From NCBI RefSeq assembly GCF_010731295.1, contig NZ_AP022579.1:5580001-5644000 (forward strand): 64,000 nt of DNA, written 5' to 3'. This DNA comes from Mycolicibacterium boenickei. Lineage in GTDB: Bacteria > Actinomycetota > Actinomycetes > Mycobacteriales > Mycobacteriaceae. Within the stretch, counting starts at the first letter, position 1, and each line of letters begins with the position of its first letter. Position numbers and translations under genes: made by a program. The notes under the pieces are model-generated. The model was not told where the DNA came from. It made no database searches and was given only the letters and a program-made list of their open reading frames with translations. Shown in pieces: positions 1-64,000 of this stretch.

Positions 1-1611
1 ACCGCGATCTACAAGGAGCCCGTCGAGGGACCCGTTCAGGTCCGCCGCCTCAATGTCGACGGCGATGGGCAGGGCGATCTCAACGGTCACGGCGGCGAGA
101 ACCGTGCGGTCATGGTTTATCAGACCGAGTCCTATGACTACTGGCGACGCGAGTTGGGGCGCGATGACCTGTCACCCGGGCAATTCGGCGAAAACTTCAC
201 CGTATCCGGACTGCCGGACGACACCGTGTGCATCGGAGATCGATATCGGATCGGCGACGCGGAATTCGAGGTCACCCAACCCCGCGTCACCTGTTTCAGG
301 GTGGGTATGCGCCTCGGAATAGCGGACATGCCGAGACTTCTGGTAGCCCATCACCGCCCGGGGTTCTACTTCCGGGTCATCACCGAAGGACGGGTCTGCG
401 CCGGCGATCACATCGTCCAAACCCGACAAGGCCGTCACCGGTTGTCCGTCGCGGCGGTCGACGCAATGCTCTACCTTCCAGATCCCGACAAAGACGGCAT
501 GCGCCTGGCCGCCGAAATCCCCGCATTGAGCCCTGGATGGGCACAGTCGTTTCATGAGCTGCTGTCGGCCGATCCCCCCGCCGAACCCCAATCGGCTTGG
601 CGAGGCTTTCGTCCGATGCGCATCGGCGCCATCCACCGCGAGACCAGCGATGTAGCGTCATTCGAGTTGCGGGCGGACGACCCCCTCCCTGCTCCGCTGC
701 CCGGCCAGTACGTGACTATCCGCGTCACTGCACTCGGGCAACCCCCGGCCCTACGCAGCTATTCACTATCGGGAGCCCCAACGGGCGACAGGTACCGAAT
801 CAGTGTGAAGCGAGAGCCTCTCGGCTTCGTCAGCCAGTGGTTCCATCACACGGCGACCATCGGAACGTCTGTAGACGTCGGGGCCCCGCGTGGGGATTTC
901 CGCCTTGTCGATTCCCCGGGCCCACTCATCCTGATGTCGGCAGGCATCGGTGTCACACCAGTGCTGGCGATGCTGCATCACCTGGCGACCACGTCCAGCT
1001 CCCGGCGCGTCATCTGGGTCCACACCACGCGTGACGAGTCCTCGCATGCGTTCCGCGACGAGATCACCACGCTGTTGACAGCACTGCCGAATGCCGAACG
1101 GCACGACTTCTACACCGCGGCGCCCGGCGGACACCTCGACGACGTGCAGGTCGCCGCGCTCGCGTTGCCAGTAGACGCCACCGCATTCCTCTGCGGACCG
1201 TCGAAGTTCATGGAAGACATGGCCGCTGCGCTGACCGCTGCCGGAATCACGCGTATCCACTCGGAATTGTTCGGTGCCCGGCAGGCGGTGAATCCGGGAT
1301 CCCTGCCGACAGCGCAGACACGCCGCCCGCACCCTCCAGCGGGCGAACCCGGAAGCGGCGTCGCGGTGACCTACGCCCGCTCAGGGCTGACTGTGCCCTG
1401 GTCGCCGCGACACCGCACCGTGTTGGAACTGGCCGAGGCCTGCGACGTCCCTACGCGGTACTCCTGCCGGAGCGGCGTATGTCATCTCTGCGCGACCGAG
1501 GTGATCACCGGCAGCTTCGATTACGTGACCGATCCACTTGACCCACCCGCACCCGGGTCGGCCCTCATCTGCTGCGCTGCGCCCGCCAGTGATCTGGTCT
1601 TGGACCTGTAA
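1..1611 (+). CDS. MOSC domain / ferredoxin reductase / 2Fe-2S fusion protein (5' truncated)
   Basis: The reading frame is open from base 1, so the gene starts before the window; 536 residues are visible. The N-terminal part is a MOSC domain of the YiiM type, with GQGDLNGHGGENRAV and PRVTCFRVGMRLG, whose Cys is the usual sulfur or metal ligand. A flavin/NAD(P)H reductase domain follows (RSYSLSG for flavin binding, GIGVTPVLAML for the nucleotide, FLCGPSKFM). A plant-type [2Fe-2S] domain closes the protein, with C-X4-C-X2-C (CRSGVCHLC) and a distal Cys in LICCAAP. Family knowledge suggests an electron-transfer chain feeding a molybdenum-cofactor-linked or reductive detoxification reaction. The substrate is not deducible. 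No partner gene lies downstream on this strand. Confidence 0.88.
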   Translation, partial: TAIYKEPVEGPVQVRRLNVDGDGQGDLNGHGGENRAVMVYQTESYDYWRRELGRDDLSPGQFGENFTVSGLPDDTVCIGDRYRIGDAEFEVTQPRVTCFRVGMRLGIADMPRLLVAHHRPGFYFRVITEGRVCAGDHIVQTRQGRHRLSVAAVDAMLYLPDPDKDGMRLAAEIPALSPGWAQSFHELLSADPPAEPQSAWRGFRPMRIGAIHRETSDVASFELRADDPLPAPLPGQYVTIRVTALGQPPALRSYSLSGAPTGDRYRISVKREPLGFVSQWFHHTATIGTSVDVGAPRGDFRLVDSPGPLILMSAGIGVTPVLAMLHHLATTSSSRRVIWVHTTRDESSHAFRDEITTLLTALPNAERHDFYTAAPGGHLDDVQVAALALPVDATAFLCGPSKFMEDMAAALTAAGITRIHSELFGARQAVNPGSLPTAQTRRPHPPAGEPGSGVAVTYARSGLTVPWSPRHRTVLELAEACDVPTRYSCRSGVCHLCATEVITGSFDYVTDPLDPPAPGSALICCAAPASDLVLDL

Positions 1612-1650
1612 AACCGCCAGGGCAGTCCCAGCGACCCACGAGGATCGGTC

Positions 1651-2256
1651 TCACGCTCGCTCGACCGCCTGCCGCCCCTCTGCCCGCACCGGGTCAGGAC
1701 GCAGATAAAGGACCAGGCAGGCGCAGATCAGGACCATCGCCGTTGCCGGGAACCAGACCGCCACCACAGCGGAAGCGCCGAATACCCCGATCGTGACCAC
1801 TGAACGCATGCGCAGTAGGCGCCGCAGCCTGGCGGAGGCCGCCTCGTGCGACGGTTGGTCGACGGCCTCCCAACACAACGCCACACAGGTCACGTTGACG
1901 ACGACAAAGATCAGCGCGTAAAGGGTGACGGGGGCCGACGCCAGCTGAGTATCCGCGATCCACTCCGTGCTGAACGGAATCAACGACACCGCGAACAGGT
2001 GTAGGAAATTGGACCAGACCAGCCGAGGCGTCGTTGCCTGCGCATAGCTCAACAGATGGTGATGGTTCATCCAGACAATCGCGATGAAAAGGTAGCTGAC
2101 CGCATAGCTCAACGCCGTGGGCCACAGCGTCAGCAGCGCTCCGAAAGTGTCCACGGCCGGGGGTTTCAACTCCAGCACCAGGATGGTGATGAGCACCGCG
2201 AACACGGCATCGGAGAACAAGGCCACCCGCTCCGGGCGTGATCGCTGCACAGTCAA
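1651..2256 (-). CDS. TMEM175-like (DUF1211) potassium channel family membrane protein
   Basis: A small polytopic membrane protein whose first helix carries the TMEM175 signature RVALFSDAVFAVLIT (R-x3-FSD), the part that lines the K+ pore in this family. Further helices include SYAVSYLFIAIVWMNHHH and LYALIFVVVNVTCVALC. The frame is open to a GTG at 2316, but a TATGAT -10 at 2301-2296 would place the transcript start near 2289, inside that longer frame. A TTG at 2256 follows GGAGG (2268-2264) at about 8 nt and begins just before the FSD motif, so I chose it; GTG 2250 is the alternative. It is divergent from the DUF417 gene and shares an operator sequence with it. Confidence 0.8.
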   Translation of the reverse strand: MTVQRSRPERVALFSDAVFAVLITILVLELKPPAVDTFGALLTLWPTALSYAVSYLFIAIVWMNHHHLLSYAQATTPRLVWSNFLHLFAVSLIPFSTEWIADTQLASAPVTLYALIFVVVNVTCVALCWEAVDQPSHEAASARLRRLLRMRSVVTIGVFGASAVVAVWFPATAMVLICACLVLYLRPDPVRAEGRQAVERA

Positions 2257-2308
2257 CGCGGCACCCTCCGCCCACCCGGACCCTGTGATGCTCGAATCAT
2301 AACCCGAT

Positions 2309-2324
2309 TGGGTCACTTAACCCA
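2309..2324. promoter_or_regulatory. Operator copy 1, TGGGTCACTTAACCCA
   Basis: Inverted repeat with TGGGT/ACCCA arms (ATTGGGT/ACCCAAT when extended by two bases each side). It sits just upstream of the TATGAT -10 (2301-2296) of the TMEM175-like gene, in the spacer or -35 region. A second copy at 2426-2441 serves the divergent gene. Confidence 0.6.
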
Positions 2325-2425
2325 ATACTTCCCCCAAGAGCGCGCACCGACGCCGCGTGCGAACGCATTCTTCGACATGGGCCACACCAGGACCGCCACG
2401 TCTTCTCCGCCCTGGTGATTATATT

Positions 2426-2441
2426 TGGGTTGTGTAACCCA
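2426..2441. promoter_or_regulatory. Operator copy 2, TGGGTTGTGTAACCCA
   Basis: Same pattern as copy 1: TGGGT then five variable bases then AACCCA, starting 117 bp from it. It lies 59 bp before the DUF417 start, over a possible TTGGGT/TACGTT promoter (2425-2430, 2450-2455). The matching pair suggests one dimeric regulator for both divergent genes; no such regulator is encoded beside them. Confidence 0.6.
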
Positions 2442-2500
2442 TTTTGAGTTACGTTGATCCACAACACCCATCGGCACGGCCAACTAGCAAGGGAATCACC

Positions 2501-3013
2501 ATGACGACATCGGCAAACCGAACGAAACTACTTGATGCAGTCCATATTTCGACGATCGACACTATCGCGGCAATTCTTGGCCGTTATGGCCTCGTAGTGG
2601 TCATCGGGTGGATCGGCGCCCTCAAGTTCGCGAACTTCGAGGCTCATCAGATCCAGCCCCTGGTTGCCCACAGCCCCTTCATGGGGTGGCTGTACAACTT
2701 TCTCCCGATCTACCCGTTCTCTGCGCTGCTCGGCGTATTCGAACTCACCGCAGCCGTACTCATCGCGGTCAAGCCGATCGCGCCCAAGCTGTCCATAGTC
2801 GGCAGCCTGTTGGCGATACTGCTGTTCCTCGCCACGGTCAGCTTTCTGTTCACCACACCCGGCGTCACCGAACCCAAGGGCGGCGGGTTTCCCGCGCTTT
2901 CACTCACCGGCGAGTTCCTCTTGAAAGACATTCCACTGCTCGGTCTTTCCTTCTGGACGCTGTCCGACTCCATCAAATCCACACGTCAGCGGGCAACCGC
3001 AGCTCCGCAGTAG
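2501..3013 (+). CDS. DUF417 / YkgB-RclC family inner membrane protein
   Basis: 170 residues with about four hydrophobic segments: YGLVVVIGWIGALKFANFEA, the PFSALLGVFELTAAVLIAV helix, SIVGSLLAILLFLATVSFL, and a C-terminal one. The pattern GALKFANFEAHQIQPLVAHSPFMGW is typical of DUF417, which includes E. coli RclC/YkgB, a membrane protein of the reactive chlorine response. Family members often end with a TGEFLLKDIPLLG-like segment, and it is present here. ATG 2501 is chosen because AAGGGA precedes it by about 6 nt and because the longer frame to 2444 has no family-like sequence. A redox-stress role is inference from the family only. Confidence 0.82.
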   Translation: MTTSANRTKLLDAVHISTIDTIAAILGRYGLVVVIGWIGALKFANFEAHQIQPLVAHSPFMGWLYNFLPIYPFSALLGVFELTAAVLIAVKPIAPKLSIVGSLLAILLFLATVSFLFTTPGVTEPKGGGFPALSLTGEFLLKDIPLLGLSFWTLSDSIKSTRQRATAAPQ

Positions 3014-3231
3014 CCCATGGGGTCCAAACGGCCGGGCTGACACATCGTCCGCCCGGTCGCTCGCCTCCCGAGGCCGGTGGACAGCGACCAATCGCACTTT
3101 CGCATCACCCTGCGTCGATCTCTTCAGGCAGGTCAGACTGGGTTGGACAGTCGCGACAGCTCCCGCTCGGGATTACTCGGGTGTGAGCTCGCGTTGTCGC
3201 CAGAGACCGCGACTGAAAGTGAGAACCGTCG

Positions 3232-4392
3232 ATGGGCACCCCACTGCACCTCGCCGTCGCACTCGATGGCACCGGCTGGCACCCGGCATCCTGGCGGGAG
3301 CCGTCGGCCCGCGCGAGCGACACGCTCTCGCCGCGGTACTGGACCGACCTGGTGAGCCAGGCCGAACGCGGCCTACTGGACTTCGTCACCATCGAAGACG
3401 GGCTCACCCTGCAGTCCGATCATCCGTTCCGCCCCGATGACCGCACCGACCGACTGCGCGGGCGCCTCGACGCCGTGCTCATCGCGTCCCGCGTTGCACC
3501 CCGTACCCGCCACATCGGCCTGGTGCCCACCATCATCACCACCCACACCGAGCCGTTCCATGCGTCCAAATCCATCGCCACCCTCGACTATGTGAGCACG
3601 GGCCGGGCTGGGGTGCGAGTCCAGGTGTCCTCCCGCCGGGATGCCGCGGCCCACTTCGGTCGACGCGAGCTGCCCGAGGACCGTGCCGCCCTCACCGCCG
3701 AATTGTTCGGCGAGGCAGCGGATTACGTGGAAGTGCTGCGCCGGCTGTGGGACAGCTGGGAGGACGACGCCGAGATCCGGGACGTGGCCAGTGGGCGGTT
3801 CATCGACCGGAACAAACTGCACTACATCGATTTCGAAGGTGCGACGTTCTCCGTGAAGGGGCCGTCGATCACCCCGCGGCCGCCGCAGGGTCAACCCATC
3901 GTGGCAGCCCTCGGCCACGTCGACCCTGCCTACCAGCTCATCGCGGGCAGCACCGACGTCGGGTTCATCACCCCGCACAGCGGCGACGAGGCCACCGCCC
4001 TGGTCGACACCATTGCGGCGCTCCGGCCCACGCAGCTTCCGCCCGTGCGGGTATTCGCCGATCTGGCGGTGTTCCTCGACGACACGCCCGACGCCGCGCG
4101 AGCCCGGCGAGACCGGCTCGACGAACTGGCCGGCACCGAATACCGCAGTGATGCAGAGATTTTCGTCGGCACCCCGGATCAGCTGGCTGATCTGTTGCAG
4201 TCCTGGCAGACCGCCGGGGTCACCGGTTTCCGGCTGCGACCGGCATCCCTGCCGCACGACCTACAGCAGATCACCGATGCGCTGGTGCCCGAGCTGCAAC
4301 GCCGCGGCCTGTTCCGCGAGTCGTACGAAGCGTCCACGCTGCGTGGCCTGCTCGGGCTCACGCGTCCCGCCAACCGCTACTCGACCGTCTGA
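3232..4392 (+). CDS. LLM-class flavin-dependent oxidoreductase
   Basis: 386 residues of the bacterial luciferase-like TIM-barrel family, related to the NtaA/SnaA monooxygenases. Visible landmarks are ERGLLDFVTIEDG near the N-terminus, THTEPFHASKSIATLDYVSTGRAGVRVQ, and the C-terminal LVPELQRRGLFRESYEASTLRGLLGL, which matches the end of the next protein. Such enzymes use FMNH2 from a separate reductase to oxygenate sulfonates, amines or similar substrates. It lies 18 bp before a second member of the family, so the two are probably one operon. No flavin reductase or transporter gene is adjacent, so the substrate stays open. Confidence 0.87.
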   Translation: MGTPLHLAVALDGTGWHPASWREPSARASDTLSPRYWTDLVSQAERGLLDFVTIEDGLTLQSDHPFRPDDRTDRLRGRLDAVLIASRVAPRTRHIGLVPTIITTHTEPFHASKSIATLDYVSTGRAGVRVQVSSRRDAAAHFGRRELPEDRAALTAELFGEAADYVEVLRRLWDSWEDDAEIRDVASGRFIDRNKLHYIDFEGATFSVKGPSITPRPPQGQPIVAALGHVDPAYQLIAGSTDVGFITPHSGDEATALVDTIAALRPTQLPPVRVFADLAVFLDDTPDAARARRDRLDELAGTEYRSDAEIFVGTPDQLADLLQSWQTAGVTGFRLRPASLPHDLQQITDALVPELQRRGLFRESYEASTLRGLLGLTRPANRYSTV

Positions 4393-4410
4393 CACGAGCA
4401 GGAAACGCCC

Positions 4411-5793
4411 ATGAGCAAGCCCGTCAAGCAGATTCATCTGGCCGCGCATTTCCCCGGGGTCAACAACACCACGGTGTGGAGCGATCCCGAATCCGGCAGC
4501 CATATCGAGTTCGATTCGTTCGTGCGGTTCGCAGAGACCGCCGAACGCGGCAAGTTCGATTTCCTGTTCCTGGCCGAGGGGCTGCGGCTACGCGAACAGG
4601 GCGGCGAAATCTATGATCTCGATGTCGTGGGGCGCCCGGACACCTTCACGGTGCTGGCGGCGCTGGCGGCGGTGACCGACCGGCTCGGACTGACCGGAAC
4701 CATCAACTCGACGTTCAACGAGCCCTACGAGGTGGCACGGCAATTCGCCTCACTGGATCACCTCTCCGAAGGCCGGGCCGCCTGGAACGTCGTCACCTCA
4801 TGGGATGCGTTCACCGGAGAGAACTTCCGCCGCGGCGGCTTCCTGCCCGAGAACCAGCGCTACGAGCGGGCCGAGAGCTTCCTGGCCGCGGCCCATACGC
4901 TGTTCGACTCCTGGCGCGGTGACGAGATCGTCGCGGACAAGGAAAACGGCGTGTTCCTGTCCGATCCCGGTGCCGGCCAATTCGCCTACCGCAACGACCA
5001 TTTCGACATCAGTGGCCGGTTCAACGTGCCGCGCAGCCCACAGGGGCGCCCGGTGATCTTCCAAGCCGGCGACTCCGACCGGGGCCGCGAATTCGCCGCA
5101 GCGGCCGCCGACGCCATCTTCTCGCGATACGGGACGCTGGCGGACGGCCAGAAGTTCTATGCCGACGTCAAGGGCCGCCTGGCCAAGTACGGCCGCCGCC
5201 ACGACCAGTTGCTGATCCTGCCCGCAGCCACGTTCGTCCTGGGGGACACCGACGACGAAGCCGCCGAGCTGGCCCACGAGGTGCGACTGGCACAAGTCTC
5301 CCCCGCCACCGCGATCAAATTCCTCGAACAACTCTGGAACCGAGACCTTTCCGATCACGATCCGGACGGGCCGCTGCCCACCGTCGACCCGGTGGTCGGA
5401 GAGAACACCATCGCCAAGGGCCGGGCCAGCGTGCGGATCCACCGGGACCCGGTCGCGGTCGCCAACGAATGGCGCGCCAAGGCCGAAGCCGAGAACCTCT
5501 CCACCCGCGAGCTCATCATCGAGGTCACCGGGCGACAGAACTTCGTCGGCTCGGCCACCACGATCGCCGAGTCCATCAATCATCTGGTGCAATCCGATGC
5601 CAGCGACGGGTTCATCCTGGTCCCCCACGTCACCCCGGGCGGGCTCGACCCGTTCGTCGACCGCGCGGTGCCGCTGCTGCAGGAACGCGGGGTGTTCCGC
5701 ACCGACTACGAAGGAACGACGCTACGTGAGCATCTGGGCCTGGCTCTCCCCAACCTTTCCGGGCGCGAAGAACACACGGCCGCAACGGGATAG
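4411..5793 (+). CDS. NtaA/SnaA/DszA-type FMNH2-dependent monooxygenase
   Basis: 460 residues, about the normal length of the nitrilotriacetate monooxygenase A group. The motifs are FDFLFLAEGLRLR, INSTFNEPYEVARQFASLDH, GRAAWNVVTSWD and the C-terminal FVDRAVPLLQERGVFRTDYE. The run LSEGRAAWNVVTS is a hallmark of the group and lies at the flavin-binding face. The gene follows the LLM gene by 18 bp with AGGAAA upstream of its ATG. Together they could form a two-enzyme path for organosulfur or amine use, but this is inference: the usual companions (ABC transporter, FMN reductase) are absent. It converges on the Pth2-like gene, with only 3 bp between them. Confidence 0.88.
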   Translation: MSKPVKQIHLAAHFPGVNNTTVWSDPESGSHIEFDSFVRFAETAERGKFDFLFLAEGLRLREQGGEIYDLDVVGRPDTFTVLAALAAVTDRLGLTGTINSTFNEPYEVARQFASLDHLSEGRAAWNVVTSWDAFTGENFRRGGFLPENQRYERAESFLAAAHTLFDSWRGDEIVADKENGVFLSDPGAGQFAYRNDHFDISGRFNVPRSPQGRPVIFQAGDSDRGREFAAAAADAIFSRYGTLADGQKFYADVKGRLAKYGRRHDQLLILPAATFVLGDTDDEAAELAHEVRLAQVSPATAIKFLEQLWNRDLSDHDPDGPLPTVDPVVGENTIAKGRASVRIHRDPVAVANEWRAKAEAENLSTRELIIEVTGRQNFVGSATTIAESINHLVQSDASDGFILVPHVTPGGLDPFVDRAVPLLQERGVFRTDYEGTTLREHLGLALPNLSGREEHTAATG

Positions 5794-5796
5794 CGC

Positions 5797-6087
5797 CTAC
5801 ACCTCCTCGTCGGGGTCGGTGCGGTCCTTGTACTCCCAGCTCGCCCCCGCGGTCAGCGTGCCGGGTTCCAGTTCGGTACGCCCGGCGTCGCGGACATGCA
5901 CCGTCTGCGCCAAGATCTCGTCGGGCTTGCCGCCGATCACGATGACCGGATGGTCGTACTCGATGCCGTAGAGCTTCAGCGCGGCGTGCACCGCGTGTGC
6001 GGCAGCCTTGCCGCGTGACATCTTGGTGTTCGAGTTGACCCTGATGACCAGCCGGCGTTCCGGCGCTTCGGCGTCTTCGGCATCCAT
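5797..6087 (-). CDS. Peptidyl-tRNA hydrolase Pth2-like protein
   Basis: 96 residues with the start of the Pth2 fold: RLVIRVNSNTKMSRGKAAAHAVHAAL. Pth2 enzymes have KMSxGKxAAQxxHA there, with Lys and His near the active site. VIVIGGKPDEILAQTVHVRDAGRTEL follows, resembling the middle of the family (xxEIL..L...A...GL). The usual Pth2 ends with a D-x-G-x-T-xx-GS-T segment; here the protein ends ASWEYKDRTDPDEEV, so the canonical C-terminus is altered or absent. It may therefore be a divergent member with another function. It is 9 bp downstream of the RCK gene on the same strand and probably cotranscribed with it. Confidence 0.65.
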   Translation of the reverse strand: MDAEDAEAPERRLVIRVNSNTKMSRGKAAAHAVHAALKLYGIEYDHPVIVIGGKPDEILAQTVHVRDAGRTELEPGTLTAGASWEYKDRTDPDEEV

Positions 6088-6096
6088 GCCACGAGC

Positions 6097-6789
6097 CTAG
6101 GGCTCGTCGGAAACCACTTCCCGGAGGAACTCCCCGCCATGGATGGCGGCCAGCAGTGAGTTCTCGGAGGTGCGATTGGCGGTGAACAGCAACTCGTCGC
6201 CGGCCTCCAGCACGTCGTCTGGCTTGGGAAGGCGCACCTTGTTGCCACGCACGACGGTGACCAGCGCGGTGTCGACCGGCAGATCCAAGCGGTCCACCCG
6301 CTGACCGACCACGGGGTTGTCTTCGGGCAGCGTGAGTTTGGTCAGCTCGACGCGACCCCCGCGCAGCGTCATCAACCGCACCAGATGCCCGACGTCGATG
6401 GCGCCCTCGATACCGGCCACCAGGGACCCCGGCGTCGACACCGCCACGTCGATACCCCACTCCTGACCGAACAACCACTGGTTGCGGATGTCGTTGATGC
6501 GGGCCACCACCCGCGGCACGCCGAACTCGGACTTGGCCAGCAACCCGACCACGAGATTGGACTTGTCGTCACCGGTGGCAGCTATCAACACGTCGCAGGT
6601 TTCGATGCCGGCCTCCTCCATCGCGGAGAGTTCGCAGGCATCGGCGAGCAACCAGTCGGCGCCCGGCACCGTGTGCGGCTCGTATCGGCGGTGCAGCTGC
6701 TCGATCAGCAAGACCTTGTGGCCGTTCTCGAGCAATTCGCGCGCAACGGAACGGCCCACATTGCCTGCGCCGGCAACCACTACTCGCAT
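6097..6789 (-). CDS. TrkA/CeoC-like potassium uptake NAD-binding (RCK) protein
   Basis: 230 residues in two parts: an RCK_N Rossmann domain starting MRVVVAGAGNVGRSVARELL (GxGxxG) with ADWLLADACELSAMEEAG and VLIAATGDDKSNLVVGLLAKSEFGVPRVVARIND, then a TrkA_C domain (LTLPEDNPVVGQRV, ALVTVVRGNKVRLPKPDDVL, GDELLFTAN). It resembles mycobacterial CeoC (Rv2692) in order and wording. Such soluble subunits bind NAD(H) and gate K+ transporters. ATG 6789 is chosen because homologues begin at MRVVVAGAG; a GTG at 6804 is the longer option. It is divergent from a K+/H+ antiporter that carries its own TrkA_C domain, so the locus looks like a potassium-handling pair. Confidence 0.88.
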   Translation of the reverse strand: MRVVVAGAGNVGRSVARELLENGHKVLLIEQLHRRYEPHTVPGADWLLADACELSAMEEAGIETCDVLIAATGDDKSNLVVGLLAKSEFGVPRVVARINDIRNQWLFGQEWGIDVAVSTPGSLVAGIEGAIDVGHLVRLMTLRGGRVELTKLTLPEDNPVVGQRVDRLDLPVDTALVTVVRGNKVRLPKPDDVLEAGDELLFTANRTSENSLLAAIHGGEFLREVVSDEP

Positions 6790-6868
6790 ATTCCGTTCCG
6801 CCACTCAGTCATTTTCGCCTATTCGCACGGCACACTCACGGCCCTTCGTCCTGATTAACTAATTCTCG

Positions 6869-8365
6869 ATGAGCCTGAACCAGCTGTACCTGACCTTGCT
6901 CACCGGCGGCATCGTGCTGCTGGCGAGCATCATCGGCACGCGCGTGGCAACCCGCATCGGCTTCCCCAGCCTGCTGTTCTTCCTGCTGGTCGGCATGGTG
7001 CTGGGTGTCGACGGGATCGGGCTGGAATTCGACAACGTCGAGCTGGCCCGCAACGTCTGCACGACGGCACTGGCGATCGTGCTGGTCGAAGGTGGTTTGA
7101 CCACGAGGTTCTCCGATATCCGCGGCGTGCTGGCGCCCGCCTCGGCGCTGGCCACCGTCGGCGTGGTGGTCAGCACCGTCATCACCGCCGTCGGCGCCCA
7201 CCTGCTGCTGGGCATGGACTGGCAACTCGCGCTGCTGCTCGGGGCGATCGTCGCCTCGACCGACGCGGCGGCCGTGTTCTCGGTGCTTCGGATCCTGCCG
7301 CTACCGCGGCGTCTAGCCGGGCTGCTGGAGGCCGAATCCGGTTTCAACGACGCGCCGGCAGTCATCCTCGTGCTGATGTTCAGCGTGGTGCCATTCGTGT
7401 TCCACCCCGAAGGCGCCATCACCGACCTGCTCTACGAACTGATCACCGGTTCCCTACTGGGCCTCGGCGTGGGTTTCGCCGGAGCGTTCGCCTTGCGCCG
7501 TATCGCGCTGCCCGCCTCGGGTCTCTACCCGATCGCCACCTTCGGGCTGGGCTTCATCGCGTTCGCCGCCGCGGGCAGTGCCCATGCGAGCGGTTTCATC
7601 GCCGCATACCTGTCCGCGGTGGTCCTGGCCAACTCGGGTCTGCCGCACAAGTCCGCCACCCGGTCCTTCGCCGAAGGGGTGGGCTGGCTGGCCCAGATCG
7701 GGCTGTTCGTACTGCTCGGGCTGCTGGTCAACCCGCACGATCTCGCCGGCGACATCATCCCAGCGATCGTCATCGGGCTCGTGCTGCTGCTGATCGCCCG
7801 GCCGGTGTCCGTGGTGCTGTCGCTGGCGGGATTCCGGATCCCGTTACGCGAACAGCTCTTCCTGTCGTGGGCGGGGCTGCGCGGTGCGGTGCCGATCGTG
7901 CTGGCCACGTTCCCGATCGTGGCAGGCGTGCCGGACAGCTACCGGCTGCTCAACATCGTGTTCGTCCTCGTGGTGATCTTCACCCTGGTGCAGGCGCCCA
8001 GTATCAAATTCGTGGCGAACGCGCTGGGGTTGATCACCCGCGACATCACCCGCGAGATCCAGGTCGAAGCCGCACCGTTGGACGTGCTCGACGCCGAGCT
8101 GCTGACCATGACCGTGCAGCCTCATTCCCGCTTACACAATGTGACGATCCTCGAACTGCGACTTCCCGACCCGGCGGTCATCACACTGATCATCCGCAAC
8201 GGCCGCACGTTCGTCCCGCTACCGGACACCCGCATCGCGGTCGGCGACGAATTGCTGATCGTCACCACCAGCAAGACACGGCACGACGCCGAAGCCCGGC
8301 TGCGCGCGGTGAGCCGGCGCGGCAAGCTCGCCTACTGGTTCGACGAATACGGGCTTGAGGACTGA
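6869..8365 (+). CDS. CPA1-type potassium/proton antiporter with C-terminal TrkA_C domain
   Basis: 498 residues. About a dozen hydrophobic segments span residues 1 to 385, with the CPA motif ASTDAAAVFSVLR (Asp pair region) and the ESGFNDAPAVILV segment. The C-terminal 110 residues (LDAELLTMTVQPHSRL, AVITLIIRNGRTFVPLPDTRIAVGDELLIVTT) are a TrkA_C ligand domain, the arrangement of NhaP2/CvrA K+/H+ antiporters. These move K+ or Na+ out against H+. No Shine-Dalgarno sequence is visible before ATG 6869, and a TTAACT/TAACTA element at 6855-6861 is close enough for a leaderless transcript. The divergent RCK protein may modulate it; that is inference. Confidence 0.88.
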   Translation: MSLNQLYLTLLTGGIVLLASIIGTRVATRIGFPSLLFFLLVGMVLGVDGIGLEFDNVELARNVCTTALAIVLVEGGLTTRFSDIRGVLAPASALATVGVVVSTVITAVGAHLLLGMDWQLALLLGAIVASTDAAAVFSVLRILPLPRRLAGLLEAESGFNDAPAVILVLMFSVVPFVFHPEGAITDLLYELITGSLLGLGVGFAGAFALRRIALPASGLYPIATFGLGFIAFAAAGSAHASGFIAAYLSAVVLANSGLPHKSATRSFAEGVGWLAQIGLFVLLGLLVNPHDLAGDIIPAIVIGLVLLLIARPVSVVLSLAGFRIPLREQLFLSWAGLRGAVPIVLATFPIVAGVPDSYRLLNIVFVLVVIFTLVQAPSIKFVANALGLITRDITREIQVEAAPLDVLDAELLTMTVQPHSRLHNVTILELRLPDPAVITLIIRNGRTFVPLPDTRIAVGDELLIVTTSKTRHDAEARLRAVSRRGKLAYWFDEYGLED

Positions 8366-8416
8366 GCGCAACCAGCGCCCCGTTTGCCCCACTGTCAGAC
8401 GGGTACACCGCGCAGC

Positions 8417-9121
8417 ATGCCAAGTGCGTCGAGCAATCCCCTTGCGGTGCTGTTCGACGTCGACGGAACGCTCGTCGACTCGAACTACCTTCACGTGCAC
8501 GCCTGGGCCCAGGCGTTCCGCGAGGAGAACATCGACGTGGAGTCCTGGCGAATACATCGCAGTATCGGCATGGACGGCAGCACCCTCGTGAGGACTCTGT
8601 CCGGGAACGCCAGTGATGCTGTGCAGCAACGGCTCAAGGACCGGCACAGCAGCCTCTACAGAGACAGCGCGGACCTGATCGTCCGACTTCCCGGGGCCCG
8701 CGACTTGCTACACCAACTCGCCGAGAACGGGGTGCGGATCGTGCTGGCCAGTTCCGCACCTGAAGACGAACTCGCCATCACCCGAAAGATTCTCGACAGC
8801 GACGACGCCATCGCGGCGGCAACGTCATCGAGGGACGTGGACACCGCCAAGCCCGACCCTGGCATCGTCGAGGTGGCCCTCGAACGCGCCGGCGTATCCG
8901 CCGGTCGGGCGGTCTTCGTCGGTGACGCGGTGTGGGACGGGGAAGCCGCCACCCGCGCCGGGGTGCCCTTCATCGGTCTGCGATGCGGTGGCGTTGCCGA
9001 CTCTGAGCTCGAAAAGGCCGGTGCGCAGGGAATTTTCGACGATCCGCGCGACCTGCTCCAGCACTTGGAGAGCTCTGTCATCGGCGCTCGAATCAGCGAG
9101 GCTGTCCAACGGGCGAAGTGA
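8417..9121 (+). CDS. HAD superfamily hydrolase (beta-phosphoglucomutase/PGP-like)
   Basis: 234 residues with all HAD motifs: motif I LFDVDGTLVDSN (nucleophile and acid-base Asp), motif II VLASSAP, a Lys in DTAKPDPGIVEVAL, and motif IV FVGDAVWDGEAA. A helical cap (residues about 20-90) makes it subclass I, like phosphoglycolate phosphatase or beta-phosphoglucomutase. It probably removes phosphate from a small sugar phosphate or similar metabolite; the substrate cannot be read from the sequence. ATG 8417 starts directly before the conserved core, whereas the frame back to 8384 adds unrelated residues. It follows the antiporter by 51 bp on the same strand and could be cotranscribed. Confidence 0.85.
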   Translation: MPSASSNPLAVLFDVDGTLVDSNYLHVHAWAQAFREENIDVESWRIHRSIGMDGSTLVRTLSGNASDAVQQRLKDRHSSLYRDSADLIVRLPGARDLLHQLAENGVRIVLASSAPEDELAITRKILDSDDAIAAATSSRDVDTAKPDPGIVEVALERAGVSAGRAVFVGDAVWDGEAATRAGVPFIGLRCGGVADSELEKAGAQGIFDDPRDLLQHLESSVIGARISEAVQRAK

Positions 9122-9153
9122 GCGCGGTGGGCGCGTCGACTTGACCATTCACA

Positions 9154-9169
9154 TCGAACGTGTGTTCTA
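9154..9169. promoter_or_regulatory. Candidate LexA (SOS) box TCGAAC-GTGT-GTTCTA
   Basis: Matches the mycobacterial LexA consensus TCGAAC-N4-GTTCGA at 11 of 12 defined bases. It overlaps a TAATAT -10-like element (9168-9173), as expected for a repressor site, and lies 55 bp before the GTG of the Ala/Lys-rich protein. A TTGACC (9141-9146) is upstream but spaced 21 bp from TAATAT. Confidence 0.55.
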
Positions 9170-9223
9170 ATATCTGCGACCGCCAGCCCGCCCAGCGCAA
9201 GCGATGCTTAGAAGGAGTTCGTC

Positions 9224-9679
9224 GTGACGATGACTGTAGACACTCAGGCGCCAGAAACGTTGACCATCGACGCCGACACTCCCGACGCATTGACCTCCCC
9301 GGCCGAGAGCACACCCGAGAGCAACGCGCCCGCCTCCGAAGCGCCCGCCTCCGAAGCGCCTGCCGACGACAAGCCCAAGAAAGCGCCGGCCAAAAAGGCA
9401 CCGGGCAAGAAAGCCAAGACCATCGAGCTGACCCTGACTGTCACGGGTACCGCCGACGGCGAATGGCACGCAGAACTCAAGCAGGGCACCACCTACCTGG
9501 CCCGCAACGTGGCGGTCGCAGCCGCCGCGGTCTCGCGCGCAGCCAAGGAGCTGCACGAGGACCTCTCCACGCCCATCGACGAAGTCATCGAGGAGGCCCG
9601 CTCACAGCAGGCCGCCAAGGTGGCCGCGCTCGAAGCCGAACTCGAAGCTGCGCGAAAAGTGTTGTCCGACTTGGAGTGA
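9224..9679 (+). CDS. Ala/Lys-rich protein with coiled C-terminus (DUF6319-like)
   Basis: 151 residues with three zones. Residues 1-45 are acidic and rich in Thr, Pro, Ala and Glu, including a PASEA repeat. Residues 46-65 hold histone-like lysine/alanine repeats (KPKKAPAKKAPGKKAK). The rest is a compact domain (IELTLTVTGTADGEWHAELKQGT) ending in a helix likely to coil (AAKVAALEAELEAARKVL). I believe this matches DUF6319, whose function I do not know. The lysine repeats resemble the tails of mycobacterial HupB and would suit DNA or RNA binding. GTG 9224 has AAGGAG 6 nt upstream. A LexA-like box precedes the gene. Confidence 0.75.
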   Translation: MTMTVDTQAPETLTIDADTPDALTSPAESTPESNAPASEAPASEAPADDKPKKAPAKKAPGKKAKTIELTLTVTGTADGEWHAELKQGTTYLARNVAVAAAAVSRAAKELHEDLSTPIDEVIEEARSQQAAKVAALEAELEAARKVLSDLE

Positions 9680-9755
9680 GGTCGGCATTGCCATCGGGCG
9701 GCCATGTTCGAACCGGCCCGGTCCGGGGTTGCGGAGGCCGCACAACTGTTCATCT

Positions 9756-9786
9756 GGCCGATCGTCAAGTTTTTTGACGATCGGCC
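9756..9786. terminator. Strong hairpin between convergent genes (first)
   Basis: Perfect 13-bp arms, GGCCGATCGTCAA and its complement, around a GTTTT loop. It lies in the gap between the convergent DUF6319-like and DUF732 genes. There is no long T tract after the stem, so it may be a non-canonical terminator, as is common in mycobacteria. Confidence 0.6.
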
Positions 9787-9828
9787 GTGAACGGTGTGCC
9801 GGAGGGCCCGCCACGTGAATTGGCCTCT

Positions 9829-9857
9829 CCGACTTGAAGTGAGGCACTTCAAGTCGG
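9829..9857. terminator. Strong hairpin between convergent genes (second)
   Basis: Perfect 12-bp arms, CCGACTTGAAGT and its complement, around GAGGC. It is 16 bp from the stop of the DUF732 gene and probably ends that transcript. Like the first hairpin it lacks a T tract. Confidence 0.6.
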
Positions 9858-9873
9858 CCAGAACCGCCTTTCG

Positions 9874-10188
9874 TCAGGGCGCGGGCGCGAGCGTGTCCGG
9901 ACACAACTCATGCTGTGCGGCCTCCACCATCTGAGGATTTGCCCAGCCGACCAACTCCCACGACATCAGGACGTTTTCGGGCGTTGAACCCCCGTAGCGG
10001 AGCTTGTCGCAGATGGTACGACCGAGCGTCAGCAAGGATGTCGTGGGCAAGAGTTGGGGCCCCAGCGCCGCCAGGTAACTCCGCTCATCGGCGTGAGCGC
10101 TTCCCGGCACCACCATCGCTACGGACGCGAAACTTGCTGCGACGGCGATCGATAGCTTGATGCGGCGGCTGACCGCTTGGCTTTTCAC
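9874..10188 (-). CDS. Small secreted DUF732 protein
   Basis: 104 residues. The N-terminus is a Sec signal (RRIKLSIAVAASFASVAMVVPGSAHA, with cleavage likely after AHA). The mature part has the DUF732 layout: YLAALGPQLLP, LLTLGRTICDKLRYGGSTPENVL and a second Cys in AAQHELCPDTL, so one disulfide is likely. Mycobacteria carry many such small exported proteins; their role is unknown. It is a single gene, convergent with the DUF6319-like gene, and the tRNA-Ala gene lies upstream on the same strand. An imperfect inverted repeat (CCAATCAGA at 10207-10215 and TCTGACTGG about 27 bp later) lies in its upstream region. Confidence 0.85.
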   Translation of the reverse strand: MKSQAVSRRIKLSIAVAASFASVAMVVPGSAHADERSYLAALGPQLLPTTSLLTLGRTICDKLRYGGSTPENVLMSWELVGWANPQMVEAAQHELCPDTLAPAP

Positions 10189-10470
10189 GAGCGGAACGGT
10201 ACCGGTCCAATCAGACTTCTCTGTGGCTTTTCAACTAATAATCTGACTGGATCGTCAATTTTGTGATTGAGCGACGGCCACTTGCCTCACGCAATGGCCG
10301 GCACCCATCCCGGATCTGCGCTCATGTAGCCCATGAAGGTCGAATCGTGGGTGTCGTCCGTCAACGTCGAGCGCGAAGTGGTCGCGAGGCCGAGGTAGGT
10401 CGACGAAACCCACTCACACGCTGGTGGCGAACGTGGAAAATTCGACTGGACTCCAACCCGCCAGCAAACC
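10189..10470. other. Intergenic stretch upstream of the DUF732 gene
   Basis: No convincing gene is present. The left end carries the presumed DUF732 promoter and an AT-rich patch near 10230-10265 with the imperfect inverted repeat. The remainder up to the tRNA terminator shows no feature I can support. Confidence 0.5.
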
Positions 10471-10506
10471 AAAAAACCCGCCCCGACCGAAGTCAGAGCG
10501 GGTTTT
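10471..10506 (-). terminator. Rho-independent terminator of tRNA-Ala
   Basis: AAAACCCGC/GCGGGTTTT arms, read on the minus strand just past the tRNA 3' end and ending in a T run (AAAAAA on the plus strand). It is a textbook intrinsic terminator shape. Confidence 0.8.
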
Positions 10507-10513
10507 CCAAACG

Positions 10514-10586
10514 TGGAGCTAAGGGGATTCGAACCCCTGACCCCCACACTGCCAGTGTGGTGCGCTACCAACTGCGCCATAGCCCC
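10514..10586 (-). tRNA. tRNA-Ala (anticodon GGC)
   Basis: 73 nt with GGGGCTA/TAGCTCC acceptor arms, the D-arm GCGCAGTTGGTAGCGC, an anticodon stem CCACA/TGTGG with loop CTGGCAG (anticodon GGC at 10553-10551), and a T-arm with GGTTCGAATCC. The CCA end is not encoded. A long frame over it is only the usual artefact of a tRNA. Confidence 0.96.
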
Positions 10587-10641
10587 GTTTGTCGTGCCCC
10601 ACGAAGTTACACCACCGCTACCCCAGGTTCAAAATCGCTGC

Positions 10642-11900
10642 TCAGGGGACCTCTCCACCGGCCTCCGGGCCCAGCGCGCGGGCCGGAGTGTGCTCTGCGG
10701 AGGGCCGTCCGCGGGTCTCCGGAGCGAAGATCCAGCCCACGGCGGCGACCAGCAGGATCACCCCGCTGATCACGAAGGCCCACGAGAACGACAGGTACTG
10801 CGCGATCAGCCCCACCAGCAGTGAACCGCCGACCGATCCGACGTCGGCCATCATCTGGAACGTCGCCACTGCGGTGCCGCCGCGGGCCTTGTTGCCGATG
10901 ATGTCGGCCACCGCGGCCTGCTGTGGCGCGGTGAAGATTCCGGTCGAGAAGCCGGCGATGTAGGCGCTCACCAGAAACAGCGTCAGCCCGTCGGTGAACC
11001 CGACCATCACGGTCGATATCCCGGCCGCGGTGAGCCCGACGATCAGCAGCACCCGTCGCCCCACCCGGTCGGACAGGTAGCCGCTGGGGATCACCGCGGA
11101 CACATTGCCGACGGCGAAGGTGGCCAGCGCCAGGCCCGCCATCCCAGGACCGCGATGGAGCACGTCGACGATGAACAACGGCACCAAGGCAATTCGGAGC
11201 CCGAAGGCCGACCAGCCGGTGGCGAAGTTCGACAACAGCGCTGCCCGGTAGGCGGAGTTGCGCAGCGCGGTGCGCACGGTCACCTTCGGGCCTTCGTCCG
11301 GGGCGGGCGCGGCCAGCGACGAGTGGCGCAGGCTGATGAACACCACCGCGGCGGCCACCAACAGGGCGGCGCCGTAGATCACGAACGGTGCGTTCAGGCC
11401 GAGCCCAGCGGTGAGGCTGCCGAGGACCGGCCCACCGACCGACCCGACCAGGAACGCCGAGGAGAACATGCCGGCCACCCGGCCGCGGGCGTCCTCCGGG
11501 CTCACGCGGATCATCAGGCCCAGGGCTGAGACGAAGAACATCGTCGACCCGACACCGCCCAGCGACCGGAACAACAACAGCTGCCAATACGTCTGCGCGA
11601 ACGCGCAGGCACCCGTGGTGACGGCAACGATCAGCAGGCCCCACACATAGATCCGGCGCTCCCCCAGCCGCTGGATCAAGATGCCGGTGGCCGGCGCGAA
11701 ACACAGCCTCATCAGCGCGAACGCGGTGATGACGAAGGTCGCGGCGCTGATGCTGACGCCGAAGTGCCGCGCATAGGCCGGCAGCACGGGCGCCACCACG
11801 CCGTAGCCGAGCGCGATGACCGCGTTGGCGACGATCAGGACCCAGACTTCACCAGGCAGCTTCGACTTGGTGACGCTCTGACAGTCGTCCTCCGTAAGGC

Positions 11901-11904
<4 letters not shown>
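10642..11904 (-). CDS. Major facilitator superfamily transporter (drug efflux type)
   Basis: 420 residues with twelve predicted helices in two halves. The MFS motif A region between helices 2 and 3 is present ([16 protein letters not shown]) and recurs in the second half ([16 protein letters not shown]). [30 protein letters not shown] and GSVGGPVLG are like motifs of proton-coupled multidrug exporters. The substrate is unknown. Its GTG start overlaps the TGA of pgm (GTGA), so translation is probably coupled and the two share a transcript. This is an odd pairing of a transporter with a central sugar enzyme, which might hint at a sugar-related substrate, but the sequence does not show it. Confidence 0.88.
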
Positions 11905-13535
<1,631 letters not shown>

Positions 13536-13605
13536 GGACCCGATTGTGCTCCGGAACGGATGTCGATGCCCGGCACTCGCACACCAGACGCCATACTTTT
13601 ACTTC

Positions 13606-14004
13606 ATGTTTGGCCATGACCCCCGAGAATTGGCCGCGGTTTTCGTCGGCGGCGCCGTGGGCACCCTCGCCCGCGCCGGCCTGGCTGTGCTGGCGGCACC
13701 TCAACCCGGACATTGGCCGTGGCCGACGTTCATCGTGAACATCGTCGGCGCGTTTCTGCTGGGGTACTTCACCACGCGGCTGCTGGAACGACTGCCGGTG
13801 TCCAGTTACCGCCGGCCACTGTTGGGCACCGGCGTGTGCGGCGGGTTGACCACGTTCTCCACGATGCAGGTCGAGACGGTGACGATGCTCGAGCACGGAA
13901 ACTGGGCGTTGGCGGCGGGCTATACCGCGGCCAGCATCGCCGCCGGTCTGCTCGCGGTGGCGATCGCGACCGCGATGGTGCGCCGGGCCGCGGTGCGCGG
14001 ATGA
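13606..14004 (+). CDS. crcB: Fluoride channel subunit FluC/CrcB, first copy
   Basis: 132 residues with four helices. Fluc landmarks are [12 protein letters not shown] (helix 1), [17 protein letters not shown] with the pore Asn, and [15 protein letters not shown] with the Na+-binding and Phe-box region. Fluc proteins form dual-topology dimers that export F-; in actinobacteria two different subunits form a heterodimer. ATG 13606 is chosen because it starts at [23 protein letters not shown] element (13594-13599) about 7 nt upstream would give a leaderless mRNA. I looked for a fluoride riboswitch before the gene and do not see one. The stop overlaps the start of the second subunit (ATGA). Confidence 0.92.
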
Positions 14005-14369
14005 CGACCGTGATGGTGTGGACCGGCGTCCTGCTGCTGGGCGGCGTCGGGGCGGTCTGCCGGTTCCTGCTCGACCGCGCGGTGTCCGCCCGGCACACCC
14101 GGGGGTTCCCGTTCGGCACCCTGGCGGTCAACCTCAGCGGCGCATTCCTGCTCGGGTTCCTGGGCGGCCTGGCCCTGGACCGGCACGCCGCACTGTTGGC
14201 CGGTACCGCATTCGTCGGTTCCTATACGACGTTCTCCACCTGGATGTTGGAGACGCAACGGCTGGGCGAGGAGCGCCGGATCGGGCCCGCGGTGAGCAAT
14301 ATCGTCGTCAGCGTGGCGCTCGGCCTGGTCGCGGCGTGGCTGGGCATGTCGGTGGGAGGCCGGTTGTGA
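14001..14369 (+). CDS. crcB: Fluoride channel subunit FluC/CrcB, second copy
   Basis: 122 residues, four helices, with the same family features: [32 protein letters not shown] (pore Asn) and [18 protein letters not shown] (TTFS, Phe box). Its ATG overlaps the stop of the first crcB by 4 bp, and its own TGA overlaps the GTG of the DUF190 gene, so all three are translationally coupled. Paired short CrcB subunits are expected to assemble as a heterodimeric fluoride exporter in the plasma membrane. The order matches Rv3069-Rv3070. Confidence 0.92.
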
Positions 14370-15439
14370 CCACCACCGATTACCTCAAGCTGACCGCGTA
14401 CTTCGCCGAGCGGCTCCGCCACGAGCAACGCTTCGTCGCCGATGCGCTGTTGGACCTGTACGGCGAAAGCGACATCGCGATCAGCGTGATGCTGCGCGGG
14501 ATCTCCAGCTTCGGCCCACACCATCACCTGCGCACCGACGAGACGCTGAGCGCCTCGGAGGATCCCCCGATCGCCATCGCCGCCGTCGATGCCGCAGACA
14601 AGATCTCCGGACTGGCCGAACAGACCGTGGCGCTGATCCCCCGTGGCCTGATCACCGTGGAACGCGCCCAACTGATCCGCCGCGAGTCGCCCGCGCCGAC
14701 CGTGACCGACACCTGCAAGCTGACCGTGTACGTCGGCCGTCATCAGCGGATCCGTGGCGTGCCGGCCTACCGCGCGGTGTGCGATCTGCTGCACCGGCGC
14801 GGTTTCGCGGGAGCGACCGTGTTCCTCGGGGTCGATGGCACCGCGCACGGCCGGCGTCGACGCGCCGCGTTCTTCAGCCGCAACACCGAAGTACCGCTCA
14901 TGATCATCGGACTGGGCACCGGGGCGCAGGTGAACGCCGTGCTGGGTGAGCTCACCGAACTTCTGGAGAACAACCCGCTGTTCACCGTGGAGCGCGCGCA
15001 GCTGTGTAAGCAGGACGGTCAACTGCTGGCCCGTCCTGCCGAGCTTCCGGACACCGATGCCCAGGGCCTGCCGCTGTGGCAGAAGCTGATGGTGCACACC
15101 TCCGAGACCGCGCACCACGACGGTGTCCCCGTCCACCGGGCGATCGTCCGCAGGCTGATGCAGACGGGCGCGGCAGGAGGTGCCACCGTGCTGCGCGCGG
15201 TGTGGGGGTTCAGCGGCCACGACAAGCCGCACGGGGACCGGCTGTTTCAATTCGGACGGCAGGTGCCGGTGACGACCATCGTGGTGGACACCCCGCGCCG
15301 GATCGCGGGAGCCTTCGAGATCATCGATGAAATCACCCGCGAGAGCGGTGTGGTGAGCGCCGAGATGGTGCCTTCGGCAACAGTTGTCGACGCCGGACGC
15401 CGACACGGCGGGACCGGTCTGGCGCGCTTCAGTTATTGA
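14366..15439 (+). CDS. DUF190 protein with three tandem repeats
   Basis: 357 residues, starting at GTG 14366 within the stop of crcB. Three copies of the DUF190 unit can be read. The first begins DYLKLTAYFAERLRH, the second CKLTVYVGRHQRIRGVPAYRAVCDLL and the third WQKLMVHTSETAHHDGVPVHRAIVRRL; each has a later RG or GGATVxxxVxGF stretch and a PVxxxxxxT strand. Units one and two both end with LITVERAQL or LFTVERAQL. DUF190 is a ferredoxin-like, PII-like small domain that often neighbours fluc genes; its exact job is unknown. The coupling suggests a sensor or regulator of fluoride export. The M. tuberculosis counterpart is Rv3071. Confidence 0.88.
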   Translation: MTTTDYLKLTAYFAERLRHEQRFVADALLDLYGESDIAISVMLRGISSFGPHHHLRTDETLSASEDPPIAIAAVDAADKISGLAEQTVALIPRGLITVERAQLIRRESPAPTVTDTCKLTVYVGRHQRIRGVPAYRAVCDLLHRRGFAGATVFLGVDGTAHGRRRRAAFFSRNTEVPLMIIGLGTGAQVNAVLGELTELLENNPLFTVERAQLCKQDGQLLARPAELPDTDAQGLPLWQKLMVHTSETAHHDGVPVHRAIVRRLMQTGAAGGATVLRAVWGFSGHDKPHGDRLFQFGRQVPVTTIVVDTPRRIAGAFEIIDEITRESGVVSAEMVPSATVVDAGRRHGGTGLARFSY

Positions 15440-15451
15440 TTTCACAGGCGT

Positions 15452-15470
15452 CTGGGTAAGGCTAGCCTAT
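15452..15470 (+). promoter_or_regulatory. IdeR iron box before mbtL
   Basis: CTGGGTAAGGCTAGCCTAT matches the IdeR consensus (TTAGGTTAGGCTAACCTAA) at 14 of 19 positions, including the central GGCTA and CC. It lies 30 bp before the mbtL ATG. Fe2+-bound IdeR should repress the operon when iron is plentiful. Confidence 0.75.
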
Positions 15471-15499
15471 CTTTCCTCTGCCGTGTACCGTGCCACCCC

Positions 15500-15769
15500 A
15501 TGCAGTCGACAACACCCGAAGCGGTCAGCGCCGCCCTCACCGAGATCCTTCGCGACGACATGAACGTCGATGTCCGCCGGGTGACCAGGGAATCCCGACT
15601 CATCGACGACGTCGGCCTGGACTCGGTGGCGTTCGCCGTCGGCATGGTGGCGATCGAGGACAAGCTCGGGGTTGCCCTGTCCGAAGAGGACCTGCTCAGC
15701 TGCGACACCGTCGGCGATCTCGAGGCGGCCATCCTGGCGAAAGTGCCTGCCGCACAGAGCAGCCAGTGA
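15500..15769 (+). CDS. mbtL: Mycobactin acyl carrier protein MbtL
   Basis: 89 residues, the size of a free-standing acyl carrier protein. The phosphopantetheine site is VGLDSVAF (Ser in DS), preceded by LIDDVGLD and followed by the typical helix [17 protein letters not shown]. In mycobactin synthesis MbtL carries the long acyl chain loaded by MbtM, dehydrogenated by MbtN and transferred to lysine by MbtK; the four genes lie together here as in Rv1344-1347c. Its stop overlaps the GTG of mbtM (GTGA). An iron box lies directly upstream, so expression should rise in low iron. Confidence 0.92.
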
Positions 15770-17340
15770 GTGTGCTGGCCACGGCGCTCGCCGCGTCGCT
15801 GACCACCACCGACGCCGACCTCGTGGTCTACGACCTCGAGACCCGCGACTGGACGCGCCATCCGTGGGGGCAGGTATACGCGCGCGCCGAGAACGTCGCC
15901 GAACAGATCGGCCAGGACGGTTCGACGGCAGTCGGTGTGGTCGGTGAGCCCACCGTTGAGAGCATCGCGGCGGTCCTCGGCGCAGTTCTGGCCGGTGCAG
16001 CCGTGTCCGTGCTGCCCGGCCCGATCCGGGGCGCAGATGCCGACACCTGGGCGCAATCCACCGTGAACCGATTCGCCGGAATCGGCGTGGGTACCGTGTT
16101 CAGCCACGGCGGCTACCTGGAGCTGCTACGGACGGTCGCGACCCCGCTGAAGATCCACGACGACGCCGTCGTCGCGCACGCTCAACGCTCCACCACACTG
16201 CCGCTGGGAACCGGCCGGTTCGCCGTATTGCAGGGCACCGCCGGCTCGACCGGCACGCCCCGCACCGCGCAGCTGACGCCGGCGGCGGTACTGGCCAACC
16301 TTCGTGGGCTCAGCGAGCGGATCAGCTTGTCGCACAGCGATATCGGATGCTCGTGGCTGCCGTTGTACCACGACATGGGACTGACCTTCCTGCTGGCCGG
16401 AGCGCTCGGCGGCATCGAGGTGTGGCAGGCCCCGACCATCGCATTCGCGGCCTCACCGTTCAGCTGGGTGCGCTGGCTGACCGAGAGCCGCGCCAGCCTG
16501 ACCGCCGCACCGAACATGGCTTACGGCCTGATCGGCAAGTACTCCAAACGCCTGACCGATCTGGACCTGTCGGCGGTTCGGTTCGCGCTCAACGGAGGCG
16601 AGCCGGTGGATTGCGAGGCGACCATCCGGTTCGGAACCGAGCTGTCGCGCTTCGGATTCAATCCCGGCGCCCTGTCACCGTCGTACGGGATGGCCGAATC
16701 ATCTTGTGCGGTCACCGTTCCCGTACCCGGGCTCGGGGTGGTGCTGGACGAGATCACCGTCACCACGGACGCCGGATCCCACCAGCAGCAACTCGCGGTC
16801 CTCGGTGACGCCATCCCCGGGATGGAAGTGCGCCTGCGGCCCAGCGAGGACAACGCGGGCATCGTCGGCCGCGAGGTGGGCGAGGTGGAAATCCGCGGCA
16901 CGTCGATGATGTCGGGCTACCTCGGCCAGACGGCTCTGAACCCCGGCGACTGGTTCGCCACCGGCGATCTCGGCTATTTCGTCGACGGCGGCCTGGTGGT
17001 GTGCGGGCGCACCAAGGAACTGATCACGGTGGCCGGGCGCAACATCTTCCCCACCGAGATCGAGCGGGTTGCCGCTCAGGTCAAGGGTGTTCGCGAAGGC
17101 GCCGTCGTGGCCGTGGGCGCCGGCGAGAAATCGGTGCGCTCCGGCCTGGTGATCGCGGCGGAGTTCCGTGGAACTGACGAGGCCGGGGCCCGCAGCCAGG
17201 TGATCCAGCAGGTGGCATCCGAGTGCGGCATCGTGCCCGCCGACGTGGTGTTCCTGACGCCGGGGTCACTCCCCCGCACCTCCTCGGGCAAGCTGCGCCG
17301 CCTGGAGGTCAAACGACAATTGGAGGCAGCGAAGTCATGA
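15766..17340 (+). CDS. mbtM: Fatty acyl-AMP ligase MbtM (FadD33-type) for mycobactin
   Basis: 524 residues of the ANL adenylating family. Motif A3 is [16 protein letters not shown], followed by [11 protein letters not shown] (A5), [10 protein letters not shown] (A7) and the C-terminal [16 protein letters not shown] with the catalytic Lys (A10). It activates a fatty acid with ATP and loads it on MbtL. The GTG 15766 start overlaps the mbtL stop; a second GTG lies 6 bp on. FAAL enzymes often carry an insertion that favours acyl-AMP transfer to an ACP; the position in the mbt-2 cluster supports that choice over a CoA ligase. It is coupled to mbtN by ATGA. Confidence 0.92.
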
Positions 17341-18506
17341 GCACGCCCACGCCGGCGCCGGCCACCACGTCGCTCGAGGAGTACCGCGACCTGCTGGATC
17401 GGGTGTTCGACGAGCAGGTCAAGGCCTGGACCGCCGAAGCCGAAGAGACCGAGAGCTTTCCGCGCTCGCTCATCGAGCATCTCGGCCGCAACGGGGTGTT
17501 CAGCGAGAAGTGGGGCGACGGGCAGCAACCCGATGTGGCCAAGCTGGTCGAACTGGCCCTCGCGCTGGGACGGACCGGGTCTTCGGGCATCGGTGTGGGT
17601 GTCAGCCTGCACGATTCGGCGATCGCCCTGCTACGTCGCTTCGGCAAATCGGACCATCTCCGCACCATCTGCGAGCAGGCCATCCGCGGTGAAGCCGTGC
17701 TGTGCATCGCGGCCTCCGAGGAATCCGGGGGTTCGGACCTGCAGATCGTGGAGACCGAAGTCCGCACGGCCCGCGACGGATTCGAGATAAAGGGCATCAA
17801 GAAGTTCGTCTCCCTGTCGACGATCGCCGATCACATCATGGTGGTTGCCCGCAACGTCGACCACGATCCGACCAGCCGGCACGGCAACGTCGTCGTCATC
17901 GCGGTCCCGACGTCGGCGGTCGAGATCCAGACGCCCTACCGCAAGGTCGGCAACGGGCCGCTGGCCACGGCCGCCGTGCACATCGACACGTGGGTGCCCA
18001 CCGATCATCTGGTGGCGCGGGCCGGCACCGGGCTGGCAGCGATCTCCTGGGGCCTGGCCCACGAGCGCATGTCGATCGCCGGACAGGTCGCCGCCGGATC
18101 GCAGCGGATCCTGGGAATCACATTGGCGCGCATGATGAAACGCCGGCAGTTCGGTCACACCCTCTACGAGCACCAGGCACTGCGGATGCGGATCGCCGAT
18201 CTGCAGGCCCGCGTCGATCTGCTGCGTTACGCACTGGCCGGGGCGGCGACGCAGGGCAAGCTCGATCTCCGGGCTGCCGCGGCCTTCAAGGTGACCGCGG
18301 CGCGGTTGGGCGAAGAGGTGGCATCGGAGTGCATGCACATCTTCGGCGGCTCAGGCTATCTCGTCGACGAGACGCCGCTGGGCAAGTGGTGGCGCGACAT
18401 GAAGCTGGCCCGCGTCGGCGGCGGCACCGATGAGGTGCTGTGGGAGCTGGTGGCCGCGGCGATGAAGCCCGATTACGACGGCTACGCCGAATTCGCCGGA
18501 GCCTGA
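17337..18506 (+). CDS. mbtN: Acyl-ACP dehydrogenase MbtN (FadE14-type)
   Basis: 389 residues with the acyl-CoA dehydrogenase fold: [21 protein letters not shown] at the FAD/substrate loop, [43 protein letters not shown], and [26 protein letters not shown] near the end. It introduces the cis double bond in the acyl chain of mycobactin while that chain is bound to MbtL. The terminal segment reads [13 protein letters not shown] in place of the EGT-type motif of beta-oxidation enzymes, in keeping with an ACP-specific enzyme. The ATG overlaps the mbtM TGA. It converges on mbtK with 13 bp between. Confidence 0.9.
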
Positions 18507-18519
18507 ACCGATTCTCCGG

Positions 18520-19170
18520 TTACCCGGCGGCGCCGAAGGCGTCGTCGGGTGTGCGCGGCAGCGCATAGAGGGCCATCCGCCGGTTGGACATCTGGTGCTC
18601 GCCCAGGAACTCGCATCCGGCCCATTCGCACACCCGCCGGGCGCCGGCATTTCGATGATCCGGATCGAACATGACCCTCCGGCAGTTCGGTTCGAGTTCG
18701 AACACGTTGGCCACGATGCGCGGCAACAGGATCGGGCCGATTCCGCGGTTGACGAATCTGAGATCGGCAATCGCGGCGTGCATGCCGATGTCATGCGGAT
18801 CGGCGGCATAGCGGGGCGCGATGGAATCCTTGGCCGCCCGATACAGCTCGATGTAGCCGACAGGCTTGCCGCGGAAGCTCGCGATGAACGGCCGCGAGTA
18901 CTGACCGTCGAGCTGAGCCTGCAGGTATCGGCGCCAGCGCTCCGGCTCCCAGTCGTACTCCCAGGCTTCCACCAGGTGCGGACGGTTCATCCATTCCGAC
19001 ACCAGCTCGGCGTCGGCGTCGGCGTCGGCGACCCGGATGTCGTACGGCTCGGCCAGCACGGGGGTGGGCGGAGCGTCGACGGCGCGCACCTGGTCGGTGA
19101 TGTCAGTCAGCTCGCGCTTGAGTACGGCGGCCCCGGGCAAGTCAGTCACGTCGGTATCGATATCGCTCAT
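18520..19170 (-). CDS. mbtK: Lysine N6-acyltransferase MbtK (mycobactin)
   Basis: 216 residues of the GNAT fold, close in size to Rv1347c. It moves the long acyl chain from MbtL to the epsilon amino group of the mycobactin lysine. Recognisable segments are [19 protein letters not shown] (substrate side), [48 protein letters not shown] (acyl-carrier binding region) and [25 protein letters not shown], the common end of siderophore acyltransferases. It is transcribed toward mbtN, the reverse of the other three, as in M. tuberculosis, and has its own iron box upstream. Confidence 0.93.
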
Positions 19171-19196
19171 TTGAGCGCCGAGCCTACCGTAGCGAG

Positions 19197-19215
19197 TGAG
19201 GGTAGGTTTACCTTC
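19197..19215 (-). promoter_or_regulatory. IdeR iron box before mbtK
   Basis: TGAGGGTAGGTTTACCTTC matches the IdeR consensus at 13 of 19 positions, with the strong GGTAGG and ACCT blocks. It lies 27 bp upstream of the mbtK start. Both halves of the mbt-2 cluster therefore carry an iron box. Confidence 0.7.
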
Positions 19216-19231
19216 CTCCTCGCGATCGATG

Positions 19232-19591
19232 TCAGACCAGTAGCTTGGCCAGCACGGTCAGGTGGCTGAGCTCGACTTCACGGGTCGCGGTCACCAAGGT
19301 CACCGGGCCGTTGCCGGCCATCGCCCGCAGCTCATCGAAGGCCGCGGCCTCCTCGCCGGACTGCAACTCCTGGGTATAGCGAGCGACGAACTCGTCGTAG
19401 CGTTCCGGCTTGTGGTCGTACCAGTGTCGCAATTCCGTGGACGGGGCCACCGCCGGTAGCCAGTGCCCCACCCGCGGATCGGTCTTCTTCATGCCCCTGG
19501 GCCAGAGTCGGTCGACCAGAATCCGCTGCCCCTCGTCCGGTTCGGGTTCGGTGTACACCCGGGCCAGCCGGACACGGTGTTTCTCGGCCAT
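19232..19591 (-). CDS. DUF488 family protein
   Basis: 119 residues with the DUF488 signature [14 protein letters not shown] near residue 23, then [23 protein letters not shown] and the final strand [22 protein letters not shown]. Members of this family are small cytoplasmic proteins found across bacteria; the conserved Arg, Asp and Cys/Thr positions hint at an enzyme but no reaction is established to my knowledge. It lies upstream of mbtK on the same strand, 61 bp away, but mbtK has its own iron box, so a functional link is unlikely. A small gene diverges from its start. Confidence 0.85.
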
Positions 19592-19617
19592 GACATGCCA
19601 TGGTAGGAGGCATGACC

Positions 19618-19821
19618 GTGGATCGGGTGCAGGATTTGCAGCGCTGGGAAGATTCCGGTGCGCACTGGCGCGTGCTCACCCGTACCCCGGACAGCCTCAC
19701 GATCGCGTTGCTGCGATGCGACGGCGGCGAGGAAGTGGACCAGTTCACCTCCACCGATCCGCGCCTCCTCGATTTCGTGGGTGACCGCAACACGAGCGAG
19801 GACCCGGAACATCCCGTCTGA
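19618..19821 (+). CDS. Small hypothetical protein
   Basis: 67 residues (VDRVQDLQRWEDSGAHWRVL...), rich in acidic residues and with no membrane segment. GGAGG at 19606-19610 is 7 nt before GTG 19618, which I take as the start; ATG 19612 is too close to that site. The central segment SLTIALLRCDGGEEVDQFTSTDPRLLDFV looks like a small folded beta domain, and the WRVL...LLRCDGGEEVD pattern occurs in small actinobacterial hypothetical proteins. The function is unknown. It ends immediately before the stop of the LuxR-type regulator on the other strand. Confidence 0.6.
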   Translation: MDRVQDLQRWEDSGAHWRVLTRTPDSLTIALLRCDGGEEVDQFTSTDPRLLDFVGDRNTSEDPEHPV

Positions 19822-22440
19822 TCACGTGACCGGGCCGAATCGCGCCAGCCGGGCCAGATGGTCGCGGTCGTCCACACCGAGCTTGGCGAACATGCGATAG
19901 AGATGCCCGTCTACGGTGCGCACCGACAGGCACAGCTTGCCTGCGATCTCGCGGTTGCTCATCCCGACGCCGACGAGGTGGGCTATCTCCCATTCCCGCT
20001 CGGTGAGCGGCAGCGGGCCGCCCGCACAGCACAGGGCAGGCGTCCGCGCACCGGTCTGACCCGACAGCCACAAAGCCCTCGCAGCGGACTCCAATTCACC
20101 TCCCCGGCAACCGGTCTGGGCGAACTGCCGGGCCGCGTGGGCCGCTGCATCCGCGGCCAATGCCAGCGCGCCGATCGCCTCGAAACGGTCCGTGGCAGCG
20201 ACAAGTTGTTCGGGATCATGCTGAGCCAGGCCGACGCTGTGCGCGGTGATGGCCTCGGTCAGCCTGCCACCGAGGCGGTGCGCCAGTTGCCGGATCCTGC
20301 GGTGACCTGACGGTTCCCCGAATCTCAGCGCGGTGTGCAGGGCTGTGAGCTCGACTGCGTCCATCTCGTGCGCCTTGGCGCACTGCGCTGCCCGGGCGGC
20401 ATGACCGACGGCTGATCTCGTGTCGCCATTGGCAGCCGCCGCCCAGGCTCTCGCCAGCTCCAGGTCCGGCCTGAACACCTCCAGTGGCCCGACCGCGGCG
20501 GCCTCGGCGCGCAGCAGCGCAGCGCGTGCACCAGGCCCGTTGCCCCGCATCCCCTCGGCCTGAGCCAGCCATGACGCGACCACCATGAGCCAGCCCGGCG
20601 GCAATCCATGAGGCGTCGCCCATACCGCGGCCTGAAACGCTTCACATGCCGAGGGAAGGCATCCGTGGGCCAGCGCCACCCGCCCACTCAGCGCCGCGAC
20701 GACAGCCTCGCCCTGCGGAGAACCGGCGGCCAGCACGGCGTAGCGGTCGCAGACCCGCTGGGCCCGCGCCAGCTCCCCTTCCGCCGCCGCCGCAGACACC
20801 TGCGCGAAGGCCAGCCAGTAACGCTGCGGCCCTGACTCGCAATCCTCGGCGGCCAATTCGCCCACCTGTGCAACGGCGGAGACCTCGTCCCAGCGCCCCG
20901 ACAGGGCCAGCGCGCCCGAGCCGGCCAGCGCTGCCCACACATTGGCCGTCGACATAGTCTCAACGCCGAGTATCTCGGTACCCATCGAGATCGCATCGGC
21001 AAGCCCACCGGCGAAGAACGCGAAAACCGCCTCCATCGCCACCACCAGTCCCAACGTCCGCGGGCAGTGCAGCTGCCGGCGAACCAGGGCGAGTACGGCC
21101 CGCGCGGCGTCAGGACGGGCACACCCGAAGAACAGGTTGGAGGCCCGCAGGCAACCCCAACGCGCCAGCATCGGCTCGTCGTCGGCCTGCGGCACCGAAC
21201 GGGCCAGCAGTTCCTCGGCCTGCTCGCCACGCCCCTGCCAGCTCATCGCGTCGGCCAGCACCATCGCCGCAGGCACCCCGGCGCCGTGATCCAGGGCGTA
21301 TCGGGCCAGCTCTTCTCCCAGGGCCAGGTTGGACATGGTGACGGCACTGGCAGCGGCGTCGGCGACAACCTCCGCATCCGCCGGACCGTCGCCCCCTGTC
21401 ATGAATCGCGCCAGCTGAATACGCCCACGTACGTCAGCGGGCCCGACGTGGTTCGGCGACGCCAGGTGTTGCCCCAACAGCGCGGCCAGGAGCGTATTGA
21501 TCTGCCGGGAACGGGTTTTCGAGCATCGACTACGGGCCACTTCACCGATGATGGGATGGCCTGGCTGCACGACGGTGCAGGTCGCGTCATTCAGCACCTG
21601 GATCGCTCCCCTGCGCTCGAGCCTGGCGATCGCGTCGAGGTCGCAGGCGCCCACCAGCACGTCCCAGTCGAGTACCTCCGCGGTGGACACGACCTCAAGC
21701 ACATCACGTTCGTCCGGCGTCACCGTGTCGAATCGTGACTCGATGAGCGCGTGCAGATCGGCACTCGCCCGTAGCTGCCCGCGCAACCGCCACCGGCCCT
21801 GATCGCAGACAAACGCCGAATCGCTCAGGGCCGCGTTGAGCGCACCCCGGAGGTAGAGCGGACTTCCCGAGGAGAACCGGTGCAGTTCTGCGACCGCATG
21901 CGCCTCGACCTCGCCGCCCAACACGGCCGCCGCCAACTCGCCCGTCTGCTCGCGTGTGAAGGGTTCGAGGTCCAACCGCAGCAGCAGCTGTTCCTTCCAC
22001 AACGCCGTCACCGCATCGGATGTGGCCGCGCCGTTCCCGATCGTGACGATCAGCCTCGGCGCGCCGTGCACCGCGAGCTGCTGGACCAACAGGGCCGACA
22101 ACGGGTCCAGGTACTGCGCGTCATCGGCCACGATGACCAGGTCAGGATCGGCTGCCATCATCTCGTGTGCGACGGCGAGCATCACCGTCGGGTCGTGTGC
22201 ATCGGTGAGGGTCAGTGCGTGACGAAATGCCCCCAGCGGCACCGCCTGCCCGGTCTCGGTACCCAGCACGAACCGGACCGGGCAACCGTCGGCCTCCAGA
22301 CCCTCGGCCAGCACCCGGGCCAGCGCCGACTTGCCCACCCCGGCTCTTCCGGCCAGCACCACACCGCGGGAGCCGCCCCGCAGTGCCTGCGTGGCTTCAC
22401 GCAGTTCGGCATCCCGTGCGACGAATGGCCAGTCCGACAA
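19822..22440 (-). CDS. Large ATP-binding LuxR family regulator (LAL type)
   Basis: 872 residues. The N-terminus is an AAA/STAND ATPase with the Walker A loop AGRAGVGKSALA (residues about 31-42) and Walker B LVIVADDAQYL. A long helical, TPR-like middle follows (AAALRAEAAA-type repeats, residues about 300-780). The C-terminus is a LuxR helix-turn-helix, LTEREWEIAHLVGVGMSNREIAGKLCLSVRTVDGHLYRMFAKL. Such MalT-like proteins bind ATP and a ligand and then activate target promoters. No obvious target is adjacent; the next gene downstream on its strand is the mbt/DUF488 area. Its own upstream region (22441-22583) has a CCCGGG-centred short palindrome. Confidence 0.9.
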   Translation of the reverse strand: MSDWPFVARDAELREATQALRGGSRGVVLAGRAGVGKSALARVLAEGLEADGCPVRFVLGTETGQAVPLGAFRHALTLTDAHDPTVMLAVAHEMMAADPDLVIVADDAQYLDPLSALLVQQLAVHGAPRLIVTIGNGAATSDAVTALWKEQLLLRLDLEPFTREQTGELAAAVLGGEVEAHAVAELHRFSSGSPLYLRGALNAALSDSAFVCDQGRWRLRGQLRASADLHALIESRFDTVTPDERDVLEVVSTAEVLDWDVLVGACDLDAIARLERRGAIQVLNDATCTVVQPGHPIIGEVARSRCSKTRSRQINTLLAALLGQHLASPNHVGPADVRGRIQLARFMTGGDGPADAEVVADAAASAVTMSNLALGEELARYALDHGAGVPAAMVLADAMSWQGRGEQAEELLARSVPQADDEPMLARWGCLRASNLFFGCARPDAARAVLALVRRQLHCPRTLGLVVAMEAVFAFFAGGLADAISMGTEILGVETMSTANVWAALAGSGALALSGRWDEVSAVAQVGELAAEDCESGPQRYWLAFAQVSAAAAEGELARAQRVCDRYAVLAAGSPQGEAVVAALSGRVALAHGCLPSACEAFQAAVWATPHGLPPGWLMVVASWLAQAEGMRGNGPGARAALLRAEAAAVGPLEVFRPDLELARAWAAAANGDTRSAVGHAARAAQCAKAHEMDAVELTALHTALRFGEPSGHRRIRQLAHRLGGRLTEAITAHSVGLAQHDPEQLVAATDRFEAIGALALAADAAAHAARQFAQTGCRGGELESAARALWLSGQTGARTPALCCAGGPLPLTEREWEIAHLVGVGMSNREIAGKLCLSVRTVDGHLYRMFAKLGVDDRDHLARLARFGPVT

Positions 22441-22583
22441 ATACGACCCCCAGAGGTTCGCGGCTTACCCGGGTGACGGTACGCCGGTACAAGAATTTGT
22501 AACGGCTATTCACGGCCGTCGCGACACGAATCTTTGCCTCAGAAAACACTTCTCGGTCGCCGGCGGCACTCACTCCAGGCAGC

Positions 22584-23732
22584 CTAAGCCGCCGATCGCG
22601 GCTCCCATACGCCGCGCCGCATCACTGCGGCGACAGCGAGATCCGCATCGAGTACGACGAGATCGGCTGCGGCACCGGGGATCAGGCCGCCACCGGGAAA
22701 CCCCAGCGCCCGGGCCGGGTTGAGCGAGGCCTGACGGACAGCGAGCAGCAGGGCCTCCTCCTCGCCGGCCAAACCGCAATGCGCCACGGCGAATCGGACT
22801 ACGCGGTCCATGGTCGCCGTGCTCCCCGCGACGGTGTCGGTGCCTCCGACGAACGCGACCCCGTCGACCACGTCGACCTGCACCGGCCCCAGGTGATAAC
22901 GCCCGTCGGACATGCCGGTGGCCGCCATCGCGTCGGTGATCAGCGAAGCGCGATCCGGGCCCACCGAACGCGTGACATGCCGGTAGATGGCCGGATCGAT
23001 GTGGACCCCGTCGGTGATGAGTTCAACGGTGACGGACGGGTCTTCGAGCAGCGCGATCACCGGACCCGGCTCCCGCCGGTCGATGGGGCGCATTGCATTG
23101 AACAGATGTGTGCCCACCGTGGCACCGGCCGCGATCGCGGCGCGGGTCTGTTCGTACGTCGCCTCGGTATGCCCGACGGCGACGACGACGCCGGCATCGA
23201 CCAGACGCCGGATTGCGGCCAGGGCACCCGTCCGTTCGGGCGCGATCGTCACCATCCGGATCGTTCCCGCGGCGGCGTCGAGCAGCCGGTCGATCTCCGC
23301 CGGATCCGGATCACGCATGAGCGCAGGTTGATGGGCCCCGCACCGCATGGTCGACAACCACGGGCCCTCCAGGTGGATTCCGTCGATCAGCCCGTCCCGC
23401 ACCTGCTCGGCGAGCACGGCGACCTGACGCAGTAGATCGTCCGGGCTCGCGGTGACCAGGGAGGCGATCATGGTGGTGGTTCCGTGCGCGCGGTGCAGTG
23501 CCACCGCGGCCGACGTGTCGGCTTCCGATGCCACCGAGAAACTGCCACCGCCACCGCCGTGCGTGTGAGTGTCGACGAAGCCCGGCATCACCGTCACCGG
23601 GCCGAGGGCACGATCGGCAGGCCGCGGCGGCTCTCCCGCACCCAGCGCCTGCACCCGGCCGCCGGACACGTCAATCCATCCGGGCCGCAACAGATCTGCG
23701 CCCGTGATCAGCGTTTCGGCGGTCAGCAGCAT
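22584..23732 (-). CDS. nagA: N-acetylglucosamine-6-phosphate deacetylase
   Basis: 382 residues of the amidohydrolase family. It removes acetate from GlcNAc-6-phosphate, giving glucosamine-6-phosphate for NagB. Metal and substrate motifs are visible: GFVDTHTHGGGG (H-x-H), HLEGPWL (Glu ligand of the NagA group), VVAVGHTEATYEQ, GTHLFNAMRP, ITDGVHIDP and SLITDAMAATGM (catalytic Asp). The end GFPGGGLIPGAAADLVVLDADL is also typical. It is the last gene of nagA-nagB-IIA reading on the minus strand; its start abuts the nagB stop, so coupling is likely. Confidence 0.93.
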   Translation of the reverse strand: MLLTAETLITGADLLRPGWIDVSGGRVQALGAGEPPRPADRALGPVTVMPGFVDTHTHGGGGGSFSVASEADTSAAVALHRAHGTTTMIASLVTASPDDLLRQVAVLAEQVRDGLIDGIHLEGPWLSTMRCGAHQPALMRDPDPAEIDRLLDAAAGTIRMVTIAPERTGALAAIRRLVDAGVVVAVGHTEATYEQTRAAIAAGATVGTHLFNAMRPIDRREPGPVIALLEDPSVTVELITDGVHIDPAIYRHVTRSVGPDRASLITDAMAATGMSDGRYHLGPVQVDVVDGVAFVGGTDTVAGSTATMDRVVRFAVAHCGLAGEEEALLLAVRQASLNPARALGFPGGGLIPGAAADLVVLDADLAVAAVMRRGVWEPRSAA

Positions 23733-24518
23733 TCAGATGCCCTGCCAGTCCGGTTTCGACAGGTAGGTCTCACGGTAGTAGCCGATGAGCTGAAGCCGCT
23801 GTGCCGCAGCCTCATCCAGCAGAACGGTGACATGCGGATGATGCTGCAGGATGGTCGCCGGCCACATGGCGCTCACCGCCCCCTCGACGAGGTGGTGCAC
23901 GGCTTCGGCCTTGCTGCGACCGAGCGCCACCAGGATCACGTGCCGGGCGGCCATGATGGTGGCCAGCCCCTGGGTCAGGCAGTGTGTCGGCACGGCTTCG
24001 AGGTCGTCCCCGAAGAACCGGGCGTTGTCGAGGCGGGTCTGCCGCGTCAGCGTCTTGATCCGGGTGCGTGACGCCAGCGAGGACCCGGGCTCGTTGAAGC
24101 CGATGTGCCCGTCGGTGCCGATACCGAGGATCTGCAGATCCACGCCGCCGGCGGCGCGAATGGCGTCCTCATACGCCGCGCACGCCGCCGGAATGTCGGT
24201 CGCCAGGCCATCGGGGCCGAGCACGGCATCAGGCGCGAAGTCGACGCGTGAGACGAACACGGTGTCGATCACATTGCGGTAGCGCTCGGGATGGTCGGCG
24301 GGCAGACCGACGTATTCGTCGAGGGTGAACGCCCGAACCTGCCGGAAGGAGATGCGCCCGGCGGCATGCCGTGCGGCGAGCTCGTCGTAGATCGCCAGCG
24401 GTGACGAGCCGGTGGCCAGCCCGAGCACCGCATCGGGTTTGCGAACCAGGAGCGCGCCGATCGCATCGGCGGCCAGACCGCCGATCGTGGCGGCGTCGGG
24501 CAGGATGATGACTTCCAT
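23733..24518 (-). CDS. nagB: Glucosamine-6-phosphate deaminase
   Basis: 261 residues, the usual length. It converts glucosamine-6-phosphate to fructose-6-phosphate and ammonia. The catalytic parts are readable: GLATGSSPLAIYDEL (phosphate loop), AFTLDEYVGLPADHPERY with the proton-transfer Asp, and GIGTDGHIGFNEPGSSL with the His and Glu of the ring-opening dyad. It ends KPDWQGI, a short tail, so the long allosteric tail of E. coli NagB is not obvious. The start lies directly next to the stop of the IIA gene, and it is followed without a gap by nagA. Confidence 0.94.
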   Translation of the reverse strand: MEVIILPDAATIGGLAADAIGALLVRKPDAVLGLATGSSPLAIYDELAARHAAGRISFRQVRAFTLDEYVGLPADHPERYRNVIDTVFVSRVDFAPDAVLGPDGLATDIPAACAAYEDAIRAAGGVDLQILGIGTDGHIGFNEPGSSLASRTRIKTLTRQTRLDNARFFGDDLEAVPTHCLTQGLATIMAARHVILVALGRSKAEAVHHLVEGAVSAMWPATILQHHPHVTVLLDEAAAQRLQLIGYYRETYLSKPDWQGI

Positions 24519-24989
24519 TTACTTGTTCGCCGTGAAAAGCTCTGCACCCGAGTCGATGTCGAGCCCCGAGGCGACCGGTGCAGCCACGGTCACGTTGCCG
24601 GGTTCACGCTCGTCCATGACCACGACCGGCACAATCGGATTGAGCCCCTTCGCCTCGATGGCAGGCACGTCGTAGGTGATCACCACCTGGCCGGCGTCGA
24701 CCTGATCCCCCTGGCTCACGTGCGTCGTGAATCCTTCACCGTTGAGTGCGACCGTATCCAACCCGAGGTGAACCAGGACGCCGACGTTGTCGGCGGTCAT
24801 GATGACGTACGCGTGCGGCATCAGCTTCAACAACTTGCCGCTGACCGGGGCGATCGCGTCGATCACACCCCGCGGTGGGTCCACGGCCGCGCCATATCCC
24901 ACCATGCCCGCCGAGAACACCGGGTCCGGAACATCCTGGAGTGCCACTGCGCGCCCCGCGACGGGGGCGAGAACTCGCGTGCTGCTCAC
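24519..24989 (-). CDS. PTS glucose-type subunit IIA (Crr-like)
   Basis: 156 residues with the IIA-Glc fold: VLAPVAGRAVALQDVPDPVFSAGMVGYGAAVDP at the start and VGVLVHLGLDTVALNGEGF, whose His is the phosphorylated residue. The downstream SQGDQVDAGQVVITYD is also diagnostic. It accepts phosphate from HPr and passes it to the IIB domain of the divergent permease. GTG 24989 is chosen because AAAGGAG precedes it by 8 nt and the protein then starts in the family pattern; the frame back to 25109 is unrelated sequence. PtsI and HPr genes are not in this window. Confidence 0.9.
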   Translation of the reverse strand: MSSTRVLAPVAGRAVALQDVPDPVFSAGMVGYGAAVDPPRGVIDAIAPVSGKLLKLMPHAYVIMTADNVGVLVHLGLDTVALNGEGFTTHVSQGDQVDAGQVVITYDVPAIEAKGLNPIVPVVVMDEREPGNVTVAAPVASGLDIDSGAELFTANK

Positions 24990-25136
24990 TGTGTTGGCTC
25001 CTTTGCGGGGCGGGGGTGCTCGTGACCCAACAATACGAGGGTGGCCGAAAGACGGCCGCGCGTTCGCGGGTTCTCGTCTAAGCTTCCGCACAGCTTTGCG
25101 GCGGTTCACGCCGAGTGGTCAGGAGGACGGTGGGCT

Positions 25137-26708
25137 ATGAGCGGTACGACCAAACCTGAAGGCGCACAGGAGAAGTCCGGTCTGAACATACCCGCTTTCG
25201 CCCAGCTGCAACGCCTCGGCAAGAGCCTCATGCTGCCCATCGCCGTGTTGCCCGCCGCGGGCATCCTGCTCCGGCTGGGTCAACCCGACCTGCTGGGCCG
25301 GATCGACTTCCCCGTCATCGGCCCGTTCTTCAAGGCGATGAGCGCGGCCGGTGACGCCCTGTTCACCAATCTGCCGCTGCTCTTCGCGGTCGGTGTCGCG
25401 ATCGGCTTCGCCCGCAAGGCCGACGGCTCGACGGCACTGGCTGCGGTGGTCGGCTACCTGGTGATGGCAGCGGTCTTCAAGACCATGTCCCCGATCGTGC
25501 TGGCGGGCGAGGTGGACAAGGCGGGCGACCAGGCGCAGATCAACTACAGCGTCTTCGCCGGCATCGTGGTGGGTCTGGTGACGGCCTGGTTGTTCGACCG
25601 CTACCACACCATCCAATTGCCGTCCTATCTCGGCTTTTTCGGAGGACGGCGATTCGTCCCGATCGTGGTGTCGCTGGCGAGTTTGTTCATCGCCTTCCTG
25701 ATGAGCTACTTCTATCCGATCTTCGATGCGGGCCTGACCGGTCTCGGCCGGTTCATCGGCGGCAGCGGTGCGTTGGGTGCGTTCGTCTATGGGTTCGCCA
25801 ACCGCATGCTGATTCCGCTGGGCTTACACCACATCCCGAACTCGTACGTGTGGTTCATCTACGGCGACTACCAAACGCCGGACGGCAACGTGGTCACCGG
25901 CGAACTCACCCGGTTCGCGGCCGGAGACCCGACCGCGGGGATCCTCACCTCGGGGTTCTACCCGGTCCTGATGTTCGGATTGCCCGCCGCCGCGCTGGCG
26001 ATGATCCTGGCCGCGAACAAGAAGCAGCGCAAGGTTGCGGTCGGCATCCTCTCGGCGGCCGCCCTCACCGCATTCCTGACCGGCGTGACCGAACCGCTGG
26101 AGTTCGCGTTCATGTTCGTGGCGTTCCCGCTCTACGTCATCCATGCGGTCCTGACGGGGCTGTCCCTCGCGATCGCCTACCTGCTCGACATCCACCTGGG
26201 CTTCTCGTTCTCCGCCGGCCTCCTCGACCTGTTGCTCTACGGCGGTGCACCCGCGGCGAAGAACATCTGGCTCCTCATCGCGATGGGTCTGGCGTTCTCG
26301 GTCGTGTACTTCGTCCTGTTCTGGTTCGCCATCAAGAAATGGAACATGCGTACACCGGGCCGTGAACCCGAAGCCGAGTTCGAAGCCGAGGAACAGGCCA
26401 ACCTCGGCGAGGGCGCCGACTCCACGACTACCGTCACAGCCGGCGGCGCAGGCACTCTCACCGCACCCGCGCGGGCCGACACGCGGGCCGAGCAGATCAT
26501 CGCCGCATTCGGCGGCCAGGAAAACCTCGTGAACGTCGACGCCTGCATCACCCGGCTGCGGATGGAGGTCGCCGACAAGAGCAAGGTCGACCAGGACCGG
26601 CTGAAGTCGCTCGGCGCCGCAGGCGTCATCGAAGTCGGCAACAGCGTTCAGGCGGTGTTCGGCACCAGTTCCGAGGCACTCAAGAACGAGATCGTCGACA
26701 GCCTGTAG
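25137..26708 (+). CDS. PTS permease subunits IIC-IIB, glucose/N-acetylglucosamine type
   Basis: 523 residues: a IIC membrane domain (residues about 17-410) with [52 protein letters not shown] and [14 protein letters not shown] (the GITEP-like motif of the substrate site), and a C-terminal IIB domain with the phosphocysteine in [12 protein letters not shown]. With the IIA gene this makes a full enzyme II that takes up and phosphorylates a hexose. The nagA-nagB neighbours point to N-acetylglucosamine or glucosamine, though family members take glucose. AGGAGG precedes ATG 25137 by 10 nt. It is divergent from IIA. Confidence 0.92.
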
Positions 26709-26721
26709 TGCTTGGGCAACC

Positions 26722-27057
26722 TCACACCGACAGCAACCTCTGGAAGAAATCGCGATAGCGCGTGAGCGCCACCCGAAGGTCTTCGGTGGATGCCTCCTCG
26801 CCTCGGGACCATTGCGCCTCAAGTCGAGACCGGGTGTCGGCGAAGCTCGCGGTGAGCTCTTCGACCACTTCCGCCACCAGGTTGTCCGCTTTCTGCACAC
26901 ACTCTCTCGGATCGTCGACGAAGGCCGCCTGAACGTCATTCCAGCGCGAGTGCAGCCCCGAGCGATGTTCGTCGGCGAACAACAACGTGTTGTCCTCGCT
27001 GCCCGCCCGGGCCTCGGCCGGTCGGGCCGTCGTCGTGTGTTCGTCGTGCGTGGTCAC
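26722..27057 (-). CDS. Small protein with QAxFVDxP...AD.LVxEV domain (soluble member of a tandem pair)
   Basis: 111 residues, no signal or membrane segment. The Thr/Glu-rich first 25 residues look disordered. The rest has W-x3-QAAFVDDPRECVQKADNLVAEVVEEL and ends EDLRVALTRYRDFFQRLL. The next gene upstream encodes a membrane protein with the same two elements, so the pair share a domain. I have seen this pattern in hypothetical proteins of actinobacteria and other bacteria but know no function. Its GTG overlaps the stop of the partner (GTGA), so translation is coupled. The domain looks all-helical and could mediate protein contacts. Confidence 0.7.
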   Translation of the reverse strand: MTTHDEHTTTARPAEARAGSEDNTLLFADEHRSGLHSRWNDVQAAFVDDPRECVQKADNLVAEVVEELTASFADTRSRLEAQWSRGEEASTEDLRVALTRYRDFFQRLLSV

Positions 27058-27722
27058 GCCCGCGCCTCCTTGGTCGAATCCGTACCGGCATCGTGCCTGT
27101 CCGCCTCACGGCCGCCCGCGTCGTGCTGGGTCAGGGCGTCACGTTCGGCGGCCCCGTCGTCGAGTCCGGTTCTCGCTTCGGGCACCGCGCCGACCAACTG
27201 CTCGAAGAGTGCGCGATAGTGCACGATCGCCTCACGCTGAGCTTCGGTACCGATCTCACCTTTCTCTTGGGCAAGGTGCAGGATGTGCGCAGCACGATAG
27301 TGCTCGACCACCTTGGGGTGGTCGACTGAGATGTCAGCGGCACGCTGCTCGAAATCGTCGATCGGATAACCCCGTTCACGCATCACCTCGGTAACCAGGC
27401 GGTCTGCCTCGCTGACCGACTTCGACGGGCTGTCGACAAACCCGGCCTGGGTCACCCCCCATGCCTCGATGTACCTGGCCCGGGATTCCGGGGTCAACTC
27501 ATTGATCTTGAGCTTGTTGTGCTTGCGTTCGCGCGCACGCAGTTCCCGCTCCGCGGCACGCTGACCGCCTGCTGTCTCGACAGCGTGCTCATACTCGGGC
27601 CCGAACTGTTCCCTGAGTCGTTCACTGCGCTTCTGGCGCATCATCGCTGCGACCACGACCACCGCGAGCAGCACGATGACCACGGCGACTACGACGATGA
27701 CGATCCAACTCCATGTAGGCAT
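27054..27722 (-). CDS. Membrane-anchored protein with the same helical domain
   Basis: 222 residues. One N-terminal helix (TWSWIVIVVVAVVIVLLAVVVVAAMM) anchors it, followed by a charged stretch (RERKHNKLKINELTPESRARY) and then the domain W-x3-QAGFVDSPSKSVSEADRLVTEVMRERGYP, HYRAAHILHLAQ and AIVHYRALFEQLV. A Ser/Asp/Arg tail follows. The domain therefore probably faces the cytoplasm, behind an N-out anchor. ATG 27722 has GGAGG 8 nt upstream and starts just before the membrane helix; the frame up to 27806 has no such signal. The GYP and ADRLV motifs are the shared core with the downstream protein. Function unknown. Confidence 0.75.
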   Translation of the reverse strand: MPTWSWIVIVVVAVVIVLLAVVVVAAMMRQKRSERLREQFGPEYEHAVETAGGQRAAERELRARERKHNKLKINELTPESRARYIEAWGVTQAGFVDSPSKSVSEADRLVTEVMRERGYPIDDFEQRAADISVDHPKVVEHYRAAHILHLAQEKGEIGTEAQREAIVHYRALFEQLVGAVPEARTGLDDGAAERDALTQHDAGGREADRHDAGTDSTKEARA

Positions 27723-27796
27723 TTCCAGACCTCCTGCGGCCAGGAGTACCCACGCACCGTCGACAGAAACGTCAATTCCTGGACGCGCCAGCGCGG

Positions 27797-28354
27797 TCAG
27801 CGGCAATACGACCGGGTGGCGTGGTCCAGCGCCCGCCGATACAGCGGATCCAGATCGCGTGCGGCCGCTACCTCGTCAACCGCGTTCGCCAGGTCGGTCC
27901 GGCAGGCCGGTGAGTGCAGGGCAGGCCACTGGCTGACGATCTCGTTCACCATCGCGTGGTTGAGTCCGTCGATGGTCGTCCTCGACACGGCCAGGTCGGG
28001 AGCTCTCACCGGAGCCGTGGTGGGATCGAGCTTCCATTGCGAGAACAGCCCGTACTCCACCGCGACGGTCGCGTCGATCTGATCCCGGAAAACGTCCCTC
28101 ACGTAGGCCGGATCGATATTCCGGTCGCCGGCCTCAGCGGTGGTGGCGTCGATGACCTGTTGTTCACGGCGTGGATCCTCGATCGCCCCTCCGGTGCGGA
28201 ACTTGTTGGCGGCCACCGGATCCGCGGTCTGCAGCCGCTGCGCGGCGGCGTCGACCAGCGGTTGCAGCGGGCTGGGCCCCTCTGCTCGGGCGATCGGTGC
28301 GAGGGACAGCGCCGCGAGTGCGAGGGCACCGACCGTTGCGATTCGGCTCGTCAT
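27797..28354 (-). CDS. Secreted AroQ-gamma chorismate mutase
   Basis: 185 residues with a signal peptide (MTSRIATVGALALAALSLAPIARA) and an all-helical chorismate mutase domain close to Rv1885c. Segments shared with it are LVDAAAQRLQTADPVAANKF, IEDPRREQQVID, DPAYVRDVFRDQIDATVAVEYGLFSQWKLDP, AVSRTTIDGLNHAMV and DPLYRRALDHATRSYC, the last with a Cys that pairs with CRTDL. It converts chorismate to prephenate outside the cytoplasm; why exported mycobacteria need this is not settled. Its ATG overlaps the stop of the DUF2993 gene (TGATG), so the two are coupled. Confidence 0.92.
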   Translation of the reverse strand: MTSRIATVGALALAALSLAPIARAEGPSPLQPLVDAAAQRLQTADPVAANKFRTGGAIEDPRREQQVIDATTAEAGDRNIDPAYVRDVFRDQIDATVAVEYGLFSQWKLDPTTAPVRAPDLAVSRTTIDGLNHAMVNEIVSQWPALHSPACRTDLANAVDEVAAARDLDPLYRRALDHATRSYCR

Positions 28355-29385
28355 CAGAGCTTGGCGAAGCAGGCGTCGTCGGATTCGTCGTTGGGAATGG
28401 ACGCGTTCTGGCTGGAGAACTTGCCCACCACCCCGGTGTCGGTCACCGCGACGCTGTCAGCGTGAATGCCCAGCGGGTAGGCGTCGTTGAGCTTGGTCGT
28501 CAGGCCGTCGAGGGCGGCCTGCACAGTGCCTTTGTCGAACGGGCCGCTGACATCGGTGACCTGGAGATCGAGATTGCCGTTGTTCACCACCGGTTTCGCC
28601 GTCACCTTGGTGTCCCCTACCGCCGCCATCGTGATGGTGCCCGCAGCGGGATCGGTACTGACATCGGTGACCAGTGCACCGACGCCGGGCAGATTCTCCG
28701 CCACCGTGTCCTTGATACCTGCCGACGTCCAACTCAGTGTGGCGCTCAACGATCCGATGGTGCCCTTGGAGTCCGCGGTGCCCTGCAAGCGGATGTCCGA
28801 CAACGCCACATCCGCGGTCATCCCCTTCGCGGCCTGTACCTGCTTACCTCCGGTCTCCACCGAGATGTTGGTGTAGTGCCCGTTGATGTGCTGCCACAAG
28901 AACGGCGGATTGACGCCGAACGAGACCGAGGCGTTGTCCTCCACGACGCATTCGGCGACCGCGACGAGTACCGAACCGGCCTTGTGCCGGGCATAGAGTT
29001 CGGCGCCGGTCAGGCCGATCACCACGACTGCGACGACAATGATTGCGGCCAGGATGATCCCCTGAGGACTGCGCCACAGGGAAGTCGACTTCGCCAGCTC
29101 GGGCTGCGCCTCGCGGGGTCCGGCGGCGGGCGGTTTCTGCGGCGGCTGTCCGGCCGGCCGAGGAGACACCGGCGGACGGTTCCGCATGATCTTCTCGGTC
29201 GCGGCCTCCGGCGGGTTGAACTTCTCCGTCGCGGCGTCAGGTCGCTGAGGGCGGGCCCGGATCTGCTCGGTCGGCGCTTCTTGCCGGCCTGGCCGAGGCA
29301 GCCTGCGGGTGGCCGGATCAGGCGGCGGCACGGGGCCCCGGCCACGCCTGCCGGGGTCGCCGGGATGTTGCGGCGGTGTCGGCAC
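28354..29385 (-). CDS. DUF2993 (LmeA-like) membrane-anchored lipid-binding protein
   Basis: 343 residues. The first 90 are Pro/Arg-rich and cytoplasmic, including repeats of ATEKF/ATEKI and PTEQI. One membrane helix follows (IILAAIIVVAVVVIGLTGAEL), then a DUF2993 domain with VEDNASVSFGVNPPFLWQHINGHYTNI, DVALSDIRLQGTADSKGTIGSLSATLSW and GALVTDVSTDPAAGTITM. In mycobacteria the family includes LmeA, a periplasmic phospholipid-binding protein needed for lipomannan maturation. This protein has a long N-terminal extension, so it is probably a paralogue. The C-terminal Cys (DDACFAKL) has a partner in AECVVED. It is cotranscribed with the chorismate mutase. Confidence 0.85.
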   Translation of the reverse strand: MPTPPQHPGDPGRRGRGPVPPPDPATRRLPRPGRQEAPTEQIRARPQRPDAATEKFNPPEAATEKIMRNRPPVSPRPAGQPPQKPPAAGPREAQPELAKSTSLWRSPQGIILAAIIVVAVVVIGLTGAELYARHKAGSVLVAVAECVVEDNASVSFGVNPPFLWQHINGHYTNISVETGGKQVQAAKGMTADVALSDIRLQGTADSKGTIGSLSATLSWTSAGIKDTVAENLPGVGALVTDVSTDPAAGTITMAAVGDTKVTAKPVVNNGNLDLQVTDVSGPFDKGTVQAALDGLTTKLNDAYPLGIHADSVAVTDTGVVGKFSSQNASIPNDESDDACFAKL

Positions 29386-29447
29386 CCCCGCAATTCTGCC
29401 CCATCGCCCGGCGCGTCAGCAGTGTGGCGCGCCTGTGGGTTCGCTCC

Positions 29448-30614
29448 TCATTCCTGGTTGTCCGCCGCGCCCGCCGGCACTGCTTCGGGCTGTTGTTGCA
29501 GGCCAGCGGGATTTGCGGTGGCGGCCGCGGCGATCGACAGTCCGGCGATCACCAGGCAGATCACGGTGTAGACGAGGCTCCCGGTGGGATCGCCGTCGGC
29601 GGTGACACCGTCGACAGCACCGAAGTACGCCGGCAGGGCTGTCAGCCACAGGACCGTCATCACCGCCAGGTACACCGCGGCATATCGCAGGATCAGCGGG
29701 TTCGCATAGCGCACGGCCGCGGGATCGCGGTCCTTGCGCAGGCTCGACCATTGACTGATCAGCACGGGAATCGCCACCACGGTGAGCACGACCAGTTCGG
29801 CCGCGTAGACGATGCCGCCCACCGTCGTACTGCCCGAGATCGACGTGGCGAGGGTGGCGGGCAGCGGCAGGATCGCCGTGCCGATCGATGCCAGGACGCC
29901 GATCACGATGGTGCGACCCACGATCTGTAGACCGGTGAAGGCCTTGCCGTCCTGGACATGGCGACCGACGAACAGCTGCACACAGAAGGCCAGCGACATC
30001 GGCCACAGCGCCGCGAACACCACCACACTGGGCAACGGCACCGAAGCGAAGAACGGCTGGTTCATCGGATGATCCAGCGTCCACTCCCACCACCGCAGCT
30101 GCGGCCCGAGGTGATCGAAGATCTCATAGAAGGCATGGTGGACGAACCCGACGCAGACCGCCCCCACCAGCACGCCGCGCCTGCGGAAGACCCCGAGGAT
30201 GCGGACGATCTCGTAGGCGACGGTGGCCATCATGGGATAGATGGCGACGATGTAGAGCGGCAGCCTGCCCCAGAGGAAGTCGACGGTGAACACGTTGTGC
30301 GCGAACATCGTGTCGACGTGATCGGCGATCCCGAACGCCCCGGGGAAATAGAGCGGCGGTTCGATGATCAGCAGGTAGGCGATGGCGCCGAACCACAGCA
30401 CCAGGTTGGTGGGATCGTTGTGCCTGCGCAGCCGCACGATCGCGTACACCAGGGCCAGCACCGCGCCGGCGATCACCGTGATCTCCAGCACCGGCAGCGT
30501 CCAGTTCTCCAACCCGAACGGGTTGCGGAACTCGATCAGACCACCCGCAGTGTCACACGAAAAGCCCAGTCGTTCAGCCAATCCCGCGAAAGTCGGGGTA
30601 CACAGATCAGACAT
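29448..30614 (-). CDS. Polytopic membrane protein of unknown function
   Basis: 388 residues with about nine hydrophobic segments, including LPVLEITVIAGAVLALVYAI, LVLWFGAIAYLLIIEPPLYF, LYIVAIYPMMATVAYEIV, VLVGAVCVGFVHHAFYEIF, SVVVFAALWPMSLAFCVQL and LRYAAVYLAVMTVLWLTALP. Loops carry DHVDTMFAHNVFTVDFLWGRLP and the conserved-looking HHAFYEIFDHLGPQLRWWEW, whose His, Glu and Asp could bind a metal. I do not recognise the family with certainty; it might be an AveC-like spirocyclase relative. ATG 30614 overlaps the last 8 bp of the upstream PF10118-type gene, so they form an operon and may act together on a lipid or polyketide. Confidence 0.7.
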   Translation of the reverse strand: MSDLCTPTFAGLAERLGFSCDTAGGLIEFRNPFGLENWTLPVLEITVIAGAVLALVYAIVRLRRHNDPTNLVLWFGAIAYLLIIEPPLYFPGAFGIADHVDTMFAHNVFTVDFLWGRLPLYIVAIYPMMATVAYEIVRILGVFRRRGVLVGAVCVGFVHHAFYEIFDHLGPQLRWWEWTLDHPMNQPFFASVPLPSVVVFAALWPMSLAFCVQLFVGRHVQDGKAFTGLQIVGRTIVIGVLASIGTAILPLPATLATSISGSTTVGGIVYAAELVVLTVVAIPVLISQWSSLRKDRDPAAVRYANPLILRYAAVYLAVMTVLWLTALPAYFGAVDGVTADGDPTGSLVYTVICLVIAGLSIAAAATANPAGLQQQPEAVPAGAADNQE

Positions 30615-31557
30615 CGGCGGTGGCTGCTTTCTCCTCGGCGGCGTCACCCGCGGTGTACCACTGGGTGACCTCGTAGCCGTCCTCGTACCGCCGGAACCAC
30701 TCGTCGGCCAATGCCGGCAGCTTCTCGTGGGCCGGGTTGTGGCCCGGGACCTGGCTGCGCACGACGCCGGTGAGAGCGGTCAGCATCTCGCGCACCGGCA
30801 GATGCGCGAACGCGTTCTCCACCGGTCCGTCGTACGGGGTCTTGGTGAACGGAAGCTTCTGCAGCAGAGCCTTTTTCCGCGCCTGCATACCGAACATCGA
30901 CATCGCGTCGAGCTTGCGCTCCTCCAGCGGAACATGCTTGTTGAAGCCCTCACAGGCCACCTTGAGCACCGCCCACACGTGCTTGAAGATCGACGGAGCG
31001 ACCCGCATGCGGTACCACGGATCGTCGGCCACCGCGTCATAGATGATCAGCGCGGAGCTGCGGTGCTCGACCTCTTCGACGAAGTGCCACAGGAACAATG
31101 ACGCGACCCGGTCGTCGCCCGGAGCGAAAAGCGTGTCGTCATGGTCGAGCATCAGCTTGAACACCGGGGTGAACGTCGCCTCCAGATCGGCGGTGTAGGC
31201 CAACCGATACTTCAGCGGGGTCTCGGCGGTCAGGTCGTCGAACGCCTTGACCACCTCGTCGAGGGTCTCTTTGAGGCCCGGGTAGGTCTTGATCAGACCC
31301 TTGGCGTGCTGTCGGTGGGCCATCGCGTGCTGGCCTTCCTGCCGCACGAAGGCCTGAGCCTCCTCGGCCACCGCCGGATCGGTGATGTACGGCATGGCCT
31401 CGGTGATCATGTGACCGATCATCTTCTCGAAGGCGATGGCCAGGAACGACACCGCGTTCGCCATCGACGAGAACGCCGGGTTGGTCTCGTTCCACAGGAA
31501 CGGGACGCGGTGATCCGCGAACGCGAACCTCATCTTCCGCACGATCAGATCCGTCAT
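30607..31557 (-). CDS. Predicted metal-dependent hydrolase (PF10118-type, ferritin-like)
   Basis: 316 residues, all helical. The likely metal ligands are E and H in FVRQEGQHAMAHRQH (residues about 73-87) and in FLWHFVEEVEHRSSALIIYD, an E-x6-H / E-x2-H arrangement as in diiron proteins. NETNPAFSSMANAVSFLAIAFEKMIGHMI also fits the family. PF10118 proteins are annotated as metal-dependent hydrolases, without a proven reaction that I know of. ATG 31557 is preceded by GAGGTG. The gene forms an operon with the polytopic membrane protein and is divergent from a TetR regulator with a large operator between. Confidence 0.82.
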   Translation of the reverse strand: MTDLIVRKMRFAFADHRVPFLWNETNPAFSSMANAVSFLAIAFEKMIGHMITEAMPYITDPAVAEEAQAFVRQEGQHAMAHRQHAKGLIKTYPGLKETLDEVVKAFDDLTAETPLKYRLAYTADLEATFTPVFKLMLDHDDTLFAPGDDRVASLFLWHFVEEVEHRSSALIIYDAVADDPWYRMRVAPSIFKHVWAVLKVACEGFNKHVPLEERKLDAMSMFGMQARKKALLQKLPFTKTPYDGPVENAFAHLPVREMLTALTGVVRSQVPGHNPAHEKLPALADEWFRRYEDGYEVTQWYTAGDAAEEKAATADV

Positions 31558-31581
31558 CGGTGCCACCTCGCTTGTCCGAGC

Positions 31582-31613
31582 AATCATACAAAGAACGCTT
31601 GAGTTGTATGATT
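31582..31613. promoter_or_regulatory. TetR operator, AATCATACAA-N12-TTGTATGATT
   Basis: Perfect 10-bp inverted repeat with a 12-bp spacer, between the divergent PF10118-type and TetR genes. Each arm contains TATGAT reading outward, a good -10 element for both strands. A regulator bound here would block both promoters. Confidence 0.75.
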
Positions 31614-31688
31614 ACTACACGCGAATGCGGCCCGTCAACGATGGGTGGCGATATCCTGCAGGAATGTGGCTGGCCAGGAACCCGGACC

Positions 31689-32306
31689 GTGGCGCGTAGA
31701 CGCGGGTGGGACGGGCGACCGCCCGGCAGCGACGAGGAAGCCTCCGAACGCATCGTGGCCGCGGCCGTGCAGCTGATCGCCGAAACGGGTACCGGGATCA
31801 GCATCGCCGACGTCGCGGCATCGCTCGGCGTCATCCGCCAGACGGTGTACCGCTACTTCCCCACCGCCGAATCCCTGATGCACGCGGCGGCGATCGCCAC
31901 GGTCGACGGATTTCTCGACCGGCTCGCGGCGAGCGTGCGTGGCATCACCGACCCGGCCGAGGCGATGACCGAAGGCGTGATGTTCACCCTGGAAGAGGTC
32001 GCCCGGGTACCGCACCTGCGCATCATGCTGTCCGGGCCGCAGGCCGCCGCCAGCTCGGTCAACGTCGCCTCCGACGAAGGCCAGGCCTTCGGTATGCGGA
32101 TGATCACCCGCTTCGATGTCGACTGGGAGAAGTACGGATACGACGAAGCCGCCCTGCGCGAACTCGTCGAATTCACGCTCCGCACCATGCTGTCGTTCTT
32201 CGTCGCACCCAACGACCCGGGCCGGAGCCGAGAAGAGCTGCGCCGCTTTGTCAGACGGTGGCTGGGCGGGTCGATTCTGGCGCAACCTGCCGACGGGAAG
32301 CGATGA
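31689..32306 (+). CDS. TetR family transcriptional regulator
   Basis: 205 residues. The N-terminal helix-turn-helix is ERIVAAAVQLIAETGTGISIADVAASLGVIRQTVYRYFPTAESLM, the classic TetR form. The C-terminal ligand domain has DPAEAMTEGVMFTLEEV and FGMRMITRFDVDWEKYGYDE. GTG 31689 has AGGAA about 9 nt upstream and precedes ARRRGWDGRPPGSDEEASERI. The gene is divergent from the PF10118-type operon and the 32-bp palindrome lies between, so it probably represses both. Its last 56 bp overlap the 3' end of the epoxide-hydrolase-like gene on the other strand, an unusually deep convergent overlap. Confidence 0.88.
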   Translation: MARRRGWDGRPPGSDEEASERIVAAAVQLIAETGTGISIADVAASLGVIRQTVYRYFPTAESLMHAAAIATVDGFLDRLAASVRGITDPAEAMTEGVMFTLEEVARVPHLRIMLSGPQAAASSVNVASDEGQAFGMRMITRFDVDWEKYGYDEAALRELVEFTLRTMLSFFVAPNDPGRSREELRRFVRRWLGGSILAQPADGKR

Positions 32307-33264
32307 CGTCGCCGAACACGGCGGGGATCAACCGGTTGAAGATGTCGGCGCGCTCCCATTGCAGAAAATGGCCGGCACCCGGAACCACCAGTGGCCCAAT
32401 GCGGTTGAGAAACGCCCGCTCACAGCGAGGCACGAAATCCTCGCCGACCACATGATCGTCGGGGCCGTAGAGCACCAGCGTGGGCACGTCCACGGCGTGC
32501 ATCAGCGGGATCTCGGACATCGCGCGACCGTAGGCGAGTTGATACGACGCCCAGCCGGCCCGTAGCCGCGCCTCGTCGGCGAACGGCTCGGTCATGAAAT
32601 CCACGTCGGCCTGGGCGAATGCGTATGCCGAACCCCACAGCCGATTGGTGTACATCGCGGCCACCCACTGCCTGCGCGCCTCGGGCGTGGGCAGCATCGC
32701 GGCGAGTTCATCGGGGAAGGCACCCTGCATCCAGCGGTAGTCGCCGGTGGGGTCGGCCGCGCCGCCCACCGACGCCGGATGTCGGGTGCCGATACCCGAG
32801 TAGTCGACGGCCATGGGCGGCACCGTGTTGAAAACGCAGAAACGGCTGACGAATCCGGGGAACCGATGGATCAGATCGGTACTCACAACCGCCCCGACGT
32901 CACTCGCTGCGATCAGGCAGGACTCGTGACCCAGCTCGTCATGCACCAACGCGTACAGGTCGCGGGAGTACGTGACGATGTCGTGCTGATCATCGGGCGG
33001 GACCGAACTGTCCCCCATCCCGCGCAGATCCGGCACGATGACCTCGAAGCCCGCCGCAGCCAGGGCCTCGATGTTGCGCCACCAGATCCGCTTGGTCTCG
33101 GGATACCCGTGCACCAGCAGCAAGGGCACTCCGCCGATACCTTCGCGGACGAATGCCAGCGAAACCCCTTCGGCGACAACGGCAGTGTGGATGGTGAACG
33201 CGTCAGCGGCCGGTGCCGGAGGCTGCGCCGGCCGCTGACGCGGGTCATACCGGAAATCCGCCAT
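32251..33264 (-). CDS. Alpha/beta hydrolase, epoxide hydrolase-like
   Basis: 337 residues with the alpha/beta hydrolase order: oxyanion loop LLLVHGYPETKRIWWRN, VIVPDLRGMGDSS, the nucleophile elbow LIAASDVGAVVSTDL (Asp nucleophile, S-D-V-G) and PGAGHFLQWERAD, whose His is the general base. Asp nucleophile and PDLRG favour epoxide hydrolase or haloalkane dehalogenase over an esterase. The lid region has FAQADVDFMTEPF. The gene is transcribed toward the TetR gene and overlaps its end. It could share its control region with the amidohydrolase gene upstream (18 bp gap, same strand), making a catabolic unit. Confidence 0.87.
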   Translation of the reverse strand: MADFRYDPRQRPAQPPAPAADAFTIHTAVVAEGVSLAFVREGIGGVPLLLVHGYPETKRIWWRNIEALAAAGFEVIVPDLRGMGDSSVPPDDQHDIVTYSRDLYALVHDELGHESCLIAASDVGAVVSTDLIHRFPGFVSRFCVFNTVPPMAVDYSGIGTRHPASVGGAADPTGDYRWMQGAFPDELAAMLPTPEARRQWVAAMYTNRLWGSAYAFAQADVDFMTEPFADEARLRAGWASYQLAYGRAMSEIPLMHAVDVPTLVLYGPDDHVVGEDFVPRCERAFLNRIGPLVVPGAGHFLQWERADIFNRLIPAVFGDVIASRRQVAPESTRPATV

Positions 33265-33282
33265 GGAGGAAGACCATACGGC

Positions 33283-35043
33283 TCAGCGCGTCCCGCGCAC
33301 CAGACGACCCGGGCGGGCACCGGTGTCGACACCGTGACGGCGGGTCACCGTGCCGCTGACGATCGTCGCGTCGTAACCACTCGCGCCCTGCACCAACCGC
33401 TTTCCGCCGGCAGGCAGGTCATACGCCATGCGCGGCGCATGCAAGGTCAGCGCATCCAGGTCGATGACGTTGACGTCGGCCTTCTTACCCACGCTGATCA
33501 CGCCACGGTCCGACATCCCGTAGAGCTGCGCGGTGTCGTGCGACTGCTTGCGGATGACGTACTCCAGCGGCAGCTTCTCGCCGCGGTGACGGTCGCGCGC
33601 CCAGTGCGTCAGCAGGAACGTCGGGTAGGAGGCGTCGCAGATCATGCTGCAGTGCGCGCCGCCGTCGGACAGGCCCAGCACGCCGGCCGGGTGAGTGAGC
33701 ATCTCCCGGATCGCATCGTGGTTGCCGTCGGAGTAGTTGAACATCGGATACATCAGCATGGCGCCGCCATTGGCCTCGAGCATCAGGTCGTACATCGCCG
33801 CCAGGGGGTCCACCCCACGCTGCTTGGCGATCGCCGCGACGGTGCGCTCGTCGGTCGGTTCGTAGTCCGGCGGTTCCCCGATGTGGTACAGCCGGTTTGC
33901 CGCATTCTGCGCGAGCATGAACATGCCGTCGAAGAGCTTGTTCGGGTCGATCGGCAGGTCTTCCTCGGCCAGGATCGCCGCCCGTACCTTCGGGTCCGCG
34001 AGCCGCTCGGCCAGCTCCTCGCGGGTGCATTCGGCCTGCAGGCGCCGGTAGGTCGGCCGGTGGGTGAAGGCGTGGTGACCGGGAAAGCCCAGCAGCATGC
34101 CGAACGGTCGCGCCGCGACCTGCGGGAACAACCGGCTACCGGCCTGATGCGCGGCGGCCGACAGGTCGAGCTGCTCCCGCCACAGGTTCGGGTCGGCGTC
34201 GACCTGGATCAGGGCGAAGCTGAGCGCGCAGTCGATCTCCTCGCCGAGGCGGCGCATCCACTCGAGTTCCGTCTTGGGGGCGACGATGTCTTCGCCTGCA
34301 GCACCCTGCGGAGCCAGCTCGAACACCGCCGCACCACCGGCGGCGGTGGCCCGGCCCAGGGCGAACAGCTCGTCCTCGGCGGCGAAGGTGCCGGGGACGG
34401 GCTCGCCGTCCATGGCCCGGTGGGCAAGGGTACGGGAGGACGAAAAACCAAGCGCACCAGCTTCGATCGCCTCCTGCACCAACTCGGCCATCGCCTTGAT
34501 GTCGTCGGGCGTCGCGGGTTCGTTGCGGGCGCCGCGCTCTCCCATCGCATAGGCGCGCACGGCACCGTGAGCAATCTGGGTCCCCATGTCGACGGCCAGT
34601 TCACGCCGGCCGATCACGTCCAGGTACTCGCCGAAGGTCTCCCAACCCCAGGTGATGCCCTCGGTCAGCGCGGTGCCGGGGATGTCCTCGACGCCCTCCA
34701 TGAGCTTGATCAGCCAGTCCTCCTGGCCGGGCCGGACCGGGGCGAAGCCGACGCCGCAGTTGCCCGCCACCACGGTGGTGACACCGTGGTTGCTCGATGG
34801 TTCGAGCACTGCGTCCCAGGACACCTGGCCGTCGTAGTGGGTGTGAATATCGACGAAGCCGGGGGCGACGATCTTGCCTGTGGCGTCGATGGTTTCGGCT
34901 GCGTCACCGGCCAGAGTCGGGCCGTCGGCGCCGCGCCGATGCACCTCGACGATCTTTCCGTCCTTGATCGCGACATCTGCGGTGAACCGATCAGCGCCGG
35001 TCCCGTCGACCACAGTGCCGCCGGTGATTTTGAGATCGAACAC
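33283..35043 (-). CDS. D-aminoacylase-type amidohydrolase
   Basis: 586 residues of the amidohydrolase group that includes N-acyl-D-amino-acid deacylase and N-acyl-D-aspartate/glutamate enzymes. The metal sites are [19 protein letters not shown] (H-x-H), [16 protein letters not shown] with a possible Cys bridge, [27 protein letters not shown] (Asp/His) and [12 protein letters not shown]. Such enzymes remove an acyl group from an unusual amide. The long insert around [28 protein letters not shown] is a family mark. The start lies 28 bp from a 43-bp palindrome shared with the divergent Rieske gene; it is followed by the hydrolase gene after 18 bp. Confidence 0.9.
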
Positions 35044-35070
35044 GTTTTTGCTCCCTTGAGGCGTGGAGGC

Positions 35071-35113
35071 CGCTACGGTCGCAATGTAACACCGTTACAT
35101 TGCGACCGTAGCG
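35071..35113. promoter_or_regulatory. 43-bp palindromic operator with perfect 20-bp arms
   Basis: Left arm CGCTACGGTCGCAATGTAAC (35071-35090), spacer ACC, right arm its exact complement (35094-35113). The ends lie 28 bp and 30 bp from the two divergent starts. Each arm holds a TACATT -10-like element. It suits a TetR dimer, and the TetR gene 36477-37139 is in the plus-strand operon. Confidence 0.85.
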
Positions 35114-35142
35114 AGTTTGTCCTTCTCAGCGGGAGGTGGCCC

Positions 35143-36480
35143 ATGACCCACGGCTCGACCGATACCGACACGCCACGACGGGCTGATGCGATCGGCGACC
35201 CGCCGGCACGCCCCACCCTGGTGCCGGCCGTCCGCTACATCTCACCGTCGTTCGCCCAACTCGAAGTGGCACGCATGTGGCCGCGCGTGTGGCAGCAGGC
35301 ATGCACGGTCGATCATGTGGCCGAGCCGGGCGACTACTTCGAATACCGTTGCGGCCCCTACTCCGTTCTCATCGTCCGCGGCGATGACGGTGAGCTGCGC
35401 GCCTTCCAGAATGCCTGCCGCCACCGCGGCAACGCCCTGTGCACGGGCGCCGGTTCGTCGCTGCGGGAATTGAAGTGCGGCTACCACGGCTGGACCTGGG
35501 ACCTGGCCGGCGCGCTCAAACGGATCCCGAACCGCAAGGGATTCGGCACGGTGCACATGTCGGAGTTCCCGCTGGCGGCGGTACAGGTCGACACCTGGGA
35601 ACGGTTGGTGTTCGTCAACCTCGACCCCGGCGCCATGCCGCTGGCCGACTACCTTGAGGCGGTCCCCGGCGACATCGCCTGGTGCGGGCTCGGCGACTTC
35701 CGTTGCTACGCAACGATGACCATCGACGTCGACGCCAACTGGAAGACCATCGCCGACGGCTACAGCGAGACCTACCATGTCCAGACCCTGCATCCCGAAC
35801 TGCACCGGTGTATGGACGACGTGTACGCGCCCCAGAAGATCTGGGGCCACACCGGCAAATCCGAATCCCTCTACGGGGTTCCGAGTCCGCGCCTGGCCGG
35901 GGCGCTGAGCGACGACGAGGTGTGGGACGCCTATGTCGACACGCAGGGCGCCCTGATGGGGATCGCCGAGGGCACGCCGTTCCCCCGTGACCGGCAGTCG
36001 CCCGGCCAGACCGTGGCCGACGTGATCGCCACGCAGGTCAAGGAATTCGCGGCCGGTCGCGGCGTCGACATCGGCTGGGCCAGCACCGACCAGGTGATGT
36101 GCCTGCACCAGTACAACATCTTTCCCAACCTGACCCTGCTGGCCAGCGCCGACCACCTGACGGTGATGACCTCCCTGCCGGGCCCCGATCCCGATCGGGG
36201 CCAACTCGTGATGACGCTGATGACCCGCATGCCTGCACAGGCACCGCGGGTCACCCCGACCGATGTCCGGCTGAACGCCGAGGAGGCCCATCCCGGTCTG
36301 GTGATGAGCCAGGACATCGCCGTGCTGAACGGCCTGCAACGCGGGCTGCACCAGCCGGGGTTCACCCATCTGGTGCTGTCCGCCGAGGAGCGGAGAATCA
36401 TCAACATGCACCGCAATCTCGAGCGCTACCTCGACCTGCCCGAGGCCGAACGCATCCGCGAGGCGGAAGCCGGCGGATGA
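35143..36480 (+). CDS. Rieske non-heme iron oxygenase, alpha-subunit-like
   Basis: 445 residues. The N-terminal Rieske domain has FQNACRHRGNALC and LKCGYHGWTWDL, i.e. C-x-H and C-x2-H ligands of the [2Fe-2S] cluster. The catalytic domain carries NWKTIADGYSETYHVQTLHPEL, with the H-x4-H of the 2-His-1-carboxylate iron site. It should hydroxylate an aromatic or other hydrocarbon, with a separate reductase that is not nearby. ATG 35143 is set by GGAGG 7 nt upstream; a far longer frame upstream is antisense to two genes. It is divergent from the amidohydrolase and coupled to the TetR gene (ATGA). Confidence 0.92.
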   Translation: MTHGSTDTDTPRRADAIGDPPARPTLVPAVRYISPSFAQLEVARMWPRVWQQACTVDHVAEPGDYFEYRCGPYSVLIVRGDDGELRAFQNACRHRGNALCTGAGSSLRELKCGYHGWTWDLAGALKRIPNRKGFGTVHMSEFPLAAVQVDTWERLVFVNLDPGAMPLADYLEAVPGDIAWCGLGDFRCYATMTIDVDANWKTIADGYSETYHVQTLHPELHRCMDDVYAPQKIWGHTGKSESLYGVPSPRLAGALSDDEVWDAYVDTQGALMGIAEGTPFPRDRQSPGQTVADVIATQVKEFAAGRGVDIGWASTDQVMCLHQYNIFPNLTLLASADHLTVMTSLPGPDPDRGQLVMTLMTRMPAQAPRVTPTDVRLNAEEAHPGLVMSQDIAVLNGLQRGLHQPGFTHLVLSAEERRIINMHRNLERYLDLPEAERIREAEAGG

Positions 36481-37139
36481 GTCCCAAGGCAAAGCCGATC
36501 GATGCCGACGTCATCCTCGACGCGGCCGCGAGCCTCATCGAATCCGATGGGGTGGAGGCGTTCTCGATGCGCGGGCTCGCCGAGCGGATCGGCGTGGCCG
36601 TCACCTCGATCTACTGGCACATCGGCGGCCGTGACGCGCTCTTCGACAGCCTGGTCGACCGCCTGGTCGCCGAGATGGCCGGACTGCCCATGGAAGGCGA
36701 CACTCCGGTCGATCGGATCGCCTCGCTGGCCCGCAACCAGCGCGGCCTGCTGATCCGCCGCCAGCATCTGCTGGCCATCGCCCATGAGCGGGACCGCACA
36801 CCGAGGCTGTTCCTGCCGGTCCAGCAGAAACTCGCCGCCGAACTGGCCGAAGCGGGGGTCATCGGGACCCACGCCGCCCTGGTGTTACGGGCCGTGCAGG
36901 TGCACGTGACCGCCTCTGCAGTGATGCTCTTCTCGGCTGTGCGGGGCCCCGCGCACGAGGAGGAGGACCCGTCGCTGTGGACTGCCGACTGGCCCGATCA
37001 GGCACTCGTCGCAGCCCTGCAGTCCCCCACCGACTACGACGCGGTGTTCGAGTACGGCCTCGACGCGATGTTGGCGCCGCTGGCTGTGCCGGCCCGTGCC
37101 AACGGACGGCTCAGGGCAGCACGGTCTTCATCAACATGA
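36477..37139 (+). CDS. TetR family transcriptional regulator, downstream of the Rieske gene
   Basis: 220 residues. HTH: DVILDAAASLIESDGVEAFSMRGLAERIGVAVTSIYWHIGGRDALFDSLV, the TetR N-domain with the SIYWH variant of YYYHF. The remainder is a TetR_C domain (QRGLLIRRQHLLAIAHERD, LFLPVQQKLAAELAEAGV). The ATG overlaps the TGA of the Rieske gene. It probably binds the 43-bp palindrome upstream of the Rieske gene and so controls both divergent transcripts, including its own. Its final 29 bp overlap the end of the DUF4185 gene on the other strand. Confidence 0.9.
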   Translation: MSPKAKPIDADVILDAAASLIESDGVEAFSMRGLAERIGVAVTSIYWHIGGRDALFDSLVDRLVAEMAGLPMEGDTPVDRIASLARNQRGLLIRRQHLLAIAHERDRTPRLFLPVQQKLAAELAEAGVIGTHAALVLRAVQVHVTASAVMLFSAVRGPAHEEEDPSLWTADWPDQALVAALQSPTDYDAVFEYGLDAMLAPLAVPARANGRLRAARSSST

Positions 37140-38547
37140 CGTTGTAGGCCGACCACAGCGACAGGTTGTAGTACAGCTCCTTGCCCGTCGACCACGGGTG
37201 CAGATACGGCGCGTAGATGCCGCCGGGGATCTGTGACGAGGGTGCGATCAGCTGCTCGGGTCCCCACGGACCCTGCGGCGCGGGCGCGGTCCGCATCACC
37301 ACATCGTTGGCGCCGTTGCCGTACAACACCAGGTACTGCTTGAGATACGTGTTGTACTGGGCCGACATCTCGCTCACCGGGCCGGGGATCACCGGTGTCG
37401 CCGCCGCCGGATTGCCCGGCACCCATGCGTTGTTGTCGGCATTCCAGTACTCGTACTTGGTGAGGTCCGGGATGAACGCCGGGGACACCCTCGCGATGTA
37501 CGCCGACCCGCCGCGTCCGTTCGGGGTGCCGAACGTGTACACGTACGGATCACCCGGGCCCGGCTTGAGGAAGGCGCCCATCTGGAAGTTCTCGTTGCCT
37601 CCGCCCGGTGTCCGGATGGTCCCCGGGTAGACGCCCCAGTTCTCACCGTTGTCCGGGGACATCGCGATCGCCGAGAAGTTGGTCGACCACGCTCCCGGGC
37701 TGTCCCAGTTCCGGATCGACATGAAATTCAGATACTGGTTGCGCCCGACCGCGATTCCCGCGGTCGGAATGATCCCGGTCTCCTCCGGCGCCCGGCCGAT
37801 GCTGTTGATGATCTGCTTCGAAATGCCCTGGCGCCACACCGGCGAACCCGAGTACTTGTTGGCCACCACACCGTCGGGCACCGCGATGGTCCGCGACAGC
37901 GAACCGTCCTGGCTGCGGAACAGCGCGTTGTACCGCCACTGCTTACCGGGGATCCCGCAGTAGCCGTTGGTATCGCCGAACGCCATCAGCACCTGGCGGT
38001 TCACCGGATCCCCGTTGTCCCACATGATCCCGAGGTCGGTGCCGGTGATGGCGAAGCGTTTGATGGTCTGGTTGGGGCTGTCCGGGCCGGTCACCCACCC
38101 GACGATCGAGGTGCCGGGAGGCGCCCCCGGTGCCGGTTGCGCCGCCGCGGGGGCCGGCGCGGGTTCGGGTGCCGCAGGCGCCGGCTGCGCTACATTCGGG
38201 ACGGGCTGGGCGCCACCGGGATTAGGTGCGGGGACCACGGCCGCCTTCTGCCTGACCTGCCCGCTGTTCGGCATCAGCGCCTTCAGGAGCGCCAACGGCA
38301 ACTGGCCGAGCTTGGGCAGCGGAGCACGGTCGTTGGCCCCGGCGGGCATGTGTCCGATCGGGCGGTTGAGCGGGGCGAGCCGGGACGGCTTCGGGATCTG
38401 AAAGGCCTGATTCGGGAGGGGTTGCGCGGCCGCGGCAGCACCTTCGCAGGGTTCTGCCGATGCCGAGGGCGCCACACCGACGGCAACGACAAGTCCGATT
38501 GCGGCCGCCGCTGCCATCGTCGAAGCACCTCGAGGACGTCGCGACAT
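37111..38547 (-). CDS. Secreted DUF4185 protein
   Basis: 478 residues with a Sec signal peptide (MSRRPRGASTMAAAAAIGLVVAVGVAPSASA) and a Pro/Ala-rich linker of about 100 residues (repeats of APAPAA and PAPGAP). The rest is a DUF4185 domain, a beta-propeller-like fold: SIVGWVTGPDSPNQTIKRFAITGTDLGIMWDNG, QVLMAFGDTNGYCGIPG, and later blades such as DPYVYTFGTPNGRGGSAYIARVSP. DUF4185 proteins resemble sialidase-like or sugar-binding propellers; activity unknown. ATG 38547 follows GGAAGG by 7 nt. The mature protein probably sits in the periplasm or cell wall. Confidence 0.87.
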   Translation of the reverse strand: MSRRPRGASTMAAAAAIGLVVAVGVAPSASAEPCEGAAAAAQPLPNQAFQIPKPSRLAPLNRPIGHMPAGANDRAPLPKLGQLPLALLKALMPNSGQVRQKAAVVPAPNPGGAQPVPNVAQPAPAAPEPAPAPAAAQPAPGAPPGTSIVGWVTGPDSPNQTIKRFAITGTDLGIMWDNGDPVNRQVLMAFGDTNGYCGIPGKQWRYNALFRSQDGSLSRTIAVPDGVVANKYSGSPVWRQGISKQIINSIGRAPEETGIIPTAGIAVGRNQYLNFMSIRNWDSPGAWSTNFSAIAMSPDNGENWGVYPGTIRTPGGGNENFQMGAFLKPGPGDPYVYTFGTPNGRGGSAYIARVSPAFIPDLTKYEYWNADNNAWVPGNPAAATPVIPGPVSEMSAQYNTYLKQYLVLYGNGANDVVMRTAPAPQGPWGPEQLIAPSSQIPGGIYAPYLHPWSTGKELYYNLSLWSAYNVMLMKTVLP

Positions 38548-38873
38548 GTCACACCTTCCCAAGGCAGGGACGTCGACATGACGTCACTTGGCTGATGTGA
38601 CGTTAGTGATCAATGTTGCCGATGGGACCAGCGATGCACTGATAGGTACCTTCCCGTGACCGTGTCGCAACCGACCCGGCGTGTTGCGGCGCAGGCAGCC
38701 ACGCGGTTGATCCGAGGACGGATGGCAACGTTCCGCTCAGCGTGATTCTCGCCGGTTGCGTCGCTGTGCGCAGTGCGGTTTCGGCTGTTCATCATGGGAA
38801 GCCACCCCAATCCTTGCCAGCGTGGTTACGGTGGGCAGTGGTGGAACTATCGAACCGAACGAGAGGGATCACC
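38548..38873. other. Intergenic stretch between DUF4185 and the 32-residue gene
   Basis: 326 bp with no supported gene. It holds the promoters of the two divergent genes. The right part (38830-38870) includes GTGGAACTATCGAACCG near a possible AACTAT -10 and the GAGAGGGA ribosome-binding site. I see no palindrome of note in it. Confidence 0.5.
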
Positions 38874-38972
38874 ATGGCAGGAAGCTTCGATCCGAAAAAG
38901 GGCGGCAAATTCGAGCCGACCACCAAAGCCAAGCCGCCGCCACCTCCGCGGCCTGGAGGCAACAAGAAGTAA
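38874..38972 (+). CDS. 32-residue Lys/Pro-rich peptide
   Basis: The peptide MAGSFDPKKGGKFEPTTKAK continues with six prolines and PGGNKK. It is basic and without a signal, helix or Cys. The site AGAGGGA lies 7 nt before the ATG, and a very strong terminator begins 7 bp after the stop, so a short transcript encoding just this peptide is likely. Its content, with Phe-Asp-Pro-Lys and Lys-Gly-Gly-Lys, resembles a ribosome- or RNA-binding tail but this is a guess. It is too short for confident homology. The upstream frame to 38742 has no ribosome-binding signal. Confidence 0.55.
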   Translation: MAGSFDPKKGGKFEPTTKAKPPPPPRPGGNKK

Positions 38973-38978
38973 TTCAGA

Positions 38979-39029
38979 CGAAACTGCCCATGTGCGAGGG
39001 TTTCCGGCCCGCACATGGGCAGTTTCGTT
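38979..39029. terminator. Bidirectional terminator, 18-bp stem
   Basis: CGAAACTGCCCATGTGCG (38979-38996) pairs perfectly with 39010-39027 around a 14-nt loop and is followed by TTT. It ends the 32-residue gene on the plus strand and the small secreted gene on the minus strand. Confidence 0.85.
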
Positions 39030-39035
39030 TGCGGG

Positions 39036-39308
39036 TCAGCTGCAGACCTGGACCAACCGGAACGGCCCGGTGGCACAGATCGACGGCGGTCCGTAGCCGC
39101 CGTAACCCCAACCAGCCCCGTAGGCCGGCGGCGGTGGCGGCGGCACCCACGGGCCGGGGCCGTAACCCCACCCCGGGTGCTCCGCCCAACCCACTCCCGG
39201 TCCGGCGACCGGAGCAGGCGCGGCATTGGCCACACCCGTGCCGATACCCAGCGCGGCCAGGCCCAATGCGCCGGCCGCGACGGCGCTGATGGCGATGGAC
39301 TTCAACAT
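39036..39308 (-). CDS. Small exported Pro/Gly/Tyr-rich protein
   Basis: 90 residues. A signal peptide (MLKSIAISAVAAGALGLAALGIGTGVANA, cleavage after ANA) is followed by a mature part rich in Gly, Pro, Trp and Tyr: GWAEHPGWGYGPGPWVPPPPPPAYGAGWGYGGYGPP, then two Cys (SICATGPFRLVQVCS), probably one disulfide. The sequence suits an extracellular, wall-associated peptide. ATG 39308 is preceded by AGAGGGG at 8 nt; a GTG three codons earlier lies on top of that site. Function unknown. It is a monocistronic gene ended by the strong terminator. Confidence 0.7.
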   Translation of the reverse strand: MLKSIAISAVAAGALGLAALGIGTGVANAAPAPVAGPGVGWAEHPGWGYGPGPWVPPPPPPAYGAGWGYGGYGPPSICATGPFRLVQVCS

Positions 39309-39422
39309 CTTCCACACCCCTCTGACTTGCAGAACCCAGACTGTGGATCGCCCCGTCGGTCCAGAGTCAGCGGAAGCAGATCTTTCCGGCTTCCACCAAT
39401 TAGATTAGGCCTGCTTATTAAG

Positions 39423-42281
39423 TCAGAGCTGTGGAGAGGCTTTGTATGTGGACTCCCGTCGGAGCGCTGCCAGGCGCCGCTTGGACGCCGCCGACTGGAC
39501 GACCTGCGGCCACCAGAACCACCGGCCCATCAACGCCGCGATCGCCGGGGTCATGAACGACCTCACGATAAGGGTGTCGAACAGCAGGCCGAGCGCGATG
39601 GTGGTGCCCACCTGTGCCATCACCTTGAGATCACTGAACGCGAACGACGCCATGGTGAAGGCGAACACCAGGCCCGCCGAGGTCACCACTGAGCCGGTTC
39701 CCGCCATTGCCCTGATGATGCCGGTCTTCAGGCCGCCCGACAGTTCCTCCTTGAAGCGGGACACCAGCAGCAGGTTGTAGTCGGAGCCGACCGCCAGCAG
39801 CAGGATGACCGACATCGCCAGCACCATCCAGTGCAGTTCCAGCCCGAGCAGGTGCTGCCAGACGAGCACGGACAATCCGAATGAGGCGCCGAGGGACAAC
39901 AGCACCGTGCCGACGATCACCGCCGCGGCCACCGCGCTCCGGGTGATGAGCAGCATGATGATGAAAATCAGTGATACCGCGGCGATTCCGGCGATCAGCA
40001 GATCGTAGAACGACCCGTCTTTCATGTCCTTGTAGGTGGCCGCGGTGCCGGCCAGATAGATCCTCGAGCCCTCCAGCGGCGTGCCCTTGAGCGCTTCCTT
40101 CGCCGCCAGCTTGATCGGCTCCACATGGTTGACGCCCTCCGGCGTTGCGGGATCTCCCTCGTGGCTGATGATGAACCGCACCGACTTACCGTCGGGCGAG
40201 ATGAAGTTCTTCATGCCACGCTTGAAGTCCTTGTTGTCGAAGGCTTCCGGCGGAAGATAGAACGTGTCGTCATTGCGGGCCTCGTCGAAGGCCTTGCCCA
40301 TCGCCGTCGAATTCTCCTGCATGGCGGCCATCTGATCCTGCTGACCGGCCTGCGTGGACCGCTGCGTCAGCATCATCGTCTTCATGGTTTTCATGGACTC
40401 GATCTGCTGGGGCATCAGCGCGACCAACTGCGGCATCAGCGTGTCGAGCCGCTCCATGTCGGGCAGGAGCTTCTGAATGTCGTCGGTCATGGTGTCGACG
40501 CCGTCAAGGGTGTCGAAAATCGACCGGATCGACCAGCACACCGGGATGTCGGCGCAGTGCGGCTCCCAGTAGAAGTAGTTGCGGATGGGGCGCAGCCAGT
40601 CGTCGAAATCCGATATGTTGTCCCGCAATTCGGCGATGTCGATCGTCATCGCCTTCATCTTGGTCACCATCGAGTGCGTGGTGTCGGCCATCTCCTGAGT
40701 CAGCCGCGCCGTCTCCTCCAGAGTGTCGATACTCTTCTGCATCTCGTCGGCCTGTACCAGCATGTCGGCCATCCGGTCCTGCTGGTACTTCCGGTTCATC
40801 GTGTTGGTCGTGCCCTGCCGGCTCAGCAGGAACGGGATACTGGTGTGCTCGATCGGTCGGCCGTTGGGGCGGGTGATCGCCTGGACCCGGGAGATGCCCG
40901 GCACCCGGACGATCCCCTTGGCGATCTTGTCGATGATCAGGAAGTCCGCCGGGTTCCGCAGGTCGTGATCGGTCTCGATCATCAGCAGTTCGGGGTTCAT
41001 CCGTGCGGCGCTGAAATGCCTTTCGGCAGCGGCATATCCGACATTCGCCGCCAGATCCGGGGGCAGGTACTTGCGCGCGTCGTAATTGGTCTTGTACCCC
41101 GGCAGGGTGAGCAGACCGATGAGCGCCAGCCCCAGGGTGGCGGCCAGGATCGGCCCGGGCCACCGCACCACCGCGATGCCGACACGGCGCCAGCCCCGTG
41201 ACCGGATACTACGTTTGGGCTCGAAACGTCCGAACCGGCTGCCGATCACGATGACCGCCGGGCCCATCGTCAGCGCGGCGATGACCGCGACGAACGTACC
41301 GACAGCACACGGCACACCCATGGTCTGGAAGTACGGCAGGCGCGTGAAGCTGAGACACAGCATGGCGCCGGCGATCGTCATCCCGGAACCGAGAACCACG
41401 TGCGCGGTTCCACGGAACATCGTGTAGTACGCGGCTTCCCGGTCTTCGCCGGCACCACGCGCCTCCTGATAGCGACCGATCGCGAAGATCGCATAGTCGG
41501 TGCCTGCCGCGATGACCATCAACGTCAGCAGGTTGACCGCGAACGTCGACAACCCGATCACCCCGGTGTGGGCCAGGAACGCCACGATGCCGCGGGCCGC
41601 GCCGAGCTCCATGAACACCATGACGAGCACCAGGATCATGGTGGCGATCGACCGGTAGACGATCAGCAACATCACCGCGATCACGACGAGCGTGATGGCG
41701 GTGACGCGGGCGACGCTCTTGTCGCCGGCATGGTGCTGATCCGACACCAGCGGAGCCCCGCCCGTCACGTACACCTTGATCCCGGCCGGAGGCGACGACT
41801 GGTTGATGATCTCCCGGACCGCGGCCACCGAATCGTTGGCCAGCGTTTCGCCCTGGTTGCCGCGCAGATAGACCTGAACGTAAGCGGACTTGCCGTCGTT
41901 GCTCTGTGCCCCCGAGGCGGTCAGTGGGTCGCCCCAGAAGTCGGCAACGTGCTGCACGTGGGCGGTGTCGGCTTCGAGCTGGTCGACGATGCCGTCGTAG
42001 TAATGGTGGGCGTCGTCGCCGAGGGGCTGCTCCCCTTCCAGCACCACCATGGCGTTGCTGTCGGAGTCGAACTCCTGGAAGTTGGCACCGATCTTGCGCA
42101 TGGCGATCATCGCCGGCGCATCTTTGGCGCTCAGCCCGACGGTGTTCTCCTCGCCGACCTTCTCAAGCGGCGGGACCAGCACGTTGGTCAGGATGGTCAG
42201 CAGGACCCAGCCGAGCACGATGGGTACCGCCAGCGCCCGGATCGTCCGGGCTATGCGTGTATGTGGTGCCTTGGTCTGCAC
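39423..42281 (-). CDS. MmpL-family RND lipid/siderophore transporter
   Basis: 952 residues with two RND halves. The first membrane helix ([21 protein letters not shown]) is followed by a periplasmic domain, helices 2-6 with [27 protein letters not shown], a second periplasmic domain with a long coiled helical hairpin ([25 protein letters not shown]) and helices 7-12 with [19 protein letters not shown]. The Asp-Tyr pairs in GTDYA and GSDYN are the proton-relay residues. Size and coil fit MmpL4/MmpL5. No MmpS gene lies upstream, which is unusual for those types. It should export a lipid, siderophore or drug. No cognate biosynthetic cluster is beside it. Confidence 0.92.
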
Positions 42282-42364
42282 AACCCGCCCCTTCGATCAG
42301 GCCACTGTCGCCGGTGGGACAGGTCGCAAGCGATACACATTCGCAAACGCGCGTAATATACCTA

Positions 42365-42406
42365 GCCCGTCAAAGTGTCGGTGTCAATAATCACTTTGCC
42401 CGTCAA
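42365..42406 (-). promoter_or_regulatory. Repeat cluster in the MmpL upstream region
   Basis: Contains a direct repeat GCCCGTCAA (42365-42373 and 42398-42406, 33 bp apart) and an inverted repeat CAAAGTG (42371-42377) / CACTTTG (42392-42398). A TTGACA hexamer (42387-42382) and TATATT (42360-42355) read toward mmpL, though their spacing of 21 is long. Confidence 0.5.
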
Positions 42407-42418
42407 CTGACAGCAATT

Positions 42419-43147
42419 TCACAGCTGAGACGCGGCCGTCGTCGCGCGTTGCCTCGCCCGCTCCCACGGCCAGGTCATCAGCGCCCACACGATGAGGACG
42501 ATCACGACCTCGGCCAGTAGGTACACCGGCCACGGACCCAGCACGTCCAGCACGGACGCGGTGGGAGGCTTTCTGTTGAGGTAGCCGTAATTGGTACCCG
42601 CGACCACGTTGAAGGTGAAGGTGAACGCCACCCAGGCCAGGGTCGCGATGACGGCGAAGCGGTAGTCGCGCCACCGCGGCCGCATCCCTCTCCCCCACGT
42701 CAGGTAGATGGCCGCCAGCACGACGAGCACGTGCAGCGTGAAGAACGTGACGAACAGATGGTGGGGAAAGTCGGGAGCGCCGTCCTTGGCCGTACCGATA
42801 TCCGGGGTGATCAACGCCTGCGAGCTCAGCACGAGGCCCCAGTAGTAGGTCAGCACGAAGGCCCAATGCCGTTGCGACCACAAGGCATACGCCGCCGCCA
42901 GCTCCGCGAGGTCACACAACTGCAGCGGTACCGAGGTGTCGATGGTGGGGTCGACCAGCTTGTAGACCAGGGCCACGAGGAATGCCGCGACCAGGAGTCC
43001 CGCGAGGACCCGGCTCAGGATGCGGGCCTGCGCCTCGGACTGCCGACGGCCGATCATCACCAGAAGCACGGCGCCCGTTGCGAACACCGCCAGCACGATC
43101 AGATGCGAGGGGCCATACGCCGAAAACTCGCGCTGCGCAGAGAACAT
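42419..43147 (-). CDS. TIGR02206-type membrane protein (YwaF-like)
   Basis: 242 residues with seven hydrophobic segments: SHLIVLAVFATGAVLLVMIG, VLAGLLVAAFLVALVYKLV, LAELAAAYALWSQRHWAFVLTYYWGLVLSSQAL, FFTLHVLVVLAAIYLTW, VIATLAWVAFTFTFNVVAGTNYGYL and VYLLAEVVIVLIVWALM. The motifs SVPLQLCDLAELAA, LTYYWGLVLSSQALITPDI, FVTFFTLHVLV and NYGYLNRKPPTASVLDVLGPWPVY are those of TIGR02206. Its function is not known. ATG 43147 is 8 nt after GGGAG; the frame to 43192 has no such site. Divergent from the histidine kinase gene, with 142 bp between. Confidence 0.87.
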   Translation of the reverse strand: MFSAQREFSAYGPSHLIVLAVFATGAVLLVMIGRRQSEAQARILSRVLAGLLVAAFLVALVYKLVDPTIDTSVPLQLCDLAELAAAYALWSQRHWAFVLTYYWGLVLSSQALITPDIGTAKDGAPDFPHHLFVTFFTLHVLVVLAAIYLTWGRGMRPRWRDYRFAVIATLAWVAFTFTFNVVAGTNYGYLNRKPPTASVLDVLGPWPVYLLAEVVIVLIVWALMTWPWERARQRATTAASQL

Positions 43148-43255
43148 TCGATCAACTCCCCGTCTCGTCACACGCAGGGACCTGTTTTCCATGATCGCAG
43201 ACCGGGTGCGGAAACTTCGTTAACCTGCCTCAGGACGTGATCGAATCGCCCTATA

Positions 43256-43283
43256 CTCCTGCCAACCTTGCGGTTGGCGGGAG
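43256..43283. promoter_or_regulatory. Inverted repeat at the promoter/start region of the orphan histidine kinase
   Basis: CTCCTGCCAACC (43256-43267) and GGTTGGCGGGAG (43272-43283) match with one T-G position. The right arm contains the GGGAG ribosome-binding site, 6 nt before ATG 43290. A TATACT -10 (43252-43257) overlaps the left arm. It may be a DNA operator, or an RNA hairpin if an upstream promoter is used. Confidence 0.6.
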
Positions 43284-43289
43284 TCGAAG

Positions 43290-44513
43290 ATGGTCAGGCG
43301 CGCGGCAACGGCTTTGGGGCAGTATGCCCAGGGCGCAGCGTTTCGCGGGTTGCTGCTGCAACTCGCGCTGCGGGTTCTGTTGGTGGCGTTCATATTCTTC
43401 GCCTTGTTCCTGCAACCGCCCGAGACCTACCGCTGGCCCTACGCACTGGTCTGGATGGGCTACATAGCCGCGATCGCATGCTGGGGTTTCTGGGCGCTGC
43501 GCCGGTCCGATCATGCCGGGATCGAGACCCGGCGTTGGGTCGCGCTACTGATGCTGTGCGCGGATGTCGCTGTGGTGTCGATACTTTCGGTGGAATCGGG
43601 TCTCAGCTCACCGAATACCTGGACCTCCGATGTGCTCCATTACGGACTGTTTCTGATCCCCCTGATCGCAGCGGCTCAGCTCGATCCGTTCGTCAGTGCG
43701 GTGATCGCCGTCCCCACCGTCGCCGCATACGTCATCGTGCTCTGGGTGAACCAGGCCGCCAACGGCGACGAGCCGTGGGGTTCGATTCTCACCACGACGG
43801 GAGTGCTGTTCGGGCTGGCTGCGGGCTCGGTCACGCTGTCGTGGATCCAGCAGTCGAAGGAGCAGACCATCGCCCGGTTGGCCCAGGAACGCAGCCAGCT
43901 GCTCGAAGAGATCGTCACCCTCGAAAAGCGCGAAAGACAAACCCTGTCCGAAAGACTGCACGACGGAGCGCTGCAGTATGTCCTGGCTTCGCGCCGCGAG
44001 ATGGAAGAGGTGCGAGAAGGATCCGCCGAATCGATGGACCGCGTCGACCTGGCGCTCGGCGAGTGCTCCCGGCTGTTGCGCGACGTGGTCCGCGAACTGC
44101 ACCCCGAAGTGCTTGCGCGAGCGGGCCTCAGGGCCGCCATCACCGCACTGGCCGAGGGCATCGCGGCGCGTACCAACCTTGCCGTCCACGTGGACTGCCG
44201 GAACTGGCCCGATGATGTGCGAACCGACGCCGATCACCTGCTCTACAGTGCGGCACGGGAGTTCTCGACAAATGCGATCAAGCACGCCAAGGCCGAGAAC
44301 CTGACATTCACGCTGCAGCGCTCCGACGGGCGCGCCACGCTGTGCGTCGCCGATGACGGCGTGGGGATCCAACGGGAACGCCTCGCGGTGAGCGTCGAGA
44401 CCGGCCACATCGGCTTCGCGTCGATACGCGCCAAGGTATTGGCCCTCGGTGGCGTGCTCGACGTTCACGATGCGCGCGGCACCGAGATCGCGATCTCCCT
44501 ACCGTCTGTGTGA
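43290..44513 (+). CDS. NarL-family sensor histidine kinase (orphan)
   Basis: 407 residues. Residues 20-170 hold about five membrane helices (LLLQLALRVLLVAFIFFALFL, IAAIACWGFWAL, LLMLCADVAVVSILSV, PLIAAAQLDPFVSAVIAVPTVAAYVIVL, LFGLAAGSVTLSW). A HisKA_3 dimerisation helix follows: ERQTLSERLHDGALQYVLASRREMEEV, with the phospho-His in RLHDGALQ. The HATPase domain has YSAAREFSTNAIKHAKAENL (N box) and CVADDGVGI (G1). No response regulator gene is adjacent on either side; the next gene is a cutinase on the opposite strand. Sensing is presumably through the membrane part. Confidence 0.9.
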   Translation: MVRRAATALGQYAQGAAFRGLLLQLALRVLLVAFIFFALFLQPPETYRWPYALVWMGYIAAIACWGFWALRRSDHAGIETRRWVALLMLCADVAVVSILSVESGLSSPNTWTSDVLHYGLFLIPLIAAAQLDPFVSAVIAVPTVAAYVIVLWVNQAANGDEPWGSILTTTGVLFGLAAGSVTLSWIQQSKEQTIARLAQERSQLLEEIVTLEKRERQTLSERLHDGALQYVLASRREMEEVREGSAESMDRVDLALGECSRLLRDVVRELHPEVLARAGLRAAITALAEGIAARTNLAVHVDCRNWPDDVRTDADHLLYSAAREFSTNAIKHAKAENLTFTLQRSDGRATLCVADDGVGIQRERLAVSVETGHIGFASIRAKVLALGGVLDVHDARGTEIAISLPSV

Positions 44514-44526
44514 GCCGGTCGACCGC

Positions 44527-45489
44527 TCAGACCCAGCCGATCGGTGCCGACGGCGTGGTGGGCGCAGGGGTCGACGGACCTGGCTGCCCGTAACCCGGTG
44601 TGTCGGGGCTGTATGCCGGCGAGGGACCGTGCACAGAGTTGTCTGGGTTGTAGCTCGGCGTCTGCCCATTACCCGGCAACGGTCCGTACGTCGGCACTGA
44701 GCCGGACCCCTGCAGCGGGCCGAACTCAGGCAGCTGACCGTAATCCGGCAGCGCCGGGCCATACCCTGGCACCGATTGGCCGGACCCGGTCAGCAACCTG
44801 GCGGCGATGAAGGTCGCTGCCTGGGTGGTGTACACGGGGACGTAGCCCTCGGTGTGTCCACTCCATTCGTTGCCCTGGCCCTCGTGACAGATCGGATCCA
44901 TGGGGTTACAGAGGTCGATCGCCTTGGCACCGAACAGTGCGCTCTGGGCTGCTATCGATTGCTTGGTGCGGGTGGCCACGTCGCCGAAGGTGGTGATCGC
45001 CTTGACGTTGTCGGCCAACTCCGGCGGTAGCGAATCGCCCCATTTGATACCACCCACCGGGTTACCGACCACGATGTTGATCACGCTCGCACCCTGCGAA
45101 TAGCCGCCGAGCACGATCTGGGTGTCGGGGCAGGACGACAGAGTGGACTTGATGTGGGAAATCGCGTCTTTGGCGCCGTCGCCGCCGTGCAGCTGCAGCT
45201 TGCTGGCCTTGTAGTTGACCCCGTAGGTCTTGAGGTTCATGCCGGGGGTCTGCTTGCGCAGCGCGTCGGCGAGGGCATCGCCGACCCGGCCCATACCCGC
45301 CGGTTCGTCGGTACCGCGCGCGAAGACGAGCTCCGCATCGGCGCAGTCGTCGGCGGCCGCCACCGGCGGTGCGGCGAGGGCGACGAGCGGGAAACCTGAG
45401 GTGAGAAGTGCAGCAGCGCCAAGCCCGACCCAGCGACCACCTGACCGCGCACTGCCCCTCCGAGGGCTGTGTTTGCGGCTGGAGAACAT
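44527..45489 (-). CDS. Cutinase-like serine esterase with repeat-rich C-terminal tail
   Basis: 320 residues: a signal peptide ending near [13 protein letters not shown], then a cutinase fold. The catalytic Ser is in [11 protein letters not shown], the Asp in [12 protein letters not shown], and the His in [14 protein letters not shown]; Cys pairs in DDCADAEL and SSCPDTQI are as in the family. After about residue 220 the tail is Gly/Pro/Tyr-rich with loose repeats such as [36 protein letters not shown] and [13 protein letters not shown]. Cutinase-like proteins of mycobacteria hydrolyse lipid esters at the cell surface. The tail may tether the enzyme to the envelope. Confidence 0.92.
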
Positions 45490-45581
45490 GCCTCAACCTA
45501 ACCCCTATCCCTGACTTCCGCCGAAACATGGGGTAGTCCGCTACTCCATACACAGCTGGCCGCGCGCCAGAAGATGTGAGC

Positions 45582-45929
45582 ATGAACAGCACCGACATCC
45601 TGAAACGAGGAACCGTTGGGTTGATGACGGCCGTCTTGATGTCCGGCTCAGGCCTGGCGAGTTTGGCGCTGGCGGGCACCGCGCAGGCCCGGCCGACCTG
45701 GTGCCCGGGGGATCCCAGGCCGGCTGCGGCGCCGTGGCCCGACTTCGACTGGTCGTCCTGCTACGAGTACAGCGGACAGGGCGGCCAGTACGGCTGGATC
45801 GACTTGGGTACCGGGATCTTCCACCCGATGCCGCTGGACATTCCGCCTACCCCGCCGCCGCCCAATCCGCCGGAGTGCATCGGCTTCTTCCCGCTTCCCG
45901 GGGCAGACCCGTCACACTGCGTGATCTAG
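45582..45929 (+). CDS. Small secreted Pro-rich protein
   Basis: 115 residues with a signal (KRGTVGLMTAVLMSGSGLASLALAGTAQA) and a mature part with WCPGDPRPAAAPWPDFDWSSCYEYSGQGGQYGWIDLGTGIFHPMPLDIPPTPPPPNPPECIGFFPLPGADPSHCVI. Four Cys in the mature part would make two disulfides. It belongs to a set of small mycobacterial secreted proteins of unknown function. ATG 45582 is preferred over GTG 45576 as it is preceded by AGAAG. It is divergent from the cutinase gene (92 bp), and ends before the bidirectional terminator shared with tmRNA. Confidence 0.75.
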   Translation: MNSTDILKRGTVGLMTAVLMSGSGLASLALAGTAQARPTWCPGDPRPAAAPWPDFDWSSCYEYSGQGGQYGWIDLGTGIFHPMPLDIPPTPPPPNPPECIGFFPLPGADPSHCVI

Positions 45930-45941
45930 GGACGCAACGAT

Positions 45942-45980
45942 AAAGGCCCAGGTCTGAGATTTACTCTGACCTGGGCCTTT
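45942..45980. terminator. Bidirectional terminator, secreted gene / tmRNA
   Basis: AAAGGCCCAGGTC (45942-45954) and its complement (45968-45980) frame a 13-nt loop. The TTT/AAA ends give a T run on both strands. It lies 6 bp past the tmRNA 3' end. Confidence 0.85.
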
Positions 45981-45985
45981 ACTCG

Positions 45986-46351
45986 TGGAGCTGCCGGGAA
46001 TTGAACCCGGGTCCTACGGCATGTCCTCGAGGCTTCTCCGTGCGCAGTTCGCTGTGCCTCTACTCGGATCTCTCAGTCACGCGAACAAGCCGAGATGACG
46101 ATCCCAGTCGCTGTTTGATGTCCCCACGGGTCCCGCGACCGAACCCGTGGGTGGGTCCCTCTAGCTGATGCCAGGGTCCGGGCCGAGGGCGCTCCCGGTC
46201 TGACAGACACGCAGTCGCTTAGGCAGCGAGTGCGTAGTCGCGCTGATTGGAATCGGCGCTTAATTGGTTGCAACGACGCTTACGGTGGTCTCTTGCCTGC
46301 ACCGGCACGCTTCCCTTGATTCGATGCGCGAAGTCGAAACCGATCAGCCCC
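45986..46351 (-). ncRNA. ssrA: Transfer-messenger RNA (ssrA)
   Basis: 366 nt. The 5' end GGGGCTGATCGGTTTCGACT and the 3' end with GGGTTCAATTCCCGGCAGCTCCA pair as the alanyl-tRNA-like half. The tag-coding frame (46257-46219) reads GCC-GAT-TCC-AAT-CAG-CGC-GAC-TAC-GCA-CTC-GCT-GCC-TAA, giving the degradation tag ADSNQRDYALAA. CCA is not encoded. tmRNA rescues stalled ribosomes with SmpB, whose gene follows upstream on the same strand, 169 bp away. A strong terminator lies downstream. Confidence 0.96.
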
Positions 46352-46358
46352 TCGCATC

Positions 46359-46390
46359 CCTGCCGACTTTCGGCAGGACAATCCATGTTA
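46359..46390 (-). promoter_or_regulatory. ssrA promoter with hairpin in the 5' leader
   Basis: TAACAT (46390-46385) is a fair -10 with TTGGCG (46415-46410) as -35. It predicts a start near 46378. Perfect 8-bp arms CCTGCCGA/TCGGCAGG (46359-46377) lie in the short leader, 7 nt from the mature 5' end, perhaps a processing signal. Confidence 0.5.
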
Positions 46391-46520
46391 CGCGAACACC
46401 AACCGCGAGCGCCAAGCCATTATTCCGCGGCACTTTCGTGTCGCTCGGAGGCGCCGAGGGTGCGTGGAATGCTGGCTCGGCACGGAGTGTCGGCCAGCAG
46501 ACACGCACGCTCGCGGTGCT

Positions 46521-47012
46521 TCAGGACATGCCCTTGGCTCGGCGACCCAACTCGCGGGTGATCTCGCGATCGGCGTCACGCTTGGCCAGGTCCTGGCGCT
46601 TGTCGTGGGCCTGCTTACCGCGGGCCAGCGCCAGTTCGACCTTCACCTTGCCGTCGGAGAAGTACATCGACAGCGGCACCAGCGTCAGGTTGCCGTCGCG
46701 GATCTTGCCGATCAGGTTGTCGATCTCCCTGCGGTGCAACAGCAGCTTGCGGTTGCGCCGCGGCGCGTGGTTGGTCCAGGTGCCATGGTGGTACTCGGCG
46801 ATGTGCACGTTGCGCAGCCAGATCTCACCGTCGTCGACGGTGGCGAACGCGTCGGCCAGTGAGGCCTGGCCTTCGCGCAGGCTCTTGACCTCGGTGCCCA
46901 TCAGCGCGATACCCGCCTCATAGGTATCGAGAATCATGTAGTTGTGCCGCGCCTTGCGATTGCTGGCCACAATCTGCTTATTGCCGGCGGGGCTGGACTT
47001 CTTGGTCGCCAC
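46521..47012 (-). CDS. smpB: tmRNA-binding protein SmpB
   Basis: 163 residues, the normal size. Diagnostic segments are [37 protein letters not shown], the RNA-binding barrel with [22 protein letters not shown], and the C-terminal GRRAKGMS tail that enters the empty A site of the ribosome. The His/Lys-rich [20 protein letters not shown] and [35 protein letters not shown] are also family hallmarks. It delivers tmRNA to stalled ribosomes. It lies 10 bp downstream of ftsX; the order prfB-MscS-ftsE-ftsX-smpB-ssrA matches M. tuberculosis. Confidence 0.97.
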
Positions 47013-47022
47013 TAGTTCACGA

Positions 47023-47919
47023 CTACCTTCGTATGTAGAGCCGCAGCGTCACATACGCGGTTATGCCGGACATCGCCAGGCCGAGGAACAGCATCCACGG
47101 TGCGCTGAAGTAGAGCACGTCAGCGTAGTCGACCCGGGCAATCAAATTCGACTGATAAAACTGGTCGAGCGCCTTCTCCAGGAACACGGCCCGGACCACG
47201 ATCAGCCCGACGATGGCGATCACCACACCGATCAGCGCCGCGATCATCGCCTCGACGAGGAACGGCAACTGGGTGTACCAACGGGTCGCACCGACCAGGC
47301 GCATGATGCCGATCTCGGTGCGCCGCGTGTACGCGGCCACCTGAACCATGTTGGCGATCAGCAACACCGCGCCGATCGCCTGCACCAGCGCCACCGCGAA
47401 CGCGACGCTGCTGAGCCCGTCGAGCACCGCGAACAAGCGGTCGATCAGGTCCTTCTGGTTGAGCACGTTGAGCACGCCGGGCTGGCCCTGCATGGCCTTG
47501 TCGAACGCCTCGTGCTGCTCGGGGTCGTTGAGCTTGACGATGAACGACGCCGGGAACGCGTCCTTGCCCGCGACATCCTTGTACTGCGGGAACTTCTTGA
47601 TCGCGTCGTCGTAGGCCTGCTCGCGATTGAGGAAGCTCAGCGAACGCACGTCGTCGCGGTCGTCGATCATCCGGTACAGCGTTTTGCACGCTTCTTCGTC
47701 GCAGTTGGGGTCGTTGGCCGAGATGTCGTCGGTGAGGAACACCTGGCTCTCGACGCGGTCCAGATAGATGTCGCGGGACTGGTCGGCCAGTCGCACCACC
47801 AGCAGACCGCCACCGAACAACCCGATCGAGATTGCGGTGGTCAGGATCATCGCCACCGTCATCGTGACGTTGCGACGAAGCCCGGTCAGAACTTCATTGA
47901 CAAGAAAGCCGAAGCGCAC
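47023..47919 (-). CDS. ftsX: Cell division protein FtsX (ABC-type permease)
   Basis: 298 residues with four membrane helices: [21 protein letters not shown] near residue 27, then three C-terminal ones ([64 protein letters not shown]). The extracellular loop holds [10 protein letters not shown], with two Cys. [15 protein letters not shown] is a typical loop. With FtsE it activates RipC-type peptidoglycan hydrolase in mycobacteria, by family knowledge. It abuts ftsE with no gap and is followed by smpB after 10 bp. Confidence 0.96.
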
Positions 47920-48609
47920 TTAGCGATCCATTCCGTAGACGCCGCGCTGCTCATCACGGATCAGCCGGCCGAGTTCGAGTTCGACGACCCGCTGACGCAT
48001 GGAGTCGACGATGTGATGGTCGTGGGTGGCCATCAGCACCGTGGTGCCGGTGCGGTTGATCCGTTCCAGCAGATCCATGATGTCCTTGCTGGTCTCCGGA
48101 TCCAAGTTTCCGGTGGGCTCGTCGGCGATCAGGACCAGCGGGCGGTTGACGAAGGCCCGCGCGATGGCGACGCGCTGCTGCTCACCACCGGACAGTTCGC
48201 TCGGCAAGCGGTTGGCCTTGCCGGACAGGCCGACCATCTCCAGCACGTCCGGGACCACGCGGTTGATCACCTCGCCGCGCTTGCCGATCACCTCGAGCGC
48301 GAATGCCACGTTCTCGAACACGGTCTTCTGCTGAAGCAGGCGGAAGTCCTGGAACACGCAGCCGATGACCTGTCGCAGGCTCGGGACGTGCCGGCCGGCC
48401 AGCTTGTTGACGTGAAACTTGGAGACCCGGATGTCGCCGGAGGTGGGCGTCTCGGCCGCCAGCAGCAGCCGCATGAACGTCGACTTGCCCGAACCCGACG
48501 GGCCGATCAGGAAGACGAACTCACCCTTGTCGATTTTCAACGAGACGTCGTCGAGCGCTGGGCGCGCCGAAGACTTGTAGTGCTTCGTCACGTGGTCGAG
48601 GGTGATCAT
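47920..48609 (-). CDS. ftsE: Cell division ATP-binding protein FtsE
   Basis: 229 residues. Walker [11 protein letters not shown], signature [14 protein letters not shown], Walker [12 protein letters not shown] and the D loop are all present, with [18 protein letters not shown] typical of FtsE. It drives FtsX at the division septum. ATG 48609 is preferred over the adjacent GTG 48612. TACACT (48626-48621) is a likely -10 that would start transcription about 5 nt before the ATG, giving a near-leaderless message from an internal promoter; the Rv3103c-like gene precedes it on the same strand. Confidence 0.96.
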
Positions 48610-48654
48610 CACGGCACGCCAGTGTAGCGGGGCGACAGCATCCGGCTGGTCAGG

Positions 48655-49182
48655 CTATCGCGGCAATGTCGGTGCCACCGACTCCTGACCCGGTTGCGGC
48701 TGCTCGACGGCGGGGCTCGGGGCCGGCCCCGGGAACACCGGCAACGTGAAAGGCGGGAGCAGTCCCGGACCGTCCGGATCGATCACCGTCGTCCGCGGAG
48801 CCCCCGGCGGCGGCGTGGTCGTCGGGCTCGTCGGCGCACCCGGCGTGGTGGTCTCGGTGGTCTCCGGAGTCTCGGTCGGCGTCGTGGTCGTCGGGACCGT
48901 GGTTTCGGTGGTCTCCGGAGTCTCCGTCGGCGTCGTCGTGCGGGGAGCTTGCAGCTTCGTGCGCGGCACCCAGGTGTACTCGGGATCGGGCACGAAGCCG
49001 GGCGGCACCACCTGACTGTCGGGTGACTGCGGCGTCGCCTGTTTGGGCGCGTACTCCTGCTGCACCCACGACAGCGCGATGAACACGATGATCAGCACGA
49101 CGGTCGACGTGCGAAGCCGACCGACACGGCTGTGCCACAGCCTTTCGACCGTCTCGGTCACCCGGGTGAAGTCGAGTTTCAC
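48655..49182 (-). CDS. Membrane-anchored Pro/Thr-rich protein (Rv3103c-like)
   Basis: 175 residues. One helix (TSTVVLIIVFIALSWVQQEY, residues about 25-44) anchors it after a short cytoplasmic N-terminus (DFTRVTETVERLWHSRVGRLR). The exterior part is low complexity, rich in Pro and Thr, with the tandem repeat TPTETPETTETT at two places (separated by VPTTT). It then ends with PGLLPPFTLPVFPGPAPSPAVEQPQP. Such a rod could cross the wall next to FtsEX. Its position between the mechanosensitive channel and ftsE is kept in M. tuberculosis. Its ATG overlaps the stop of the channel gene. Function unknown. Confidence 0.85.
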   Translation of the reverse strand: MKLDFTRVTETVERLWHSRVGRLRTSTVVLIIVFIALSWVQQEYAPKQATPQSPDSQVVPPGFVPDPEYTWVPRTKLQAPRTTTPTETPETTETTVPTTTTPTETPETTETTTPGAPTSPTTTPPPGAPRTTVIDPDGPGLLPPFTLPVFPGPAPSPAVEQPQPGQESVAPTLPR

Positions 49183-50162
49183 TTCTTCGGCTCCTGAGCC
49201 GGGGCCGGGGGTGCCGCGACCGTCTCTGCGACCGCAGCGGGGTGAATGACGTCGCCTGCCGCGGCGATCGACGCGTCGGACGACGTCACCACGCCGGCCC
49301 GGCGCAGCGCCCGCACCACCCGCACACGCAGCCGTCGGCCCACGTCGAACTGTTTGCCCGGCAGCGTGCGCGCGACCATCCGGAGGTTCACGGTGTCCAG
49401 TCCGATGCTCTCGACACCCATCAGCTGCGGCTTGTCGAGCAGCAGCTTGGACAGCTCGCCGTCCTCGGCCGCCTTCTCTGCGACGTCGTTGAGCACGTCG
49501 TTGACCACGTTGAGGTCGGCGCTGACCGGGACGGGGATGTCGACGACGGCCCGCGCCCAGTCCTTGGACAGGTTCAGCGCCTTGACGATCTGCCCGTTGG
49601 GCACGGTGTACATCTCACCTTCGGATGACCGCAGCTTGGTGACCCGCAGCGTGACGTCCTCGACGGTGCCCTCGGCCTCGTTGGCGGCGGCGATCGTCAG
49701 CCGCACCAGGTCACCGAAGCCGTACTGCTTCTCGGTGATGATGAAGAAGCCGGCGAGCAGGTCCTGCACGATGCGCTGCGCACCGAAACCCAGCGCGGCA
49801 CCGAGCACTGCGGCCGGGGCGACCAGGGAGGCGACCGGCACCTGGAGGGCATCGGTGACCTCGACGAGCACGATGATGAACAGGACCGCCACCGACACCC
49901 ACGAGATCACCGAGGCGACGGCCTGCCGGTGCTTGGCACTCTCCGAGCGGACCAGCGCATCGCTTTCCTGATACTCGGCGTCGATCCGCCGCACGACGCG
50001 CTGTGCAGCCCAGTTGATGAACCGGGCCGCGAGCAGGCCGCCGATGAGCAGCAGGGCGATCCGAAGACCCGTGGTCAGGATCCAGACGCCGATCTCGCCG
50101 TGCCAGAACGAGTGCCAGCGGTCGGCGAGTTGAAGGGCGAGCACCGTATTAGTCGTCGTCAT
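49179..50162 (-). CDS. Small-conductance mechanosensitive channel (MscS family)
   Basis: 327 residues. The N-terminal helix ([21 protein letters not shown]) is followed by a second one ([27 protein letters not shown]). The pore helix and beta domain follow: [40 protein letters not shown], typical of MscS TM3, and [24 protein letters not shown]. It should open on membrane tension to release osmolytes. ATG 50162 lies inside the end of prfB (14-bp overlap), so it is coupled to prfB; the frame to 50342 is a shadow of prfB. The C-terminal 40 residues are Ala/Pro-rich. Confidence 0.93.
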
Positions 50163-51258
50163 CTTTTCTGTTGCGCCATCTGATCCCCGCTTCCAGGAAT
50201 CCGTCGATGTCCCCGTCCAGCACCGTGGCCGGGTTGCCGACCTCGTACTCGGTGCGCAGGTCCTTGACCATCTGATAGGGATGCAGCACGTAGGACCGCA
50301 TCTGGTTGCCCCACGAGCTGCCTCCGTCTCCCTTGAGCGCATCCATCTCGGCGCGCTCCTCCAGACGCTTGCGTTCCAGGAGCCGGGCCTGCAGCACCCG
50401 CATCGCCGCGACCTTGTTCTGCAGCTGCGACTTCTCGTTCTGACAGGTCACCACGATCCCGGTGGGGATGTGGGTGAGCCGGACCGCGGAGTCGGTGGTG
50501 TTCACCGACTGCCCGCCCGGACCGCTGGAGCGGTACACGTCGACGCGCAGATCCCCTTCCGGGATCTCGATGTGGTCGGTGGTTTCCACCACGGGCAGCA
50601 CCTCGACATCGGCGAACGACGTCTGACGGCGGCTCTGGTTGTCGAAGGGGCTGATGCGCACCAGCCGATGCGTGCCCTGCTCGACCGAGAGGGTGCCGTA
50701 GGCGAACGGGGCGTGCACCGCGAACGTCGCGCTCTTGATCCCGGCTTCCTCGGCGTAGGACGTGTCGAACACCTCGACCGGGTAGTCATGCTTCTCGGCC
50801 CACCGGATGTACATCCGCATCAGCATCTCGGCCCAGTCCGCGGCGTCGACGCCACCGGCGCCGGAGCGGATCGTCACGACGGCCTCGCGCTCGTCGTACT
50901 CACCCGAGAGCAGGGTGCGGACCTCGAGGGTCTCGATCTCCTCGCGAAGCTTGACGAGTTCGGCATCGGCCTCGGCGAGTTCGTCTTCCCCGCCTTCTTC
51001 GGCCGCGAGTTCGAACAGCACCGGCAGGTCATCGACACGCTGACGCAGCTCCTGCACCCGGCGCAGTTCACTCTGCGCGTGCGAGAGCTCACTGGTGACC
51101 TTCTGGGCCCGTGACTGGTCGTCCCAGAGGTTCGGATCGGAGGCCTGCTGCTCGAGCATGTCGATCCGCTGGCGCAGGCCATCGATGTCGAGCACCCGCT
51201 CCACGGTCGTCAGGGTGGTGTCGAGTGCGGCTACGGCGGCTTGGCGGTCTGGATCCAC
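50149..51258 (-). CDS. prfB: Peptide chain release factor 2
   Basis: 369 residues. The peptidyl-tRNA hydrolysis loop [22 protein letters not shown] (GGQ) and the stop-codon reader SPF in [15 protein letters not shown] are present; they distinguish RF2, which reads UGA and UAA. The gene reads as one uninterrupted frame: the in-frame UGA and slippery site of E. coli prfB near codon 26 are absent, so its synthesis should not be autoregulated by frameshift. It is the first gene of the prfB-MscS-ftsEX-smpB series and is divergent from fprA. Confidence 0.97.
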
Positions 51259-51408
51259 GAATGTTCAGGGTACCCGGCGGCATTTCGGCGGCAGTTCTCT
51301 CCGACTCGCGGCAGCACCGACGATCTGTGTTTAAAGTCGGTTGGTACCCGGCCCGACAGCCTCGGTACGGGTCTGTGACGACTTTTCCGGCTCGTAAGAA
51401 GGCAGGGT

Positions 51409-52779
51409 ATGCGCCCATATCACGTAGCGATCGTCGGCTCCGGCCCCTCGGGATTCTTTGCTGCCGCATCGCTGCTGAAGTTCGCCGATTCGCCCGACTC
51501 CGATCGCGACGTGCGAGTCGACATGCTCGAGATGCTGCCGACCCCGTGGGGGCTGGTGCGTTCGGGAGTGGCGCCCGACCATCCGAAGATCAAGTCGATC
51601 AGCGCGCAGTTCGACAAGACCGCGGCCGACGCCCGGTTCCGGTTCTTCGGCAACATCAAGGTCGGCGAGCACATCACGCCGGCAGAGTTGGCGGACCGCT
51701 ACGACGCGGTGGTCTACGCCATCGGGGCGCAATCGGACCGGGCGCTGCACATCCCCGGCGAAGACCTGCCTGGCAGCGTGGCAGCCGTCGATTTCGTCGG
51801 CTGGTACAACGCCCACCCCCATTTCGACGGCATGGCACCGAATCTGGCGGGTGGACGTGCGGTGGTGGTCGGCAACGGCAACGTCGCACTGGACGTGGCC
51901 CGCATCCTGGTCAGCGACCCGCAAGCCCTGGCCAACACCGACATCGCCGACCACGCGCTGGCCTCGCTGGACACCCGCGGGGTGGAAGAGGTGGTGGTGA
52001 TCGGACGCCGCGGGCCACTGCAGGCGACGTTCACCACCCTGGAATTGCGCGAGCTCGGCGATCTGGAGGGGTTGGGCGACGTCGACGTCATCCTCGACCC
52101 GGCCGATTTCGACGGCATCACCGACGAGGATCTGGAGGCGGCGAGCAAGACCGTCAAACAGAACATCAAGGTGCTGCGCAAGTATGTCGCCGAGCAACCG
52201 CGAGAAGCCAAGCGGCGCATCGTGTTCCGCTTCTGCACCTCCCCCGTCGAATTGCGCGGCGAGGATCACGTCGAGTCGATCGTGCTGGGCCGCAACGAAC
52301 TTGTCCGCGACGCCGACGGGCGCATGGTGGCCAAGGACACCGGCGACCGCGAGGAGCTGCCCGCCCAGCTGGTGGTCCGGGCGGTCGGCTACCGGGGCGT
52401 GCCGACACCGGGACTGCCGTTCGACGAACGCTCCGGGACGATCCCCCACACCGACGGACGTATCGACGGCAGTCGCAACGAATACGTGGTGGGCTGGATC
52501 AAGCGTGGACCGTCCGGCGTGATCGGCAGCAACAAGAAGGACTCACAGGACACCGTCGACACCCTGCTCGAAGATCTGCGGGCCGGCGGAGTCGACGAGC
52601 GCGGCGCCGAGTACGACATCGAGCTCGCCGAATGGCTGCTGCAGCACCAGCCGAAGCTCGTCACCGGCGAGCACTGGCAGCTGATCGACGCGCACGAGCG
52701 CGCCGCCGGGGAAACCGTCGGCCGCCCACGCGTGAAGTTGGCGAGCGTGGCCGAATTGCTCCGGATCGCGCACGCCTGA
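51409..52779 (+). CDS. fprA: NADPH-ferredoxin reductase FprA
   Basis: 456 residues, the FprA size, like adrenodoxin reductase. FAD motif: YHVAIVGSGPSGFFAAASLLK near residue 4. NADPH part: AVVVGNGNVALDVARILV (GxGxxA/G) and VVVIGRRGPLQATFT. The C-terminal WIKRGPSGVIGSNKKDSQDTV is strongly conserved. It moves electrons from NADPH to ferredoxins for P450s and similar systems. The ATG follows AAGGCAGG by about 3-4 nt. It is divergent from prfB with 150 bp between, as in M. tuberculosis (Rv3106). Confidence 0.96.
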   Translation: MRPYHVAIVGSGPSGFFAAASLLKFADSPDSDRDVRVDMLEMLPTPWGLVRSGVAPDHPKIKSISAQFDKTAADARFRFFGNIKVGEHITPAELADRYDAVVYAIGAQSDRALHIPGEDLPGSVAAVDFVGWYNAHPHFDGMAPNLAGGRAVVVGNGNVALDVARILVSDPQALANTDIADHALASLDTRGVEEVVVIGRRGPLQATFTTLELRELGDLEGLGDVDVILDPADFDGITDEDLEAASKTVKQNIKVLRKYVAEQPREAKRRIVFRFCTSPVELRGEDHVESIVLGRNELVRDADGRMVAKDTGDREELPAQLVVRAVGYRGVPTPGLPFDERSGTIPHTDGRIDGSRNEYVVGWIKRGPSGVIGSNKKDSQDTVDTLLEDLRAGGVDERGAEYDIELAEWLLQHQPKLVTGEHWQLIDAHERAAGETVGRPRVKLASVAELLRIAHA

Positions 52780-53112
52780 TCAGGCCGGCGGCGGACCGTC
52801 CGGCGCGAACGCCCATTTGTCCGGGTTGCCCGGCGAGTAGACGACCGGGAACAGCGCACCCATGGCCGGCCACTCGTTCACGTCGACCGCCATGCGCTGG
52901 TAGACGACGTGCTCGTTGACCGTCGGCCCGGTGATGACGCCGGTGATGGTGACGTACTGCTCCCCCGTCGCGTCCGGGCGCGGGCTCACCCCGGTCACCA
53001 GCAACGTGCCGTGCGCCAGTTCACCGCGAATTCCCCGGCGCTGCATGATCCGTGGCGCCAGCAGCAGCACGAGCGCCCCGACCAGCAGGAGGAGTATTCC
53101 GAATTCCCACAC
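52780..53112 (-). CDS. Small single-pass membrane protein, DUF3592-like
   Basis: 110 residues. The first hydrophobic segment ([20 protein letters not shown]) is followed by a soluble beta domain: [73 protein letters not shown]. The pattern (V/I)TGVI.G...V.E..VY.R and [11 protein letters not shown] resembles DUF3592. GTG 53112 is chosen for fit to the membrane helix; a start further upstream in frame is possible. It abuts fprA at its stop (convergent) and is divergent from hisN, 23 bp away. Function unknown. Confidence 0.7.
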
Positions 53113-53135
53113 CAGGCCATGGTAGGACTTCAGCC

Positions 53136-53918
53136 ATGAGCACCATCGCAGATGACATGGCACTGGCCCTCCAACTGGCCGACCAGGCCGACACCCTGAC
53201 CATGGATCGCTTCGGCGCCCTGGATCTGCACATCGAGACCAAACCCGACCTGACCCCGGTCACCGATGCCGACCGCGGCGCCGAGGAAGCACTGCGGGCC
53301 TCGCTGGCCGCGGCCCGCCCGGGCGACACGGTGTTCGGCGAAGAATTCGGTGGCACAACGACTTTGACCGGCCGCCAGTGGGTGATCGATCCGATCGACG
53401 GAACCAAGAACTTCGTCCGCGGCGTGCCGGTGTGGTGCACGCTGATCGCGCTGCTCGAAGACGGCGTCCCGACCGTCGGCGTGGTGAGTGCACCGGCGCT
53501 CGCGCGGCGCTGGTGGGCCGGGCTGGGCCAGGGCGCGTTCGGCTCGTTCGCCGGGGCCACCCGCACGCTGTCGGTGTCGGGGGTTACCGATCTCGCGGCG
53601 GCGAGCCTGTCGTACTCGGACCTGACGACCGGATGGGAACACCGTCGCGACCGTTTCGTCGAACTCACCGACGCGGTGTGGCGGGTGCGCGCCTACGGCG
53701 ATTTCTGGTCGTACTGCATGGTCGCCGAAGGCGCGGTCGACATCGCCTGCGAGCCCGAGGTGAAGCTCTGGGACATCGCGCCGCTGGACATCCTCATCCG
53801 CGAGGCCGGCGGCACGTTCACCAGCATCGACGGGGCCGCCGGTCCGCACGGCGGCAGCGCGCTGGCCACCAACGGGCCGCTGCACGCCGCCGTGCTGGAC
53901 CGGCTTGCGAGCAACTGA
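53136..53918 (+). CDS. hisN: Histidinol-phosphatase of the inositol monophosphatase family
   Basis: 260 residues, closely following Rv3137 HisN in sequence. The metal-binding motifs are GEEFGG (Glu), [16 protein letters not shown] (D-x-I-D-G-T) and [18 protein letters not shown] (WD near the C-terminus). It dephosphorylates L-histidinol phosphate in histidine synthesis; related paralogues use inositol phosphates, so the exact choice rests on similarity to the known HisN. ATG 53136 begins [18 protein letters not shown]; a longer frame to 53052 has no support. It is convergent with the MDR reductase, only 2 bp between stops. Confidence 0.9.
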
Positions 53919-53920
53919 GC

Positions 53921-54838
53921 TCACGGCTGGATGACAAACCGGCCCCGTACTCCGCCCTTGGCGACCGCCCGGTGGGCCTCGGCCACCTGATCGAGCGGCA
54001 GCACCGCATGCACCCGGGCCGGTATCTGGCCCGCCGCCGCACGCTCGAGGAGTCCGGCAAGCCTGGCGCCGTCGGGGTGGGCCACCACGGCCGTGACGGC
54101 GATGCCGCGTTCAGCGGGCAGCTGAGCACTCGGCTGCACGCCGACGAACTGCCCACCGTCGCGGACGAGCGCGAGCGCCGCCTGCTGCATCGCGCCGGCA
54201 TCGGCGACCGCGTCCCACCCCGGTTCGGCGTCGGCGGTGAACTCCGCCCCGAGACCGCGGACGAAGTCCTCGTCATGCTCGCGGGCCAGACCGGTCACCT
54301 TCCAGCCGCGCTCCTGGGCGAGCACGATGAGGTAACCCCCGACCGCACCGGCCGCGCCGGTGACCAGCAGGCGGGCACCACCGGCAGGTGGGTCGCCGAG
54401 CAGATCGAGGATCTGTGCCGCGGTTAATCCGTTGAGCGGCACCGTCGCTGCGGTGCTCAAGTCCAGCCCGTCGGGTACCACGGCAACGTCGGCGACAGCT
54501 ACCACCAGGCGCTCGGCGTACGTGCCGTAGTCCCGGTCGAAACCGGCGACCACCCCGGCGACCCGCGTGCCCACGGCCAGATCCACATCAGGACCCGCCG
54601 ACTCGACCGTGCCCGCGAACTCCCAGCCGAGCCCGGTCCAGTTCGGCTGGTTCACCAGCCCGAGATCGTGGAATACACCGGCGGCCACACCGAGGTCGAC
54701 AGGGTTGACCGTCGCTGCGGCGACCTTCACCCGGACCTGGCCCGGTCCCGGTTCGACAAGTGGAACATCGACGATCTCGATCGAATCCGGGCCGCCCGGA
54801 GTACGGACGACCGCGGCGCGAAACGTGGCGACAGACAT
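53921..54838 (-). CDS. NADP-dependent MDR oxidoreductase (quinone reductase type)
   Basis: 305 residues, zinc-free medium-chain dehydrogenase/reductase. Recognisable elements are VNPVDLGVAAGVFHDLG, LGWEFAGTVESAGPDVDLAVGTRVAGV, the nucleotide loop LLVTGAAGAVGGYLIVLAQERG (GxGxxG-like AAGAVG) and the C-terminal LDQVAEAHRAVAKGGVRGRFVI. It reduces quinones or enones with NADPH. It is divergent from an HxlR regulator, with a perfect 20-bp palindrome between, the usual arrangement for redox-responsive HxlR control. Confidence 0.9.
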   Translation of the reverse strand: MSVATFRAAVVRTPGGPDSIEIVDVPLVEPGPGQVRVKVAAATVNPVDLGVAAGVFHDLGLVNQPNWTGLGWEFAGTVESAGPDVDLAVGTRVAGVVAGFDRDYGTYAERLVVAVADVAVVPDGLDLSTAATVPLNGLTAAQILDLLGDPPAGGARLLVTGAAGAVGGYLIVLAQERGWKVTGLAREHDEDFVRGLGAEFTADAEPGWDAVADAGAMQQAALALVRDGGQFVGVQPSAQLPAERGIAVTAVVAHPDGARLAGLLERAAAGQIPARVHAVLPLDQVAEAHRAVAKGGVRGRFVIQP

Positions 54839-54915
54839 GAAAATTCACTCCTCTGGAACCTTGTGGCGAACTGCTTTCCTACTCCACGATGGAGGGGTAG
54901 CTCTCCAATGGGAAG

Positions 54916-54935
54916 TACGCACTTCGAAGTGCGTA
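54916..54935. promoter_or_regulatory. HxlR operator, TACGCACTTCGAAGTGCGTA
   Basis: Perfect 20-bp palindrome centred on TTCGAA, 28 bp before the HxlR GTG and 78 bp before the divergent reductase. HxlR dimers bind this kind of symmetric site between themselves and the target gene. Confidence 0.8.
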
Positions 54936-54962
54936 ACTCACCTCGGAGCGAAAGGAGCGGAC

Positions 54963-55412
54963 GTGCCGACGACAACCGCGGCCCAGCAGCGGGCACGAGC
55001 AAAGCTGGAGTACGACGCCTTTCTGGCGAACTGCCCCAGCCGTCAACTACTCGACCGGATCAGCGACAAGTGGGTTGCGCTGATCCTGGCGGCCCTCGGT
55101 GGCGACGGTCCGCGCCCCGGGGCCTGCGACACCGGTGAACCCCGGCCGATGCGCTATTCCGAGCTCTCCCGCCGCCTCGCCGGAGTGAGCCAGAAGATGC
55201 TGACCCAGACCTTGCGCTCCCTCGAACGCGACGGGTTGCTCACCCGGACGGTAACGCCGAGCGTGCCGGTCACGGTCACCTACGAGCTCACCGAACTGGG
55301 CTTTTCCCTGCACCACCTGATGACCGGGATCAAATCGTGGGCCGAGGCGCACATGGACGAGGTACGCCTGAACCGCGAGCGGTACGACCAGGTTTCGGCA
55401 GTAGAACGCTGA
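54963..55412 (+). CDS. HxlR family transcriptional regulator
   Basis: 149 residues. The winged helix has CPSRQLLDRISDKWVALILAALGG, with the Cys near the N-terminus typical of HxlR/YodB redox sensors, then RYSELSRRLAGVSQKMLTQTLRSLERDGLLTRTV and PVTVTYELTELGFSL. The single early Cys could make it thiol-responsive; two later proteins in the family use this for quinone or aldehyde sensing. GTG 54963 has AAAGGAG 7 nt upstream. The insertion GGDGPRPGACDTGEP adds a second Cys in the wing region, slightly unusual. It is divergent from its likely target. Confidence 0.9.
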   Translation: MPTTTAAQQRARAKLEYDAFLANCPSRQLLDRISDKWVALILAALGGDGPRPGACDTGEPRPMRYSELSRRLAGVSQKMLTQTLRSLERDGLLTRTVTPSVPVTVTYELTELGFSLHHLMTGIKSWAEAHMDEVRLNRERYDQVSAVER

Positions 55413-55442
55413 TCCCAGTCGATGTGAAGTTGGTAACAGATG

Positions 55443-55470
55443 CCGTACCTTACTCCGGAGTAAGATACGG
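55443..55470. promoter_or_regulatory. 28-bp near-palindrome before fadE24
   Basis: Core CTTACTCCGGAGTAAG (55449-55464) is perfect and is framed by CCGTA (55443-55447) and TACGG (55466-55470), with one mismatched pair between. It overlaps a TAAGAT -10 (55461-55466) and lies 37 bp from the ATG. It does not match the KstR or KstR2 consensus. Confidence 0.8.
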
Positions 55471-55506
55471 TCAGATGCGTCGCCACGACCAACAGAGGCA
55501 GCTGAC

Positions 55507-56904
55507 ATGACCAACACCCTGCCGTCCAAGAACGGCACCCCCTCCCGTCCCTCCAGCTCCGGCAAGCAAAGCGCCGTCGGGCTGCACAAGCACAAGCGGA
55601 CAGCGACCGACATCGGGTTGGCGCTGATCACGCCCATCGTCGGCCAGGAGTTCCTGGACCGTTACGGCCTGCGCGACCCGCTCAACCGCGGCCTGAAATA
55701 CGGTGTGAAGCAGGTGTTTTCGACCGCGGGCGCGGCCACCCGGCAGTTCCAGCGGATCCAGAGCCTGGGCAAGGCACCGACGCGGCTGAAGGCCAGCGGA
55801 GCCGACTACTTCGACCTGACGCCCGACCAAGACCAGCAGATGATCGTCGAGACGGTCCAGGAATTCGCGGCCGAGATCCTGCGACCCGCCGCGCACGACG
55901 CCGACGAGGCCGCCACCTACCCGGCGGATCTGATCGCCAAGGCAGCTGAGCTGGGCATCACCGCCGTGAACGTGCCCGAGGACTTCGAGGGCATCGCCGA
56001 GCACCGCAGCACCGTGACCAATGCCCTGGTCGCCGAGGCACTGGCCTACGGCGACATGGGCCTGGCCCTGCCGATCCTGGCGCCCGGTGGCGTCGCCGCG
56101 GCGCTCACCCACTGGGGCAGCGCCGGCCAGCAGGCCACCTACCTCAAGGAATTCGCCGGCGAGAACGTGCCGCAAGCCTGCGTGGCCATCGCAGAGCCGC
56201 ACGCACTGTTCGACCCCACCGCACTCAAGACCACCGCGGTGCGCACCCCCAGCGGCTACCGGCTGTCCGGGGTCAAGTCATTGGTCCCGGCTGCCGCTGA
56301 TGCCGAATTGTTCATCGTGGCAGCACAATTGAACGGCAAGCCGGCGCTGTTCATCGTCGAGGCCTCGTCACCGGGGCTCACGGTCAAGGCCGATCCGAGC
56401 ATGGGCATCCGCGCGGCCGCCCTCGGCCAGGTCGAGCTCGACAACGTGGCCGTGCCGCTTGCCAACCTGTTGGGCGAGGACGGCGCCACCGACCAGGATT
56501 ACAGCGAGGCGATCGCGTTGTCCCGGCTGGGCTGGGCCGCCCTCGCCGTCGGCACCTCGCACGCGGTGCTCGACTACGTCATCCCCTACATCAAGGAACG
56601 CCAGGCATTCGGCGAGCCGATCGCCCACCGCCAGTCGGTCGCCTTCATGGCCGCCAACATCGCCATCGAGCTCGACGGCCTGCGCCTGATCACCTGGCGT
56701 GGCGCGGCCCGCGCCGAGCAGGGCCTGCCGTTCGCCCGCGAGGCGGCACTGGCACGCAAGCTCGGCACCGACAAGGGCATGCAGATCGGCCTGGACGGCG
56801 TGCAGCTGCTGGGCGGTCACGGTTACACCAAGGAACACCCGGTCGAGCGCTGGTACCGCGATCTGCGGGCCATCGGCGTCGCCGAGGGTGTTGTCGTCAT
56901 CTAG
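55507..56904 (+). CDS. fadE24: Acyl-CoA dehydrogenase FadE24
   Basis: 465 residues, longer than a usual acyl-CoA dehydrogenase; about 95 N-terminal residues (GYTSV..LNRGLKYGVKQVF.. region) precede the first conserved helix. The ACAD body has DQQMIVETVQEFAAEILRPAAHDADE, GDMGLALPILAPGGVAAALTHWG, and LDGVQLLGGHGYTKEHPVERWYRDLRAIGVAEGVVV. The C-terminal YRDLRAIG with no EGT reads like the FadE24/FadE23 heterodimer subunit lacking the catalytic Glu. In mycobacteria the pair is isoniazid-inducible (known for Rv3139). It lies 37 bp before fadE23. Confidence 0.93.
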   Translation: MTNTLPSKNGTPSRPSSSGKQSAVGLHKHKRTATDIGLALITPIVGQEFLDRYGLRDPLNRGLKYGVKQVFSTAGAATRQFQRIQSLGKAPTRLKASGADYFDLTPDQDQQMIVETVQEFAAEILRPAAHDADEAATYPADLIAKAAELGITAVNVPEDFEGIAEHRSTVTNALVAEALAYGDMGLALPILAPGGVAAALTHWGSAGQQATYLKEFAGENVPQACVAIAEPHALFDPTALKTTAVRTPSGYRLSGVKSLVPAAADAELFIVAAQLNGKPALFIVEASSPGLTVKADPSMGIRAAALGQVELDNVAVPLANLLGEDGATDQDYSEAIALSRLGWAALAVGTSHAVLDYVIPYIKERQAFGEPIAHRQSVAFMAANIAIELDGLRLITWRGAARAEQGLPFAREAALARKLGTDKGMQIGLDGVQLLGGHGYTKEHPVERWYRDLRAIGVAEGVVVI

Positions 56905-56941
56905 CCCGGCGCCATCCTTTACCTGAGCTGAAAGACTAATC

Positions 56942-58162
56942 ATGGCAATCAATCTAGAAATGCCCCGCAAGCTGCAGGCGGTCATCGAGAAGGGCCATCA
57001 GGGCGCCGCCGAGATGCTTCGCCCGATCTCGCGCAAGTACGACCTCGCCGAGCACGCCTACCCGGTCGAGCTGGACACCCTGGCCACCCTGTTCGAAGGC
57101 ATCTCGAGCGCCAAGACCATCTCGTTCGCGGGCGCCGAGGCGTTCCGTGACGACGCCAACACCAAGGGCGAGAAGGTCACCGTCAACGGTGCCAACATGT
57201 CCGCGCTGCTCAACGCGCTGGAGATCAGCTGGGGCGATGTCGCCCTGCTGCTCTCGGTGCCGCGTCAGGGCCTGGGTAACGCCGCCATCTCCTCGGTGGC
57301 CACACCCGAGCAGCTCGAGCGCCTCGGCAAGGACGTGTGGGCCGCGATGGCCATCACCGAGCCGGGCTTCGGCTCCGACTCGGCGGCCGTCACCACCACC
57401 GCGGCGCTCGACGGCGACGAGTACGTGATCAACGGCGAGAAGATCTTCGTCACCGCGGGTTCGCGGGCCACCCACATCGTGGTGTGGGCGACGCTCGACA
57501 AGTCGTTGGGCCGGGCGGCGATCAAGTCGTTCATCGTGCCGCGCGAGCATCCCGGCGTCACCGTCGAGCGGCTCGAGCACAAGCTCGGCATCAAGGCGTC
57601 CGACACCGCGGTGATCCGCTTCGAGAACGCCCGCATCCCCAAGGACAACCTGCTGGGTGATCCAGAGATCCACGTGGAGAAGGGTTTTGCCGGGGTCATG
57701 GAGACCTTCGACAACACCCGCCCGATCGTGGCGGCCATGGCGGTCGGCATCGCCCGTGCCGCCCTGGAGGACCTGCGCGCAATCCTCACCGAGGCCGGCA
57801 TCGAGATCTCCTACGACAAGCCGGCTCACGCGCAGAGCGCCCCGGCCGCGGAGTTCCTGCGGATGGAGGCCGACTGGGAGGCCGGGTACCTGTTGACCGT
57901 CCGCTCCGCCTGGCAGGCCGACAACAGCATCCCCAACTCCAAGGAAGCCTCGATGGGTAAGGCCAAGGCCGCCCGGGTAGCCAGCGACATCACCCTCAAG
58001 GCCGTCGAAATGGCCGGAACCGTCGGCTATTCCGAGCAGACCCTGCTGGAGAAGTGGGCCCGCGACTCCAAGATCCTCGACATCTTCGAGGGCACGCAGC
58101 AGATCCAGCAGCTGGTGGTCGCCCGCCGCCTGCTCGGCCTGTCCTCCGCCGAATTGAAGTGA
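56942..58162 (+). CDS. fadE23: Acyl-CoA dehydrogenase FadE23
   Basis: 406 residues. AITEPGFGSDSAAVTTTAALDGDEYVINGEKIFVTAGSRATH is the substrate and flavin loop of the ACAD family, KLGIKASDTAVIRFENARIPKDNLLG is the hinge, and the end KILDIFEGTQQIQQLVVARRLLGL has the catalytic Glu in EGT. It should therefore be the active partner of FadE24 in an alpha2beta2-type heteromer acting on a fatty or sterol acyl-CoA. It is 37 bp downstream of fadE24 and followed by a strong terminator, so the operon has two genes under the 28-bp palindrome. Confidence 0.94.
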   Translation: MAINLEMPRKLQAVIEKGHQGAAEMLRPISRKYDLAEHAYPVELDTLATLFEGISSAKTISFAGAEAFRDDANTKGEKVTVNGANMSALLNALEISWGDVALLLSVPRQGLGNAAISSVATPEQLERLGKDVWAAMAITEPGFGSDSAAVTTTAALDGDEYVINGEKIFVTAGSRATHIVVWATLDKSLGRAAIKSFIVPREHPGVTVERLEHKLGIKASDTAVIRFENARIPKDNLLGDPEIHVEKGFAGVMETFDNTRPIVAAMAVGIARAALEDLRAILTEAGIEISYDKPAHAQSAPAAEFLRMEADWEAGYLLTVRSAWQADNSIPNSKEASMGKAKAARVASDITLKAVEMAGTVGYSEQTLLEKWARDSKILDIFEGTQQIQQLVVARRLLGLSSAELK

Positions 58163-58181
58163 AGTAGTTCGTTCGGCGACA

Positions 58182-58229
58182 AGACGCAAAACTGCCTCTT
58201 TCCACTGGGAAAGGGGCAGTTTTGCGTCT
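58182..58229. terminator. Terminator after fadE23, 15-bp outer stem
   Basis: AGACGCAAAACTGCC (58182-58196) pairs exactly with 58215-58229, and the inside also pairs (CTTTCC with GGAAAG). There is no long T tract, but the stem is very stable. It separates the fadE24-fadE23 operon from the next gene. Confidence 0.8.
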
Positions 58230-58251
58230 GCCGGGCCAATAGGGTGACGCC

Positions 58252-59250
58252 ATGGACACATTCCAAGCGCTCGTCGCCCGGCAGGACGGGGACCGCATCG
58301 TCGCGGCGGTCGAGACACTGCAGGCATCCGAACTGCCGCCCGGTGAGGTCACCATCCGGGTCCTGTACAGCAGCGTCAACTTCAAGGACGCACTGGCACT
58401 GACCCCCAAAGGCGGTGTGGTGCGCGAGTATCCGATCGTCCCGGGCATCGACCTGACCGGTGAGGTGGTCAGCTCAGAGTCCGCCGACTTCGTGCCCGGC
58501 GATCTCGTGCTGGCCCACGGCTATCAGATCGGCACCGGCCATCACGGCGGCTACGCCGAATACGTGCGGCTGCCCGCCGACCAGGTCGTCGCCCTGGGCG
58601 CGCTGAGCCCGCGAGAGGGCGCGGCGATCGGCACCGCGGGCTTCACCGCGGCGATGAGCGTTCTCGCGCTTGTCGGCCGGGGTATCAGGCCGCCGCACGG
58701 GCCGATCGTGGTGACGGGGGCGACCGGCGGCGTGGGTTCGGTCAGCGTGGACCTGCTGGCCGCCGCCGGCTACCACGTCGTGGCGTCGACCGGAAAGGCC
58801 GATCAAGCCGATCACCTTCGTTCCCTGGGCGCATCGGAGGTGATCGGCCGGCTCCCTGCCGATCCCGACGCGAAGCCTCGGCCGCTGGGCAAGACACGGT
58901 GGGCGGCAGCGGTGGACTGCGTGGGCGGCGCCACCCTGGCCGAGGTGTTGAGCACCCTCGAATACGGCGGCGCGGTCGCGGCGAGCGGGCTCACCGGCGG
59001 CGCGGCGCTCAACACCACGGTGATGCCGTTCATCCTGCGTGGCGTGGCCCTGCTGGGCATCGATTCGGTGCAGCTGCCCATCGAGCCGCGACGCGAGCTG
59101 TGGGCGCAGCTGGGCGGAGCGCTCAAACCACGCCACCTCGATGAGCTCACCCACGAGGTCGACGTCAAGGATGTCGTCGCGGTGCTCGACGAGGTCCGGG
59201 CAGGGCGGTACTCCGGACGCGCGGTGGTGAAGGTGGCCGGCGGCTTCTGA
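58252..59250 (+). CDS. YhdH/AcuI-type NADPH-dependent enoyl reductase
   Basis: 332 residues of the MDR superfamily, YhdH/YhfP group. The markers are YSSVNFKDALALTPKGGVVREYPIVPGIDLTGEVV, DLVLAHGYQIGTGHHGGYAEYVRL, AIGTAGFTAAMSVLALV and VVTGATGGVGSVSVDLLAAAGYHVVASTGK. Members of this group reduce acryloyl-CoA or similar enones. The place in the block corresponds to fadB4 (Rv3141), but the sequence is nearer YhdH/AcuI, so I leave the symbol open. It follows a terminator and so has its own promoter, perhaps near 58230-58251. Confidence 0.88.
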   Translation: MDTFQALVARQDGDRIVAAVETLQASELPPGEVTIRVLYSSVNFKDALALTPKGGVVREYPIVPGIDLTGEVVSSESADFVPGDLVLAHGYQIGTGHHGGYAEYVRLPADQVVALGALSPREGAAIGTAGFTAAMSVLALVGRGIRPPHGPIVVTGATGGVGSVSVDLLAAAGYHVVASTGKADQADHLRSLGASEVIGRLPADPDAKPRPLGKTRWAAAVDCVGGATLAEVLSTLEYGGAVAASGLTGGAALNTTVMPFILRGVALLGIDSVQLPIEPRRELWAQLGGALKPRHLDELTHEVDVKDVVAVLDEVRAGRYSGRAVVKVAGGF

Positions 59251-59272
59251 CGCGGGGATTACCCGCACATAG

Positions 59273-59313
59273 CGAAATCGCCCAGAACACAAGGTGTTCT
59301 GGGCGATTTCGTT
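59273..59313. terminator. Terminator, 18-bp perfect stem with 3-nt loop
   Basis: CGAAATCGCCCAGAACAC (59273-59290), loop AAG, then its exact complement (59294-59311) and TT. It separates the YhdH-like gene from the convergent Ag85 gene and is able to end both. Confidence 0.85.
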
Positions 59314-59330
59314 ATCGCGTGGGGTTCGGC

Positions 59331-60743
<1,413 letters not shown>

Positions 60744-60761
60744 CCATACTAAAAAGTATGG
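60744..60761. promoter_or_regulatory. Operator CCATACT-AAAA-AGTATGG before the monooxygenase
   Basis: Perfect 7-bp inverted repeat with a 4-bp spacer, 13 bp before the ATG. TATGGT (60757-60762) is a likely -10 overlapping the right arm, so a protein bound here would block transcription. The predicted start gives a very short leader. Confidence 0.7.
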
Positions 60762-60774
60762 TAACTTCCCGGAC

Positions 60775-61941
60775 ATGACCTCGCCCCTGACCACCGACTG
60801 CTGCATCACCGACGAATTCGTCGCGCGACTGGCCGAGCGGGCCGCCGAAGCCGAGGAGTTGCGCAGGCTTCCCGACGCGACGGTGACCGACCTCGTCGAC
60901 TCCGGTTTCACCGAACTCCTGGTGCCCGCGCGGTACGGCGGCCGGCAGGCGGATTTCCCGCAGATCCTGGATCCCGTGCGCCGGATGGCCCACGGCTGCA
61001 CGTCGAGCGCCTGGACCATCGGCTTCCTGGCCCTGCACAACTGGATGCTGTCGCTGTTCGGCGAGCAGGCCCAGGAGGAGGCGTTCGCGCGCAGACCGTT
61101 CCTGGCTCCGGCCCCGCTCGCGCCGACCGGACGCGGACTGCCGGTCGACGGCGGCATCCGCCTGACCGGCAGGTGGTCGTGGGCCACCGGCGTCATGCAC
61201 GGGAACTGGATCATCGTCGCCGCGTTGTGCGGCGCCGACGATGCGCTCTACCCGGCACTGGCGCTGCTACCCATCGGCGATGTGGCCGTGGCCGACGTGT
61301 GGCACACCGACGGCATGCGGGCCACCGGCTCCAACGACGCCATCGCCACCGACGTGTTCGTGCCGGAGCACCGGCTGGTGAAGGTGATCGACATCTATTC
61401 CGGCACGGCTCCCGGTGCCGGATTGCATGACAGTTCCGCCTATCGGTGGCCGATGGTGCCCGCCTTGGCGCTGCTGGCGGCGATGCCCGCCCTGGGCAGC
61501 GCGGAGAGGGTCACCGAGATCTACGCGCAGCGCCTCGGCGAGCGGGTGCTGCCCTATGAAGGAGTCGTACAGAAGGACAAGCCGATCGCCCAGGCGCATC
61601 TGGCCGGCGCCCAGGTGCGGGTGCGCGGGTTGCGCGCCCTGCTGGCCGACACCGTGGGCGAGATCGAGGCCATCGCGGCGGCCGGCGACTCGGTGGCCAA
61701 ACCGGTACGGGCGCAGGCCCGGCTGGCGGCCGCGCACATCGTCAGCGAGTCCAAGGCCGTGATCGCCGACCTGCTGGGCGCGGGCGGGGCGAGCATCCAC
61801 TTCCTGTCCAGTCCGCTGCAGCGGTTCAAACGCGACGTCGACGTCCTGTCCGGTCACGTGGTGTTCGACTACGACACCAGCCGCGAGTTGGCCGGTGCAC
61901 TGGCGCTCGGGATGAAGATCCCCCGGACATCGATGATCTGA
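60775..61941 (+). CDS. ACAD-fold flavin-dependent monooxygenase (HsaA/DszC-like)
   Basis: 388 residues. The ACAD-fold segments are RRLPDATVTDLVDSGFTELLVPARYGGRQADF, GCTSSAWTIGFLALHNWMLSLFG, RLTGRWSWATGVMHGNWIIVAALC and GMRATGSNDAIATDVFVPEHRLV, all typical of the HsaA/DszC/pigment hydroxylase group; the C-terminal KRDVDVLSGHVVFDYDTSRELAG also fits. Such enzymes need reduced flavin from a partner and hydroxylate phenols or oxidise sulfur. The adjacent azoreductase-type gene, 13 bp downstream, could supply reduced flavin, but that is inference. ATG 60775 follows the operator closely. Confidence 0.88.
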   Translation: MTSPLTTDCCITDEFVARLAERAAEAEELRRLPDATVTDLVDSGFTELLVPARYGGRQADFPQILDPVRRMAHGCTSSAWTIGFLALHNWMLSLFGEQAQEEAFARRPFLAPAPLAPTGRGLPVDGGIRLTGRWSWATGVMHGNWIIVAALCGADDALYPALALLPIGDVAVADVWHTDGMRATGSNDAIATDVFVPEHRLVKVIDIYSGTAPGAGLHDSSAYRWPMVPALALLAAMPALGSAERVTEIYAQRLGERVLPYEGVVQKDKPIAQAHLAGAQVRVRGLRALLADTVGEIEAIAAAGDSVAKPVRAQARLAAAHIVSESKAVIADLLGAGGASIHFLSSPLQRFKRDVDVLSGHVVFDYDTSRELAGALALGMKIPRTSMI

Positions 61942-61954
61942 CGGAGCCGATCTG

Positions 61955-62563
61955 ATGAAGACTCTGTGGATCGAGGCCAGCCCCAAAGGGGACGACGCGC
62001 TGTCCTCGCAATTGGCGCAGGCCTATCTGGAAGCCGCCGACGGGGTCGGCGAAGTGGAACGGTTCTCGGTGTGGGACGACGACGTGCTGCGGTTCGGCCG
62101 GGATGCGGCGATCGCGAAGTTCGCGCAGCTGTTCGGCGAATCGATCACCGAGGATCAGCAGGCGGTGTGGCAGGTACTCGGAGAGATCGAGCGGGTACGC
62201 GGCTTCGACCGGCTGGTGGTGTCCTCCCCCATGTGGAATTGGCATGTGCCGCATGCGCTCAAGGCGTGGATCGACATCATCGTCCAACCGGTGGCCAGCT
62301 TCACCCTCAATGAGCGCGGTGAGCACGTGGGCACACTCGGCGAGGGAAAACCGTTGCAGCTCATCCTGACCCGCAGCAGCGCGTACGACGGGCGCCACCC
62401 GGAGCTGCAGGATTTCCAGAAGCCGTATCTGGAGTATGTGTTCGGGATGCTGGGCTACCGCGTCGACACTCTGGTGGTGGAGCCCACCACCAGATGGACA
62501 CCGGCCGAGCGGGAACAGATGCGTGCCGAGGCCATCGAGCGGGCGCGCGCGGCAGGCCGCTGA
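61955..62563 (+). CDS. FMN-dependent NADH:quinone/azo oxidoreductase (AzoR type)
   Basis: 202 residues, flavodoxin-like fold. KTLWIEASPKGDDALSSQLAQAYL is the flavin-phosphate region and VVSSPMWNWHVPHALKAWIDIIV is the AzoR signature (PMYNFxxPxxLKxWID). The C-terminal PELQDFQKPYLEYVFGMLGYRVDTLVVEPTTRW is also typical. It reduces quinones and azo compounds by two electrons with NAD(P)H. Lying 13 bp after the HsaA-like gene, it may protect from or feed the same pathway. GGAG precedes the ATG. Convergent with the isochorismatase gene. Confidence 0.9.
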   Translation: MKTLWIEASPKGDDALSSQLAQAYLEAADGVGEVERFSVWDDDVLRFGRDAAIAKFAQLFGESITEDQQAVWQVLGEIERVRGFDRLVVSSPMWNWHVPHALKAWIDIIVQPVASFTLNERGEHVGTLGEGKPLQLILTRSSAYDGRHPELQDFQKPYLEYVFGMLGYRVDTLVVEPTTRWTPAEREQMRAEAIERARAAGR

Positions 62564-62576
62564 CCGGGAGGCAGGT

Positions 62577-63233
62577 TCACTCAGACTGCTTGAACATCTC
62601 CTTGACATAGGTCACGCCTTGGCCCCACGCACCCAGGTGCTGCCTGATGATCTCGTTGATCGGGCCATAGGTCTCGTCGCGGGCCCAGTCACGCTGGAAC
62701 TCGGAGAGTAGTTGTGCCACCGACACCGGCGTGACACCTGCCTGGATCATGCGCTGGACAGCGGCGTCGTGAGCCGCCTGAGACGAACCGGCCGATGCGT
62801 CGACCACCGCGTAGACGTCGACGCCCTGTTCGTTGGCCGACAACGCAGGCAGCGCCACGCACACCTCGGTCCAGAGACCAGCGATGATCAGTTTCTTGCG
62901 GCCGGTGGCCGCGACCGCGTCCCGGATGCGACCGTCCTGCCAGGCGTTGATGAACGTGCGATCGATGATCCCGTGCCCTGGAAACACCTCGCGTAGCTCG
63001 GGAATCAGGTGCCCGCCAAAGGTTTCGGCGGCGATCGAGGTCAGGATGGTCGGGATCTCGAACAGCCGGGCCAGCTTCGCCAACGTTGTCACGCTGTTCA
63101 CCAGGCTCTGCGGATCCGTTGCACTACGGGCGCCGAAGAGCATCTGCGGCTGATGGTCGATCAGCAGAAGTACCACGTCTTCCTTGGCGATGACAGACGT
63201 GATCTCGCTGTCCTTGAGGTCGGCACTGGCCAT
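62577..63233 (-). CDS. Isochorismatase-fold hydrolase (YcaC-like)
   Basis: 218 residues. The triad of this fold is seen as Asp in VVLLLIDHQPQM, a Lys or nearby residue in the middle, and Cys in IAGLWTEVCVALPALSANEQGVDVYAVVDASAGSS. YcaC and related proteins have IAGLWTEVCV and YVVxDASGG, so it is close to that group. The reaction for YcaC is not fixed; the fold hydrolyses amides or vinyl ethers. ATG 63233 is preceded by AGGAGA; the frame to 63332 lacks support. A VOC-type gene lies upstream on the same strand, 58 bp away. Confidence 0.88.
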   Translation of the reverse strand: MASADLKDSEITSVIAKEDVVLLLIDHQPQMLFGARSATDPQSLVNSVTTLAKLARLFEIPTILTSIAAETFGGHLIPELREVFPGHGIIDRTFINAWQDGRIRDAVAATGRKKLIIAGLWTEVCVALPALSANEQGVDVYAVVDASAGSSQAAHDAAVQRMIQAGVTPVSVAQLLSEFQRDWARDETYGPINEIIRQHLGAWGQGVTYVKEMFKQSE

Positions 63234-63291
63234 GTGGTGTGTCTCCTGTGTTGTCGGGATTGTCAGGAATGATCTTCTCGGGCAGCAGAAC

Positions 63292-64000
63292 TCAGCGCAT
63301 TTGTCCGTCGTGGATCTCGACCACGTATGCACCGGGGAACTGCACGATCGCGCTGTGCCCGTCAGGCGCGGCGTACGGGCCCCACAACACCGTGGCGCCG
63401 CTCGCCTTGGCCTTGTGCAACGTGTCGGCGACGCTCGGAACGGCGATACCCGCCGACTCCCGGCCGAACGGATACGGCAGCTGACCGTCGGTTCCGATGA
63501 CGACCGTGTTCCCGTAGTCCGACGTGGTGACGACCCGGTGGTAGGTCTTGCCCTCGAGACCTATCTGCGCGCCGTCCGCCTTGGCGCTGTCGGACGCCGT
63601 CGTGCCCTGTGTGAAGGCCAGATACGAGTCCAGAAACTGGTTCATGCTGCTTTCCGGTACGTAGATCCGCAGATCTGGCTTCGTGGTCAGCGGTGGGTAG
63701 AGATTCGACGGCAGATCGAACAGGTGCCACAACTGCACGGCATTACCGGCCGGGAACTGGATGACCGCGTCCCGTCCCAACGGATCGTCGAACGGAGCCA
63801 CCAGTACCTGGGCATCCGCGGCCGAGGCCTGTTTGACTCCCTCATCCACATCGGTCACACCCCACCCGGAGACCTCTCGACCGAAGGGATAGGGAATTCC
63901 GGTACTGAAGTCGTACACCGAGAGCGCGGCCACCGGCGACGACAACATGATGGCGGTTGCCTTGCTCGGGTACGGCGTCAGATCGATCCCATTCGCCGGC
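63292..64000 (-). CDS. VOC (glyoxalase/dioxygenase-fold) family protein, 5' truncated
   Basis: The frame runs open to the window edge (reading PANGIDLTPYPSKATAIM before the first internal Met at 63948), so the start is outside. At least 235 residues are seen. Two copies of the fold can be read: YPFGREVSGWGVTDVDEGVKQASAADAQVLVAPFDDPLGRDAVIQFPAGNAVQLWH and YPFGRESAGIAVPSVADTLHKAKASGATVLWGPYAAPDGHSAIVQFPGAYVVEIHD. The His/Glu ends (QLWH, EIHD) are possible metal ligands. VOC proteins include glyoxalases, dioxygenases and resistance proteins. It probably shares an operon with the isochorismatase-fold gene. Confidence 0.8.
   Translation of the reverse strand, partial: PANGIDLTPYPSKATAIMLSSPVAALSVYDFSTGIPYPFGREVSGWGVTDVDEGVKQASAADAQVLVAPFDDPLGRDAVIQFPAGNAVQLWHLFDLPSNLYPPLTTKPDLRIYVPESSMNQFLDSYLAFTQGTTASDSAKADGAQIGLEGKTYHRVVTTSDYGNTVVIGTDGQLPYPFGRESAGIAVPSVADTLHKAKASGATVLWGPYAAPDGHSAIVQFPGAYVVEIHDGQMR

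Follow-up and report, generated by a model that had tools for sequence, protein, structure and literature searches.

The TetR repressor of tetracycline resistance binds a 15-bp palindromic operator, tetO, according to the account in PMC4482099. The nearest published case that we found is the Rv3160c-Rv3161c pair of M. tuberculosis, in which a TetR-type gene and a Rieske oxygenase gene share one operon, and PMC7810876 describes long inverted repeats at its promoter. This case shows that long palindromes at the promoters of Rieske genes can be genuine operators of TetR-type regulators. Another class of related arrangements is that of the bidirectional promoters, which carry opposite -10-like elements within a few bases of each other and have their starts within each other's -10, as described in PMC12825309. 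A fourth described process, quasi-palindrome correction, turns an imperfect repeat into a more perfect one when one arm takes up the complement of the other (PMC8604942). The same article presents template switching as a process that homogenises the arms of inverted repeats and recurs in yeast, and PMC8794818 contains the proposal that it creates and maintains stems in RNA genes.

Here we describe a palindrome from a 64-kb stretch of mycobacterial DNA (the window, meaning the whole of the stretch analysed) that can be compared with all four systems. It resembles the tetracycline system in its predicted 15-bp palindromic operator and in a regulator composed of TetR_N and TetR_C_1, for which the tetracycline repressors are the nearest solved structures. 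It differs in that the genes predicted to be controlled are those of a hydrolase and a Rieske oxygenase, and in that tetR lies inside the oxygenase operon. While both repeats at the Rv3160c-Rv3161c promoter are needed for binding in the account of PMC7810876, only the inner 15 bp are conserved here. The bidirectional promoters covered by PMC12825309 share one -10, whereas this locus has two adjacent ones, three bases apart, and its symmetry spans a repressor site and was seemingly copied. The cases of quasi-palindrome correction that we found described come from genes of yeast, from mutation assays in E. coli and from stems in RNA; the present one, if so made, would concern a promoter-bearing repressor site in its natural setting.

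The palindrome and the genes around it

The palindrome lies between two groups of genes that are read in opposite directions. The genes and the parts of the palindrome are the following:

32251..33264, minus strand: alpha/beta hydrolase gene, 18 bp after the amidohydrolase gene and in the same direction
33283..35043, minus strand: amidohydrolase gene (Amidohydro_3, D-aminoacylase-like), assigned by family match and by the D-aminoacylase structure 1v4y (E 3e-29)
35071..35084, no strand: left outer arm, CGCTACGGTCGCAA, probably the older arm (template), common to symmetric and asymmetric relatives
35085..35099, no strand: 15-bp core, half-sites TGTAAC and GTTACA around the spacer ACC, predicted TetR operator, adjoining tetR in 70 of 70 TetR-bearing genomes
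35100..35113, no strand: right outer arm, TTGCGACCGTAGCG, probably the younger arm (copy), different from the form of the asymmetric relatives
35143..36480, plus strand: gene of a Rieske ring-hydroxylating oxygenase alpha subunit (Rieske and Ring_hydroxyl_A)
36477..37139, plus strand: gene of a TetR-family regulator (TetR_N and TetR_C_1)

The alpha/beta hydrolase and amidohydrolase genes are predicted to form one operon. On the other side, the ATG of tetR, which starts at 36477, overlaps the stop codon of the Rieske gene (ATGA). The solved protein nearest to the Rieske oxygenase by sequence is carnitine monooxygenase, and the nearest Rieske protein among the loci returned is that of M. porcinum (96%).

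The palindrome is perfect over 43 bp (35071-35113) and reads CGCTACGGTCGCAATGTAAC-ACC-GTTACATTGCGACCGTAGCG. Alignment of its arms, 35071-35090 and 35094-35113, showed 20 nt of 100% complementarity on either side of a 3-nt gap and so bore out an earlier note on this DNA, which had reported a 43-bp palindrome with perfect 20-bp arms. No longer perfect inverted repeat exists in the window (spacer up to 8), and in ten sequences of equal length generated by a first-order Markov model no arm exceeded 11, as compared to 20. The palindrome is real and far beyond chance. Folded as single-stranded DNA it reaches -24.7 kcal/mol, with a z of -11.7 against 200 shuffles. It is separated by 27 bases from the GTG of the amidohydrolase gene (35043) and by 29 bases from the ATG of the Rieske gene (35143). 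The figures of 28 and 30 bp in the earlier note are each larger by one base.

Three more inverted repeats with arms of 13-18 are present in the window, so that hairpin length by itself is not unique; what distinguishes the 43-bp palindrome is its place between two divergent starts. The second-longest palindrome in the window, at 59273-59311, has 18-bp arms and a 3-base spacer; judged by eye it lies between gene ends and is perhaps a terminator-type hairpin. Two hairpins with 13-bp arms, at 9756-9786 and 9829-9857, are separated by 42 bases.

The 15-bp core and its linkage to tetR

The genomes of the genus were surveyed for the regulator and for the core. A TetR orthologue was found in 70 of 248 genomes (280-464 bits; the next best match had 63 bits). 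Of the 248 genomes, 66 contain the exact 15-mer, as a single copy in each, and all 66 are among the 70 TetR carriers. The other four carriers have the half-sites TGTAAC and GTTACA at the same place (amidohydrolase on the left) around the spacer AGT, and the genomes with this AGT form, 4 of 248, are the same four. Neither the ACC nor the AGT form of the core was found in any of the 178 genus genomes that lack a TetR orthologue. The co-occurrence of the exact 15-mer and TetR has a Fisher p of 6e-56 with kinship ignored, shared descent being a confounder of this value.

The order of the genes was then compared among amidohydrolase/Rieske loci (best 80 of 166). All 42 divergent loci have TGTAACACCGTTACA in between and TetR after the Rieske gene, while the core and any TetR match at E 1e-20 are both lacking from all 38 tandem loci. 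Furthermore, 10 of 20 chosen loci have no Rieske gene in between, and in these the core precedes tetR. Since the core is present beside tetR even where the Rieske gene is missing, it goes with tetR. This co-occurrence, together with the absence of the core from the tandem loci, indicates that the core is likely the operator of the TetR encoded in the rightward operon, to which the protein would bind. The earlier note had named that TetR as the likely binder and was probably right, with the half-sites beside tetR in 70 of 70 genomes and neither form of the core in the 178 others. The operator claim is based on these surveys, which were started from the TetR and Rieske proteins, and not on the 80 distinct operator regions used in the following sections. 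Those regions were gathered via the half-sites, and half-site conservation within them is circular. They were oriented by their genes, and the counts leave out the window's own loci (L001, L002, L083, L114 and L165) as well as L113.

The recognition helix of the regulator is nearly invariant in 25 orthologues, with T43-H48 and G50-D53 invariant. Against the tetracycline repressor model NF010319 the protein scores 54.2 of 265 bits, which is far below the curated cut-off. None of the four exact 15-mers looked for was found in the open-access papers searched, and no paper on this operator was seen there. Judged from the sequences, the core would be a new TetR operator of the ordinary kind, placed between divergent promoters and enlarged in close relatives.

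A larger regulon was considered and rejected, as the genome has, allowing 1 mismatch, a single further TGTAACNNNGTTACA, which adjoins a different TetR gene. That site, TGTAACACGGTTACA at L113:1501-1515 (540872 in the window's own genome), lies between the genes of a TetR_C_20-type regulator and a short-chain dehydrogenase; it is possibly a near-twin operator of this other regulator, with possible cross-talk. In L144-L147, where no Rieske gene lies between, the half-sites are retained, and the spacer AGT differs at two bases from ACC but at only one from GGT, the usual spacer when inverted; perhaps a spacer inversion was followed by a change. In the one tandem amidohydrolase-Rieske locus that was inspected, the genes of another TetR_N protein and of a phosphotransferase-like protein are found upstream (L033:1168-1788), and this gene set may have changed its regulator along with its gene order.

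The outer arms and the -10-like elements

Perfect arms extend over 20 bp in 4 of the 80 operator regions, over 16 in another 4 and over 13 in a single one; in the remaining 71 they reach 6-7. A tenth symmetric region, L115, is symmetric to 20 except for the base adjoining the core. The outer 14 bp of each arm are symmetric in 10 of the 80 regions, all of them close relatives of the window. The earlier note had taken the extra-long symmetry for the TetR site and had pointed to arm conservation in relatives as a check. Perfect arms of at least 13 occur in only 9 of the 80 regions; the long arms were accordingly rejected as a conserved TetR site, and the part that is kept measures 15 bp, the ordinary size for a TetR site.

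The left arm is common to symmetric and asymmetric relatives. The sequence GGCCGCTACGGTSGCAA plus half of the core, with at most 2 mismatches, was found in 24 of 396 genus genomes, symmetric or not. In relatives this arm reads GGCCGCTACGGT-(G/C)-GCAA before the core, and its TANNNT is kept in more distant loci. The right arm is GAACCGCCGTGCCG in the asymmetric L008, L011, L157 and L179 and GAACCGCCGTGCCGAG in L008, L011 and L179, and other asymmetric relatives differ by one to several bases. When the right arm of the window was compared with the asymmetric form, a reference picked by eye rather than reconstructed, 7 of 14 bases differed; all seven differences turn the base into the complement of the left arm, and no pair is undone. 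The corresponding numbers of changes toward the left-arm complement are 6 of 7 in L003, 6 of 6 in L115 and 4 of 5 in the L004 type. The asymmetric form pairs 8 of the 14 outer positions with its own G-type left arm and 7 of 14 with the C-type. One position covaries, being G on the left and C on the right in L004, L005 and L173, and C on the left and G on the right in the other palindromic loci; in L008 the left arm is of the C-type and the right arm has the asymmetric form. The spacer to the right of the arm occurs in two types that track the state of the arm, and L008 is a hybrid. The symmetry can also be non-contiguous: the sole mismatch of L115 adjoins the core, L003 has an internal mismatch and L007 a deletion. 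The changes are clustered in one arm and lead to the complement of the other, which is the mark expected of template switching.

Both strands of the palindrome carry TANNNT elements:

35074..35079, plus strand: TACGGT, predicted -10 of the Rieske-tetR operon, the conserved TANNNT left of the core
35083..35088, minus strand: TACATT, predicted -10 of the amidohydrolase gene, a leftward TANNNT being present in 80 of 80 regions
35096..35101, plus strand: TACATT, mirror of the amidohydrolase -10, directed toward the Rieske gene, among the 80 regions in the 10 palindromic ones only
35105..35110, minus strand: TACGGT, mirror of the Rieske -10, directed toward the amidohydrolase gene, which follows from the palindrome

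TANNNT is given as the preferred SigA -10 of M. smegmatis in PMC6448022. In 63 of the 80 regions the first base of a rightward TANNNT is found at -11 to -13 relative to the core, and at 49 other left-side offset triples, taken as a control, the mean was 0.6 and the maximum 5 of 80. The leftward element has its TA inside the core, and its last T alone is independent (core base -2, A in 80 of 80); because the core supplies part of this -10, its conservation counts for little as evidence. On its strand the leftward TACATT is preceded by TGT. A TGN before the -10 is a feature of extended -10 promoters. The mirrored rightward TANNNT at +11 is present in 10 of 10 palindromic regions and 0 of 70 others, in agreement with the earlier claim that both arms carry mirrored -10-like elements.

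The rightward TANNNT at -11 to -13 is missing in 17 of the 80 regions; 11 of these have one at +28 and 6 have one at none of the three places, which were picked, +28 included, after looking at the regions. The element at +28 lies within a second copy of the operator, worn or near-perfect (TGTAATAGCGTTGCG and similar). Such a copy, 23 bp right of the core, was seen in L109/L116, L030, L044, L045, L074, L077, L081, L117, L120, L124 and L131. A scan with consensus sequences gave no -35/-10 pair. Using the usual distance from -10 to start, the leftward start is predicted near 35076 and the rightward one near 35086, each inside the -10 of the other promoter.

Origin of the arms

Trees were built from 26 chosen loci, and the palindromic group was defined after quick trees had been viewed. 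L022 and L009 were left out of the amidohydrolase tree, and the Rieske tree additionally lacks L148, L153, L011 and L168, the last of which has no Rieske gene. In the amidohydrolase tree, which has 24 rows, no fewer than 3 changes are required for the palindromic loci, and one clade is rejected with a p-AU of 0.008; in the Rieske tree (20 rows) they need at least 4 changes and the p-AU is 0.001. The one-clade test rises to 0.059 for the amidohydrolase without L008, and to 0.145 for the Rieske protein without L008 and L115. Because the result leans on these two loci, a single origin plus recombination is also possible, and the arms may reflect several gains, or one gain and later exchange between species. 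The Rieske protein of L115 is 80% identical to that of the window and its amidohydrolase 94%, and the Rieske tree places this locus outside the palindromic group. In L115 the oxygenase gene next to the operator was likely exchanged between species.

We propose that the 15-bp core is a TetR operator that shuts both operons, and that the outer arms are a young addition, probably made by template switching from left to right; we regard this account as reasonably likely. The older state would have been the core and a left flank with two opposite-strand -10-like elements three bases apart, the leftward TACATT overlapping the left half of the core and the rightward TACGGT just outside it. TetR, for which we infer an inducer, would jointly shut its own Rieske-tetR operon and the leftward operon of the amidohydrolase. 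Bound to the core, a dimer would lie over both the leftward -10 and the rightward start, so that a single dimer would suffice to block the two promoters. Subsequently, in close relatives of the window, new sequence would have replaced the right flank, which was already partly complementary to the left one, from the core outward over a tract that now has 7, 10 or 14 bases of full complementarity. For this, the nascent strand would fold back on the 6-3-6 hairpin and the DNA polymerase would copy the other arm. Both -10 elements would be mirrored as a by-product, giving each gene a second promoter. A bolder version, which we advance tentatively and with some doubt, is that the operator seeds its own promoter: the short hairpin of the TetR site would prime a template switch that mirrors the flanking -10 elements onto the opposite strand, and this single mutation, repeated in several lineages, would convert a one-sided pair of neighbouring opposed promoters into a symmetric bidirectional promoter with arms kept in concert.

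Alternatively, the whole 43 bp could be an extended operator to which more than one dimer of TetR binds, in the manner of QacR or Rv3160c, with arms selected for tighter repression. A QacR tetramer binds a 28-bp palindrome in the description of PMC4482099, and Rv3160c needs 8-bp and 12-bp inverted repeats, both within 50 bp in front of a Rieske oxygenase operon, in that of PMC7810876. In addition, the outer positions of the 70 non-palindromic regions pair at 4.29 of 14, against 3.73 when re-paired (3 of 2000 as high), a small excess that shared descent alone can produce. However, a site of the QacR or Rv3160c type should be symmetric in its outer part wherever the regulator is kept, and symmetry of this kind is limited to the 10 regions, with the long perfect arms in 9 of 80. 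The helix-turn-helix stretch IGVAVTSIYWHIGGRDALF is the same in the palindromic window and in L010, which is not palindromic, and the closest PDB relatives of the regulator, the tetracycline repressors, also speak against such a site. We consider an extended operator unlikely.

Selection could also have acted on the mirror arms as promoter sequence, with the second rightward TACATT and the leftward TACGGT raising the expression of both genes. The distribution of the mirrored rightward element, confined to the palindromic regions and present in all of them, agrees with this explanation, as does the pseudo-symmetry of bidirectional promoters noted in PMC12825309. Nevertheless, two base changes adjoining the core would suffice to create the new -10, whereas the match extends over 7-14 bases, and the asymmetric spacer leaves the copied -10 without the TGN of the leftward one, so we find selection for promoter sequence rather improbable. 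If the palindrome worked as an RNA hairpin or as a terminator, this would account for the strong fold and for one terminator-like pattern found on the plus strand, but shuffles average 0.3 such patterns and the palindrome is located between divergent starts, not after a gene end. Moreover, the predicted starts of the conserved promoters are inside the palindrome, so their transcripts would not contain the two arms together, and the Rfam matches are all below the gathering scores, most of them to microRNA hairpins. A terminator or leader hairpin was rejected on these grounds, and a role in RNA appears very improbable.

In this operator palindrome, what is visible to the eye can be separated from what is kept: 15 bp travel with the regulator across the genus, and 28 bp are local. 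If the arms arose by template switching, operators would be seeds for template switching, and the length of a palindrome would say little about how large the site of a protein is. Such an origin, if true, would also mean that divergent promoters can become symmetric by a simple mutational path. The locus also offers a clear candidate TetR-operator pair for a mycobacterial Rieske/aminoacylase-like gene set.
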